NCBI GenBank assembly: GCA_017408915.1
Contig: JAFQTS010000084.1
Span: forward strand, 1 to 44,403
Reading direction: 5' to 3'
Length of the DNA: 44,403 bases
From: Oscillospiraceae bacterium
GTDB lineage: Bacteria; Bacillota; Clostridia; Oscillospirales; Oscillospiraceae
Shown here: positions 1 to 44,403 of the stretch, one piece after another
Layout: every line of letters starts with the position of its first letter
Numbering within the stretch: the stretch's first letter is position 1
Position numbers and translations under genes: made by a program
The notes under the pieces: model-generated
Told to the model about the DNA's origin: nothing
The model's input: the letters and a program-made list of their open reading frames with translations, nothing else
Database searches by the model: none

Positions 1-1
1 C

Positions 2-157
2 AAGGCTGGTATGCAGGATTCCGAGTGCATCATCGCCGTGAACAAGAACGAGTCCGCCCCCATCTTCGAGGTGGCAGACTACGGCATCGTGGGCGATCTG
101 TTCAAGGTCGTGCCCGAGCTGATCGAGTCCATCAAGGCTGCCAAGGCTGCTAAGTAA
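2..157 (+). CDS. etfA: Electron transfer flavoprotein alpha subunit, C-terminal end (partial)
   Basis: The window opens inside this gene; only the last 51 codons and the TAA are present. The fragment carries the EtfA C-terminal signature: [20 protein letters not shown], followed by [14 protein letters not shown]. This is the FAD-binding domain end, where the Asn-Lys and Ala-Pro-Ile-Phe segment contacts FAD. EtfA pairs with EtfB to pass electrons between acyl-CoA dehydrogenases and other carriers. In Clostridia it often works with butyryl-CoA dehydrogenase; that link is inference because upstream genes are outside the window. A strong terminator follows directly, so this is the last gene of its operon. 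Confidence 0.93.
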
Positions 158-173
158 GCTCCACTTTACCGAA

Positions 174-207
174 TAAAAAACGGGCTGCGTAAGCAGCCTG
201 TTTTTTT
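174..207 (+). terminator. Rho-independent terminator of etfA operon
   Basis: GGCTGC (183-188), loop GTAA, GCAGCC (193-198), extended by a C-G and a G-T pair, preceded by A's and followed by a run of seven T's. It lies 17 bases after the etfA stop. Confidence 0.92.
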
Positions 208-214
208 GTTTTCC

Positions 215-243
215 TTGACCTTTTCTGCGGTTTCCAGTATACT
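215..243 (+). promoter_or_regulatory. Sigma-A promoter of small membrane protein gene
   Basis: TTGACC (215-220), 17-bp spacer, TATACT (238-243). The predicted start site is near 250, about 30 bases before the ATG at 280. Confidence 0.8.
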
Positions 244-279
244 GTTAACAATGTTGAACTGTTTGAAGGAGGACATCCT

Positions 280-489
280 ATGGCAATTTTTTCTATGATC
301 GGTCTGCTGTTTTGCCCCTTGATCTCTCTGCTCAGTGCAGCTTGGTTCTATGTCCGCTGGCAGAATTCCGACCCCGAGGCCGAAAATGTACCCTATGAGA
401 AAAAGCGTATGAAGATCAGCCTCATCGTTTTCGTGGTGTCGCTGGTGGTCTTTGGTGTTCTGAAGCTGATTTTTCCTTTTAACGTGTAA
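280..489 (+). CDS. Small two-helix membrane protein, 69 aa
   Basis: The gene has its own promoter and an excellent ribosome site (GAAGGAGG, 266-273) before ATG 280. The product has two hydrophobic segments, about residues 3-25 (ending SAAWFYVRW) and 45-66 (SLIVFVVSLVVFGVLKLIF). A short acidic then basic linker (NSDPEAENVPYEKKRMK) joins them, suggesting a helical hairpin with the linker in the cytoplasm. There is no signal peptide cleavage motif and I recognise no family. It is monocistronic between a terminator and the putP promoter. It is a real gene by expression signals, but its function is unknown. Confidence 0.8.
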   Translation: MAIFSMIGLLFCPLISLLSAAWFYVRWQNSDPEAENVPYEKKRMKISLIVFVVSLVVFGVLKLIFPFNV

Positions 490-590
490 GGGTTCCACTG
501 CTTTGTTAAGAAGCAGAAAATAGGCACAGTTGTCGCAAAATAGGTTGAGTTTTTCCTGTTATCAAGGGGAAAACTGTTGATTATTCCGTA

Positions 591-619
591 TTTACACGGG
601 GATTCAGTTGTGATATACT
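591..619 (+). promoter_or_regulatory. Promoter of putP
   Basis: TTTACA (591-596), 17-bp spacer, TATACT (614-619) with an extended -10 TG at 611-612. The start site is near 626, leaving a leader of about 57 bases. The 100 bases upstream (490-590) contain no gene I can support. Confidence 0.82.
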
Positions 620-682
620 ATTCTGTGAATTGTTGTGTCCTTATGACACTGTTAAGAGAGATAGATAGGAGTTTGAGCAATT

Positions 683-2134
683 ATGAACGTTGAAATTATC
701 GTCTTTGTCGTATATCTGCTGTTCATGCTGGGCATCGGTGTGTTTTTCTTCATCCGATCCAAGGGCGGCAGCGACAAGACCTACTTCCTGGGCGGCCGTC
801 AGATGGGCCCCTGGGTTTCCGCCCTGTCCGCCGGCGCTTCCGATATGAGCGCATGGGTGCTGATGGGTCTGCCCGCTTCCATCTACGCTGCCGGTATCGG
901 TCAGGCGTGGATCGCCATCGGTTTGGGCATCGGCTATACCATCAGCTGGCTGGTGGAGGCACCCCGTCTGCGTAGATTCACCATCGCTGCAGACGATTCC
1001 ATCACCGTCCCCCAGTATCTGACCAACCGTTTCCTGTCCAAGAGTAAGGCCCTGCAGATCATCTGCGCCGTGATCTTCCTCGTGGCCTACACGGTGTACG
1101 CCGCCTCCTCCATCAAGGCCTGCGGCACGCTGTTCAACACCGTTATCGGTATGGATCCCACGCTGGCTATGTACTTAGCAGCCCTTATCATCATCGGCTA
1201 TACCTTCCTGGGCGGCTTCTCCGCCGTGTGCTGGACCGACTTCTTCCAGGGTATGCTGATGCTGGCAGCCCTGCTGGTCGCACCTATCTTCGCGCTGGCA
1301 CTCATTCAGGGCGGTCAGGCTGCCACCACCATGGCAGAGCTGCCCGAGGGCTATTGGAACCTCTTCAGCAACTGGAAAGACGTGGTCTCCGGCCTTGGCT
1401 GGGGTCTTGGCTACTTCGGTATGCCCCATATCATCGTCCGCTTTATGTCCGTCCGCTCCGATAAGGATCTGCGCAAGAGTGCCAAGATCGGTATCTCCTG
1501 GACGGTGCTGATCCTCATCTTCTCCGTGGCTTCCGGCTGCATCGGTCACCTGCTCATGGGCGATCTCGCCGACAGCTCCACCGTCTTTATCCAGATGGTG
1601 CGTTTCCTGTTCCCCGCACTCATCAGCGGTATCCTGCTCTCCGCCATTTTGGCTGCTGCTATGTCCACTGCTGACTCTCAGCTGCTGGCTTCTGCCTCCG
1701 CCTTTGCCTCCGACGTGTATAAGCCCGTCATCCGCAAGGGCAAGGCCTCTGAGAAGGAGATGCTGTGGGCAGGCCGTGTGGTGGTGCTCATCATCGCGAT
1801 CATCGCTGTGCTGATCGCCTCCAATCCCAACAGTGGTACCATTATGGGTCTGGTGGAGAACGCATGGGGTGTCTTCGGCGCTGCCTTTGGCCCCGCCATC
1901 ATGCTGAGCCTGTTCTGGAAGCGCTTCACCTTCGAAGGTGCCGTGGCCGGTATCGTGGTGGGCGCTGTGGTGGATATCGCATGGCTGGCCTTCCTTGGTT
2001 CCACCGGTATCTACGAGATCATCCCCGGTTTCATCTGCGGTCTCATCGCCGCCGTCATCGCCTCCAAGTGCAGCAAGGCTCCCTCTGCCGAGGTGGAAGC
2101 CCTGTTCGACAAGGCTGTGAATCTGAAGGATTGA
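683..2134 (+). CDS. putP: Sodium/proline symporter (SSS family)
   Basis: The 483-residue product has the length and about 13 membrane helices expected of the sodium:solute symporter family. Recognisable PutP segments are SDKTYFLGGRQMGPWVSALS (about 30-49), SAGASDMSAWVLMGLP (about 49-64) and AAAMSTADSQLLASASA (about 327-343). The last lies in the helix that binds Na+ through Ser/Thr residues. PutP imports proline with Na+ for osmoprotection or as a Stickland substrate; the specificity is inferred from similarity. A TAGGAG ribosome site precedes the ATG. The gene stands alone with its own promoter and a shared bidirectional terminator. Confidence 0.93.
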   Translation: MNVEIIVFVVYLLFMLGIGVFFFIRSKGGSDKTYFLGGRQMGPWVSALSAGASDMSAWVLMGLPASIYAAGIGQAWIAIGLGIGYTISWLVEAPRLRRFTIAADDSITVPQYLTNRFLSKSKALQIICAVIFLVAYTVYAASSIKACGTLFNTVIGMDPTLAMYLAALIIIGYTFLGGFSAVCWTDFFQGMLMLAALLVAPIFALALIQGGQAATTMAELPEGYWNLFSNWKDVVSGLGWGLGYFGMPHIIVRFMSVRSDKDLRKSAKIGISWTVLILIFSVASGCIGHLLMGDLADSSTVFIQMVRFLFPALISGILLSAILAAAMSTADSQLLASASAFASDVYKPVIRKGKASEKEMLWAGRVVVLIIAIIAVLIASNPNSGTIMGLVENAWGVFGAAFGPAIMLSLFWKRFTFEGAVAGIVVGAVVDIAWLAFLGSTGIYEIIPGFICGLIAAVIASKCSKAPSAEVEALFDKAVNLKD

Positions 2135-2150
2135 TTTTTCATCAAACAAC

Positions 2151-2180
2151 AAACCCCGAAGCCATAGGCTTCGGGGTTTT
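2151..2180. terminator. Bidirectional terminator between putP and DUF436 gene
   Basis: CCCCGAAGCC (2154-2163), loop ATA(G), GGCTTCGGGG (2167-2176), followed by TTTT on the plus strand and by TTT plus T-rich sequence on the minus strand. It sits between two converging genes. Confidence 0.88.
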
Positions 2181-2192
2181 CTATGCGTTTAC

Positions 2193-2801
2193 TTACTTGC
2201 AGAATTCGGGATAGCCGTCTTTGAGGCTGTCATCATACATGGCGCGGTCGCCGCCGATGAACTTGGGCCGCACACGAGCTGCCAGCACCATGGCGCTGCC
2301 GATGTGATTTTGGGGCAAACGCACGGGCACTGCCACCTTCTTAAGATGCATGCCGATCAGCGTGCCGCCGATGTCGAGACCTGCGTCAGCGCGGATCTCC
2401 TCCACGGCAACGGGATGGGTAAAGCTTTCATAGGCAGCAGTTGCAAAAGAACTGCCCGCCTTGGGCTGGGGCATCACATTGACGATCTCAGCGCCCACTA
2501 CCGCATCATAGTCCACGATCAAGGCGCGGTTGAGATGCTCACAGCACTGGGCGGCGATGTAGACACCCATAGGGGCAAAGACGCTGTTGAGCCCATCGAA
2601 GATGGCCTTGCCCACCTCGGGGGTAGACCAGCTGCCCACGGCGTGACCTACCACCTCACTGGTAGAGCAGCCCACCACCACGATCTGACCGCCATGGAGC
2701 TTCGCTGCCTCGGCAAGCTGCTTGGCAGCCTCGGCGGCCTCCGCCTTCACCTGCAGCAAAAACTCTGCATTTTCCACATTGTGTACAACCAAACCTGCCA
2801 T
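2193..2801 (-). CDS. TIGR01440/DUF436 (YwlG, UPF0340) family protein
   Basis: This is a soluble protein of 202 residues from the chosen ATG (2801). That start follows AAAGG about 12 bases upstream; a longer frame to 2852 lacks a ribosome site. Family hallmarks seen are GGQIVVVGCSTSEVVG near the N-terminus, then APMGVYIAAQCCEHLNRAL, GLDIGGTLIGMHL and the closing RPKFIGGDRA. The two Cys residues in the CSTSEV and QCCEH motifs are conserved in the family. No biochemical role is established. It lies 35 bases after the ECF transporter S component on the same strand, so the two are probably co-transcribed under the divergent MocR regulator. Confidence 0.88.
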   Translation of the reverse strand: MAGLVVHNVENAEFLLQVKAEAAEAAKQLAEAAKLHGGQIVVVGCSTSEVVGHAVGSWSTPEVGKAIFDGLNSVFAPMGVYIAAQCCEHLNRALIVDYDAVVGAEIVNVMPQPKAGSSFATAAYESFTHPVAVEEIRADAGLDIGGTLIGMHLKKVAVPVRLPQNHIGSAMVLAARVRPKFIGGDRAMYDDSLKDGYPEFCK

Positions 2802-2836
2802 TGTATCGACCCAACCTTTCTTAGGAAAGTTCTTTC

Positions 2837-3346
2837 TTATATTGTAGTCCACAGGGGCGTCTTTTTCAAGACCTCCGCCAGCAAAACACCCAGCACGAGA
2901 CCCACAACACCCTGCATGGCGTTACCCGCCACACCCAGCGCCGAGGCGGCGAAGCTGCCCATAATGACAGCGCCATAGAGGAAATATCCCGCGATCATGA
3001 TAACTTCCGCCGCCACGCCGCCGATAGTGGCACGGAGTACGCTGTGCTTCATAGGCAGCGCCCGATAGAGGAGGGCGGCGACCATAGCCATCAGCGCCTT
3101 GGTGATGAGGGTGGCAGGTGCGTAGAGGGCAAAGCCGCTGAGGAGATCAGCCAGCATAGAGCCGATGCCTGCCGCCGCTGCGCCGTACCACGGCCCTAAA
3201 AAGAAGGCGCACAGCAGCACCACGCAATCGCCCAAGTTCACATAGCCGCTCACAGGTGCGGGAATTTGGATCACCATGGTAGCCACACAGGTGAGGGCTG
3301 CCAATAGCGCCGTAAAAACAAGTTTGCGGATTTTTTTATCTTTCAT
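2837..3346 (-). CDS. ECF transporter S component, probable vitamin B6-related substrate
   Basis: This is a small integral membrane protein (169 aa) with about six helices. GYVNLGDCVVLLCAFFLGPW and GIGSMLADLLSG are typical of substrate-binding (S) subunits of energy-coupling factor vitamin importers. The start ATG (3346) has AAGGAG 8 bases upstream and was preferred to an earlier in-frame start. S components dock on a shared EcfA/A'/T module, which is not in this window. The adjacent divergent gene is a MocR/PdxR-type regulator that should bind pyridoxal phosphate. By context the ligand may be a B6 vitamer, which is inference only. Other vitamins remain possible. Confidence 0.85.
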   Translation of the reverse strand: MKDKKIRKLVFTALLAALTCVATMVIQIPAPVSGYVNLGDCVVLLCAFFLGPWYGAAAAGIGSMLADLLSGFALYAPATLITKALMAMVAALLYRALPMKHSVLRATIGGVAAEVIMIAGYFLYGAVIMGSFAASALGVAGNAMQGVVGLVLGVLLAEVLKKTPLWTTI

Positions 3347-3368
3347 ACGGCCATCTCCTTGCAATCCT

Positions 3369-3437
3369 TACTATAGTGTAGTATAGTAGGAATTGGTATT
3401 ATTGAAATATCCAAAACAGTATGATTTATTAATACCA
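3369..3437. promoter_or_regulatory. Candidate MocR operator region between divergent genes
   Basis: Two inverted repeats fill the 104-bp divergent spacer: TACTATA (3369-3375), six bases, TATAGTA (3382-3388); and TGGTATTA (3394-3401), 28 bases, TAATACCA (3430-3437). The second carries TGGTAT/ATACCA hexamers like the ATACCA boxes described for B. subtilis GabR, another MocR protein. No good -35 is visible in either direction, which fits activator-dependent control. The operator assignment is inference. Confidence 0.5.
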
Positions 3438-3450
3438 GATAGGAGTGCCT

Positions 3451-4836
3451 ATGCTGACCTATACGCTGGAAAAGGGCGGGGAAGTGAGCCTGTATGAGCA
3501 GCTTTACCGCTATATAAAGGGGGATGTTCTGTCGGGAACGCTGTCGGCGGGGGAGAAGCTGCCCTCCAAGCGGACGCTGGCGGAGCATCTGCAGGTGAGC
3601 GTCATCACCGTGAAGAACGCCTACGAACAGCTGGTAGCCGAGGGCTACATCAGCGGCGTGGAAAAGCGTGGCTACTTTGTCTGCGACATTGACCGTCCCT
3701 TGACCGCACCCAAGGGTGCGGTGACGGTGGAGCCCACAGAGGAGAAAACATGGTTCATGGACTTCGTCGCCAGTTCCACCGCCACGGAGTTTTTCCCCTT
3801 TACCACATGGGCAAAATTGATGCGCCGCACCATTTTGGAGCGGGATACGGGGCTTTTGCGCTCCACGCCCTCTACGGGCGCTGCGGAACTGCGCCGCGCC
3901 ATTGCCCGCTACCTCCACCAGTTCCGCGCCATGACCGTTTCCCCCGAGCAGATCATCATCGGCGCAGGTACGGAGACACTCTATAGCCTTTTGGTGCAGC
4001 TGTTGGGTCGCGAGAAGTGCTACGCCGTGGAAGACCCTGGCTACAGTAAAATCAGCCGCATCTATGGCGGCAACCAAGTGGCGGTGCGCTATGTCCCCTT
4101 GGATGAAGCGGGCTTGAGTGTGGAAAAGCTGCGGCAGACAGAGGCGGATGTGGTGCATTTGTCCCCCTCCCACCATTACCCCACAGGGATCGTCATGCCC
4201 ATTGCCCGCCGCCGTGAGCTGCTGCGCTGGGCAGCGGAAGGGGAGGGGCGGTATATTTTAGAGGACGATTACGACAGTGAGTTCCGCTTCGTAGGTCGCC
4301 CCATTCCCACCCTATATTCCGTGGATGAGCATAGCCGCGTCATCTATCTCAACACCTTCTCCAAGACCATTGCCCCCTCTATCCGCATTAGCTATATGAT
4401 CCTGCCGCCTCATTTGCTGTCGGTCTACCGCGAGAAGTTGGGCTTCTACGCCTGCACCGTGTCGGCCTTTGAGCAGTATACGCTGGCCTCCTTCCTGTCG
4501 GAGGGGCATTTTGAGCAGCATTTGAGCCGCATGCACAAGCGGTATCACCAAAAGCGTGATGCCGTCATCGACTGCATTCACCGCAGCGCCCTTGCCGCCG
4601 AAATTACGGAACAGGATGCAGGCTTGCACTTCCTCGTCCGCTTGGATACGAACATGAGCGATGAAGAGCTGCGCCGCCGCGCTGCGGAAAGCGGCCTAAG
4701 GTTAGCATTGCTGTCGGACTACTATGCCGACCCCACCGCCGCGCCACACCATGTGCTGGTGGTGAACTACGCAGGCTTGGAACTGGAACACCTCCCCGAA
4801 GCGCTGGAACGCTTGGGAAAGATCATCAAGGAGTAA
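3451..4836 (+). CDS. MocR/PdxR-type GntR regulator with aminotransferase-like domain
   Basis: The domain order is an N-terminal GntR winged helix (about 1-75; LPSKRTLAEHLQVSVITVKN is the recognition region) and a fold-type I aminotransferase domain. The PLP site is visible as EDDYDSEF (the Asp that holds the pyridine N) and NTFSKTIAPSIRISYM (the Schiff-base Lys and phosphate-binding Arg). MocR proteins sense PLP or its adducts; PdxR members control B6 supply and GabR members control GABA use. ATG 3451 has AGGAG 5 bases upstream; an in-frame GTG at 3445 overlaps that site and was rejected. It is divergent from the ECF S component and is followed 5 bases later by a greA-like gene. Confidence 0.92.
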   Translation: MLTYTLEKGGEVSLYEQLYRYIKGDVLSGTLSAGEKLPSKRTLAEHLQVSVITVKNAYEQLVAEGYISGVEKRGYFVCDIDRPLTAPKGAVTVEPTEEKTWFMDFVASSTATEFFPFTTWAKLMRRTILERDTGLLRSTPSTGAAELRRAIARYLHQFRAMTVSPEQIIIGAGTETLYSLLVQLLGREKCYAVEDPGYSKISRIYGGNQVAVRYVPLDEAGLSVEKLRQTEADVVHLSPSHHYPTGIVMPIARRRELLRWAAEGEGRYILEDDYDSEFRFVGRPIPTLYSVDEHSRVIYLNTFSKTIAPSIRISYMILPPHLLSVYREKLGFYACTVSAFEQYTLASFLSEGHFEQHLSRMHKRYHQKRDAVIDCIHRSALAAEITEQDAGLHFLVRLDTNMSDEELRRRAAESGLRLALLSDYYADPTAAPHHVLVVNYAGLELEHLPEALERLGKIIKE

Positions 4837-4841
4837 CGACC

Positions 4842-5345
4842 ATGTACGATGAATTGACGAAACAGGATATTGCGAAAATGCAGGAGGAGATCGACTACCG
4901 CGTGCAGCAGCTGCGCCCCAAGCTCATTGAGGATGTGCAGACCGCCCGCGCCTTCGGCGACCTCAGCGAGAATTTTGAATATAAGTGCGCCAAGCAGGAC
5001 AAAAACCGCAACGATGCCCGCATCCGCTACCTCCAGCGCATGATCAAGACTGCCAAGGTCATTGAGGAGAAGTCCGCTGACGATAGGGCAGGTCTTTACG
5101 ACACGGTGGAGATCTTGATGGAGAATACAGGACGCAGCCGCTCCATTCAGCTGGTGACCACCCTGCGGCAGGATGCCTTGAAGGGCTGGATCAGCAAGGA
5201 ATCCCCCGTAGGCCGCGCCGTGATGGGTCATCGGGCAGGGGAGCGGGTCTATGTGGACATGGAAAACGGTAAGGGGTACTATATTCAAATCCTCTCCATC
5301 ACTAAGGGCAGCGACGATGGCTCGATCCCCATCGGCAGCTTTTAG
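4842..5345 (+). CDS. GreA/GreB-family transcription elongation factor
   Basis: The 167-residue product has an N-terminal coiled coil (about 1-80) whose tip holds ARAFGDLSENFEY. This matches the Gre-tip acidic motif (Asp-Leu-Ser-Glu-Asn-x-Glu-Tyr) that enters the RNA polymerase secondary channel to stimulate cleavage of backtracked RNA. The C-terminal FKBP-like domain ends in ESPVGRAVMGHRAGERV, the usual Gre ending. It starts five bases after the regulator stop and is probably in the same transcript. It may be a second, accessory Gre paralog rather than the housekeeping GreA, because it sits outside the usual context. A bidirectional terminator follows. Confidence 0.9.
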   Translation: MYDELTKQDIAKMQEEIDYRVQQLRPKLIEDVQTARAFGDLSENFEYKCAKQDKNRNDARIRYLQRMIKTAKVIEEKSADDRAGLYDTVEILMENTGRSRSIQLVTTLRQDALKGWISKESPVGRAVMGHRAGERVYVDMENGKGYYIQILSITKGSDDGSIPIGSF

Positions 5346-5350
5346 GCGTG

Positions 5351-5378
5351 AAAAAAGCACCCTTTCGGGTGCTTTTTT
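5351..5378. terminator. Bidirectional terminator
   Basis: GCACCC (5357-5362), TTTC loop, GGGTGC (5367-5372), flanked by six A's and six T's. It serves the Gre gene on plus and the HAD gene on minus. Confidence 0.92.
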
Positions 5379-5382
5379 GTCG

Positions 5383-6006
5383 TTACAGCAGTTCTTCAAA
5401 AGAGCGGATGGTGCGGTGGCAGATGGCTTGGAGTTCCTCCCATTCGCCGCGGAAGAAGTCGTCGTACACGCCCACAACCTCCATTCCTGCCTCACGTGCG
5501 GCGCGGCAGGCGGCGGTGGAGTCATCGTACATGGTGCATTCCTCGGGGGTGACACCCAGCTGGGCAGCCACTTTGCGGTAAATCTCGCTCTTGCGCTTAT
5601 CAAGTCCCATCTCTTGGGCGAAGAAGATTTCCTCGAAATATTCGTTAAGGCCGTGGCTCTCCAGTGCGTCGCGGCAGTGGGAGGGGACGCAGGAGGTCAG
5701 CACTGCCATCCGCTCTCCCTTGGCGCGGCACTTGTCGAGATATTCCCGCACACCCGCCTTGATGGGGACGGTGTGATAGAGGTCGCCCGCCAAGTCCATC
5801 CACTCGGCGATGATCTCCTCGCAGGATTCTTCTAAGTTGCCGTATTCCTTGGTAAACACCGCCGCCAAAGGCAGTGCCGTGTGGGCAACGCCCTCGTAAT
5901 ATTCCTGTGTGTAGGGCAGACCGTGGTTCTCCAAAAATTTCACATCCACATCGTGCCAAATGCCGTTGGAGTTAATGAGGGTGCCGTCCATATCGAAAAG
6001 GAGCAT
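5383..6006 (-). CDS. HAD superfamily hydrolase (phosphatase/mutase-like)
   Basis: All four HAD motifs are visible in 207 residues: DMDGT (5-9; nucleophile and acid Asp), VLTSC (motif II Thr, about 102), the motif III Lys in DKRKSEIY (about 138), and MYDDS (motif IV Asp pair, about 162). A helical cap domain (about 15-85) places it in subfamily I with beta-phosphoglucomutase and phosphoglycolate phosphatase-like enzymes. The substrate is not predictable. ATG 6006 has AGGAGG 9 bases upstream. It is transcribed from a promoter that overlaps the divergent rarD promoter. Confidence 0.9.
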   Translation of the reverse strand: MLLFDMDGTLINSNGIWHDVDVKFLENHGLPYTQEYYEGVAHTALPLAAVFTKEYGNLEESCEEIIAEWMDLAGDLYHTVPIKAGVREYLDKCRAKGERMAVLTSCVPSHCRDALESHGLNEYFEEIFFAQEMGLDKRKSEIYRKVAAQLGVTPEECTMYDDSTAACRAAREAGMEVVGVYDDFFRGEWEELQAICHRTIRSFEELL

Positions 6007-6043
6007 GATCGTGACCTCCTGAGAAAAGTTTTTTCTGTTGCTC

Positions 6044-6072
6044 TTGCCAATTCAAAGCGATAGTGCTATTAT
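6044..6072 (+). promoter_or_regulatory. Promoter of rarD
   Basis: TTGCCA (6044-6049), 17-bp spacer, TATTAT (6067-6072). Its -10 overlaps the -10 of the divergent HAD promoter. Confidence 0.72.
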
Positions 6073-6099
6073 CATACCATCGTTTTGAGATAAAGTAAA
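6071..6099 (-). promoter_or_regulatory. Promoter of HAD hydrolase gene
   Basis: Reading the minus strand: TTTACT (6099-6094), 17-bp spacer, TATGAT (6076-6071). The -10 shares two bases with the plus-strand rarD -10. Confidence 0.7.
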
Positions 6100-6125
6100 T
6101 ATTTATGCGAAAAGAGATGATCCCT

Positions 6126-7016
6126 ATGGGCAATTACAATTACAAAAAAGGTATTTCGGCAATGCTTTGCTGCTTCCTCATTTGGGGATTCCAGCCTCTG
6201 TACTGGTATCTCTGCGAGGGGATGGACACCTTCTTCCTGCTGGCCTGCCGCATTATCTGGGCGGCGGTGTGCTGTTTATTGCTGCTGAAAATTCAGGGGA
6301 AGCTCCCCCAGCTGAAGGCCGCCTTTATGGATAAGCAGGTGATGAAGCGTGAGATCCCCGCCATGCTCTTTATGCTGGCGGACTGGGCCATCTACCTTTG
6401 GGCGGTGCAGCACGGCCGCGTGCTGGAGTGTTCCCTTGGCTACTATATCCAGCCCCTTGTGGTGTTTACCTTCGGCGCGGTGATCTTTAAGGAGAAGCTC
6501 TCCTGGCGCCATTTGGTGATCCTCGCCATTGTGGTGGTGGGTATCGTACTGGGTACCAACGGCTTCGGCGTGCCCTATGTGACCATTTCACTGGCGGTGC
6601 TGTTCGCCATCTATGCCGCCATTAAGAAGAGTCTGACCATTGATTCCATCGTCAGCACCAGTATGGAGATCATTATGATGGTGCCCCTGGCACTTCTGTT
6701 CATCCTGTTCTTCCGTATGGGCGACAACGGTATGGCCTCTGTGGACTTTACCCGTCAGATGCTGATCATGGGCTCCGGTGTGGTGACGGCAGTGCCCATG
6801 CTGTTCTACGCTGTGGGCGTGCGGAATCTCCCCATGATGACCACCGGTATTTGCCAGTATCTCAGCCCCACCATCGGTATTTTCTGCAGCATGATCATGG
6901 GCGAGATGCTGACCCGCGACAAGCTGGTGAGTTTCTACTTCATTTGGGCAGGCGTCATCCTCTATGTCCTCAATATGTTCTACGAGGAGCGCAAGAAGAA
7001 TCATCAAACGGCATAA
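6126..7016 (+). CDS. rarD: RarD-type DMT/EamA family transporter
   Basis: About ten membrane helices in 296 residues, made of two EamA repeats. CFLIWGFQPLYWYLCEGMD at the start is the RarD signature (IWG-x-x-P-L-Y-W). LEC-SLGYYIQPLVVFTFGAV closes the first repeat and ICQYLSPTIGIFCSMIMGE closes the second. RarD proteins are probable metabolite exporters or importers; the name comes from a chloramphenicol phenotype in Pseudomonas and no substrate can be assigned. ATG 6126 was chosen because GAG lies 9 bases upstream; an in-frame ATG at 6105 has no spaced ribosome site. The gene is monocistronic and ends at a strong terminator. Confidence 0.88.
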   Translation: MGNYNYKKGISAMLCCFLIWGFQPLYWYLCEGMDTFFLLACRIIWAAVCCLLLLKIQGKLPQLKAAFMDKQVMKREIPAMLFMLADWAIYLWAVQHGRVLECSLGYYIQPLVVFTFGAVIFKEKLSWRHLVILAIVVVGIVLGTNGFGVPYVTISLAVLFAIYAAIKKSLTIDSIVSTSMEIIMMVPLALLFILFFRMGDNGMASVDFTRQMLIMGSGVVTAVPMLFYAVGVRNLPMMTTGICQYLSPTIGIFCSMIMGEMLTRDKLVSFYFIWAGVILYVLNMFYEERKKNHQTA

Positions 7017-7025
7017 CGACCCTTT

Positions 7026-7062
7026 CAACGGCTTGGACAGATCGTCCGAGCCGTTGTTGTTT
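7026..7062 (+). terminator. Terminator of rarD
   Basis: CAACGGCTTGGAC (7026-7038), loop AGATC, GTCCGAGCCGTTG (7044-7056), one G-T wobble, then TTGTTT. The T-tract overlaps the -35 of the next promoter. Confidence 0.85.
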
Positions 7063-7088
7063 ACAAACGGGAAAAAGCGTGGTATAAT
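7060..7088 (+). promoter_or_regulatory. Promoter of tmk-mltG-U32 operon
   Basis: TTTACA (7060-7065), 17-bp spacer, consensus TATAAT (7083-7088). The start site is near 7095, 30 bases before the tmk ATG. Confidence 0.85.
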
Positions 7089-7124
7089 CCACAATGTATG
7101 ACTATATAAAGGAAGAGGAAAGCT

Positions 7125-7787
7125 ATGGGAAAGCTGATCGTATTTGAAGGAACGGACGGTTCGGGCAAGGCGACCCAAACGGCGATGCTGTGCGAGGCTT
7201 TGGAAAAGCGTGGCGTGCCCTTCAAAAAATTGGAGTTCCCCCGCTACAGCGAGGAGTCCTCGGCGCTGATCCGCCTGTATTTGGGCGGCGCTTTCGGCAG
7301 CAAGCCCGACGATGTGAACGGCTATGCCGCCGCCATGTTCTATGCCGCCGACCGCTACGCCTCCTATAAGCAGGATTGGGGCAAGTTCTATGAAGAGGGC
7401 GGCTTGGTGATCGCCGATCGCTACACCACCTCCAACGCCGTTCATCAGACCTCCAAGCTGCCCCCCGAGGAGCGACAGGCCTTCCTCGACTGGCTCTTCG
7501 ACTTTGAGTACCGCCTTTTGGGTCTCCCTGCCCCCGACCGCGTCATGTACCTCGACCTCCCCACGGAGGTGACGGAGCAGCTCATGCGCCGCCGCGAGAG
7601 CGATACCCACACCCACGCCGACATCCACGAGCAGGATAGCGCGTATCTGCGCCGCTGCCGTGAAAACGCCGTGTTCGTGGTGGAGCGCTGCGGCTGGGAG
7701 AAAGTTGATTGTGCAAAGGATGGAGTCTTGCGCTCCGTTGAGGATATCCACAGCGAGATCGTGGAGCGTCTTAGTGACCTCCTGTGA
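7125..7787 (+). CDS. tmk: Thymidylate (dTMP) kinase
   Basis: A P-loop kinase of 220 residues that converts dTMP to dTDP. Walker A is FEGTDGSGKATQ (7-18), with Ala in the place of the usual Ser after Lys, as in some clostridial enzymes. ADRYTTSN (about 97-104) is the DRY/DRH-type thymidine-binding motif. The lid region is MRRRESDTHTHADIHE (about 166-181). The ribosome site is GGAAGAGG. It leads an operon; mltG begins 23 bases after its stop. The sequence is more divergent than housekeeping Tmk, so a broader deoxynucleotide kinase remains possible. Confidence 0.88.
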   Translation: MGKLIVFEGTDGSGKATQTAMLCEALEKRGVPFKKLEFPRYSEESSALIRLYLGGAFGSKPDDVNGYAAAMFYAADRYASYKQDWGKFYEEGGLVIADRYTTSNAVHQTSKLPPEERQAFLDWLFDFEYRLLGLPAPDRVMYLDLPTEVTEQLMRRRESDTHTHADIHEQDSAYLRRCRENAVFVVERCGWEKVDCAKDGVLRSVEDIHSEIVERLSDLL

Positions 7788-7810
7788 TCGCCAAGAGAAA
7801 GGAAACCGTT

Positions 7811-8965
7811 ATGGCAAACGAGAAAAATAAGTACGAAACGGCGTATTATAACGCTGAGGAAGTGCGCCGTCAGAGCGCCGGAAAGAAAAAGAAGAAAAAA
7901 CGCAGCGGACAGGCTGTGGTGCTGTATCTTCTGTGTGTGCTGGTGGTGTCCTGCCTGCTGGCGGGCATCGGCTGGCTGCTGGTGAACGATATGTGCTCCC
8001 TCAACAAGGACTATGTGGAGGTTGCCGTCGCCATTGAGGAAGAGGACTCCATGGGCGACATCGCCACGAAGCTGAAGGATGCCGGGCTTATCAACCACCG
8101 CTGGTTCTTCAAGCTGGTGGGCGGTATGTTCTTCGATGCGAAAAAGACCATCGACCCCGGTGAGTGGACGGTCAACAGTCAAATGGACTACCGCGCCCTG
8201 ATCCGCAATATGCACGACTACGAGGCAGACCTTGTGGAGGAAGAGGGCTGGATCAGCGTTACCATCCCCGAGGGTATGATGGTACACGAGATCCTGCAGC
8301 TGCTGGCAGACAAGGGTGTTGCCACCTATGAGGAGCTGGAGGATGCTTGCGCCAACTTCGAGTTCCAGGACTATGAGTTCCTGAATGATGAGCTGCTGGG
8401 CGATATTCGTCGTATGGAGGGCTATCTCTTCCCCGACACCTATGCCTTCGACCCCGACCGCTCTGCCGTCTATGCCATCGACACCATGCTGACCAACTTT
8501 GTGCTGCACTTTGATAACGAGTTGATGGCCGATATCCGCGGCTCTGCCTATACGTGGGAGGAGATCATCACCATGGCCTCCATCATTGAGAAGGAAGGTA
8601 TCGGTGATGAGACGGAGCGTAAGAACATCGCATCTGTCCTCTACAACCGTATGAATACCACCGACCGTGAGACCTACGGCTATCTGCAGCTGGATACCAC
8701 CATCTACTACTCCCTCTATATCGAGGGCAAGGATAAGACCGACTTCGATCTGGAGAAGGATACGCCCTACAACACCTATAAGTATCCCGGTCTGCCTGTA
8801 GGCCCCATCTGCTGCCCCGGTATGAGCTCTATCCGCGCCGCTGTCTATCCCAACGATACGGATTACTTCTACTTTGCAGCAGGTAAGGATGGTGTGAACC
8901 ACTTCTTCTCCACCTATAATGACCATCTCAACTTCGTTAACAGCGACATGTATCAGCCCGACTAA
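7811..8965 (+). CDS. mltG: Endolytic murein transglycosylase MltG (YceG-like)
   Basis: The 384-residue product has a cytoplasmic Lys/Arg-rich tail, one membrane helix (about 35-60 from ATG 7811), a LysM-like region and the YceG catalytic domain. MASIIEKEG (catalytic Glu about 260), LQLDTTIYYSL and YNTYKYPGLPVGPICCPG are family signatures. MltG cleaves nascent glycan strands at the membrane and limits peptidoglycan chain length. ATG 7811 follows GAAAGGAAA; an upstream in-frame GTG (7784) inside tmk has no better site. Its stop overlaps the start of the U32 peptidase gene (TAATG), so the two are translationally coupled. Confidence 0.94.
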   Translation: MANEKNKYETAYYNAEEVRRQSAGKKKKKKRSGQAVVLYLLCVLVVSCLLAGIGWLLVNDMCSLNKDYVEVAVAIEEEDSMGDIATKLKDAGLINHRWFFKLVGGMFFDAKKTIDPGEWTVNSQMDYRALIRNMHDYEADLVEEEGWISVTIPEGMMVHEILQLLADKGVATYEELEDACANFEFQDYEFLNDELLGDIRRMEGYLFPDTYAFDPDRSAVYAIDTMLTNFVLHFDNELMADIRGSAYTWEEIITMASIIEKEGIGDETERKNIASVLYNRMNTTDRETYGYLQLDTTIYYSLYIEGKDKTDFDLEKDTPYNTYKYPGLPVGPICCPGMSSIRAAVYPNDTDYFYFAAGKDGVNHFFSTYNDHLNFVNSDMYQPD

Positions 8966-10191
8966 TGAACTGGAAAAAGCCTGAATTGCTGTCCCCTGCA
9001 GGGGACATGGAAAAACTGAAAATGGCGGTGGCCTACGGCGCAGATGCCGTCTATTTGGCGGGCACATCCTTCGGTATGCGCTCCTTCGCGGGCAACTTTA
9101 CCGATGATGAACTGTCTGCCGCCGTGCGCTACGCCCACGACCACGGGGTCAAGACCCATGTGACCGTCAACACCATGCCCCGTAGTGGAGAGGTGGACGC
9201 ACTGCCTGCCCATTTGGAGCGGCTGGACGCGGCGGGTGTGGATGCCCTCATTATCGCCGATTTGGGCGCATTCACCATGGCGGGGAAGTATGCCCCTCAC
9301 TGTGAGCGCCACATCAGCACCCAGCAGTCCATCGCCAACTATGCCGCGGCTCAGAGTTGGTTTGACTTGGGGGCAAAGCGGGTGGTTTTGGCTCGTGAAT
9401 TGAGCCTCCAAGAGGTTGCCGAGATTCGCCGCCGTACCGATCCTCAGCTGGAGATCGAGGTGTTCGCCCACGGCGCTATGTGCGTGTCCCATTCGGGAAG
9501 ATGCCTGCTTTCCAACTATATGACAGGCCGCGATGCCAACCGTGGTGCTTGCGCCCAGCCCTGCCGCTACCAGTACGCACTGGTGGAGGAGAAGCGCCCC
9601 GGCGAATATTTCCCCGTGTTCGAGGACGAGACGGGGACGTACATCATGAACTCCCGGGATATGTGTATGATCGACCATTTGGACGATCTCATGGAGGCGG
9701 GTGTGGACTGCCTCAAGATCGAGGGAAGAGCCAAGTCCGCCTACTATGCCGCCATCGTTACGGGCGCATACCGCCATGTGTTGGACGATGTGGCGGCAGG
9801 CCGCCCCATTGATCCCGTGTGGCGCGACGAGGTGGAGCATGTAAGCCACCGCCACTATGCCACGGGCTTTTTCTATGGCCCGCCGGGACAGTACTATGAA
9901 AACTCCCGCTACATCCGCGATTGGCAGATCTGCGCCGTGGTGACGGACTGTGACGAGGATGGCAACGCTACCTTGAGCCTCCGCAACAAGTTCGCCGCAG
10001 GAGATGTGCTGGAGGTGGTGGGCCCCGACACCAAGCCCTTTACCATCACCGCAGAGCCTATGGTGGACAGCGAGGGCAATGAGCTTCAAGAGGTGAAAAC
10101 GCCCCAAATGGTGTTCCGCATGCGCCTTCCCAAGGCTGTGCCGCCCATGAGCTTCCTCCGCCGCGCCGCCGACTTGAGCGCGAAAGACTAA
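8965..10191 (+). CDS. U32 family peptidase (TrhP/RlhA-like RNA hydroxylation factor)
   Basis: The 408-residue product begins with ELLSPAGDMEKLKMAVAYGA, the U32 TIM-barrel signature. It carries the cysteine set GAMCVSHSGRC and RGACAQPCRY (about 170-200), thought to hold an Fe-S cluster in this family. Family members TrhP and RlhA use prephenate-derived chemistry to hydroxylate tRNA U34 or 23S rRNA; others are annotated as collagenases. In B. subtilis mltG (yrrL) also precedes trhP1/trhP2, which favours a tRNA role, but the intervening methyltransferase gene (yrrM/trmR) is absent here. The start codon overlaps the mltG stop by one base. Confidence 0.9.
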   Translation: MNWKKPELLSPAGDMEKLKMAVAYGADAVYLAGTSFGMRSFAGNFTDDELSAAVRYAHDHGVKTHVTVNTMPRSGEVDALPAHLERLDAAGVDALIIADLGAFTMAGKYAPHCERHISTQQSIANYAAAQSWFDLGAKRVVLARELSLQEVAEIRRRTDPQLEIEVFAHGAMCVSHSGRCLLSNYMTGRDANRGACAQPCRYQYALVEEKRPGEYFPVFEDETGTYIMNSRDMCMIDHLDDLMEAGVDCLKIEGRAKSAYYAAIVTGAYRHVLDDVAAGRPIDPVWRDEVEHVSHRHYATGFFYGPPGQYYENSRYIRDWQICAVVTDCDEDGNATLSLRNKFAAGDVLEVVGPDTKPFTITAEPMVDSEGNELQEVKTPQMVFRMRLPKAVPPMSFLRRAADLSAKD

Positions 10192-10200
10192 CCATCATCA

Positions 10201-10227
10201 AAAGACCGCCTGCGGGCGGTCTTTTTG
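10201..10227 (+). terminator. Terminator of tmk-mltG-U32 operon
   Basis: AGACCGCC (10203-10210), loop TGCG, GGCGGTCT (10215-10222), then five T's in all. Nearly the same stem is reused after the HIT gene at 13658-13677. Confidence 0.92.
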
Positions 10228-10258
10228 TGATTGTGCCTAAAAAAACTCCACTTTCCCG

Positions 10259-10286
10259 TTGACAATGACGAAAGATGTGGTAGAAT
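10259..10286 (+). promoter_or_regulatory. Promoter of T-box/alaS transcript
   Basis: Consensus TTGACA (10259-10264), 16-bp spacer, TAGAAT (10281-10286). The leader from about 10293 is the T-box. Confidence 0.78.
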
Positions 10287-10294
10287 AATTGCAT

Positions 10295-10524
10295 ACGCAA
10301 AAGCGATGAGGAAACCAGTTCGCCCGTGCCGCCCAGAGCGAGAAGGGGATAGTGCAAGCCCTTCGGGACAGGTTAAGCGGACAGCCACTTCCGAGCTGAC
10401 GGTGATGAGCCGTCCGATTTGTCCCCGATAGAGGACTTCTTGAGATGATGGCATTTGCCGTCAAATTAGGGTGGTACCGTGAAGCTGCGCTTCGCCCCTA
10501 TGTGTGGGGCGGGGCGTTTTTTGT
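10295..10524 (+). promoter_or_regulatory. T-box riboswitch, alanine specifier GCC
   Basis: This is the leader that senses uncharged tRNA-Ala upstream of alaS. Visible elements are: a conserved stem I distal region CCAGAGCGAG...GGGGATAGTGCAAG (10336-10365); the specifier GCC at 10384-10386 followed by ACTTCCGAGCTGA, matching the usual XXX-AC-N4-GAG context; the T-box core TTAGGGTGGTACCGTG (10467-10481) with UGGU at 10472-10475; and a terminator CGCTTCGCCCC (10488-10498)/GGGGCGGGGCG (10506-10516) plus six T's. UGGU should pair with the ACCA end of tRNA-Ala. Uncharged tRNA favours the antiterminator and alaS read-through. Confidence 0.93.
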
Positions 10525-10566
10525 TTAGGTAATTCAAAAATTTAGAATAGAAAAGGAGTAACCATT

Positions 10567-13266
10567 ATGTCTCATCCCTATCATGGTCTCAACGAACTGC
10601 GCGAGATGTTCCTGCGCTTTTTTGAGACGAAAGACCATCTGCGTCTGCCCAGCTTTTCCCTGATCCCTCAGAACGATGCCAGCCTCCTGCTCATCAACTC
10701 CGGCATGGCGCCCATGAAGCCCTACTTCACCGGCGAGCAGGTGCCTCCCCGCCGCCGCGTCTGCACCTGCCAGAAGTGCATCCGTACCGGCGATATTGAG
10801 AATATCGGTAAGACCGCACGCCACGGCACCTACTTTGAGATGCTGGGTAACTTCTCCTTCGGCGACTACTTCAAGCGCGAGGCCATTCACTGGTCTTGGG
10901 AGTTCCTGACCTCCCCCGAGTGGGTGGGTTTGGAGCCCGATCGTCTGTACCCCTCCGTGTTCGAGGGCAACGAGACTACCCCCGCCGATGACGAGGCTTT
11001 CGACATCTGGAACAAGGAGATCGGCATCCCCGCTGAGAACATTTTCCGTTTCGGTAAGGCCGACAACTTCTGGGAGCACGGCTCCGGCCCCTGCGGCCCC
11101 TGCTCCGAGATTTACTACGATCGCGGCATCGAGTACGGCTGCGGCAAGCCCGACTGCACCGTGGGCTGCGACTGCGACCGCTATATCGAGGTGTGGAACA
11201 ACGTCTTTTCCCAGTTTAACAACGACGGCAACAACAACTACACGGAGCTGAGCCAGAAGAACATCGACACCGGCATGGGTCTTGAGCGCCTTGCCTGCGT
11301 GTGCCAGAATGTGAAGAGCCTCTTCGATGTGGATACCGTTATGAACATCACCGATAAGGTCTCCGAGATCACCGGTGCTCACTACGGTGAGAGCGAGAAG
11401 AAGGATGTTTCTCTCCGCATCATCACCGACCACATCCGCTCCGCCGCCTTCATGATCTGCGACGGTGTCCGTCCCACCAACGAGGGTCGCGGCTACGTGC
11501 TGCGCCGTCTGCTGCGCCGCGCTGCCCGTCACGGTAAGCTGCTGGGCGTCAACGATCCCTTCCTCTTCAATGTGGTGGAGACCGTTATCCACGAGAACGA
11601 GGGTCACTATCCCGAGCTGCGCGAGCGCGCTGAGTATATCACCAAGGTCATCCGCGTGGAGGAGGAGAACTTTGCCAAGACCATCGATGCCGGTATGCGC
11701 ATCTACAACGAGATGATGGCTGCTCACAAGGCCAAGGGCGACACCGTCTTCTCCGGCGAGAACGCCTTCGATCTGGCTGCTACCTACGGTTTCCCCATCG
11801 ACCTCACCATCGAGATGGTGGAGGACGAGGGCATGAGCGTGGATATGGACGCCTACTACGCCAAGCGCGAGGAGGACAAGGTGCGTGCCCGTGAGGCTCG
11901 TAAGGCACTGGGCGATCTGGGCTGGGCCGGCGTGGAGTTCGGTCAGGACATGCCCGCCACCGAGTTCGTGGGCTATGACTACGATGCCATCGACGATGCC
12001 AAGGTGCTGGCAATCGTCTCTGACGGCGAGCATGTGGACGAGATCGTGGCCGGTATGGATGCCATCGTGGTGCTGGATCAGACCCCCTTCTATGCTGAGA
12101 TGGGCGGTCAGACCGCTGACCACGGCTATCTCTGCGACAGCGCCGACGAGAGCGTGGAGAATTTGGAGGGTAAGGGCAACGCTCTGTCCTTCGAGGTCAA
12201 CAACGTGCAGAAGAATAAGGGCGACAAGTATATGCACTACGGAAAGCTGCTGCGCGGCAGCTTGAAGGTGGGCGATACGGTCACTGCTTCTATTGATACC
12301 GAGCGCCGCGCCGCCATTCGCCGCGCCCACAGCGCTACCCACCTGCTGGATGCCGCCCTTATGAAGATCTTGGGCGACCATGTCCATCAGGCAGGCTCTT
12401 TGGTTGAGCCCGATCGTCTCCGCTTCGACTTCAGCCACTTTGAGGGCGTGGACGCGCACACCCTGCAGCTGATCGAGAACTTGGTGAACAGCTGGATCAT
12501 GGCAGGCCACAGCGTCGTCACCGAGGAGCTGCCCATTGAAGAGGCCAAGCAGAAGGGCGCAGTTGCCACCTTCGGCGAGAAGTACGGCGATGTTGTCCGC
12601 GTGGTGGAGATGGGCGATGTGTCCGTGGAGTTCTGCGGCGGTACGCATCTCGACAACACCGCTAAGGTCGGCTCTTTCCGCATTGTGTCCGAGGGCAGCG
12701 TGGCCTCCGGCGTGCGCCGTATCGAGGCCGTGGTGGGCGCTGAGGCTCAGCTGAGCATGATGAATGACCGCGAGAAGCTCCGTGTGGCTTCCGGTCTGCT
12801 GAAAACCTCTCCCGACCTGCTGTGCGGTCGTATCGGTGACCTCCTGGACGAGATCCGCGAGTACAAGCGTCAGATCGAGCAGTTCAAGGCCAAGGCCTCT
12901 GCCGGCGGCGCTGACGATATGCTGAAGAATGCCGAGGATGTGGGCGGTATCCATGTGGTCACCGCCACCGTCACCGAGGGCGATGCCAACAGCCTCCGTC
13001 AGCTGGGCGATCTGCTCCGCGATAAGGACAGCGCCGTGGTGGCCGTTATCGCACTGGTGAACGAGAAGCTGAGCCTGCTGGCTGTCTGCGGTAAGGATGC
13101 TGTTGCCAAGGGCATCAAGGCCGGCGACATCATTAAGACCATCGCCCCTATCGTGGGCGGTAAGGGCGGCGGTAAGCCCGACAGCGCCATGGGCGGCGGC
13201 AGCGATAAGTCCAAGGTCAACGAGGCTTTGGCTGCTGTGAAGCCCTTCGTCAGCGAGAGAGTGTAA
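10567..13266 (+). CDS. alaS: Alanyl-tRNA synthetase
   Basis: A full-length class II synthetase of 899 residues that charges tRNA-Ala. Visible are motif 2 around RHGTYFEMLGNFSFGDYFKR (about 85-104), the motif 3 region NIDTGMGLERLA, the editing-domain zinc site HSATHLL (about 593-599) with FCGGTHLDNT (about 690-699), and a C-terminal DHHA1 domain ending GGGKPDSAMGGG. An AAAGGAG ribosome site precedes ATG 10567. Expression is controlled by the T-box leader. The short gap to the HIT gene (33 bases, own ribosome site, no terminator) suggests one transcript. Confidence 0.97.
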   Translation: MSHPYHGLNELREMFLRFFETKDHLRLPSFSLIPQNDASLLLINSGMAPMKPYFTGEQVPPRRRVCTCQKCIRTGDIENIGKTARHGTYFEMLGNFSFGDYFKREAIHWSWEFLTSPEWVGLEPDRLYPSVFEGNETTPADDEAFDIWNKEIGIPAENIFRFGKADNFWEHGSGPCGPCSEIYYDRGIEYGCGKPDCTVGCDCDRYIEVWNNVFSQFNNDGNNNYTELSQKNIDTGMGLERLACVCQNVKSLFDVDTVMNITDKVSEITGAHYGESEKKDVSLRIITDHIRSAAFMICDGVRPTNEGRGYVLRRLLRRAARHGKLLGVNDPFLFNVVETVIHENEGHYPELRERAEYITKVIRVEEENFAKTIDAGMRIYNEMMAAHKAKGDTVFSGENAFDLAATYGFPIDLTIEMVEDEGMSVDMDAYYAKREEDKVRAREARKALGDLGWAGVEFGQDMPATEFVGYDYDAIDDAKVLAIVSDGEHVDEIVAGMDAIVVLDQTPFYAEMGGQTADHGYLCDSADESVENLEGKGNALSFEVNNVQKNKGDKYMHYGKLLRGSLKVGDTVTASIDTERRAAIRRAHSATHLLDAALMKILGDHVHQAGSLVEPDRLRFDFSHFEGVDAHTLQLIENLVNSWIMAGHSVVTEELPIEEAKQKGAVATFGEKYGDVVRVVEMGDVSVEFCGGTHLDNTAKVGSFRIVSEGSVASGVRRIEAVVGAEAQLSMMNDREKLRVASGLLKTSPDLLCGRIGDLLDEIREYKRQIEQFKAKASAGGADDMLKNAEDVGGIHVVTATVTEGDANSLRQLGDLLRDKDSAVVAVIALVNEKLSLLAVCGKDAVAKGIKAGDIIKTIAPIVGGKGGGKPDSAMGGGSDKSKVNEALAAVKPFVSERV

Positions 13267-13299
13267 GGAATTCCCTAAAAAGGAAAGGAGATACGATCT

Positions 13300-13641
13300 A
13301 TGCGTAACGATTGTTTGTTCTGCGCCATCATCGATGGTGACATCCCCAGCAAGAAGGTCTATGAGGACGATCTCTGCTACGCCTTCTATGACATCGAGCC
13401 TCAGGCTCCCGTCCACTTCCTTGTGGTGCCTAAGGAGCACATCTGCTGCGCCCGCAAGATCGACGAGACCAACGCTGCGGTGGTTGCCCACTGCTTTGCC
13501 GCCATCGCCAAGATCTGCAAGGAGCTGGGCTGCGAGGATTACCGCATCGTCAACAACTGCGGCGATCAGGCAGGTCAAACTGTGAAGCACCTGCATTTCC
13601 ATGTGCTGTCCGGCCGCGACATGACCTGGCCTCCGGGCTAA
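13300..13641 (+). CDS. HIT-family (HINT) purine nucleotide hydrolase
   Basis: The 113-residue product has the HINT N-terminal Cys pair (CLFCAIIDGDIPSKKVYE), the histidine triad HLHFHV (about 100-105) and the C-terminal RDMTWPPG typical of Hint proteins. Hint enzymes hydrolyse AMP-N phosphoramidates, including aminoacyl-adenylates released by synthetases. That makes its place directly behind alaS functionally sensible, though this is inference. Start ATG 13300 has AAAGGAG 8 bases upstream. A terminator follows 14 bases after the stop. Confidence 0.94.
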   Translation: MRNDCLFCAIIDGDIPSKKVYEDDLCYAFYDIEPQAPVHFLVVPKEHICCARKIDETNAAVVAHCFAAIAKICKELGCEDYRIVNNCGDQAGQTVKHLHFHVLSGRDMTWPPG

Positions 13642-13654
13642 GAGACCGAATTGG

Positions 13655-13682
13655 AAAAGACCGCCTTCGGGCGGTCTTTTTT
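13655..13682 (+). terminator. Terminator of alaS-HIT operon
   Basis: AGACCGCC (13658-13665), TTCG loop, GGCGGTCT (13670-13677), with a T-run to 13682. The stem is identical to the terminator at 10203-10222. Confidence 0.92.
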
Positions 13683-13709
13683 CTGCGCTGATTGTTTACA
13701 CCTTGTTAC

Positions 13710-13738
13710 TTGTTTCTCCCTTGCCAATATGCTACAAT
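13710..13738 (+). promoter_or_regulatory. Promoter of DUF2974 hydrolase gene
   Basis: TTGTTT (13710-13715), 17-bp spacer, TACAAT (13733-13738). Confidence 0.65.
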
Positions 13739-13772
13739 ATGCCAAAATGAAGGAAAGGAAGGTCACAGGGCC

Positions 13773-14957
13773 ATGGATAAAAAGCAGCAGCATCATACGG
13801 TGATGGACTATCTCCGCTGGCGCGGTGACCTCACCTTTGCCGCCGACCCCTTCAACGAGGTGGATCAGCTGATTTTCTGCATCATCGCTTACCTCAATTT
13901 CCGCCGTTTTCCCTCCCTTACGACGGTGAAGGCGGGGGAGGCGACGTCCCTCCGTACCCTCGCGCCGCTCATGCGCAGTGAGGACGAGCAGCAGGGGCTT
14001 TCTCAGTTGGAGTATCTCCCCCTCCTCCGCGCTACGGCGGAGAGCCGCCGCTTTGGTGAGGTGGGCATCTTCGGCTACGTGACGGAGAAGGATATTTCCG
14101 AGGAAAAGCAGTTCGATGCTGTGACGTTCCGTCTGCCCGACGGCAGTCTCTTTTGCGCCTTCATGGGTACGGACACCTCTATCATCGGCTGGAAAGAGGA
14201 CTTGAATTTGAGCCATCTTCCCGCCGTTCCCGCCCAGCGGCGGGCGGTGGCGTATGTGGAAGCGATCGCCGCTGCCAACCGCGGCAGACTGCTGCGCCTT
14301 GGCGGTCACTCCAAGGGCGGCAACTTGGCCATGTATGCCGCCCTCAACGTGTCGTCCCGTGTGCAAAAGCGCATTGCGGCGGCCTATAATAACGATGGCC
14401 CGGGTTTTGCCGTATCTCCGTGGAAAGAGGAGCGTAATCTCCCTATGGCGGAGCGCATCCACAGCTATATCCCAGCCGAATCCATCGTAGGTGTCCTTTT
14501 GCAGCAGCAGGAGAACTATACGGTCATCCACAGCGACCAGCACTTTTTGCTGCAGCATGAGCCCATGTCATGGAGCGTCATGGGCAATCGCTTCGTTACC
14601 TTGCCTCAGCGCTCCCAGTTGGGGCAGATCAGCGAGCGATTGGCAGACAAGTGGGTGGAAGAACTGAGCCTTACCGAGCGCCGCGCCTTTTCCGATGCTC
14701 TCTATGAACTTCTCAGTAACGGCGGGCAATACGCCACCTTGGAGGAGGTGTGGCAGCACGGCGGCGAGCTGCTGCGGCGCTACCACGAAAGCAAAGAGGA
14801 AAAGAGCGCCATCCACGCCGCCGCTGACCGCTTTACGCAGCTGTGGAAAGAGGAGATGAAGCGCCACGCGGAGAAGGAACTGAAAGAGGCGCGGCAGGGC
14901 ATGAAGGAGACGGCAGATGCCCTGCGCCGCCGTCTGTTGGAGAAGAAAAAGAAGTGA
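13773..14957 (+). CDS. DUF2974 (Mbeg1-like) alpha/beta hydrolase
   Basis: The 394-residue product starts at ATG 13773 (AAGGAAGG upstream); a longer in-frame extension to 13692 would overlap the promoter and was rejected. The N-terminus MDYLRWRGDLTFAADPFNEV-DQLIF is typical of DUF2974. The lipase-like nucleophile elbow is GGHSKGGNLAMYAA, and FMGTDTSIIGWKEDLNLS is the strand and oxyanion-side segment seen in class 3 lipase relatives. The C-terminal third is highly charged (KEEMKRHAEKELKEARQG) and probably helical. The substrate is unknown; it is likely cytoplasmic, with no signal peptide. The next gene starts 13 bases downstream. Confidence 0.88.
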   Translation: MDKKQQHHTVMDYLRWRGDLTFAADPFNEVDQLIFCIIAYLNFRRFPSLTTVKAGEATSLRTLAPLMRSEDEQQGLSQLEYLPLLRATAESRRFGEVGIFGYVTEKDISEEKQFDAVTFRLPDGSLFCAFMGTDTSIIGWKEDLNLSHLPAVPAQRRAVAYVEAIAAANRGRLLRLGGHSKGGNLAMYAALNVSSRVQKRIAAAYNNDGPGFAVSPWKEERNLPMAERIHSYIPAESIVGVLLQQQENYTVIHSDQHFLLQHEPMSWSVMGNRFVTLPQRSQLGQISERLADKWVEELSLTERRAFSDALYELLSNGGQYATLEEVWQHGGELLRRYHESKEEKSAIHAAADRFTQLWKEEMKRHAEKELKEARQGMKETADALRRRLLEKKKK

Positions 14958-14969
14958 GGAACGAGAGAG

Positions 14970-15407
14970 ATGGACAAGAAGCAAGCATGGATTGAACTGG
15001 TGGAGCGGAAGTCGAAGCACTACCTCAACTTAGGGGACGGCGGTTTCGATGAACATATGAAGGCGCATTTGGTGGACTGTAACTACGAGGAGCAGTCCGT
15101 CACCTACCGCTTTGAGACCCAGAAATGGCAGATCAACGAGCGGGGCGGTATCCACGGCGGCGCCATTGCGGGCATGTTCGACACCGCCTTTGGCGTGGTG
15201 GCGAATCTCACCGCAGGGGATAACGAGGCCACCACTACCGATATGACCATCTCCTTCCTCCGTGGGGTGGAACTGGGCATGGAGGTGGACTTGAAGGTCT
15301 ACATCGTCAAGGCAGGCCGAAGCCTCATTCGTCAGCGTGGTGAGCTCTACGATGCCGCCACGAAGAAGCTGCTGGCAACAGGCAGCGGCAGCTGGATGCC
15401 CCTGTAA
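14970..15407 (+). CDS. Hotdog-fold thioesterase (PaaI/YdiI-like)
   Basis: The 145-residue single-domain hotdog protein contains GGIHGGAIAGMFDTAFG (about 54-70), the HGG motif plus an acidic catalytic residue in the central helix, and TTDMTISFLRGVELG (about 85-99), the strand after the active site. Such enzymes hydrolyse acyl-CoA or aryl-CoA thioesters; the substrate cannot be assigned. It is likely co-transcribed with the preceding DUF2974 hydrolase (GAGGAACGAGAGAG ribosome region). An 18-bp-stem bidirectional terminator follows. Confidence 0.9.
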   Translation: MDKKQAWIELVERKSKHYLNLGDGGFDEHMKAHLVDCNYEEQSVTYRFETQKWQINERGGIHGGAIAGMFDTAFGVVANLTAGDNEATTTDMTISFLRGVELGMEVDLKVYIVKAGRSLIRQRGELYDAATKKLLATGSGSWMPL

Positions 15408-15411
15408 GCAG

Positions 15412-15456
15412 AAAATACGGCACATTCGATCAGTACTGTCGGATGTGCCGTATTTT
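15412..15456. terminator. Long bidirectional terminator
   Basis: AAAATACGGCACATTCGA (15412-15429) pairs with TCGGATGTGCCGTATTTT (15439-15456), one G-T wobble, nine-base loop. It separates the thioesterase operon from the converging toxin-antitoxin operon, and its last two bases overlap the toxin gene end. Confidence 0.88.
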
Positions 15457-15781
15457 ACATTGTCTTTATTATTTCATCAAGATTTCTCTTGCCGTAAACG
15501 ATACGGATGATAGAGATCACTTTTTCTTCGTAATGGGCTTTGTAGTAAATGACATAATGATCAACTGAAAGTTTACGAATCGTCTTGTCGGCTAAAAAGT
15601 CGTTATCAACGGGTGCGCCGGAATCAGGGAAGATGCGAACCATATCGATCAGCTCAAAGAGTTTTCTGCCAAGATTCTGTGCAGCGTTGGGATTGGCTAA
15701 ATCTACCGCTATGTAGTGCAGGATTTCATCCAAGTCCTGCACTGCTTTCTCGGTGAAGCGATAGGAATACTTACACTCCAT
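15455..15781 (-). CDS. RelE/ParE-family toxin of type II toxin-antitoxin pair
   Basis: The 108-residue product shows the RelE/ParE pattern: a helical N-terminus SYRFTEKAVQDLDEILHYI, then FPDSGAPVDNDFLADKTIRK and a terminal beta-sheet core DHYVIYYKAHYEEKVISIIR with IVYGKRN. The closing VYGKRNLDEII resembles YoeB/ParE-type ends. RelE-like toxins cleave mRNA at the ribosome, while ParE-like toxins poison gyrase; sequence reading alone does not decide. The ORF overlaps the antitoxin gene by 11 bases on the same strand, the usual coupled antitoxin-first order. Confidence 0.9.
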   Translation of the reverse strand: MECKYSYRFTEKAVQDLDEILHYIAVDLANPNAAQNLGRKLFELIDMVRIFPDSGAPVDNDFLADKTIRKLSVDHYVIYYKAHYEEKVISIIRIVYGKRNLDEIIKTM

Positions 15782-16025
15782 ACTTCTCCACCATTCTTGC
15801 TCTTACAGAATCACCGTCTACGGTTTTGCTGTTCTCAAGATCGGAAAGGCCGTCATTCACAAGCTTTGCCTCGTAAATCTTGCCAATTGTTTTTTCATAG
15901 TACTCAATATCCATCACAACAAGCCTACCATAGCCGTTTTTTGTGACGAACACAGGGCCGCCTGCAGCACAACGGCGTTCAATTTCAACGGTGTTTTTGA
16001 GATCGCGCATGGGAATGATCGTCAT
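15771..16025 (-). CDS. Phd/YefM-family antitoxin
   Basis: The 84-residue product begins IIPMRDLKNTVEIERRC and continues GGPVFVTKNGYGRLVVMDIEYYE, the Phd/YefM DNA-binding fold (variant of NGR-x-x-V-V-x-x). The C-terminal half is charged and probably unfolds around the toxin. GGAGG lies about 10 bases before ATG 16025. It would repress its own near-consensus promoter, with help from the toxin, as is usual for the family. Confidence 0.92.
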   Translation of the reverse strand: MTIIPMRDLKNTVEIERRCAAGGPVFVTKNGYGRLVVMDIEYYEKTIGKIYEAKLVNDGLSDLENSKTVDGDSVRARMVEKYGV

Positions 16026-16065
16026 AATGCAATACCTCCATTAATAGGATGTGCTTTGTGTCTAA

Positions 16066-16094
16066 ATTATATGCCAAATTAAGCCACAAGTCAA
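16066..16094 (-). promoter_or_regulatory. Promoter of toxin-antitoxin operon
   Basis: Minus strand: TTGACT (16094-16089), 17-bp spacer, consensus TATAAT (16071-16066). Strong, as expected for an autorepressed antitoxin operon. Confidence 0.85.
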
Positions 16095-16130
16095 TAGCGT
16101 TTGAGGAAAGATTCCCTGTAAAACCATAGA

Positions 16131-16165
16131 ACAACGACCCGAAGGGATGTCCTTCGGGTCGTTGT
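16131..16165 (-). terminator. Terminator of rhomboid gene
   Basis: A perfect 15-bp stem ACAACGACCCGAAGG (16131-16145)/CCTTCGGGTCGTTGT (16151-16165) with five-base loop, just after the rhomboid stop on the minus strand. The T-tract on minus is interrupted (TTCTATGGTTTT). Confidence 0.8.
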
Positions 16166-16176
16166 AGTTTTCGTTT

Positions 16177-16746
16177 TTACCTTCTCCGTCCCTTGTAGGA
16201 GAAGCCGAAAATGAGGCCGCAGACGCCGCCCACAATGTGGGTCAGCTGCGAAACGGTGTCGCGGTTTAAGATGCCGTCCAGCAGTTCGCCGCCCAAGTAG
16301 AAGATCACCACAAGGATCAGCGTGATGGGGATGCCCTCTTTCCGCATCTCCGTGAAGGAGGACAGGACGATCATCATAAAGACGATGCCGCTTGCACCGA
16401 GAAGGACGGTGTTGGGGAAGAACACGAACTGCACGAGACCCGTCACCAGTGCCGTCAGCAGGATGGAGAAGAAAATGGTGCGGTGACCGTACTTTTCCTC
16501 CACCACGGGGCCAACCAGCAGCAGGAGCAGCATATTGTTCATATAGTGGCTATAGTCCGCGTGACCCAAAACATGGGTGAACATACGCAGATACGTCAGC
16601 GGATCGCCCAAGGAGGAGCGATAGACGCTAAAATAGCGATAGGTGGTGGCGCCATCCGTCCAGTTACCCAAAATGAGGGCAATGAGGGAGAGGAGGGCGA
16701 AGGTCAGCAGCACAGGGGCGTTAAAGCGGATCACAATGCGTCTCAC
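16177..16746 (-). CDS. Rhomboid-family intramembrane serine protease
   Basis: The 189-residue product has about six membrane helices. Rhomboid landmarks are HYMNNMLLLLLVGPVVEEKY (the His-x-x-x-Asn helix 2), LGASGIVFMM (Gly-x-Ser nucleophile, about residue 118) and LTHIVGGVCGLIFGF (catalytic His, about 168). The Ser-His pair is therefore intact, so it should be an active protease within the membrane. The substrate is unknown. Start is GTG 16746 with AGAGGT upstream. Its promoter lies in the short gap to the divergent EEP gene. Confidence 0.92.
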   Translation of the reverse strand: MRRIVIRFNAPVLLTFALLSLIALILGNWTDGATTYRYFSVYRSSLGDPLTYLRMFTHVLGHADYSHYMNNMLLLLLVGPVVEEKYGHRTIFFSILLTALVTGLVQFVFFPNTVLLGASGIVFMMIVLSSFTEMRKEGIPITLILVVIFYLGGELLDGILNRDTVSQLTHIVGGVCGLIFGFSYKGRRR

Positions 16747-16779
16747 GGAGAATACCTCTTTTCAAAATCTCTTGGGTAT

Positions 16780-16808
16780 AGTATACTACATTTGACGAAA
16801 TTTGTAAA
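16780..16808 (-). promoter_or_regulatory. Promoter of rhomboid gene
   Basis: Minus strand: TTTACA (16808-16803), 17-bp spacer, TATACT (16785-16780). Confidence 0.75.
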
Positions 16809-16823
16809 CGGGGGAGCGGGAAA

Positions 16824-17900
16824 ATGAAGAAACGCTGGAAGATCCTCATTGGTATCGTGGCTGTGCTATTGCTGCTTGTCATCGGCTATGTGATCTATGT
16901 GCTGACGGCTTACCACCGCATTGGTGACATGACCTTGGCGGCGGAGAATAACGCAAAGGGCTCAGAATTTGCCGCGGTGCAGAAGGACACAGAGTATTCC
17001 GTCATGTCCTACAATATCGGCTTTGGCGCTTATGAGGCGGATTTCGGCTTCTTCATGGACGGCGGCACCGAGTCGTGGGCATGGAGCGAGGCACGCTTGA
17101 TGGATAACCTTGCCCAAATCGGCGAACTGCTCCGCACCACCGATGCCGACTTCTACTTGTTGCAGGAGGTGGATCGCGATTCCACCCGCAGCTACCATGT
17201 GGATGAGCTGAACCTGCTGAGTATGTATTTGGGGGATCGCGCTACCATATGGGCACAGAATTACGACTCACCTTTCTTGTTCTATCCCTTCACCCAGCCC
17301 CACGGCAAGTCCGTGTCGGGCATTACCACCGCCTCTCAGTATCTTATCCACGATTGTCAGCGTATTGAGGTGCCCATTGAGGATAGCCTCATGAAACTGG
17401 TGGATCTCGACCGCTGTTACTCTCGCTGCCGCATTGATGTGGCGGGCGGGGGAGAGATGGTGCTGTATAATTTGCACCTGTCTGCCTATACCTCTGATGG
17501 CGTAGTGGCGGTGGAGCAGCTGGAGCTGCTGATCGCCGACATGGCCTCCGAGGCTGCCAAGGGCAATTATGTGGTCTGCGGCGGCGATTTCAACAAGGAT
17601 CTGTTGGGTGATTCCTCGGAGTACTTCGGCGTGTCGGGGGAGGACTACACTTGGGCCCAGCCCCTGCCCGAGGGTATCTTTGATGGCACTGGTCTCCAAC
17701 TGGTCGCCCCCTTGGATGAAAATAACCCTGTTCCCACCTGCCGCAACGCCGATGGCCCTTACAACCCCGACCAGTTCGTGCTGACCATTGACGGCTTCAT
17801 CGTCTCGGAGAATGTGGAAGTGGTGGAGAGTGCCGTGGTGGATACGGGCTTTACCTACTCCGACCATAATCCCGTGATTATGACCTTCAAGCTGAAGTAA
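16824..17900 (+). CDS. Membrane-anchored endonuclease/exonuclease/phosphatase (EEP) family protein
   Basis: The 358-residue product has one N-terminal membrane helix (about 7-29) that puts the domain outside the cell. The EEP active site is complete: MSYNIGFG (Asn), LLQEVDRDS (metal-binding Glu, about 114), YNLHLSAY (His), CGGDFNKDLLG (Asp-x-Asn), TIDGFIVS and YSDHNPVIM (catalytic Asp-His). The fold hydrolyses phosphodiesters or phosphomonoesters (DNase I, sphingomyelinase, inositol phosphatases). An extracellular nuclease or phospholipase-like role is plausible but not decided. The ribosome site is GGGGGAG. It ends at the hairpin that opens the pilus island. Confidence 0.9.
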   Translation: MKKRWKILIGIVAVLLLLVIGYVIYVLTAYHRIGDMTLAAENNAKGSEFAAVQKDTEYSVMSYNIGFGAYEADFGFFMDGGTESWAWSEARLMDNLAQIGELLRTTDADFYLLQEVDRDSTRSYHVDELNLLSMYLGDRATIWAQNYDSPFLFYPFTQPHGKSVSGITTASQYLIHDCQRIEVPIEDSLMKLVDLDRCYSRCRIDVAGGGEMVLYNLHLSAYTSDGVVAVEQLELLIADMASEAAKGNYVVCGGDFNKDLLGDSSEYFGVSGEDYTWAQPLPEGIFDGTGLQLVAPLDENNPVPTCRNADGPYNPDQFVLTIDGFIVSENVEVVESAVVDTGFTYSDHNPVIMTFKLK

Positions 17901-17915
17901 AGATAGAGAAACAAT

Positions 17916-17948
17916 AAAACACCTTGCCGTGAGGCAAGGTGTTTTTTT
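17916..17948. terminator. Bidirectional terminator, left boundary of pilus island
   Basis: ACACCTTGCC (17919-17928), GTGA, GGCAAGGTGT (17933-17942), preceded by A's and followed by seven T's. Almost the same hairpin ends the island at 27620-27643. Confidence 0.92.
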
Positions 17949-17964
17949 CTATGTATGAGGGTGT

Positions 17965-18306
17965 TTATTTATCGGGATTGCCGTGGCTTTCCACAAAGAT
18001 TTCCATGAAATGGAGAACGCGGCGCTTATCTTGGGGGGAGCATTTGGAAAACAACGCCGCCAACTCGCGGTCAAGATAATTTTTTTCGTTGGGCATTGCA
18101 CCCAACAGCAACTGGTCAGGCGTCACGTCCAATGCCATGCAGATTTTCATCAACGTTTCCAAACTGGGGATGGAGTGGCTGTTTTCAATGTTAGATAGAT
18201 AGTTGTTGGACAGGTCAGAACGCTCTGCTAAGTACGCCTGTGTCCAGCGGCGTTCCCGCCGCAGTGCCGCAATACGGGCACCCATTAATTGATAGTCAAT
18301 GTTCAA
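17965..18306 (-). CDS. XRE-family HTH transcriptional regulator
   Basis: The 113-residue product has an N-terminal lambda-repressor-type HTH: RIAALRRERRWTQAYLAERS and DLSNNYLSNIENSHSIPSLE (about 10-52). A short helical tail (about 75-113) may dimerise it. Start is TTG 18306, supported by AAGGG 7 bases upstream; a later in-frame ATG has no ribosome site. It is divergent from the signal peptidase-pilin operon, and an imperfect palindrome overlaps that operon's -35. Control of the pilus genes is likely by position, but this is inference. Confidence 0.88.
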   Translation of the reverse strand: MNIDYQLMGARIAALRRERRWTQAYLAERSDLSNNYLSNIENSHSIPSLETLMKICMALDVTPDQLLLGAMPNEKNYLDRELAALFSKCSPQDKRRVLHFMEIFVESHGNPDK

Positions 18307-18458
18307 AAAATCACCCTTTTATACTATAAATGATTTTTTATCTTGGAAAAATAATCCATAAGTGTAACAATACTAAAAATGAAATAAAAGTTTCATCAGA
18401 TGCAGGAAATTATTCTTTGTCCGTGGACGAGAAAAGTTTAGCATAAATATTAATTTTT

Positions 18459-18500
18459 AAGTATAAATACACTTGAAAAGAAAAAATAAAGGAGTACAAT
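18459..18500 (+). promoter_or_regulatory. Pilus operon promoter with overlapping palindrome
   Basis: TTGAAA (18473-18478), 16-bp spacer, TACAAT (18495-18500). An imperfect palindrome AAGTATAAATACACTT (18459-18474) overlaps the -35. The 257-bp spacer 18307-18563 is very AT-rich and shows no gene; AAGTGTA also occurs at 18360-18366. Confidence 0.55.
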
Positions 18501-18563
18501 AGTCATAATGCGTAGTGAGCATGCTTAATGGAATTTTAATGGAAAACAAACGAGGAGATAGTC

Positions 18564-19103
18564 GTGAGAGAGAAAGCGGAAGGGCTGCAAAAGGACATGG
18601 TACAGGCAGCAGAAACAAAGAAAAAATACCGCGCAACGCTGCTGCGCTTGGTGCTGTTGGTTGTGGTGGTCATCGTGCTGGCACTGAATCTGTTTACCCA
18701 TGTGTTCCGTGTCGTCCATTACTATGGCGAGAGCATGGAGCCTGCCCTCCATGACAGGCAGATTCTTGTGGTACATAAGACAGACAAAGTCGGCAACGGG
18801 GATATCGTTGCCTTTTACTATAACAACAAGGTTTTGGTGCGCCGTGTTATCGCCGAGGGCGGCAGCAGCGTTGAGATAGAAGACAACGGCACAGTGATTG
18901 TGGATGGCCGCACACTGGATGAGCCGTATGTGGAAGAGGCAACGCTGGGACAGTGCAACATCAGCTTTCCCTGTAATGTTCCTTTTGAGGAGTTTTTTGT
19001 GATGGGGGATAATCGCCCCATTTCTATGGACAGCCGTTTGGAAGAAATCGGCACTGTTCCGCAGGATAGAATTTTAGGTAAAGTGTTGTTTCACTTTGGA
19101 TAA
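18564..19103 (+). CDS. Signal peptidase I-like protein with Arg at the catalytic Lys position
   Basis: The 179-residue product has one membrane helix (about 26-46) and an S26 peptidase domain. The nucleophile box YGESMEP (Ser57) is intact, and box E is MGDNRPISMDSR (about 147-158). In the general-base box, usually VKRV, the sequence is VLVRRVIAEGG, so Arg93 stands where the catalytic Lys is expected. Streptococcal pilus islands encode SipA, a signal peptidase homologue that has lost catalytic residues yet is needed for pilus assembly. The location before the pilin genes suggests a similar dedicated role. GTG 18564 follows GAGGAG by 6 bases. Confidence 0.85.
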   Translation: MREKAEGLQKDMVQAAETKKKYRATLLRLVLLVVVVIVLALNLFTHVFRVVHYYGESMEPALHDRQILVVHKTDKVGNGDIVAFYYNNKVLVRRVIAEGGSSVEIEDNGTVIVDGRTLDEPYVEEATLGQCNISFPCNVPFEEFFVMGDNRPISMDSRLEEIGTVPQDRILGKVLFHFG

Positions 19104-19129
19104 AAAGAAAGCAAGAAGGATCAAGCAAC

Positions 19130-22100
19130 ATGAAACGCCGTGGCATTTACAATCGAATATTGGTGCCTGCGGCGGCTTTGCTGCTGACCGTCATGAGCAT
19201 TTTCGGCATTCGGGAGATGATGGTATCCTCGGTTGCGCTGGAGCAGGAGGTGCGCTGCGGCATTGAAGCCCACGCACACAGCGGTGAGTGCTATGAAGGG
19301 CATCGCCGTGTTTGCGGAAAAGAGGAGCATCACCACAGCCGCAACTGCTATTTGGTGCTGTTGGAGGAGAACGACATCAACCGCCTGTTGGTGCAGATGT
19401 CGGCTAGAACGGACAACAGTTTGGAAGGCGTTATCTCTCAGACGGTGGACAACGCCCTCGTCTATAACGTCAACTTGACCTCGCCTTTGGCAGAGGGCAC
19501 AACGCTGGCAGATGTGGCGGCTTTGAACCGCACCGTGGAGGAGAACAACGTTCAGCCTGCGGTGGTGTTTAATGAAAACATCCAATCCAGCAGTGCAAGC
19601 AACGATACGCTGGGCGCGGCATTGCCAACGGCTTCGGATGGCGTACAAACATTGGCTACAGGTATTGGCTCTTCCACGCTGGCTCTGGGTGATGGAGAGA
19701 CCACGGAAGAGGGACAGGCCAACTACTATGTCCTTTTGGATGACGAGTGGACCCATATCGGAACGCTGCCCTTCGATGTGACAGAGTCCGGCATAATTAA
19801 CAAACGCTATAGTTCGAGAACTACCCTTTCCAAAGTGCTGGATCTATATAATCAGTTTTTGGGTACTTCTTTCACCAATAGTGATGTGTCCTTTACCTAT
19901 TCTAACGACGGTATCACCGCCCAGAACTGGATCACAGCTCCCGAAGATAATTGGAATAATCGCCTTTATTTCCAATCGAATACCTATGTCAACTACAGTG
20001 ACCGCGGCGAGGCCTACCACGCCAAATCTGTTCGTTTGCACACCAACAACGGTGGGGACCTAAGCTACTACACCTTTACCTTGAATCACGCCGACGGCGA
20101 AACAGAATCGCAGATCGTCCGAAGTGGTACGACGATTCAGTTGCCTGGTGATAACGGGACCATTTGGAAAACAGCCACCGGTCAGGAGTATCGCGGCGGC
20201 ACACAGATATCCGTTAATGATACCTATAACCTTACTTCCGACACCTATGCTGTGGTGCGGACACTGACATTGACCTACAATGTCAATTTCCCCGGAAGCG
20301 TCAATAATGTCACCCTTCCCGCCAAGCCTACCTTGCTGGGAACAAACCTTTCTACTACTACTGAGACGGTAAGTGAAGGGAATGCTGCCGTGACTAAGAG
20401 TGTCTCCGCAGTAGAGCTAAGAGGCGCTGTAAAGGACAAAACCGCTACCGATCAACACCGTGTAATCCGCTTTATGGGCTGGAGAGTGAACGATACCGAT
20501 GTGATCGTCAGCCATAACACAGAACTGAGCTGGAACAATCTTTCGGCTTACGCTGGAAGCAGTGATGCCATCACACTTACCGGTGTTTGGGAATATAACG
20601 CACTGCAGACTGCGTCCTTCTTCATTCGATACGACTCCGTGGCGGCAGACTATGGTGACAATGTCGGCAGCCAGGGATCGGAGAAATATACCAACGAGGT
20701 GTTCTCTGCCTTTGTTATGGGTGTGGACACCAGCCTGTCCGTAGCTGAGCTGGATGCGCAGTACGGCATTACCGATGATACGCAGGACAACTCCTACACC
20801 GCCGACCAAGAAATCCGCGCCCTGTACGGACAGAAGGCCGAGGGTGTTTGGTTCACCAGTTTCCCGAAAGATGAAGACATCTTCGAGCTGTTAAAGCCCT
20901 ACGCCGATACAGGAAACCTGCGGGTGGGCACCAGTACCGGCACGGAAGTCATTACAAAAGATCAGCTGAACGCCAATTACTGCTCCATCCGTTGGTATGT
21001 GTTCAAGTTGCAGAGCGACGCATGGCACATCGATGGACGACTGGTGAAGAAAGAGGGCATTTTGGACATTACCAAGACCTTTGCCGGTAACCGGGATGCT
21101 ATCGCTGCAGCCAAGGAGCATTTTTCTATCACCGCGAGACACAATGTAGAAAACGGCAAGCAGTACACCCTTACTCTTGCAGCAGATGATCTTTTCCTTC
21201 ATGAAGTCAGTGATGACGGCAACACCTACCACTGGCGTATTACCGGTCTGACTTACGGTCAACCGTGGGATATTACCGAGAACACCGGACGGGATGCCAA
21301 CGACACCTATGTCGTCCACAGCGATTACCGCGTAGTGGATACTTACGGCAGTGATATGGGCGATCAGGACGCCGTCGGTACCATCATCCCGGATGATCCG
21401 CAACACGACAGTGTATCGGTCAAAGCCACCACCGTGGCCACCGATATGGATAAGTGGTACCCGCTGACGGTGAACTTCACCAACATCTATCACAACACCG
21501 ATTCCATCATCATTAAGAAAGAGGACGACCGTACCGGCAATCCCCTTGGTGGTGCCGTCTTCCAATTGCTGCAAAACGGCGAGCCCATGAAGTTCGTCTA
21601 CGACAGCACTGCCAATGTCTATCGTTATCAAAGCACTGTACCCGAAGGGGCAGAATATGTCACCCATCTCTCCGGCAGTATAAACGGCTATTATGAGTTG
21701 AACATTCATGGCTTTGAGTATAGTCGGGGCAATATCGTGATACAGGAAGTGAAGGCGCCGGATGGCTATACCCCCATCGGCGACATCATCATTGGCTACG
21801 AATTAGATGATGACAGTGGCGGTGATAACAGCGGTGAAAACGGCACAAACACCGCAAGTGCCGAAAACACCGCAAGTGCCGAAAGCACCGTGAATCTCTC
21901 GCAAATGGACAATGCCGAGACCTTTATACTTTCTGCCAATCCTCCCGGTGATGATGCGGATCAAACCGAACCCACCACGGGAACCGAAACTGACACGACT
22001 ACCGAGACGGATACGAGTACCGGAACCGACACGAGTACCGAAATCGATACAGATACCGGAATCGGTACAGGCCAGAACGACAATATCGACCAGAATGGCG

Positions 22101-23128
22101 AGAACGGTCAAAATGGCGACGCGAGTAATGGAACAGACACCGATCAGAGTGACAGCGACAATGTGATGATCAAGGCTATCCTCTCTAACTCCGACGCTGT
22201 GGCGGCGGTGGATGAGAGTCAGACACCTTCTGCTACGGAAGAACGCGAGGTAAAAATGCTCTCCGATTCCCCTATGGCGGAATACCGCAGTGGCCTCCTG
22301 ATTATCCGCAACAGCACCGAGAACACCTCGGTCACTGTGAAGAAGGAATGGAAATGTCTGTCTGACAACTGGCGCCCTGTCACGATGCAGTTGTTAGCCA
22401 ATGGCGAGCCTGTTACCTCTCTCCTGTCTGAGGTAAAGCTGACGCAGGTGTTGGATACCAACAATAACTGGACAGCCACATGGGGCAACTTACCCCAGTA
22501 CGCCAACGGACAGCTCATCACATGGTCTGTCCGTGAGATCAAAATCGGTGATGAGGAGTGCCTGAGCGACTACTCCTTTGTCAACTGGCTGGTGACCTAC
22601 GGCCCCGGTGTTGAGACTACCAGTAACGGACGCGTGGTCAATACATCTTTCACCGTTACCAACGATACCTACCGCACACTGCTCTATGTGCTCAAGACCG
22701 ATCGTGGCGGTGGTATTCGCCTCGCCGGTGCCGAGTTTACCTTGGAGCGCATGCGTAACGGCGCGGTGGATCAGAACTTTACGCCTCGCAGCGGTGTCAC
22801 CAACGCCGAGGGTATGATCACCTTCGATACCTTGGAGCACGGCGACTACCGCTTGACGGAGACCTCGCCCCCCAGCGGGTATGAGGAGATGACCGAGCCT
22901 ATCTACCTGACCCTTCGCACCGACGGTACCGTGGCGGTACAGGCTCATGACTATGCCTTGTCCGGCGGCACTTACACCGTCCATGTGCTCAATGAGCAGA
23001 TGCGGCCCCTGCCCGCCACCGGCGGCATCGGTGACACACCCTTCTATCTGCTGGGTCTGCTGCTGATGGCCGGAGCCGTGAGCGGCGCGTGGTTCTCCCA
23101 CCGCAGAAGGGAAGGTGTCTTACCGTGA
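19130..23128 (+). CDS. Large LPATGG-anchored adhesin / tip pilin with SpaA and Cna-B domains
   Basis: 1332 residues. Order: signal/membrane segment (about 8-30); a Cys/His block (47-73) with HAHSGECY and CGKEEHHHSRNCY; a long beta-rich adhesive region; an InlB/Flg_new-like stretch (HRVIRFMGWRVNDTD to LTGVWEY, about 445-485); a SpaA isopeptide domain (IIIKKEDDRTGNPLGGAVF to IQEVKAPDGY, about 795-885); a Thr/Asp-rich linker; a Cna-B domain (SVTVKKEWKCLSDNW onward); a second SpaA-like domain ending RLTETSPPSGYEEM; and LPATGG (1294-1299), membrane helix and RRRE tail. The Lys and Glu residues for spontaneous isopeptide bonds are visible. As first and largest subunit it is the likely tip adhesin. 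Confidence 0.92.
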   Translation: MKRRGIYNRILVPAAALLLTVMSIFGIREMMVSSVALEQEVRCGIEAHAHSGECYEGHRRVCGKEEHHHSRNCYLVLLEENDINRLLVQMSARTDNSLEGVISQTVDNALVYNVNLTSPLAEGTTLADVAALNRTVEENNVQPAVVFNENIQSSSASNDTLGAALPTASDGVQTLATGIGSSTLALGDGETTEEGQANYYVLLDDEWTHIGTLPFDVTESGIINKRYSSRTTLSKVLDLYNQFLGTSFTNSDVSFTYSNDGITAQNWITAPEDNWNNRLYFQSNTYVNYSDRGEAYHAKSVRLHTNNGGDLSYYTFTLNHADGETESQIVRSGTTIQLPGDNGTIWKTATGQEYRGGTQISVNDTYNLTSDTYAVVRTLTLTYNVNFPGSVNNVTLPAKPTLLGTNLSTTTETVSEGNAAVTKSVSAVELRGAVKDKTATDQHRVIRFMGWRVNDTDVIVSHNTELSWNNLSAYAGSSDAITLTGVWEYNALQTASFFIRYDSVAADYGDNVGSQGSEKYTNEVFSAFVMGVDTSLSVAELDAQYGITDDTQDNSYTADQEIRALYGQKAEGVWFTSFPKDEDIFELLKPYADTGNLRVGTSTGTEVITKDQLNANYCSIRWYVFKLQSDAWHIDGRLVKKEGILDITKTFAGNRDAIAAAKEHFSITARHNVENGKQYTLTLAADDLFLHEVSDDGNTYHWRITGLTYGQPWDITENTGRDANDTYVVHSDYRVVDTYGSDMGDQDAVGTIIPDDPQHDSVSVKATTVATDMDKWYPLTVNFTNIYHNTDSIIIKKEDDRTGNPLGGAVFQLLQNGEPMKFVYDSTANVYRYQSTVPEGAEYVTHLSGSINGYYELNIHGFEYSRGNIVIQEVKAPDGYTPIGDIIIGYELDDDSGGDNSGENGTNTASAENTASAESTVNLSQMDNAETFILSANPPGDDADQTEPTTGTETDTTTETDTSTGTDTSTEIDTDTGIGTGQNDNIDQNGENGQNGDASNGTDTDQSDSDNVMIKAILSNSDAVAAVDESQTPSATEEREVKMLSDSPMAEYRSGLLIIRNSTENTSVTVKKEWKCLSDNWRPVTMQLLANGEPVTSLLSEVKLTQVLDTNNNWTATWGNLPQYANGQLITWSVREIKIGDEECLSDYSFVNWLVTYGPGVETTSNGRVVNTSFTVTNDTYRTLLYVLKTDRGGGIRLAGAEFTLERMRNGAVDQNFTPRSGVTNAEGMITFDTLEHGDYRLTETSPPSGYEEMTEPIYLTLRTDGTVAVQAHDYALSGGTYTVHVLNEQMRPLPATGGIGDTPFYLLGLLLMAGAVSGAWFSHRRREGVLP
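21980..22070 (+). repeat. Thr/Asp-coding low-complexity tract inside the adhesin
   Basis: Degenerate repeats of units such as GAACCGACACGAGTACC encode a Thr/Asp/Glu-rich linker (pattern TDT-TET-DTST-GTDTST) between the first SpaA domain and the Cna-B domain. Such stalks are prone to slippage and length change. Confidence 0.75.
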
Positions 23129-23169
23129 GATATGGCAGGATTGTCAAACCACCCCCGAACGCGCGCAGC

Positions 23170-23226
23170 GCCTTGGCTCCCCTTGTCAGGGGAGCTGTCG
23201 AGCGGCAGCGAGACTGAGGGGTAGTT
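23170..23226. repeat. Dispersed palindromic repeat-like element
   Basis: The segment CCTTGGCTCCCCTTGTCAGG, then GGAGCTGTCGAGCGGCAGCG and AGACTGAGGGG, contains a 9-bp hairpin (23175-23183/23188-23196, four-base loop). It resembles the short TTGGCTCCCCT...AGGGGAGCTGTC...ACTGAGGGG repeats I recall as widespread in intergenic regions of gut Clostridia. Only one copy is in this window. It lies between the adhesin and the backbone pilin genes. Confidence 0.6.
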
Positions 23227-23290
23227 ATACCAAAAACAAAAAATTAAAAATAGAGAACAACAAACACACAAGAAAAGGAGAAAAAGAAAC

Positions 23291-25036
23291 ATGAAAGCTT
23301 TCAAAAAGTTCTTCGCACTCCTGCTGGCACTGCTCATGACCATGAGCATGCTGGTGACGACCGCGATGGCGGAAGGTGAGAATAACATCACCATTACGAA
23401 CGCCCCCGATGGCCACACCTATGCCGCCTATCAGATTTTTAGCGGTTCTGTGGCCGGCGGTATCGTTTCCAACCTCGGCTGGGGTAACGCTATCCCTGAG
23501 GACCAGCGAGACGACTTTATTAGCGCTCTGAAGACTGACAAAATCCTCAAAGACTATTTCCCGTCCACCTTTTCCAATAACGCATCAGCAAAGGACATTG
23601 GTGATGTTATCGACGATTGGTCTTACAACGAGGACAACATTCAGGCCTTTGCCGATGTAGTCAGCAAATTTGCCAACACAAACCCCGCAATAGGCATCTT
23701 TTCTAACGGAAACTATGTCATTTCCATTTCCAACCCCGGTTATTATCTGGTTATGGATACTACCAATAATAATAATATTGAAGGCATTACCGACTATCTG
23801 CTACTGGTTTCCGGCTCCTCCGCCACAATCAAACACGGTCTTCCCACATTTGACATGAGCGTGAACTACCGCGAAGACGGCACCTACCACGATTATCTGG
23901 ATGTCGAAGTCGGTGCTCCTGTCTACATTAAGCTGGAGGGCTCTCTGCCCGAACTGTATGAGGACTACAGACAGTACTTCCTGTGCTATGAGATCGCCCT
24001 GCCCGAAGGACTGATCTTCGATTTGCAGTATAAAACTGATAATAGCGAGTCAGTGCTTGACCTTGAGTCTTTTATTGCGGACATTTATCTGCTTCGCGGA
24101 AAGCAGGAAATCTCGTTGATGAATGATACGGATGAATTTACCATTAAGTTCAATGATAATAAGCAAACCCTGCACTTCGGCTTTGGCAATGTCCATGATG
24201 AAGAACGCGATGATAACGGCAATATTGTCGGTAATGATATCGACACCGATGACAAGCTGATCGTAAAGCTGAAAGCAGGTCTAAATCCTGCGGCTACATC
24301 TCTTAAGTTTGGTAAGGGCGGCACAAATGAAAACGATCTCGGTAATGAGATTACGGCCAAGATGATCTACTCCAGCGACATGAACGAATTTGAAGACGGT
24401 TTCACCTCCACCTTCGATAATCACTGGACCGGTCATTTTAAATATGCGGAAATTGCCGATGAAGCCAGCGTATACACCTATCAGACCCAGTTCCAGAAAC
24501 AGAGCAGCGCAGACAACACTCCGCTGGCCAATGCTACTTTCCGCATGATCCGCACCGAGGGCACCAACAGCTACTATGCCGTTTTCGATAGCAATACAAC
24601 AGATGATATTTATCGCATTACCGATTGGGAGGAGAAGACAGAAACCCCCTCTCTCGGCACTCTTCTGACTTCTTCTAATAAAACCGGAAATCTCGGTTTA
24701 TTTACCGTTCAGGGTATGGACGCCCAGACCTACTTTTTGGAGGAAGTTGATGCCCCGGACGGCTACAACAAAATGACGCAGCCCGTTACTGTTACCATCA
24801 CTTCTGGTGTGACCGATCGCAATCTGACAACTCTGCACGCCGTTGTCGATTCCAACACTGTTCAGGGGGATTGTAATACTGGTCTGATCGCTACTGCACC
24901 TATCTACAACACCCCCGGTAACACCCTCCCCGCTACCGGTGGTATGGGTACTACCATCTTCTACATCGTGGGTGGTGTGCTGGTGCTGGGTGCCGGTGCT
25001 GCCTTCGTGATGAAGAAGCGCAACGAGGAGGCATAA
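23291..25036 (+). CDS. LPATGG backbone (major) pilin, isopeptide-forming
   Basis: 581 residues: signal peptide (about 1-27, cleavage after TTAMA), an N-terminal pilin domain starting ITITNAPDGHTYAAYQIF, a middle D2-type domain (PTFDMSVNYREDG to about 385), a SpaA-type domain (FQKQSSADNTPLANATFRM to YFLEEVDAPDGYNKM, about 395-500) and LPATGG (546-551) with membrane helix and KKRNEEA tail. The Glu of LEEVDAPDGY is the E-box needed for pilin structure. A clear YPK-type pilin motif is not obvious; ATIKHGLP (about 175-182) may supply the acceptor Lys. It follows the adhesin by 162 bases with AAGGAG at 23275-23280, and is likely the polymerised shaft. Confidence 0.92.
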   Translation: MKAFKKFFALLLALLMTMSMLVTTAMAEGENNITITNAPDGHTYAAYQIFSGSVAGGIVSNLGWGNAIPEDQRDDFISALKTDKILKDYFPSTFSNNASAKDIGDVIDDWSYNEDNIQAFADVVSKFANTNPAIGIFSNGNYVISISNPGYYLVMDTTNNNNIEGITDYLLLVSGSSATIKHGLPTFDMSVNYREDGTYHDYLDVEVGAPVYIKLEGSLPELYEDYRQYFLCYEIALPEGLIFDLQYKTDNSESVLDLESFIADIYLLRGKQEISLMNDTDEFTIKFNDNKQTLHFGFGNVHDEERDDNGNIVGNDIDTDDKLIVKLKAGLNPAATSLKFGKGGTNENDLGNEITAKMIYSSDMNEFEDGFTSTFDNHWTGHFKYAEIADEASVYTYQTQFQKQSSADNTPLANATFRMIRTEGTNSYYAVFDSNTTDDIYRITDWEEKTETPSLGTLLTSSNKTGNLGLFTVQGMDAQTYFLEEVDAPDGYNKMTQPVTVTITSGVTDRNLTTLHAVVDSNTVQGDCNTGLIATAPIYNTPGNTLPATGGMGTTIFYIVGGVLVLGAGAAFVMKKRNEEA

Positions 25037-25075
25037 GCTTTCGTTTTGCATATCCCCTACATAGAATCATAGACC

Positions 25076-25114
25076 ACAGAAGCGGCGGGACGCATCCCGC
25101 CCCGCCGCTTCTGT
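25076..25114 (+). other. Strong hairpin without T-tract between pilin and sortase genes
   Basis: A perfect 14-bp stem ACAGAAGCGGCGGG (25076-25089)/CCCGCCGCTTCTGT (25101-25114) with 11-base loop and no T-run afterwards. It lies 40 bases after the pilin stop and 38 before the sortase start. Likely an mRNA 3' stabiliser or partial attenuator rather than a full terminator. Confidence 0.75.
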
Positions 25115-25152
25115 AGCTACCCCAAACCGTACAACCCCAAGGAGAACACTGC

Positions 25153-26031
25153 ATGAAAAAGAAAAAACGGAATCTATCCAACGCCTTATTGGTGCTGGTC
25201 TTTCTTGCAGGGCTGTCCTTGCTGCTGTATCCTGTGGTGAGCAATTACCTCAACTCCCGCCTGCAGTCAGGCGTGGTCTCGGGCTACCAAGAATACGTAG
25301 AGACCACCAACACGGAAGAGCATATCCGTATGATCTCGCAGGCCAAGCAGTATAACGAAGACCTGTTATCCCTGCCTAAGGGCTTTGCCATGACCGAGGA
25401 GCAGAAAGCGGTGTACAACTCCCTCCTCAATCTCTCCGGCAGCGGCATGATGGGTTATCTGGAGATCCCCTGTATCGATGTGACGCTGCCTATCTACCAC
25501 GGCACGGAAGAGGATGTGCTGCAGCAGGCCATCGGACACATTGAGTGGACGAGTTTGCCTGTGGGCGGCGAGAGCACCCACTGCGCCATCTCCGGTCACC
25601 GTGGATTGCCCACCGCCGACTTGCTGACCCATATTGACCGTATGCGCCTCGGCGATCGCTTTTATATCCATGTGCTGGGGCAGAAGATGGAGTATCAGGT
25701 AGATGAGATCAATGTGGTGCTGCCCAGTGATACCTCCCTGCTGGAGATCGAGGAGGGGAAGGACTACGTGACGCTGCTGACCTGCACCCCCTATGGTATC
25801 AACTCCCATCGCCTTTTGGTGCGTGGCAGCCGCGTGCTGGATGGGCAGGGGACAGGTGCAACGCTGATCCTCACCGATGAGATTGAGGAAGTGAGCCTCA
25901 TTTATGTGATTCCTGTGGTGCTGGTAGGTGTGGTACTTGTAGTACTGGCAAGCTTGGGCGTGACAAGCCTTGTTAGAAAGAAACCAAAGAAGGAGAAACC
26001 CTGTGAACAAGCTGATGAAACATCTTCATAG
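25153..26031 (+). CDS. Class C (pilus-polymerising) sortase
   Basis: 292 residues: N-terminal membrane helix (about 11-30), catalytic domain and C-terminal helix (about 248-270) with a KKPKKEK tail, the two-helix topology of class C enzymes. The active site is His149 (ISGHRG), Cys211 (TLLTCTPYG) and Arg220 (NSHRLLVRG). The pre-domain segment YNSLLNLSGSGMMGYLEIP matches class C, but the usual DPW/DPF lid motif before it is not evident. The enzyme should link backbone subunits through LPATG-Lys transpeptidation. AAGGAG lies 8 bases before ATG 25153. Confidence 0.94.
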   Translation: MKKKKRNLSNALLVLVFLAGLSLLLYPVVSNYLNSRLQSGVVSGYQEYVETTNTEEHIRMISQAKQYNEDLLSLPKGFAMTEEQKAVYNSLLNLSGSGMMGYLEIPCIDVTLPIYHGTEEDVLQQAIGHIEWTSLPVGGESTHCAISGHRGLPTADLLTHIDRMRLGDRFYIHVLGQKMEYQVDEINVVLPSDTSLLEIEEGKDYVTLLTCTPYGINSHRLLVRGSRVLDGQGTGATLILTDEIEEVSLIYVIPVVLVGVVLVVLASLGVTSLVRKKPKKEKPCEQADETSS

Positions 26032-27013
26032 AGTGTTTGCGCTGCTGCTGGGCTGCGTTTTGTTGTGCTGCCCTGTGTTCGCAGAGGAAGCCTGTTCCCT
26101 CCGTGTCAACATAATGGACGCGGAGCGTAATGGCGTCCCTCACTTCAATGTGGAGCTGCTTCCTGTCACTGCCTTCGATGGCACCGACCATATCCTACTC
26201 CCTGATTTTGATGAATTGGGTATTACTGCCGCGGAACTTGATGCCGATCACTCCGCTGAACGGGCTGAGCGCGTCTTCCAGTACATGCATGCCAAGGGCC
26301 TGAGTGGACATGTCGTGTCCACCGGACGCTATGGTGTTGCCGACTTTGGCGTGTTGGATCAAGGAATCTATCTGGTCTTTGACCGCGGTAATCAGATTTT
26401 TACCTTCCCGCCGTATTTGGTGGAGCTACCTACTCAGACACCCAGTGGGTCGGTGTATCACCTTAACTCCGAGCCTAAGACTGTGTCTACTGATAGCCAA
26501 ACGCTGATGGTAGCTATTGAGTGGCTGGATGATGACAATGCCGCCGGAGTTCGCCCCGAGGCGGTGGAGGTGTTCCTAATGCGTGACACCGCCTCTGTTC
26601 TGCTGGCTGCTTCCACCACCCCTGCCGCTACAGTGGCAGAACGTACTGTGACGCTCAGCCCTACCTGCCATTGGCAGCACACTTTCCACACTTTGCCCTA
26701 TGGCAACAGCTACACCGTGGAGGGCAGCACTGTTCCTGAGTATACGCTGGTAGAGATTGAGGAGGTCATGGAGGGATTTATCCTGTACTATGCGTACTCG
26801 CCTTCTCAAACGCCCGATCCGCCTACGCCTCCGTCTCCCGGCCCATGGCCCGGCCCGTGGCCCAATCCTCCCCAGCCTGATACACCCGGTAGTGAACCGA
26901 TACTGCCTCAGACGGGCTTTAAAATGCTGCCCGTCTATGCGCTCCTTGGCGTTGGTGCTGTGATGGTGGTGCTGGGCATGGTGGATCTCTGTATCAAGGA
27001 GGAGCGGGAATGA
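26003..27013 (+). CDS. LPQTG minor/anchor pilin with proline-rich neck
   Basis: 336 residues from GTG 26003, which has AAGGAG 7 bases upstream. It overlaps the sortase end by 29 bases, and an earlier in-frame ATG lacks a ribosome site. Features: signal peptide (about 5-27), an N-terminal domain beginning SLRVNIMDAERNGVPHFNVE, a Cna-B-like domain (MVAIEWLDDDNAAGVRPEAV to EGSTVPEYTLV, about 170-250), a Pro/Trp-rich neck (PPTPPSPGPWPGPWPNPPQP) and LPQTG (301-305) with membrane helix and EERE tail. A proline-rich tail and distinct sorting signal suit a basal pilin attached to the wall, as in FctB/SpaB-type anchors. Confidence 0.88.
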   Translation: MNKLMKHLHRVFALLLGCVLLCCPVFAEEACSLRVNIMDAERNGVPHFNVELLPVTAFDGTDHILLPDFDELGITAAELDADHSAERAERVFQYMHAKGLSGHVVSTGRYGVADFGVLDQGIYLVFDRGNQIFTFPPYLVELPTQTPSGSVYHLNSEPKTVSTDSQTLMVAIEWLDDDNAAGVRPEAVEVFLMRDTASVLLAASTTPAATVAERTVTLSPTCHWQHTFHTLPYGNSYTVEGSTVPEYTLVEIEEVMEGFILYYAYSPSQTPDPPTPPSPGPWPGPWPNPPQPDTPGSEPILPQTGFKMLPVYALLGVGAVMVVLGMVDLCIKEERE

Positions 27014-27612
27014 AGCGGAAGATTCGAGGCTCAATCTTGATACTTTTGGGCCTTTTGCTGGCCTTTTCCGGCGCGGCGTTGTACGCTGGTTATGAGCGCC
27101 AAGCATCATTGGCAGAGCAGCGCGCCGAAATATTGCTGGCGGAGTTGCACCATACCATGGAAGAGCGACACCTTGGCGGCGTGGTGGCTGAAGCTCCTGA
27201 GGGGCAGATGCCTCAGATTCTGCTGGAGGGCTACGCTCTTATTGGTGTTCTCGAAGCGGAGGAGGCGGGCATTCGTCTGCCTATCATCGAGAGCTGGAGC
27301 TATGAAAGTCTCCAATATAGCCCTTGTCGCTATAGCGGCTCTTTGGAAGAGGAAAATCTCATTTTACTGGGACACAACTATCACCGCCATCTGGGCAATT
27401 TGGGACAGTTGGAGACAGGCGATGTTGTCACATTCACCGACATCAACGGTAAGATCTACACCTTTGCCGTGGCTAGTGCCGAAAAGCTCAAACCCACGCA
27501 GGTAGAGGAACTAAAGAGCAATCCCTATCCGCTGGCGATTTTCACCTGCACTGACGGCGGTGAGAGTCGCTATGTGGTCTACTGCGAGAAGCGTGACGGA
27601 ACGGGTAATTGA
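27010..27612 (+). CDS. Second sortase (non-class-C), probable wall-anchoring
   Basis: The 200-residue product has one N-terminal membrane helix (about 7-27) and no C-terminal helix. Active-site residues are His122 (LLGHNYHRH), Cys180 (LAIFTCTDGG) and Arg187 (ESRYVVYCEK). The compact domain and TCTxGGxxR pattern differ from class C and look closer to class B/D-type enzymes. The start overlaps the anchor-pilin stop (ATGA), so they are translationally coupled. That pairing suggests this enzyme acts on the LPQTG anchor pilin and joins the finished pilus to the wall; this is inference. Confidence 0.87.
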   Translation: MKRKIRGSILILLGLLLAFSGAALYAGYERQASLAEQRAEILLAELHHTMEERHLGGVVAEAPEGQMPQILLEGYALIGVLEAEEAGIRLPIIESWSYESLQYSPCRYSGSLEEENLILLGHNYHRHLGNLGQLETGDVVTFTDINGKIYTFAVASAEKLKPTQVEELKSNPYPLAIFTCTDGGESRYVVYCEKRDGTGN

Positions 27613-27613
27613 A

Positions 27614-27648
27614 GAAAAAACACCTTGCCGCGAGGCAAGGTGTTTTTT
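27614..27648. terminator. Bidirectional terminator, right boundary of pilus island
   Basis: ACACCTTGCC (27620-27629), GCGA, GGCAAGGTGT (27634-27643), six A's before and six T's in the tract. It matches the left-boundary hairpin except for one loop base. Confidence 0.92.
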
Positions 27649-27651
27649 CGT

Positions 27652-28770
27652 TTAGGAAAGGGCAAAGACGGGGAGGGAATCTCGCAATGAGGCCTCGCCG
27701 CTGTAGGCGACCTCCACCACACGCTTTTCTCCGTTCCACAGAAGGAGATGCTCTTCGCCGCTGTCCTGCCAGTAATGGGCAGTTTCGTAGCCCTCTACGG
27801 TGACGGTCTCGGCATCGTCTTGCTGACGGAGCAATTCGTTAGCGTAGCCCTTGGCGAGCCAGCGCCACTTGGTGTCGTGATATTCGAGGATGTAGACCCA
27901 TTCGATGTCACCTGCCGCTTCTGCCTCCTCTTGGGAGATTGTGGTGGACAGCCAACCAAAGTCCGATAGGGAATAGCGCTGTTCTCTCAGGACATACTCA
28001 CGATTCGCTCCCTCCTCCGATGAAATGTCCGCCAAAGTGGGGAAGGGGTAGTCCTCATGGGGGAAGGGAAGGTGATGTCGCTCCCTTGAGGAACTGTTTT
28101 GCGTAGTGTTGATGATGGTGGCAGCCAACAGCATGATCCAAACCGTGTAGCGAACTACCTTGCGCACTGTGGCGCGCTGGGGCGTGTGGAACTCACGGTG
28201 CAGCAGCATACGGTTGCTGACGCCCTTATAAATACGGCTGTCCAGCACGAGGCCGATGATAAAGACCAGTGCCCACAGGGGAACGAGCCAAAAGAGATGT
28301 CCGTCGCTGCTTACCAGCAGGGTGAAAAGAGGCGTAAACTCGCCGAACAGTAAGTAACGCAACAGCACAATACCAAGAAGAACCAACAGCAGAAGGGTGT
28401 TTCCCTTGATATAACGGCGGCGGTAGTAGCTCTTTACCGTTTGCCGCAGCAGTTCTTCATCGGTGTTGATTTCCACGGCGTCGGGGCGGGCGGCGGCATA
28501 GATGTCTAAGTTGTCAAAGAGGGTGGCGATGTACTCCCAGCCCAAGTCGTCAAAGGTAGCGCGGCGCTCGGCCAAATCGGGGACTTTTTTTGGGAGAATG
28601 TCGATGCGGTAGCGGGTGAGAGTGGCATCATCGGGGCGGGTAAAGTAGAAATGCATCCCGTCCACGGACTCCAATCGCCAACCATCCCGCGCCTGCTCGT
28701 CCAGCCATCCTTCGATGGCATCAATTTCGCAGGCATCGTAGGGGAGAAGCATTTTCTTTTCCTTATCCAA
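27652..28770 (-). CDS. DUF2812 membrane protein, third paralog
   Basis: 372 residues: an N-terminal DUF2812 domain (about 1-110; EIDAIEGWLDEQARDGWRLE, TLTRYRIDILPK), two membrane helices (about 127-175), a third near 215 and a C-terminal extracytoplasmic domain with WRWLAKGYANELL. Start is TTG 28770 with GGGAGGTGA upstream; that site contains the stop codon of the preceding paralog, so translation is coupled. The C-terminal half differs most from the other two copies. DUF2812 proteins usually lie beside PadR regulators and have no known function. Confidence 0.86.
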   Translation of the reverse strand: MDKEKKMLLPYDACEIDAIEGWLDEQARDGWRLESVDGMHFYFTRPDDATLTRYRIDILPKKVPDLAERRATFDDLGWEYIATLFDNLDIYAAARPDAVEINTDEELLRQTVKSYYRRRYIKGNTLLLLVLLGIVLLRYLLFGEFTPLFTLLVSSDGHLFWLVPLWALVFIIGLVLDSRIYKGVSNRMLLHREFHTPQRATVRKVVRYTVWIMLLAATIINTTQNSSSRERHHLPFPHEDYPFPTLADISSEEGANREYVLREQRYSLSDFGWLSTTISQEEAEAAGDIEWVYILEYHDTKWRWLAKGYANELLRQQDDAETVTVEGYETAHYWQDSGEEHLLLWNGEKRVVEVAYSGEASLRDSLPVFALS

Positions 28771-28776
28771 GTCTGC

Positions 28777-29961
28777 TCACCTCCCATACAGTTCCTGCAA
28801 GCGTGGATAGAGGTCGGTCGCGCCATCGTAGCTTACATGGGTGATGGTGCTGCCGTCGCGGAGATAGAGGTGCTGCTGACGGAAGGGGGGCAAGTCCTCC
28901 ACGATGGACATATCTCGTCCTGTCCACGCATAGGCCTCGGCGTAGGTCATCTCATAGGCGCAGTACCACGCCTCGTCCCAACCGCTGATGTCCACCTGCT
29001 GCCACGGCTGGTCGGTGGTGACCAACTCGCGGTAATAGGGCTTCGCCCAAGAGGGGAACTTCATAGTTTCCACGCCTACCACATAGGAAAGAGGGGTGTA
29101 GCCCCAGCCGTCGGCAGTCATTACGGCAGGGGAGTCCCAACGGTAGGTATGGGCGGAATAGAGGATCTCCGCGCCGTGGTATTCAAAGATGTCCTCTTCA
29201 CCGAGGACGGAGAATTCTTCACTGTTCACCGCTTCCAGCGTTGCCACGGGGCAGGGCTGAGGCTTTCCGCCGTCGTTCCCCATCAGTACGCCCATTAGCA
29301 CAAGGAGCATCAGCACTAAGATGAGCGCCTTCATGGCGGTGCGGTGAGGACGGCTGCGGCGCTTTGCCACGGCGGGAGTGTGGTAGTTCCGCGACAGAAG
29401 ATGGCGGCGCTTTACATCTCGCCGATGCTTTGCCAACGGGATCATGATGACAGCCCAAGCAAGCAACAGCAGCACGAAAACAATAAGGGAGGGGAGTGCG
29501 ACCAGCATAAACTCGTAGATGCCCGCAAAGCCGTAGGCGGAGAACAGCTTTATCTGCCGCACGATCCAGTAGAGAATGGCGGCGGCGGAGAGGATAATCA
29601 GCGCCAGCTCACCTCGCAGGGCGTTTTTAATGACACCTTGCAGCACCTCTTCATCGGTGTTGATCTCCACAGCATCGGGACGCACCGCCTGATAGACATC
29701 AGCTTGCGCGTTGATGCTGTCTACGAACTTCCAACCGAGGTCGGCAAAGGATTCGTGATATTCTATGTCGTGGTGGTAGCCCCTTTCGGGCTTTAGATGG
29801 ATGCGATAGCGGGTGAGCGTGCCATCGGTAGGGCCAAAGTGAAAGTCCTTGCCGTTGATGGTCACCAACCGCAGACCCTCCCGCACCTGTTCATCCAGCC
29901 AACCCTCAATGGCATCGATCTCATACCAGTCGTAGGGCAAACGCTTTACTGTGGTTGTCAT
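28777..29961 (-). CDS. DUF2812 membrane protein, second paralog
   Basis: The 394-residue product starts at ATG 29961, 8 bases after GGGAGG; a GTG at 29970 overlaps that site and was rejected. DUF2812 domain at the N-terminus (RLPYDWYEIDAIEGWLDEQ, LTRYRIHLKPERGYHHDIEY), paired helices about 130-185, a helix near 220-240 and a C-terminal domain containing WQQVDISGWDEAWYCAYE and ending GATDLYPRLQELYGR. The same ending is present in the first paralog, pointing to recent tandem duplication. Function unknown; probably a membrane-anchored sensor or stress protein. Confidence 0.87.
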   Translation of the reverse strand: MTTTVKRLPYDWYEIDAIEGWLDEQVREGLRLVTINGKDFHFGPTDGTLTRYRIHLKPERGYHHDIEYHESFADLGWKFVDSINAQADVYQAVRPDAVEINTDEEVLQGVIKNALRGELALIILSAAAILYWIVRQIKLFSAYGFAGIYEFMLVALPSLIVFVLLLLAWAVIMIPLAKHRRDVKRRHLLSRNYHTPAVAKRRSRPHRTAMKALILVLMLLVLMGVLMGNDGGKPQPCPVATLEAVNSEEFSVLGEEDIFEYHGAEILYSAHTYRWDSPAVMTADGWGYTPLSYVVGVETMKFPSWAKPYYRELVTTDQPWQQVDISGWDEAWYCAYEMTYAEAYAWTGRDMSIVEDLPPFRQQHLYLRDGSTITHVSYDGATDLYPRLQELYGR

Positions 29962-29966
29962 AGGGT

Positions 29967-31154
29967 TCACCTCCCATACAGTTCCTGTAGTCTCGGATAG
30001 AGGTCTGTTGCGCCATAATAGCTGATGTAGACGATGGTGTTGCCATCCAGTAAGTAGAGGCGGTGTCCCGTGTCGGGCGGGATGGGGTCATTTTCTCCCA
30101 GCGGGAGATCGTGGACAAAGTTCCGATCATAGAGCTGATACCAGGCTTCATCCCAACCGCTGATGTCCACCTGTTGCCATGGATCATCGTAGTGCGCCAA
30201 TGTCTCGTGGAGATAGGGAACAGCCCATGCTTCGATATGAATTTTATGGACACCGACACTGTAGGAAAAGGGGGTATAGACCCGATTGTTTTCCATATGG
30301 ATCGTCTCACCATTGCGGCTATAGTGGTAAGAGGTGGAGAGGAGATAGTTGCCACGAGAATCGTGGGAGCGGTCGTAGGGCATTTGGGCGAATTCCTCAG
30401 CATTGACTTTGGACAGGTCGGCCACAGGGCAGGGCGGCGTGGGGAAGTGGAAGCGGTTGTTGCCGTCAAAGAACAGAAGGCCGAGAAAGCACAGCGCCAG
30501 CACCGTACCGTAAATAAGGAAAACGCTGCGATTTTGCCGCTTGCGCCGCTTGTGCTCCGCTGTTGTGTGAAAATCGCGGTCAAGGAGACGGCGGTGCTTG
30601 ATCTTTCTTAAATTGCGAATGGCGGCGACCAAGAGGGTGATCCAAGCGGAGAAGAGACCCAACACCAAGGGGACTAAGATCACCTCGTGGATCAGAAAAG
30701 AGTATACGCCCTGTTCCAAATAGCCGGAAAACTGCTTGAATTGCTGGTAGCACCAGTAGAGGATGAACGGGATATATACCGCAATGAGGATGCGCCTGTT
30801 CCGTACTACCCGATCAATGACGCTCCGCAGTACCTCCTCGTCGGTGTTGATCTCCACGGCGTCGGGGCGGATGGCTTGGTAAATGTCGGCTTGATCGTTG
30901 AGTTCTGCGACAAATTCCCAGCCCAATTCCCGAAAGGTCTCGTGATATTCCTCGTCACGGCTGCCGTCCTTTTCCTCTTTTACATGGATGCGGTAGCGAG
31001 TGAGAGAGCCGGTGGCAGGTTCAAATTCCGCGCGCTTTAAGGGGGTGATGTTCACAAGATGCAGACCCTGCCGCACATGCTCATCCAGCCAGCCCTCAAT
31101 GGCGTCAATTTCAAACCAATCGTAGGGGATACGCTCGGTGACGCTGTTGCTCAT
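29967..31154 (-). CDS. DUF2812 membrane protein, first paralog
   Basis: 395 residues, first in the operon after padR. The N-terminal DUF2812 domain (RIPYDWFEIDAIEGWLDEHV, LTRYRIHVKEEKDGS) is followed by two helices about 135-185 and one near 215-235. The outer domain has WQQVDISGWDEAWYQLYD and ends GATDLYPRLQELYGR, as in the second paralog. Start ATG 31154 uses AAGGAGG, part of the last padR codons. Expression should follow PadR derepression. No function is known for the family. Confidence 0.88.
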   Translation of the reverse strand: MSNSVTERIPYDWFEIDAIEGWLDEHVRQGLHLVNITPLKRAEFEPATGSLTRYRIHVKEEKDGSRDEEYHETFRELGWEFVAELNDQADIYQAIRPDAVEINTDEEVLRSVIDRVVRNRRILIAVYIPFILYWCYQQFKQFSGYLEQGVYSFLIHEVILVPLVLGLFSAWITLLVAAIRNLRKIKHRRLLDRDFHTTAEHKRRKRQNRSVFLIYGTVLALCFLGLLFFDGNNRFHFPTPPCPVADLSKVNAEEFAQMPYDRSHDSRGNYLLSTSYHYSRNGETIHMENNRVYTPFSYSVGVHKIHIEAWAVPYLHETLAHYDDPWQQVDISGWDEAWYQLYDRNFVHDLPLGENDPIPPDTGHRLYLLDGNTIVYISYYGATDLYPRLQELYGR

Positions 31155-31157
31155 GGC

Positions 31158-31496
31158 TTACGCCTCCTTCCTAAAAGGGGTGTGTTCCCGCTCTTCGGCC
31201 TCCATATCCGCTACTTGGCGGCGCAGTCGGGCACACTCGGCCTCGTACAAGGCGCGGCCCTGCTCTGTGATCTCGTAGGTGCGGCGGCGCCCCTCGGTGG
31301 ACACCTCGTGGAGCATTCCGCTCTCCGTCAGCTTGGGGAGAATAGTATAGAGCGTCCCCGGCCCCAAGGCCACGCGGCCCTGTGTGCGGTTGTTGACCCA
31401 TGTGACGATGTCCGCGCCGCAGAGATTTTGTCCCTTTAGCGCCATCAGCACATAGAACATGGGCTCGGACAGGGTTTCCAAGGCTTTCTTCGGCAT
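31158..31496 (-). CDS. PadR-family transcriptional repressor
   Basis: The 112-residue product has the PadR winged helix: LSEPMFYVLMALKGQNLCG, then GRVALGPGTLYTILPKLTES and GRRRTYEITEQGRALYE, with a C-terminal helix (about 90-110) for dimer formation. The GTLYTIL element is the DNA-recognition signature of the family. It heads the DUF2812 operon and its ATG follows AAAGGAG. Two copies of a palindrome sit in its promoter, so autorepression relieved by an unknown ligand is likely. Confidence 0.93.
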   Translation of the reverse strand: MPKKALETLSEPMFYVLMALKGQNLCGADIVTWVNNRTQGRVALGPGTLYTILPKLTESGMLHEVSTEGRRRTYEITEQGRALYEAECARLRRQVADMEAEEREHTPFRKEA

Positions 31497-31518
31497 ACTG
31501 CACAGCTCCTTTCCAAGA

Positions 31519-31566
31519 AATATCGTTTTACGATATTATAGTAACATCGTAAAACGATATTGTCAA
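31519..31566 (-). promoter_or_regulatory. PadR promoter with two inverted operator copies
   Basis: Minus strand promoter: TTGACA (31566-31561), 17-bp spacer, TACTAT (31543-31538). Operator 1 is AATATCG-TTTTA-CGATATT (31519-31537). Operator 2 is ATCGT-AAA-ACGAT (31546-31558) within ATCGTAAAACGATAT and is the same sequence in reverse. Operator 2 fills the spacer and operator 1 abuts and partly overlaps the -10. Confidence 0.82.
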
Positions 31567-31613
31567 TAGGGAGAGCAGAAAGTATAAAAATTCACAGAAA
31601 ATTAAAAAAATGC

Positions 31614-31642
31614 TTGCATTGTGGAGAGTGCTATGCTATACT
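31614..31642 (+). promoter_or_regulatory. Promoter of glycine riboswitch / AGCS transcript
   Basis: TTGCAT (31614-31619), 17-bp spacer, TATACT (31637-31642). The leader begins near 31649. Confidence 0.8.
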
Positions 31643-31699
31643 AACACCCGTCAAACGAATATGGCCCTATGAACCTTCCAGAATCGGGTAGAAACTGGT

Positions 31700-31853
31700 G
31701 GGGGAGGGGACTCTGGAGAATCCCATTGAATTGGGTGCCGAAGGTGTAAGGCGCACCACGCGCTGAATCTCTCAGGCAAAAGGACAGAGAACGCAAGAGC
31801 TTTTTCTTGCGCGTCTGCATCTCCGGAGTTGCTGATATTCAGCAGCTCTTTTT
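31700..31853 (+). promoter_or_regulatory. Glycine riboswitch (single aptamer) with terminator
   Basis: Aptamer core: GGGGACTCTGGAGAATCCC (31706-31724), GTGCCGAAGGTGTAAGGCG (31735-31753) and AATCTCTCAGGCAAAAGGAC (31767-31786) then AGAG, all glycine-aptamer signatures. Only one full aptamer is present. Downstream are a small hairpin GCAAGA/TCTTGC (about 31793-31810) and a terminator GAGTTGCTG (31826-31834)/CAGCAGCTC (31840-31848) plus five T's. It precedes an amino acid symporter gene and probably controls it. The on/off direction is not settled by reading. Confidence 0.92.
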
Positions 31854-31876
31854 AATTTGTTAGGAGGAAACAAACA

Positions 31877-33307
31877 ATGCAAGCTATTGAAAACGCACTG
31901 TATCCTATTGTCTGTGACATTAACGGATACGTATCCAACTACGTGCTGGTGATCCTGCTGATCGCTGTGGGTCTGTGGTTCACCATCCGTACCCGCTTCG
32001 TGCAGGTTCGCTGCTTCGGCGAGGGTATGAAGAAGGTCTTTGGTAACCTCTCTCTCCGCGGCAAGAAGCAGGAGTCCGGTATGAGCTCTTTCCAGGCACT
32101 GGCTACCGCTATCGCCGCACAGGTGGGTACCGGTAACATCGTCGGTGCTTCCGGCGCTATCCTGGTGGGTGGCCCCGGCGCCATCTTCTGGATGTGGGTC
32201 ATCGCCTTCTTCGGCATGGCTACCATCTACGCTGAGGCTACCTTGGCACAGAAGACCCGCACTGTGGACGCTGACGGCAACGTCAAGGGCGGCCCCGTGT
32301 ACTACATCACCCATGCCTTCAAGGGCGGCTTCGGTAAGTTCCTTGCCGGCTTCTTCGCTGTGGCTATCGTGCTGGCTCTGGGCTTCATGGGCTGCATGGT
32401 CCAGTCCAACTCCATCGGTGAGTCCTTCAACACCGCTTTCGGTATCCCTACCTGGATCGTGGGTGTGGTGCTGGTGATCATCTGCGGTATCATCTTCCTG
32501 GGCGGCGTGCAGCGTCTGGCTTCCGTCACGGAGAAGATCGTGCCCATTATGGCCGGTATCTTCCTGCTGGGCGGCCTCATCGTGCTGATCGCCCGCATCC
32601 AGTATCTCCCCGCTACCATCGGTATGATCTTCAAGTATGCCTTCGTGCCTCAGGCCATCATCGGCGGTGGCTTCGGTGCTGCTATCAAGGCTGCTATTTC
32701 TCAGGGCGCTAAGCGCGGCCTGTTCTCCAACGAGGCCGGTATGGGTTCTACCCCCCACGCTCACGCGCAGGCTAACGTGGCTCACCCCCACGATCAGGGC
32801 GTTGTGGCTATGGCCGGTGTGTTTATCGACACCTTCGTGGTGCTGACCCTGAACGCTCTCGTCATCATCTCCACCCTGTACACCAAGGGTGGCCCCCTCT
32901 ACGAGTGCGGTGCCGCTGCTGCCAGCACCGTGCTGACCAAGACCAACCTTGCCCAGACCGCTTTCGGTATGGTCTTCGGCGAGAAGTTCGGCGCCATCTT
33001 CGTGGCGATCTGCCTGTTCTTCTTCGCGTTCTCCACCGTTCTGAGCTGGAACCTGTTTGGTAAGATCAACGCCAACTACCTCTTCGGCAAGAAGAATCCC
33101 AAGCGCTGCACCATCATCTACACCGTCATCGCTCTGATTTTCGTGCTGGTGGGTACCATGGTCAGCAACAACCTGGTTTGGGAACTGACCGACTTCTTCA
33201 ACTATCTCATGGTTCTGCCCAACGCCATCGCCCTGTTTGCCCTCACCGGCATCGTGGTGAAGTGCGCCAAGGAAGGCATCGAGAAGAAGAACGCCGCCAA
33301 GAAGTAA
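31877..33307 (+). CDS. Alanine/glycine:cation symporter (AGCS family)
   Basis: The 476-residue product has 10-11 helices. AGCS signatures are SSFQALATAIAAQVGTGNIV with GASGAILVGGPGAIFWMW (about 70-110) and ISQGAKRGLFSNEAGMGSTP (about 274-293), the family's P-signature. It imports glycine, alanine or both with Na+ or H+. The glycine riboswitch in front of it favours glycine as the physiological substrate. TTAGGAGG precedes the ATG. Codon use is highly biased towards C-ending codons, suggesting strong expression. Confidence 0.94.
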   Translation: MQAIENALYPIVCDINGYVSNYVLVILLIAVGLWFTIRTRFVQVRCFGEGMKKVFGNLSLRGKKQESGMSSFQALATAIAAQVGTGNIVGASGAILVGGPGAIFWMWVIAFFGMATIYAEATLAQKTRTVDADGNVKGGPVYYITHAFKGGFGKFLAGFFAVAIVLALGFMGCMVQSNSIGESFNTAFGIPTWIVGVVLVIICGIIFLGGVQRLASVTEKIVPIMAGIFLLGGLIVLIARIQYLPATIGMIFKYAFVPQAIIGGGFGAAIKAAISQGAKRGLFSNEAGMGSTPHAHAQANVAHPHDQGVVAMAGVFIDTFVVLTLNALVIISTLYTKGGPLYECGAAAASTVLTKTNLAQTAFGMVFGEKFGAIFVAICLFFFAFSTVLSWNLFGKINANYLFGKKNPKRCTIIYTVIALIFVLVGTMVSNNLVWELTDFFNYLMVLPNAIALFALTGIVVKCAKEGIEKKNAAKK

Positions 33308-33312
33308 GCGGC

Positions 33313-33342
33313 TTGACACCCTCTCGTCCCATCGGGTATAAT
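33313..33342 (+). promoter_or_regulatory. Promoter of pepD
   Basis: Consensus TTGACA (33313-33318), 18-bp spacer, consensus TATAAT (33337-33342). The start site is near 33349, just upstream of a terminator-like hairpin. Confidence 0.78.
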
Positions 33343-33357
33343 TCCATATGGTACATC

Positions 33358-33393
33358 GAAACGACCGGTGCATCCTTGCGCCGGTCGTTTTTT
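33358..33393 (+). terminator. Intrinsic terminator between pepD promoter and pepD
   Basis: ACGACCGGTGC (33361-33371), loop ATCCTT, GCGCCGGTCGT (33378-33388), one wobble, then six T's. It can end the AGCS transcript, but it also lies inside the short leader of the pepD promoter. Confidence 0.85.
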
Positions 33394-33413
33394 CTATCGA
33401 AGGAGGAACGCCT

Positions 33414-34862
33414 ATGTCCGTACTGGAGAACTGTCAGCCGAAGAAGGTCTTTGCCTTTTTTGAGGAGCTCTGTGCCATTCCCCACGGCTCTCACAATACC
33501 AAGGCTATCAGCGACTACTGCGTGGCCTTTGCCAAGTCCCGCGGCCTTGCGGTGGAGCAGGACGCTCATAATAATGTCATCATCCGCAAGGCAGCTTCTG
33601 CAGGCTTTGAGCATGCGCCTACGGTGATTTTGCAGGGACATTTGGACATGGTCTGCGTCAAGGATGCCGATTGCTCAAAGGATATGGCAAAGGAAGGCCT
33701 CGACCTTGTGGTGGAAGGGGAATTTGTCCGCGCCAAGGGTACCTCTTTGGGTGGTGACGACGGCATCGCCGTGGCGATGGCGCTGGCGATTTTGGATGAC
33801 GACACGCTGCCCCATCCCGCGCTGGAGGCACTGTTCACCGTGGATGAAGAGGTGGGCATGCTGGGCGCGATGGCGCTGGATTTCTCCTCTCTCAAGGGGC
33901 GGTGGCTGATCAACATCGATTCCGAGGAAGAGGGCATTATCACCGTGGGCTGTGCCGGCGGCACGACGCTGGATTGCCTGCTGCCCCTCCGTCGTGAGGA
34001 GCGCTGCGGTGTGTGCTGTACCGTGACCCTTGCGGGTCTTAAGGGCGGTCACAGTGGTACGGAGATCCACAAGGGCCGCGCCAGTGCTACGGCGCTGCTG
34101 GGCCGCTTGCTGCAGGAAATGGCCTCTGCCGCGCCCTACGGCCTTGTGACGCTGCAGGGCGGCACGGTGGGCAATGCCATCCCCTGTACCGCCGAGACGA
34201 CGCTGGTGGCCTCAGCAGGCGATTTGGCTGCTTTGCAGGCTGCCTGTGCGCAGTGCGCCGCCGCGCTGCGCCATGAGTACGCCGTCACCGATGGAGATAT
34301 GAACATCACCTTCGCAGCAGGTGAGGAGACCACCGTCGCTGCTGTGGATGCCGCGGGTACGAACGCTGCCGTGTTTGCCTTAGCGCAGCTGCCCCAAGGC
34401 GTGGTGACCATGAGTCAAGACATGGAGGGCTTGGTGCAAACCTCCCTCAACTTGGGTGTGCTGACCATGAGCGAGAGCGAGATGCAGATGCGGTTCACCA
34501 TCCGTAGCAGCATGGAGAGCCAAAAGCTGTGGCTGCGCCACCGTTTGGAGCGCTTTATGGCCTTCGTAGGCGGTAAGGCGGAAGTCGTCACCGACTATCC
34601 TGGCTGGGAGTTCCGCCGTGACTCTGCCTTCCGTGAGTTAGTGGTAGCGTGCTACCGTGAGCAGTACGGCGCAGAGCCGGAGGTGGCGGCCATCCACGCG
34701 GGTTTGGAGTGCGGCATCCTTTGCGGTAAGGCCCCTGACCTCGACTGTGTCTCCATCGGCCCCGACATCCACGATATCCACTCTCCCCAAGAGCGCCTCA
34801 GCATTTCTTCCACTCAGCGTGTGTATGAGCTGGTGCTGAAGGTGTTGGAGAAGTGTAGGTAA
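33414..34862 (+). CDS. pepD: Beta-Ala-Xaa / aminoacyl-histidine dipeptidase (M20 family)
   Basis: The 482-residue product starts at ATG 33414 with AAGGAGG upstream; an in-frame start at 33348 would include the terminator and was rejected. M20 metallopeptidase features: LQGHLDMVCVKD (zinc His and Asp, about 78-89), GTSLGGDDGIAVAMALAIL (bridging Asp), FTVDEEVGMLGA (catalytic and zinc Glu pair) and IHAGLECGIL (zinc-binding Glu/His side). PepD (Xaa-His dipeptidase, carnosinase) cleaves dipeptides in the cytoplasm and supplies free amino acids. The dimerisation (lid) domain is the middle region, about 190-380. Confidence 0.94.
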   Translation: MSVLENCQPKKVFAFFEELCAIPHGSHNTKAISDYCVAFAKSRGLAVEQDAHNNVIIRKAASAGFEHAPTVILQGHLDMVCVKDADCSKDMAKEGLDLVVEGEFVRAKGTSLGGDDGIAVAMALAILDDDTLPHPALEALFTVDEEVGMLGAMALDFSSLKGRWLINIDSEEEGIITVGCAGGTTLDCLLPLRREERCGVCCTVTLAGLKGGHSGTEIHKGRASATALLGRLLQEMASAAPYGLVTLQGGTVGNAIPCTAETTLVASAGDLAALQAACAQCAAALRHEYAVTDGDMNITFAAGEETTVAAVDAAGTNAAVFALAQLPQGVVTMSQDMEGLVQTSLNLGVLTMSESEMQMRFTIRSSMESQKLWLRHRLERFMAFVGGKAEVVTDYPGWEFRRDSAFRELVVACYREQYGAEPEVAAIHAGLECGILCGKAPDLDCVSIGPDIHDIHSPQERLSISSTQRVYELVLKVLEKCR

Positions 34863-34868
34863 AAAGGA

Positions 34869-34900
34869 ATAGCGGTATGGTCAAATGACCATACCGCTAT
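34869..34900. terminator. Terminator hairpin between pepD and DUF6506 gene
   Basis: ATAGCGGTATGGTC (34869-34882), loop AAAT, GACCATACCGCTAT (34887-34900). The T-tract is better on the minus strand (TCCTTTTT) than on plus (CTTAAT). Confidence 0.82.
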
Positions 34901-34918
34901 CTTAATCACTGCAAAGCA

Positions 34919-35218
34919 TCAAAAGAGCAGATCGCCGCTCTTGTTGTCGAGACCGGGATGACCATCGAAACGAACGACACCCACAGCGGCCTTGCCTTCC
35001 ACGGCGTCCACGATCATGGCCGTGCCCTTGTGGCCGAAGCCGCCGCACAGCTCGATAGCGCCGTAGCCCTCGTTGACCAGTTCCTTTGCCACTGCCACTG
35101 CGTCAGCGTAGTCCTTCACGCCGATAGAGGTCAGCTCCACAGCGGGAGTAGCGTTCACTGCGCGATGTGCCTTGGAATCTGCGCCGCCTGCCAGGAACAA
35201 AAATGCTGCTTTCAACAT
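34919..35218 (-). CDS. DUF6506 family protein
   Basis: The 99-residue product starts at ATG 35218, with AAGGAG 9 bases upstream; an extension to 35254 has no ribosome site. The sequence begins MLKAAFLFLAGGADSKAHRA and continues VKDYADAVAVAKELVNEGYG and AIELCGGFGHKGTAMIVDAV, closing with VGVVRFDGHPG. These match the small single-domain DUF6506 proteins of Firmicutes, which have an alternating alpha/beta pattern. No function is known. It stands alone between two terminator or promoter regions. Confidence 0.82.
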   Translation of the reverse strand: MLKAAFLFLAGGADSKAHRAVNATPAVELTSIGVKDYADAVAVAKELVNEGYGAIELCGGFGHKGTAMIVDAVEGKAAVGVVRFDGHPGLDNKSGDLLF

Positions 35219-35377
35219 AGAAAACACTCCTTTATTTAATGGATTTTTGCGCATTTTCAGCTTGCTAACAGCATAGCACAGTCTGTGGCGAAGTTCAAGG
35301 GATTTTGAGATCGGAGAGGGAAAGAAGCTTTACCGTGGGGGAGGGGAGAGTGAATGGCATTTATATATGCGATCCAA

Positions 35378-35419
35378 AATTTAATTTTATCATTTTTATA
35401 AAAATGATAAAATTAAATT
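35378..35419. repeat. 42-bp perfect AT-rich palindrome
   Basis: Two 21-base arms with no spacer: the left arm AATTTAATTTTATCATTTTTA (35378-35398) is mirrored exactly to 35419, with the centre between 35398 and 35399. Only two G-C pairs per duplex (the C at 35391 and the G at 35406). Its end overlaps the -35 of the Fic/R-M promoter by two bases. Confidence 0.95.
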
Positions 35420-35446
35420 GACTTATGAGTTTGTTAGGCATATACT
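35418..35446 (+). promoter_or_regulatory. Promoter of Fic / type I R-M operon
   Basis: TTGACT (35418-35423), 17-bp spacer, TATACT (35441-35446). Start site near 35453. The leader has a small AGGCA (35449-35453)/TGCCT (35463-35467) hairpin followed by T's, and the same TGCC can instead pair with GGCA at 35473-35476. The spacer 35219-35377 shows no gene. Confidence 0.82.
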
Positions 35447-35490
35447 ATAGGCAAGGAAATACTGCCTTTTTCGGCAATTGAGGTATGACT

Positions 35491-36546
35491 ATGCGAAATT
35501 ATGATTTACAAAACAAATGGCAGAAGTTGCTTACACCTGACATCGTGGCATTGCTCACCCAAATCCACGAGTTTAAAGGTGAGCAGAATCTTTTCATTGA
35601 AGCCAACAAGGATACCTTAACGCAGCTGGTTGAGATCGCGAAGATTCAAAGCACGGAGGCATCCAATAAAATCGAGGGCATTTACACCTCTGATGAGCGG
35701 CTCAAAAAGCTCGTGTTGGATAAGACGATGCCTCGCACCAGAAACGAGCAGGAGATTGCAGGATATCGCGATGTTTTGGCAATGATCCACGAGAACTATG
35801 AATATATTCCTCTGCGTCCGACCATGCTTCTTCAGTTTCATCGCGACCTCTATAAGTTCAGCGGAAAGGCTATGGGCGGCAGCTATAAAAACTCCGACAA
35901 CATCATTGCAGAAACGGATGCAGACGGAAATCGTTTTGTTCGATTTCAGCCCGTACCTGCATGGGAAACTGCTGAGGCTATCGACTTGGCCTGCCAAGCC
36001 TATGACGAGGCGGTGCAGATGGGAGGAGACCCTCTGCTGCTGATTCCTATGTTTATTCTGGATTTTCTCTGTATTCACCCCTTCAACGATGGAAACGGGC
36101 GCTTGAGCCGTTTGCTGACCCTGTTGCTCCTTTACCGTAGCGGCTATATTGTCGGAAAATATATCAGTATCGAAAAAGTCATCGAAGAGAGTAAAGAAAC
36201 CTACTACGAGGCATTGCAGCAAAGTTCTGTGGGCTGGCATGAGCGCGAAAATGACTATGTCCCCTTCGTTTCTTACCTCCTTGGCGTGATCGTTGCCGCA
36301 TATCGCGAGTTTTCTTCCCGTGTGCAGCTGTTGATCACCAGCGGTATGTCCAAACCTGACCGCATCCGTGAGCTCATTAAGAATACCCTTGGCAAGGTAA
36401 CAAAAACGGAGATCTTGGCGCAGTGTCCCGATATCAGCCAAGCGACTGTGCAGCGCACACTGATCGACCTACAACAAAAAGAAGAAATCATCAAACTGGG
36501 CGGCGGACGCTATACCGCCTATACTTGGAACAGGGAGAGAGATTGA
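35491..36546 (+). CDS. Fic-family protein (class II, probable AMPylase) with C-terminal winged helix
   Basis: 351 residues from ATG 35491, seven bases after TGAGG; the ATG at 35485 is too close to it. The inhibitory helix motif SNKIEG (58-63, Ser-x-x-x-Glu-Gly) marks an autoinhibited class II Fic. The catalytic loop is complete, HPFNDGNGRLSR (196-207), so AMP transfer onto a target Tyr/Ser/Thr is chemically possible. A C-terminal winged helix (about 285-350; KVTKTEILAQCPDISQATVQ) could bind DNA, perhaps the nearby palindrome. It ends one base before hsdM and should be in the same operon. Confidence 0.93.
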   Translation: MRNYDLQNKWQKLLTPDIVALLTQIHEFKGEQNLFIEANKDTLTQLVEIAKIQSTEASNKIEGIYTSDERLKKLVLDKTMPRTRNEQEIAGYRDVLAMIHENYEYIPLRPTMLLQFHRDLYKFSGKAMGGSYKNSDNIIAETDADGNRFVRFQPVPAWETAEAIDLACQAYDEAVQMGGDPLLLIPMFILDFLCIHPFNDGNGRLSRLLTLLLLYRSGYIVGKYISIEKVIEESKETYYEALQQSSVGWHERENDYVPFVSYLLGVIVAAYREFSSRVQLLITSGMSKPDRIRELIKNTLGKVTKTEILAQCPDISQATVQRTLIDLQQKEEIIKLGGGRYTAYTWNRERD

Positions 36547-36547
36547 T

Positions 36548-38044
36548 ATGATTACAGGCGAACTTAAAAATAGAATCGACGGCTTGTGGAATATTTTCGC
36601 CGCAGGCGGCCTTGTGAATCCCTTGGATGTTATTGAGCAGGTCACCTATCTGATGTTCATCCGCGATTTGGATGATGTGGATAATCTCCGCGCAAAGGAG
36701 TGCGCCATGCTGGGTCTGCCCCATAAGAGCATCTTCGCCGATGAAGTGCAGGTGGGCGAGCGCACCATCCACGGCAGCCAACTGAAGTGGTCGGTGTTCC
36801 ACGATTTCCCCGCAGGAAAGATGTACTCTGTCATGCAGGAATGGGTGTTCCCCTTTATCAAGACCCTCCACGGCGATAAAAACAGCGCCTATTCCAAGTA
36901 CATGGACGATGCCATCTTTAAGCTGCCCACGCCGCTGCTGCTGAGCAAGGTGGTGGACTGCCTTGACGACATCTATACTCAGATGGCACAGCTACAGGAC
37001 ACCGACATTCGCGGAGATGTGTACGAGTACCTCCTCAGTAAAATCAGCCAGTCCGGTCGCAATGGTCAGTTCCGCACGCCCCGCCATATTATCCGCATGA
37101 TGGTGGAACTGATGCAGCCCCGTCCCGATGATGTGATCTGCGACCCCGCCTGTGGCACTTCTGGCTTCCTCGTCACCGCGGGTGAATATCTGAAGGAACA
37201 GCATAAGGAAGAAATCTTCTTCAATAAGCAGAAGAAGGATCACTACATGAACCACATGTTCTTCGGCTACGACATGGACAGAACCATGCTCCGTATCGGT
37301 GCCATGAACATGATGACCCACGGCGTGGATAACCCCTATATCGAGTACCGCGACAGCCTTTCTGACCAAAATACCGATAAGGAGAAGTACTCCCTCATCC
37401 TTGCCAATCCCCCCTTCAAGGGCAGCTTGGATGCCGATACTGTGTCGGCGGATCTGCTGAAAGTCTGCAAGACGAAAAAGACGGAACTGCTGTTCCTCGC
37501 CCTGTTCCTCCGTATGCTGAAGGTAGGCGGTCGCGGCGCGGTCATCGTCCCCGATGGCGTGCTGTTCGGCTCTTCCACCGCCCATAAGGCCATCCGTAAG
37601 GAACTGGTGGACGGTAACCGCCTCGAGGCCGTCATCTCCATGCCCAGCGGCGTGTTCAAGCCCTACGCAGGTGTGTCCACGGGTGTTCTCATCTTCACCA
37701 AGACAGGCCACGGCGGTACGGATAAGGTGTGGTTCTACGACATGACTGCCGACGGCCTCAGTTTGGACGATAAGCGTATCCCTGTGGCGGAGAACGACAT
37801 CCCCGATATTGTTGCCCGATTCCATAACTTGAGGGAGGAGGAAAACCGTCAGCGTACGGACAAGTCCTTCTTCGTGCCCAAGGCGGAGATTGTGGGCAAC
37901 GGCTATGACCTCAGTATCAATAAGTATAAAAAGGCGGAGTACAAGCCCGTGGAGTATCCCTCCACGGAGGAACTGATGGCGCAGCTCCACGAGTTGGAGA
38001 TGGAGATCACCGCAGGCTTGGCAGAGTTGGAGGAGATGCTGTGA
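36548..38044 (+). CDS. hsdM: Type I restriction-modification methyltransferase subunit
   Basis: The 498-residue product has the N-terminal HsdM helical domain (about 5-130) and an N6-adenine methyltransferase domain. Motif I is CDPACGTSGFLV (198-209), which binds S-adenosylmethionine, and motif IV is LANPPF (285-290), the catalytic NPPF that flips and methylates adenine. It forms M2S with HsdS and protects host DNA. The ribosome site overlaps the Fic stop region (AGGGAGAGATTG). Codons are GC-rich, unlike the genes that follow. Its stop overlaps the start of the HEPN-like gene. Confidence 0.96.
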   Translation: MITGELKNRIDGLWNIFAAGGLVNPLDVIEQVTYLMFIRDLDDVDNLRAKECAMLGLPHKSIFADEVQVGERTIHGSQLKWSVFHDFPAGKMYSVMQEWVFPFIKTLHGDKNSAYSKYMDDAIFKLPTPLLLSKVVDCLDDIYTQMAQLQDTDIRGDVYEYLLSKISQSGRNGQFRTPRHIIRMMVELMQPRPDDVICDPACGTSGFLVTAGEYLKEQHKEEIFFNKQKKDHYMNHMFFGYDMDRTMLRIGAMNMMTHGVDNPYIEYRDSLSDQNTDKEKYSLILANPPFKGSLDADTVSADLLKVCKTKKTELLFLALFLRMLKVGGRGAVIVPDGVLFGSSTAHKAIRKELVDGNRLEAVISMPSGVFKPYAGVSTGVLIFTKTGHGGTDKVWFYDMTADGLSLDDKRIPVAENDIPDIVARFHNLREEENRQRTDKSFFVPKAEIVGNGYDLSINKYKKAEYKPVEYPSTEELMAQLHELEMEITAGLAELEEML

Positions 38045-38535
38045 CAGGAAATCGCAGATTTGATAGCATGGAAATGTTTCGCCACGCTTGTGCTTTTGCG
38101 GATTGTGCAGACGTTTGTAGCCGCGAATCTTGGAGCACTGTCAATAGAACAAAATGGTACGGCACACCAGAAATTGTGAACAGGGCCTTTGCGTGTGAAA
38201 TCTATTTAAAAACGCTGTTATTTTACAATTGCATTGCTTATACGAAAGTGCATAGGCTTGCAGAGTTATATGCCCTTTTGCCTGAAAGATTTCGGGAGAC
38301 TATTGACCGTGAAACTTTTCGCCGTTTTGGGCGAACAAAAAATGCGTTTGGAATCAGCTATATTGAAAATATTTCTAATGCATTTTATGATTGGCGCTAT
38401 AGTTTTGAAAAGAGAAGTTTGCATTGTGAGGTTGGATACCTTGACCTATTATGCGATGTGTTGAGAGATTTGTGTTGCCGAGAACTTTACCAAATATCTT
38501 GGAAAGAATATGAAGCTACAAACAAAGAGAGGTGA
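38041..38535 (+). CDS. HEPN-like protein embedded between hsdM and hsdS
   Basis: 164 residues, all-helical by appearance. The segment IVNRAFACEIYLKTLLFYNC, then KVHRLAELYALLPERF and NAFYDWRYSFEKR resembles HEPN domains (helix with Glu-Ile-x-Leu-Lys, then His-x-Leu-x-x-Leu-Tyr, then Trp-Arg-Tyr). The classical R-x4-6-H RNase motif is not clear; RYSFEKRSLH has a longer spacing. GTG 38041 uses GGAGGAG inside hsdM and overlaps its stop by four bases. Base composition drops sharply here, as if the gene came with the following AT-rich insert. A toxin, RNase or adaptor role is possible but not shown. Confidence 0.72.
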   Translation: MTGNRRFDSMEMFRHACAFADCADVCSRESWSTVNRTKWYGTPEIVNRAFACEIYLKTLLFYNCIAYTKVHRLAELYALLPERFRETIDRETFRRFGRTKNAFGISYIENISNAFYDWRYSFEKRSLHCEVGYLDLLCDVLRDLCCRELYQISWKEYEATNKER

Positions 38536-38539
38536 GAAG

Positions 38540-39667
38540 ATGGCGAGATTGGGAGACATTTGTACTATTGTATCAGGTAGTACCCCTAAGAGTAATGTTT
38601 CCGAATACTGGGATGGTGATGTCAAATGGATAACACCAGCAGAACTTTCGGAAGAAAGCTATATCATTAACGATACTGTTCGTCATATTACAGAACTTGG
38701 AGTTGCCAAAACAGGGCTCAAGCCTTTTCCTAAAGGAACGGTGATTTTATCATCAAGAGCGCCTATAGGAAAAACTGCGATTGCAGGTTGTGAAATGTAC
38801 TGCAATCAAGGATTCAAAAACTTGATTTGTTCGGAAAAAATCAACCCTAGGTATTTATATTGGTTTTTAACATGTAATACGGAATATTTAAATTCATTGG
38901 GACGGGGAGCAACATTTAAAGAAATTTCTAAAGAAATTGTTGGAAACATTGAAATTCCGTTGCCAAAAAAAGAAGAGCAAATTGCAATTGCAGAAAAATT
39001 TGAGAAGCTCAATGACCTAATCTCCCTCCGCAAGCAGCAACTTGCAAGACTGGACGAATTGATTAAAGCGCGATTTGTGGAGATGTTTATAGGAAAAGGA
39101 TATCCGACAAAAACGGTGGATGAAGTATCGTTGGGAAAAGGTGAATATGGTGCTCAGTCAGCATCTGTTGAGTATGAGCCAACAAGACCTCGCTATGTAC
39201 GAATTACAGATATAAACGACGATGGAACGCTTAACAACGACGTAGTAGCATCCATCAATCCCGCTGATGACGAGCAGTATAAGTTAGAATACGGAGATTT
39301 TATGTTTGCACGTATGGGAGCTACGGTAGGTAAAACCTATGCTTTCATTGAAGGAAATCAGATTTTTGCAGGATACCTTATACGCTATAGATTGAATCAA
39401 AAACTTATCAATCCCCGTTATCTATTTTGGTATACGAGATTGGACGAGTATTGGAACTGGGTAAAGCTGAACCAAAGCGGCGCAGCACAACCAGGTATTA
39501 ATGCTAAAAAATACGGTTCTCTGCAAATACCACTTCCTCCAATTGAGAAACAAAACGGGTTTGCCGCCTTTGTCGAACAGACCGACAAATCAAAATTAGC
39601 CGTCCAGCAGAGCTTGGACAAGCTGGAGACACTAAAAAAAGCACTGATGCAACGGTTTTTCGGGTGA
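38540..39667 (+). CDS. hsdS: Type I restriction-modification specificity subunit
   Basis: The 375-residue product starts at ATG 38540, after AGGTGAG, which includes the preceding stop. Two target-recognition domains alternate with two conserved helical regions: TRD1 (about 1-130), CR1 (PLPKKEEQIAIAEKFEKLND, to about 180), TRD2 (about 185-325; VEYEPTRPRYVRITDINDDG) and CR2 (PLPPIEKQNGFAAFVEQTDK to the end). Each TRD reads half of a bipartite DNA site; the site cannot be predicted by reading. Length is near normal and no frameshift or inverted half-gene is visible. Strongly AT-rich compared with hsdM. Confidence 0.95.
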   Translation: MARLGDICTIVSGSTPKSNVSEYWDGDVKWITPAELSEESYIINDTVRHITELGVAKTGLKPFPKGTVILSSRAPIGKTAIAGCEMYCNQGFKNLICSEKINPRYLYWFLTCNTEYLNSLGRGATFKEISKEIVGNIEIPLPKKEEQIAIAEKFEKLNDLISLRKQQLARLDELIKARFVEMFIGKGYPTKTVDEVSLGKGEYGAQSASVEYEPTRPRYVRITDINDDGTLNNDVVASINPADDEQYKLEYGDFMFARMGATVGKTYAFIEGNQIFAGYLIRYRLNQKLINPRYLFWYTRLDEYWNWVKLNQSGAAQPGINAKKYGSLQIPLPPIEKQNGFAAFVEQTDKSKLAVQQSLDKLETLKKALMQRFFG

Positions 39668-39738
39668 AACCAGTACAAAAATGAACGGTTATAAGAATAC
39701 TCCGCTCGAAATAGTGCATGGAAGTGTACGCATTCTTG

Positions 39739-39747
39739 TGGTACAAT
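39739..39747 (+). promoter_or_regulatory. Possible internal extended -10 promoter
   Basis: TGG-TACAAT (39739-39747), an extended -10 without a recognisable -35, in the 107-bp gap after hsdS. It may give the two small membrane genes their own transcript. Confidence 0.45.
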
Positions 39748-39774
39748 GTAGAAAATGTGAGGAGAGATTATTAT

Positions 39775-40194
39775 ATGGAATGGAAGGATTTAGCTCCGTG
39801 GATCGCCATTGCAATTACCTTAGCGCTGTCTATTCTTGTTCCTTTGTTTACACAGATAGCAAACAATAGATTCCAACTAAAATTAGAAAAACAACGAGAA
39901 GAACAGGCTGAAAAAAAGCGAGAAGCTGACAGGAAAAGAATTGCGTTTGAGTCCTTTATTCAAAATGTTGGCGGTTGCATTGGATGTGCATCTGAAGTGG
40001 TTATGCAAGGAGCCATCGCAAGCATCAACAATTTGTACATCTATGCACCTAAAGAATGGTGGCCAACACTTGATAAGCTGTGTTGGAATATTCGCAAATA
40101 TGAATGGGATCACGCACTTTCACTCTTTCAAGATTTGAGTAAAAAGATTGCAAAGGCCATTGAAGAAAGCACTTTAATCAAGGAGGAAATATGA
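39775..40194 (+). CDS. Small membrane-anchored coiled-coil protein of unknown function
   Basis: 139 residues from ATG 39775 (GAGGAGAG 10 bases upstream). There is one membrane helix (about 9-27; WIAIAITLALSILVPLFTQI), then a charged coiled coil (KLEKQREEQAEKKREADRKR, about 37-57), then a soluble domain of about 75 residues with paired Cys and Trp (GGCIGCASEV; KEWWPTLDKLCWNI). No family is recognised. The stop overlaps the next start (ATGA), so the two products are made together and may form a membrane complex. AT-rich, between hsdS and hsdR. Confidence 0.75.
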   Translation: MEWKDLAPWIAIAITLALSILVPLFTQIANNRFQLKLEKQREEQAEKKREADRKRIAFESFIQNVGGCIGCASEVVMQGAIASINNLYIYAPKEWWPTLDKLCWNIRKYEWDHALSLFQDLSKKIAKAIEESTLIKEEI

Positions 40195-40664
40195 CTGAGA
40201 TTATTGCGGTTGCCATTTCGTTTGTCGCTCTTATCGTGAGTATTTTTGTAGGTTATAGACAAGTAAAAATCAGCCAACTGCAAGCTGATATGCAAGACAG
40301 AGTTGAATTGTATCTTTTGGCAGATACCATCACTTTGCGCGATGCAAAAAGAGAGACCGCAGATAAAGTGTATCCTGGGATGCTTATTAGAAATATAGGA
40401 AACAATGTCCTTTATCTGGAAAAATACACTTTCAATGGCAAGGAGTATCCTCTTGGCAAGGAGGTTCTCCCCCCAGTTTCCTCCTATGATGGAGTTCACT
40501 ACATTTATTTGCCAATAGATGGGACAACTCACGTGTCATTTTCAATATTCTTCTTCGATTGGAAAAATCGAGCATGGAAAACGGACGGATATGCTGATCT
40601 AAGAAAAGGCATTTGGGAAATAACTTATACGCCCTGTAAACAACGAAAAGAACCAAAGGGGTGA
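40191..40664 (+). CDS. Small membrane-anchored protein of unknown function
   Basis: 157 residues: a membrane helix at the very N-terminus (about 3-23; IIAVAISFVALIVSIFVGYR), a short helical link (QVKISQLQADMQDRVELYLL) and a beta-rich domain (PGMLIRNIGNNVLYLEKYTF; SFSIFFFDWKNRAWKTD). The pattern of a helix followed by a sandwich-like domain recalls membrane-tethered sensor or effector partners in some defence operons, but I recognise no family. It is translationally coupled to the previous gene. Its final GGGGTGA supplies the ribosome site for hsdR. Confidence 0.75.
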   Translation: MTEIIAVAISFVALIVSIFVGYRQVKISQLQADMQDRVELYLLADTITLRDAKRETADKVYPGMLIRNIGNNVLYLEKYTFNGKEYPLGKEVLPPVSSYDGVHYIYLPIDGTTHVSFSIFFFDWKNRAWKTDGYADLRKGIWEITYTPCKQRKEPKG

Positions 40665-40668
40665 CACC

Positions 40669-43600
40669 ATGACCAACTTTGACTTCTTAACCTCCGACCC
40701 ACAATTTCATTCTTTCTCCTCTGTGGCGGTGTCGGCGGAAAAGATCTATCATATCGACACCTCGGCATCGGTCATCAACTGCCGCCGCGCCATGGAATTT
40801 GCCGTCAAATGGATGTACTCTGTGGACGGCGACCTTGTCATGCCCTATCAAGACACGCTGGTGAGCCTCATGACCACCGAGGAGTTCCGCGACATCGTGG
40901 GACGTGACCTCTGGCTGCGTATGGACTTCATTCGCCGCGTGGGCAATAACGCCGCCCACACAGGCAAGAAGATCACCGAAGCGCAGGGCATGCTGTGTCT
41001 TGAAAACCTCTACATCTTCCTCGACTTTGTGGCCTGCTGTTATGGCAAAGAATACACCGCCGCGGCCTTTGACCCTGCGCTGGTGAGCAAGCACAGTGAG
41101 CCCGTGGTGGAGATTCGCCGCGACCCCGACTTTGACCGTGTGATGGCGGAGAATGCTGCCCTCAAGGAAGAGCTGACGGCGCGCCGTGCCCAGCAGCAGC
41201 AGAACTATGTGCCCAAGCCCTTGGATCTCAGCGAGTACAAGACGCGGAAGATCTACATCGACACCATGCTGCTGGATGCAGGATGGGTCGAGGGGAAGGA
41301 TTGGGTCAACGAGGTGGAATTGCAGGGCATGCCCAACCGCAGCGAGGTAGGCTTTGCCGACTATGTGCTGTATGACGATGCCCACAAGCCGCTGGCGGTG
41401 ATTGAGGCCAAGCGCACCTGCGTAGATGTCTCCAAGGGACGGCAGCAGGCGAAGCTGTACGCCGACATTTTGGAGAAGGAGTATGGCCGCAGGCCTGCGA
41501 TTTTCCTTTCCAACGGTTTTGAGACCCGCATTGATGACGGTGTGTATCCCGAGCGCAAGGTGGCGACCATCTATTCCAAACGTGACTTGGAGAAGATGTT
41601 CAACCTGCGCTCCATGCGGACGAGCCTCAAGCATGTGATGGTCAACAAGAACATTGCGGGGCGGTATTATCAAGACAGCGCCATCAAAGCGGTCTGCGAC
41701 AGCTTTGACCGCCGCAATCGCCACAAGGCGCTGTTAGTGATGGCTACGGGCTCGGGCAAGACGAGAACGGTTATTGCCCTGTGTGATGTGCTGTTGCAGC
41801 ACGGTTGGGTGAAGAACATTTTGTTCCTGGCAGACAGAAACGCGCTGGTGACGCAGGCGAAGCGCAGCTTTGTGAACCTGCTGCCCGATTTGTCGGTCAC
41901 CAATCTCTGCGAGGAGAAGGATAACTACAGCGCTCACTGCGTGTTTTCTACCTATCAGACCATGATGCACTGCATCGACGCGGTGAAGGATGAACAGGGA
42001 AAGCTGTTCACCTGTGGACACTTTGACTTGGTGATCTGTGACGAGGCGCACCGTTCCATCTATAACAAGTATCGGGATATTTTTAACTATTTTGATGCAC
42101 CTCTCGTGGGCTTGACCGCCACGCCTAAGGATGATATCGACAAGAACACCTATGAGATCTTCGAGTTGGAGAGCGGTGTGCCCACCTACGGCTATGAGCT
42201 GGCGCAAGCGGTCACCGATGGTTTTCTCGTGGACTATATGAGCGTAGAGACGAAACTGAAGTTTATCGAGCAGGGTATTGTCTACGACGAGCTTTCCGAA
42301 GAGGATAAAGAGGCATATGAGGATACCTTTGAGGATGAAAACGGCGAGTTGCCCGAGCGCATCAGTTCCTCGGCGCTGAATGAGTGGGTGTTCAATGAGG
42401 ATACCATCAAAGAGGTGCTGCACATTCTGATGACTAACGGCTTGCGCATTGACTATGGCGAAAAATTAGGTAAGACCATCATTTTTGCGAAGAACCACAA
42501 CCACGCCGAGAAGATTTTTGAGATATTCAATCGCGAGTATCCTTATTTGGTGGGCTATGCTAAGGTTATCGATAACCAAATGACATATGCGCAGAGCGCG
42601 ATCGACGAGTTCTCCGATCCCAAGAAACTGCCGCAGATTGCTATTTCCGTTGATATGCTGGATACGGGCATCGATGTGCCCGAAGTGCTGAATCTGGTGT
42701 TTTTCAAGAAGGTGATGAGCAAGGCGAAGTTCTGGCAGATGATTGGTCGCGGCACACGTCTTTGTGAGGGACTTATCGATGGTGTGGATAAGAGCAAGTT
42801 CTACATCTTCGACTTCTGTGGTAACTTTGAGTTCTTCCGTATGGGAGGGAAGGGAAAGTCGACCGAACAAATTGCGCTGCAGGGAGCTCTGTTCAATCTG
42901 AAGGCGCAGATTGTGTACAAGCTGCAGGATATTGAGTTCCAAACGAAGGAACTGACTGCCTTCCGAGAAGAACTTGTTGGTGACATGGTGCGCAAGGTGC
43001 GAGAGTTGAATAAGGATAATTTCTCCGTTCGACAGCATCTTAAGTATGTGGAGCTATATGCTGACCCCGACAACTATACGGTACTGAGTTATGAGGACAC
43101 GCTGATCATCAAGAGCGAATTGGTGCCGTTGATTACGCCTGATGAAGACGATCCCAAGGCGATGCGATTTGATGCATTAATGTACGGAATCGAGTTGGCG
43201 TATTTGATGGGAAAAAAGTATACCCGTGCCAGAAGTGACTTGTATAAGAAGGTGAAGGGTATTGCCGGAGTTGCCAACATCCCCGAAATCAAAGCCCAAA
43301 CGGAATTGATTTATAAAATCCTGCACACGGATTACTTAGACAGCGCCGGAATTAACGAGTTTGAGCATATTCGCGAGAACTTGCGTAATCTCATCAAATA
43401 TATTCCAAATAATACAGTTCGGTACATTACCAATTTCGATGATGAGATTCTGTCTATGGATTGGCATGAAGCTGAGCTCGAAAACGATGATCTTAAGAAC
43501 TACAAAGCAAAAGCGGAATTCTATGTGCGTCAGCATCAAAATGAAGTGGTTATTGCTAAGCTTAGAAATAACGAGCAGTTGACACATGATGATGTGCTTG

Positions 43601-43953
43601 CTTTGGAGAGAATTCTCTGGAGTGAAGTTGGTACGAAAGAGGATTATGAGGCAGAGATCGGTTCGAAACCTTTAGGTGAGTTTGTGCGTGAAATTGTGGG
43701 CTTAGACATGAAGGCGGCTAAGGAAGCGTTTTCTGCCTATCTTGACGAAGCCGTATTGGATAGCCGACAGATTTATTTCGTCAATCAAATCGTGGAATAT
43801 ATCGTACAAAACGGATTGATGAAAGACCTTTCTGTTTTGCAAGAGTCCCCGTTCACAGACAAGGGAAGTGTTGTTGAGATATTTACTGATACAAGCCTCT
43901 GGATGGGAATTCGCAAGGTTATCGAGCGAGTGAATGCTAACGCTATTGCTTAA
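40669..43953 (+). CDS. hsdR: Type I restriction endonuclease subunit R
   Basis: 1094 residues. Order: DUF4145/HEPN-like N-terminal domain (about 10-125; FIRRVGNNAAHTGKKIT), a coiled link, PD-(D/E)XK nuclease with Asp231, Glu246 and Lys248 (GFADYVL...LAVIEAKRT), and an SF2 DEAD-type translocase: Walker A ATGSGKTRT (359-367), DEAH (458-461), LTATP (482-486) and motif VI QMIGRGTRLC. The EcoEI-type C-terminal region follows. It translocates DNA by ATP hydrolysis and cuts far from the unmethylated site. The start follows AAAGGGGTGA. Codon use turns more AT-rich in roughly the last third. Confidence 0.96.
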   Translation: MTNFDFLTSDPQFHSFSSVAVSAEKIYHIDTSASVINCRRAMEFAVKWMYSVDGDLVMPYQDTLVSLMTTEEFRDIVGRDLWLRMDFIRRVGNNAAHTGKKITEAQGMLCLENLYIFLDFVACCYGKEYTAAAFDPALVSKHSEPVVEIRRDPDFDRVMAENAALKEELTARRAQQQQNYVPKPLDLSEYKTRKIYIDTMLLDAGWVEGKDWVNEVELQGMPNRSEVGFADYVLYDDAHKPLAVIEAKRTCVDVSKGRQQAKLYADILEKEYGRRPAIFLSNGFETRIDDGVYPERKVATIYSKRDLEKMFNLRSMRTSLKHVMVNKNIAGRYYQDSAIKAVCDSFDRRNRHKALLVMATGSGKTRTVIALCDVLLQHGWVKNILFLADRNALVTQAKRSFVNLLPDLSVTNLCEEKDNYSAHCVFSTYQTMMHCIDAVKDEQGKLFTCGHFDLVICDEAHRSIYNKYRDIFNYFDAPLVGLTATPKDDIDKNTYEIFELESGVPTYGYELAQAVTDGFLVDYMSVETKLKFIEQGIVYDELSEEDKEAYEDTFEDENGELPERISSSALNEWVFNEDTIKEVLHILMTNGLRIDYGEKLGKTIIFAKNHNHAEKIFEIFNREYPYLVGYAKVIDNQMTYAQSAIDEFSDPKKLPQIAISVDMLDTGIDVPEVLNLVFFKKVMSKAKFWQMIGRGTRLCEGLIDGVDKSKFYIFDFCGNFEFFRMGGKGKSTEQIALQGALFNLKAQIVYKLQDIEFQTKELTAFREELVGDMVRKVRELNKDNFSVRQHLKYVELYADPDNYTVLSYEDTLIIKSELVPLITPDEDDPKAMRFDALMYGIELAYLMGKKYTRARSDLYKKVKGIAGVANIPEIKAQTELIYKILHTDYLDSAGINEFEHIRENLRNLIKYIPNNTVRYITNFDDEILSMDWHEAELENDDLKNYKAKAEFYVRQHQNEVVIAKLRNNEQLTHDDVLALERILWSEVGTKEDYEAEIGSKPLGEFVREIVGLDMKAAKEAFSAYLDEAVLDSRQIYFVNQIVEYIVQNGLMKDLSVLQESPFTDKGSVVEIFTDTSLWMGIRKVIERVNANAIA

Positions 43954-43962
43954 CTGAAAAGT

Positions 43963-44000
43963 AAAAGTACGGTAGACCGAAGTCGGTCTACCGTACTTTT
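43963..44000 (+). terminator. Terminator of R-M operon
   Basis: AAAAGTACGGTAGACCGA (43963-43980) and TCGGTCTACCGTACTTTT (43983-44000), a nearly loop-free 18-bp inverted repeat ten bases after the hsdR stop. Confidence 0.88.
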
Positions 44001-44061
44001 CATATGCGCAGAGAACATCTAAGAAAATCTTGAAATTCTTTGAAATTTTCGAAAATAAGAC

Positions 44062-44090
44062 TTGACTTTTTGGAGTAAGTCTGCTATATT
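44062..44090 (+). promoter_or_regulatory. Promoter of tRNA-Ala
   Basis: TTGACT (44062-44067), 17-bp spacer, TATATT (44085-44090). The transcript would start about 23 bases before the mature tRNA. Confidence 0.75.
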
Positions 44091-44120
44091 AATCAAGTCG
44101 GCAGCGAGCCGATATAATAT

Positions 44121-44196
<76 letters not shown>

Positions 44197-44198
44197 AG

Positions 44199-44240
44199 AA
44201 AACACCGTGAAACCAAGGGTTTCGCGGTGTTTCTTTTTTT
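44199..44240 (+). terminator. Terminator of tRNA-Ala
   Basis: AAAACACCGTGAAACC (44199-44214) and GGTTTCGCGGTGTTT (44218-44232) pair almost completely with one wobble, then CTTTTTTT. Confidence 0.9.
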
Positions 44241-44252
44241 GGTTTTTCGGCC

Positions 44253-44274
44253 GTGTTGAATTTGTGTTGAATTA
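44253..44274. repeat. 11-bp tandem repeat
   Basis: GTGTTGAATTT (44253-44263) followed directly by GTGTTGAATTA (44264-44274). Short tandem repeats next to a tRNA 3' end can be integrase arm-type sites; that is only a suggestion. No gene is supported from 44241 to the window end. Confidence 0.6.
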
Positions 44275-44336
44275 GGATGAATGAGTTTAACGAACCATAA
44301 GATCAGCATTGCGAATGCCTAAACTTATTTGCAGAA

Positions 44337-44365
44337 AAGTGGGATCAAACCGCTGATCTCTTGAA
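44337..44365 (-). repeat. Degenerate inverted copy of tRNA-Ala 3' half
   Basis: The reverse complement of 44337-44365 matches tRNA-Ala 44158-44186 over 29 bases with three differences, all transitions (G to A, C to T, G to A). A second T-arm-like AGTGGGATCGAACCG occurs at 44389-44403, 50 bases after AGTGGGATCAAACCG at 44339-44353. It looks like a tRNA-derived remnant, not a functional tRNA. Confidence 0.75.
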
Positions 44366-44403
44366 GGGTAGAAGACCTACCTCGGCGAAGTGGGATCGAA
44401 CCG

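What the first reader, a model, noticed from the sequence alone, without database searches (positions are those of the whole stretch)
35378..43953. Type I R-M locus carrying Fic, a HEPN-like protein and a coupled two-membrane-protein module
The order is fic - hsdM - HEPN-like - hsdS - membrane protein with coiled coil - membrane protein with beta-rich domain - hsdR, all on one strand with overlaps (hsdM/HEPN GTGA, the membrane pair ATGA) or shared stop/ribosome sites. Seen directly: an intact Fic motif with a class II inhibitory helix, complete HsdM and HsdR active sites, and single N-terminal membrane helices in both unknowns. Known: R-M loci often collect abortive-infection cargo such as Fic and HEPN proteins. 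Inference: the extra genes could be a back-up toxin or membrane-effector layer triggered when restriction fails or methylation is lost.
Basis: partly seen in the sequence, partly recalled or inferred. Interest (0 to 1): 0.82.

Follow-up and report, generated by a model that had tools for sequence, protein, structure and literature searches.

The report
Fic-led restriction operon with swappable cargo
This gut bacterium carries a DNA-cutting defence operon whose first gene looks like its own off-switch, and whose gaps hold exchangeable small genes, here an RNA-enzyme-like protein and two membrane proteins, that differ in nearly every relative.

Summary
In detail: fic, hsdM, HEPN-like, hsdS, two membrane-protein genes and hsdR lie on one strand with the stated overlaps. 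The "one system" reading needs revision. I compared 80 loci with 78-92% identical HsdM. Fic is chassis: at least 55% identical Fic lies just upstream of hsdM in 62 of 80. The HEPN and membrane genes are cassettes: of 61 loci complete from hsdM to hsdR, 25 carry cargo between hsdM and hsdS, 57 between hsdS and hsdR, 2 none; over all 80 loci, 162 cargo ORFs form 95 clusters. Membrane protein 2 recurs once, without protein 1; protein 1 recurs beside AbiH. New here: the operon starts with a perfect 42-bp palindrome overlapping a promoter. Its pattern is kept in 49 of 59 Fic-led loci, 0 of 17 lacking this Fic, 0 of 1180 shuffles. One of its bases tracks one Fic recognition-helix residue in 45 of 45 scorable loci, though phylogeny leaves few independent changes. 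Best reading: a Fic-HTH autorepressor runs a type I R-M operon with interchangeable, probably anti-phage, cargo. Embedded cargo and Fic-HTH autorepression are each known; I found the combination in no listing searched.

The parts
35378..35419 (.). Perfect 42-bp palindrome, proposed Fic operator
   Evidence: Inverted repeat, 21-nt arms, 100%, no spacer; pattern (AATT in both halves, 18-19 bp core) upstream of Fic in 49 of 59 regions, 0 of 17 loci without this Fic, 0 of 1180 shuffles; one exact site in own assembly
35418..35446 (+). Promoter TTGACT-17-TATACT overlapping the palindrome end
   Evidence: similar promoter after the core in 46 of 53 operators
35485..36546 (+). fic: class II Fic protein with C-terminal winged-HTH; chassis gene, proposed autorepressor
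   Evidence: Pfam Fic 6.8e-13, HTH models only under cut-off; closest PDB 8uqu 1.7e-81, also 3eqx 'Fic domain containing transcriptional regulator'
36548..38044 (+). hsdM, type I methyltransferase
   Evidence: Pfam N6_Mtase 4.2e-64, HsdM_N 2e-10
38041..38535 (+). Slot 1 cargo: HEPN-like protein without a conserved RX4-6H RNase motif
   Evidence: relatives in slot 1 of L018, L042, L090, L172
38540..39667 (+). hsdS, specificity subunit (frame open from 38510)
   Evidence: Pfam Methylase_S 4.2e-41; start region ATGGCGAGATTGGG shared with other loci
39775..40194 (+). Slot 2 cargo: membrane protein 1 (TM + long helix + helical bundle)
   Evidence: Model pLDDT 86.7; 45% homologue in slot 2 of L173
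40191..40664 (+). Slot 2 cargo: membrane protein 2 (TM + beta-rich domain)
   Evidence: Model pLDDT 62; 52% homologue in slot 2 of L063
40669..43953 (+). hsdR with N-terminal DUF4145 (HEPN-clan) domain
   Evidence: Pfam ResIII 4e-37, EcoEI_R_C 1.6e-16, DUF4145 3.4e-11
43963..44000 (.). Terminator-like inverted repeat after hsdR
   Evidence: (listed for the - strand; terminator count not above shuffles)

Best explanation
A type I R-M operon of gut Clostridia with a fixed chassis (operator, fic, hsdM, hsdS ends, hsdR) and two insertion slots. Fic-HTH binds its own palindrome as a dimer over the -35 box and represses the whole operon, so R-M and cargo are made together at a set level; loss of repression (by infection, or by AMPylation-linked change in Fic) would raise all of them. 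The HEPN-like protein (slot 1) and the two membrane proteins (slot 2) are exchangeable cassettes, most likely anti-phage effectors or accessory proteins. Shown: gene order, sharp chassis/cargo borders, operator conservation and its link to Fic. Inferred: dimer binding, repression, derepression, effector function of this cargo.
For: Fic >=55% id upstream of hsdM in 62 of 80. Mean number of the 80 loci whose DNA covers: hsdM 77.9, fic 56.4, hsdR 54.2, against HEPN 0.5, membrane 1 0.0, membrane 2 1.1. Slot 1 filled 25 of 61, slot 2 57 of 61, none 2 of 61; in these, 141 non-hsd ORFs >=100 aa on the same strand, 5 opposite. First cargo overlaps the hsdM stop by 1-4 nt in 11 of 25 filled slots, hsdS does so in 20 of 36 empty ones. 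Operator 49 of 59 vs 0 of 17, shuffles 0 of 1180; helix residue Thr with G 12 of 12, other residue with A 33 of 33. Different Fic+HTH proteins lead the same hsdM in L022, L035 and, with a weak HTH, L113. Precedents CccR and RptR.
Against: No binding or expression data. Fic HTH is under Pfam cut-off. Thr/G needs 3 changes on the best tree, but one origin is not rejected (p-AU 0.063; 0.129 without L062) and starred branches leave one independent pair, too few for the sign test. 10 of 59 regions miss the strict operator pattern, 6 the loose one; the loose one also hits 36 of 1180 shuffles and, at 400 bp, 1 of 17 loci without this Fic (L086). The other lead Fic proteins show no such operator: a terminator-like hairpin in L022 and L035, nothing in L113. 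Fic motif not found in 3 of 60 Fic proteins (L023, L047, L061). Functions of the HEPN-like and membrane proteins rest on position alone; 11 of 13 readable non-chassis type I loci also hold cargo, so slots are not special to Fic-led loci.
Confidence: 0.7

Rival explanations
1. PrrC-like guard: the HEPN-like protein and/or the membrane pair are held inactive by the HsdMSR complex and released as toxins when a phage inhibits restriction or methylation fails.
For: PrrC in EcoprrI is a HEPN-bearing cargo held by the R-M complex (PMC3710099, PMC12707154, passages). The HEPN-like gene is coupled to hsdM by overlap and relatives sit in slot 1 of four other Fic-led loci.
Against: This HEPN family shows no conserved RX4-6H; one relative sits after an hsdR in L174 and another in L175 with no hsd gene found in 13 kb, so no fixed partner; cargo turns over while HsdM stays 78-92% identical.
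Confidence: 0.25
2. Fic is itself the toxin (Sofic-like AMPylator) and R-M plus cargo are separate defences; the palindrome is bound by some other host factor.
For: Fic motif in 57 of 60 and inhibitory motif in 57 of 60 Fic proteins; PADLOC SoFic hit 1.3e-34; Sofic toxicity in print (PMC12249575, passages).
Against: NCBIfam SoFic model 44.2 bits against cut-off 550; the palindrome tracks Fic presence (49 of 59 vs 0 of 17) and a Fic helix residue. Toxin and repressor roles can coexist, as in CccR.
Confidence: 0.3
3. The palindrome is a terminator or RNA hairpin of an upstream gene, not an operator.
For: Long inverted repeats, perfect in the window.
Against: A promoter follows the core in 46 of 53, 10-14 bp past it in 41 of these. 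The nearest longer ORF upstream (34919-35254) is on the other strand and starts 124 bp away. AATT half-sites at fixed 18-19 bp core spacing are kept.
Confidence: 0.05

Closest known systems
Campylobacter jejuni type I hsd loci with rlo/mlo genes (PMC5183652, passages; Miller 2005 seen only as its reference)
   Same: Intervening ORFs between hsdR-hsdS and hsdS-hsdM
   Different: Different phylum; no Fic lead gene or palindromic operator in the passages seen
RRDM island, RptR + DarTG2 in a type I system (PMC12255303, passages)
   Same: First gene is an autorepressor; toxin system embedded between hsdS and hsdR
   Different: Repressor is a small alpha-helical protein binding 6-bp palindromes; here Fic-HTH and a ~42-bp palindrome; cargo differs
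CccR Fic-HTH protein (PMC9755527, abstract and other passages)
   Same: Fic plus C-terminal HTH, represses its own promoter through a palindrome near -35/-10
   Different: CccR is a secreted effector beside a type VI effector cluster, not an R-M lead gene; sequences not compared here
EcoprrI/PrrC (PMC3874165, PMC12707154, PMC3710099, passages)
   Same: Effector gene embedded in a type I operon
   Different: PrrC joins an ABC-type NTPase to a HEPN anticodon nuclease; no such protein in the window slots

Membership tests
Type I restriction-modification | HsdM, HsdS, HsdR in one operon with their core domains | tested here: met
   Pfam above cut-off for all three
Type I loci with embedded cargo (rlo/mlo, PrrC, RRDM) | Unrelated genes between hsd genes on the same strand | tested here: met
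Fic-HTH autorepressors (CccR-like) | Intact Fic motif and class II inhibitory motif | tested here: met
   Window protein
Fic-HTH autorepressors (CccR-like) | C-terminal HTH domain | tested here: inconclusive
   Several HTH models at residues 288-352, all under cut-off
Fic-HTH autorepressors (CccR-like) | Palindrome at own promoter | tested here: met
Fic-HTH autorepressors (CccR-like) | Protein binds it and represses | not testable with these tools
   Needs footprinting and reporter assays
HEPN RNase | Conserved RX4-6H motif | tested here: not met
   Invariant E53, K57, H71, R119, Y120, E123 instead in 11 aligned sequences
HEPN superfamily (PF05168) | Pfam cut-off | tested here: not met
   14.8 bits against 22 for the window protein; best family member 3.9e-6
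SoFic (NF046030) | NCBIfam cut-off 550 bits | tested here: not met
   44.2 bits
DUF4145 domain in HsdR | Pfam cut-off 23.1 bits | tested here: met
   43.5 bits

The most novel reading that the evidence does not exclude
The Fic protein is a dual switch: bound to the operator it silences a mixed restriction-plus-effector operon, and infection or loss of repression both turns on the operon and frees Fic to AMPylate a target, making an enzyme-repressor the common trigger for whatever cargo the chassis holds. The recurrence of different Fic+HTH architectures in the lead position would then reflect need for both activities.
Probability: 0.25. Interest if true: 0.8.

Novelty: new variant of a known kind. 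Interest (0 to 1): 0.55.

Why it matters
It gives a compact, testable model of how a chromosomal R-M operon of gut Clostridia could control a rotating set of anti-phage genes, with a predicted operator and a predicted specificity residue in Fic. The slots are also a place to look for uncharacterised defence genes: 68 of 95 cargo clusters have a single member in the set.

Tried and rejected

The promoter palindromes of solitary Fic homologues were not tested against shuffles. The claim that the combination is not in print rests on searches in a CC-licensed library, listings only.

Full report
What is there. The operon 35378-44000 holds fic, hsdM, a HEPN-like gene, hsdS, two small membrane-protein genes and hsdR, all on the + strand. 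Fic, HsdM, HsdS and HsdR pass Pfam cut-offs; HsdR also has an N-terminal DUF4145 domain, a HEPN-superfamily domain that PMC3710099 (passages) reports fused to restriction and helicase modules. The three small proteins have no match over cut-off in Pfam or NCBIfam, none at E <= 1 in PADLOC, and in PHROGs only E >= 0.16.

Comparison set. One scan of GTDB genomes with HsdM returned the best 80 loci, 78-92% identical over the best segment. ORFs were called by script and labelled by BLAST against the window proteins. Fic at 55% identity or more lies within two ORFs upstream of hsdM in 62 of 80; one of the 18 misses (L089) is cut at the contig end. Sixty-one loci run from hsdM to hsdR. Counting same-strand ORFs of 80 aa or more, slot 1 (hsdM-hsdS) is filled in 25, slot 2 (hsdS-hsdR) in 57, both in 23, none in 2 (L038, L076). 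Across all 80 loci 162 cargo ORFs fall into 95 clusters, 68 of one member.

Borders. BLASTN of the window against the 80 loci covers hsdM in 77.9 loci on average, fic in 56.4, hsdR in 54.2; it covers the HEPN gene in 0.5, membrane gene 1 in 0.0, membrane gene 2 in 1.1, hsdS in 6.3 (mainly its conserved stretches near 39040-39080 and 39560-39660), the operator/promoter stretch in 10.5 and the outer flanks in about none. The change is abrupt at the hsdM stop, the hsdS end and the hsdR start. Where slot 1 is empty hsdS overlaps the hsdM stop by 1-4 nt in 20 of 36 loci; where it is filled the first cargo ORF does so in 11 of 25 (longest-ORF starts). The nearest relative L013 (HsdM 91%, Fic 83%, HsdR 83%) has none of the window's cargo.

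Cargo content. Representatives of 89 clusters (100 aa or longer; 6 shorter left out) were scanned. Named hits include AbiH, Schlafen AlbA_2, RhuM, Abi_alpha, TIR of CAP12 type, SieB, PIN, Mrr, HNH, DUF3990 and DUF4869, and PADLOC matches to SpbK, LmuB and candidate (PDC) families (only the first 25 families of each scan are shown). HEPN relatives: slot 1 in L018, L042, L090 (found through HsdM, so biased), with a second copy in slot 2 of L090. Membrane protein 2 has one relative, in slot 2 of L063 directly after hsdS, with no membrane protein 1. The best relative of membrane protein 1 is in slot 2 of the Fic-led locus L173, followed by AbiH (6.8e-32). So both membrane genes keep their slot but not each other.

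Lead gene and operator. A perfect 42-bp palindrome (35378-35419) overlaps the -35 box of TTGACT-17-TATACT. I first scanned 58 other Fic-led loci (48 of 58) and then, like for like, 59 upstream regions including the window. A pattern with AATT in both halves and an 18-19 bp TCAT/ATGA core is in 49 of 59, in 0 of 17 loci without this Fic (200 or 400 bp upstream of hsdM), in 0 of 6 regions upstream of their other lead ORFs, and in 0 of 1180 single-base shuffles. A looser test gives 53 of 59, but also 1 of 17 at 400 bp (L086), 1 of 6 lead ORFs (L034) and 36 of 1180 shuffles. TCA/TGA is fixed by the search pattern and the core may range from 14 to 24 bp; it was 18 (39), 19 (13) or 14 (1, probably a wrong pick in L074), and a promoter follows in 46 of 53, 10-14 bp past the core in 41. 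The exact pattern occurs at one site in the window's own, incomplete assembly, so Fic may control only this operon. In 117 genomes of the order, Fic homologues at 58-75% have hsdM next to them, directly or after one ORF, in 8 of 10 (not L101, L102); 8 homologues at 41-49% have none within the fetched stretch. Some of the latter carry other inverted repeats at the promoter, as TTCCCTTA/TAAGGGAA in L107 and L108 (not tested against shuffles).

Covariation. In the Fic recognition-helix stretch (window CPDISQATVQR, residue 320), Thr goes with G at one half-site position in 12 of 12 loci and any other residue with A in 33 of 33 (Fisher 3.5e-11, not corrected for kinship). Eight operators with unlike halves or other bases were dropped (L018, L019, L020, L021, L031, L036, L043, L074) and six regions had no operator; counted by half-sites, Thr has G 24 of 24, the rest A 72, G 4, C 3, T 3. 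On a tree of the Fic part without the HTH, Thr needs three changes, but a single origin is not rejected (p-AU 0.063, or 0.129 without L062), so independence is not proven. At three loci without this Fic, other Fic proteins lead the same hsdM: HTH_17-Fic in L022 and L035, and in L113 a 26% identical Fic with an HTH match under cut-off; L032 has a Cro/CI HTH. A lead DNA-binding gene is thus recurrent, though the Fic proteins of L022, L035 and L113 show no such palindrome.

Mechanism. Shown: order, overlaps, borders, conservation, operator-Fic link. Established elsewhere: a Fic-HTH protein (CccR) represses its own promoter through a palindrome near -35/-10 (PMC9755527, passages), and a type I island with embedded DarTG2 is run by the first-gene repressor RptR (PMC12255303, passages). 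Inferred: the window Fic does the same here and cargo is expressed with R-M. The HEPN-like family lacks a conserved RX4-6H RNase motif, so I expect a binding or adaptor role rather than a canonical RNase. The membrane proteins could form a membrane-anchored accessory or effector, but the evidence is position only.

Novelty. Cargo inside type I loci is long known (PMC5183652, PMC3874165, PMC12707154, passages) and is also present in 11 of 13 other type I loci of this order. I found no paper on a Fic-led type I operon with this operator in the listings. I file it as a new variant of a known kind.

Noticed in passing
L015, L028, L029, L052, L055, L065, L078, L090 (slot 2): A second hsdS in the same operon (8 of 61 complete loci), each with a 322-335 aa gene of one cluster whose scanned set holds a phage-integrase match, suggesting invertible specificity.
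   Followed up: partly
Slot 1 of 13 loci, e.g. L016:1681-2157, L017:11753-12301: Cluster of small proteins, 13 of 13 with a predicted membrane helix, 11 of 13 with an N-terminal IDYD/INYDKLA stretch; L017's has no Pfam match over cut-off.
   Followed up: partly
L172:9209-10075 (-): A 288-aa cargo gene between fic and hsdM, a third occasional slot.
   Followed up: no
window 44121-44403: tRNA-Ala followed by inverted partial tRNA-like repeats at the contig end.
   Followed up: no
L174: Another type I locus with a HEPN gene after hsdR, lying between two large genes that look like serine recombinases (family recalled, not tested).
   Followed up: no
L106, L107, L108: Solitary Fic homologues (45%) with promoter inverted repeats built on TTCCCTT, which may mean wider Fic autoregulation (not tested against shuffles).
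   Followed up: partly
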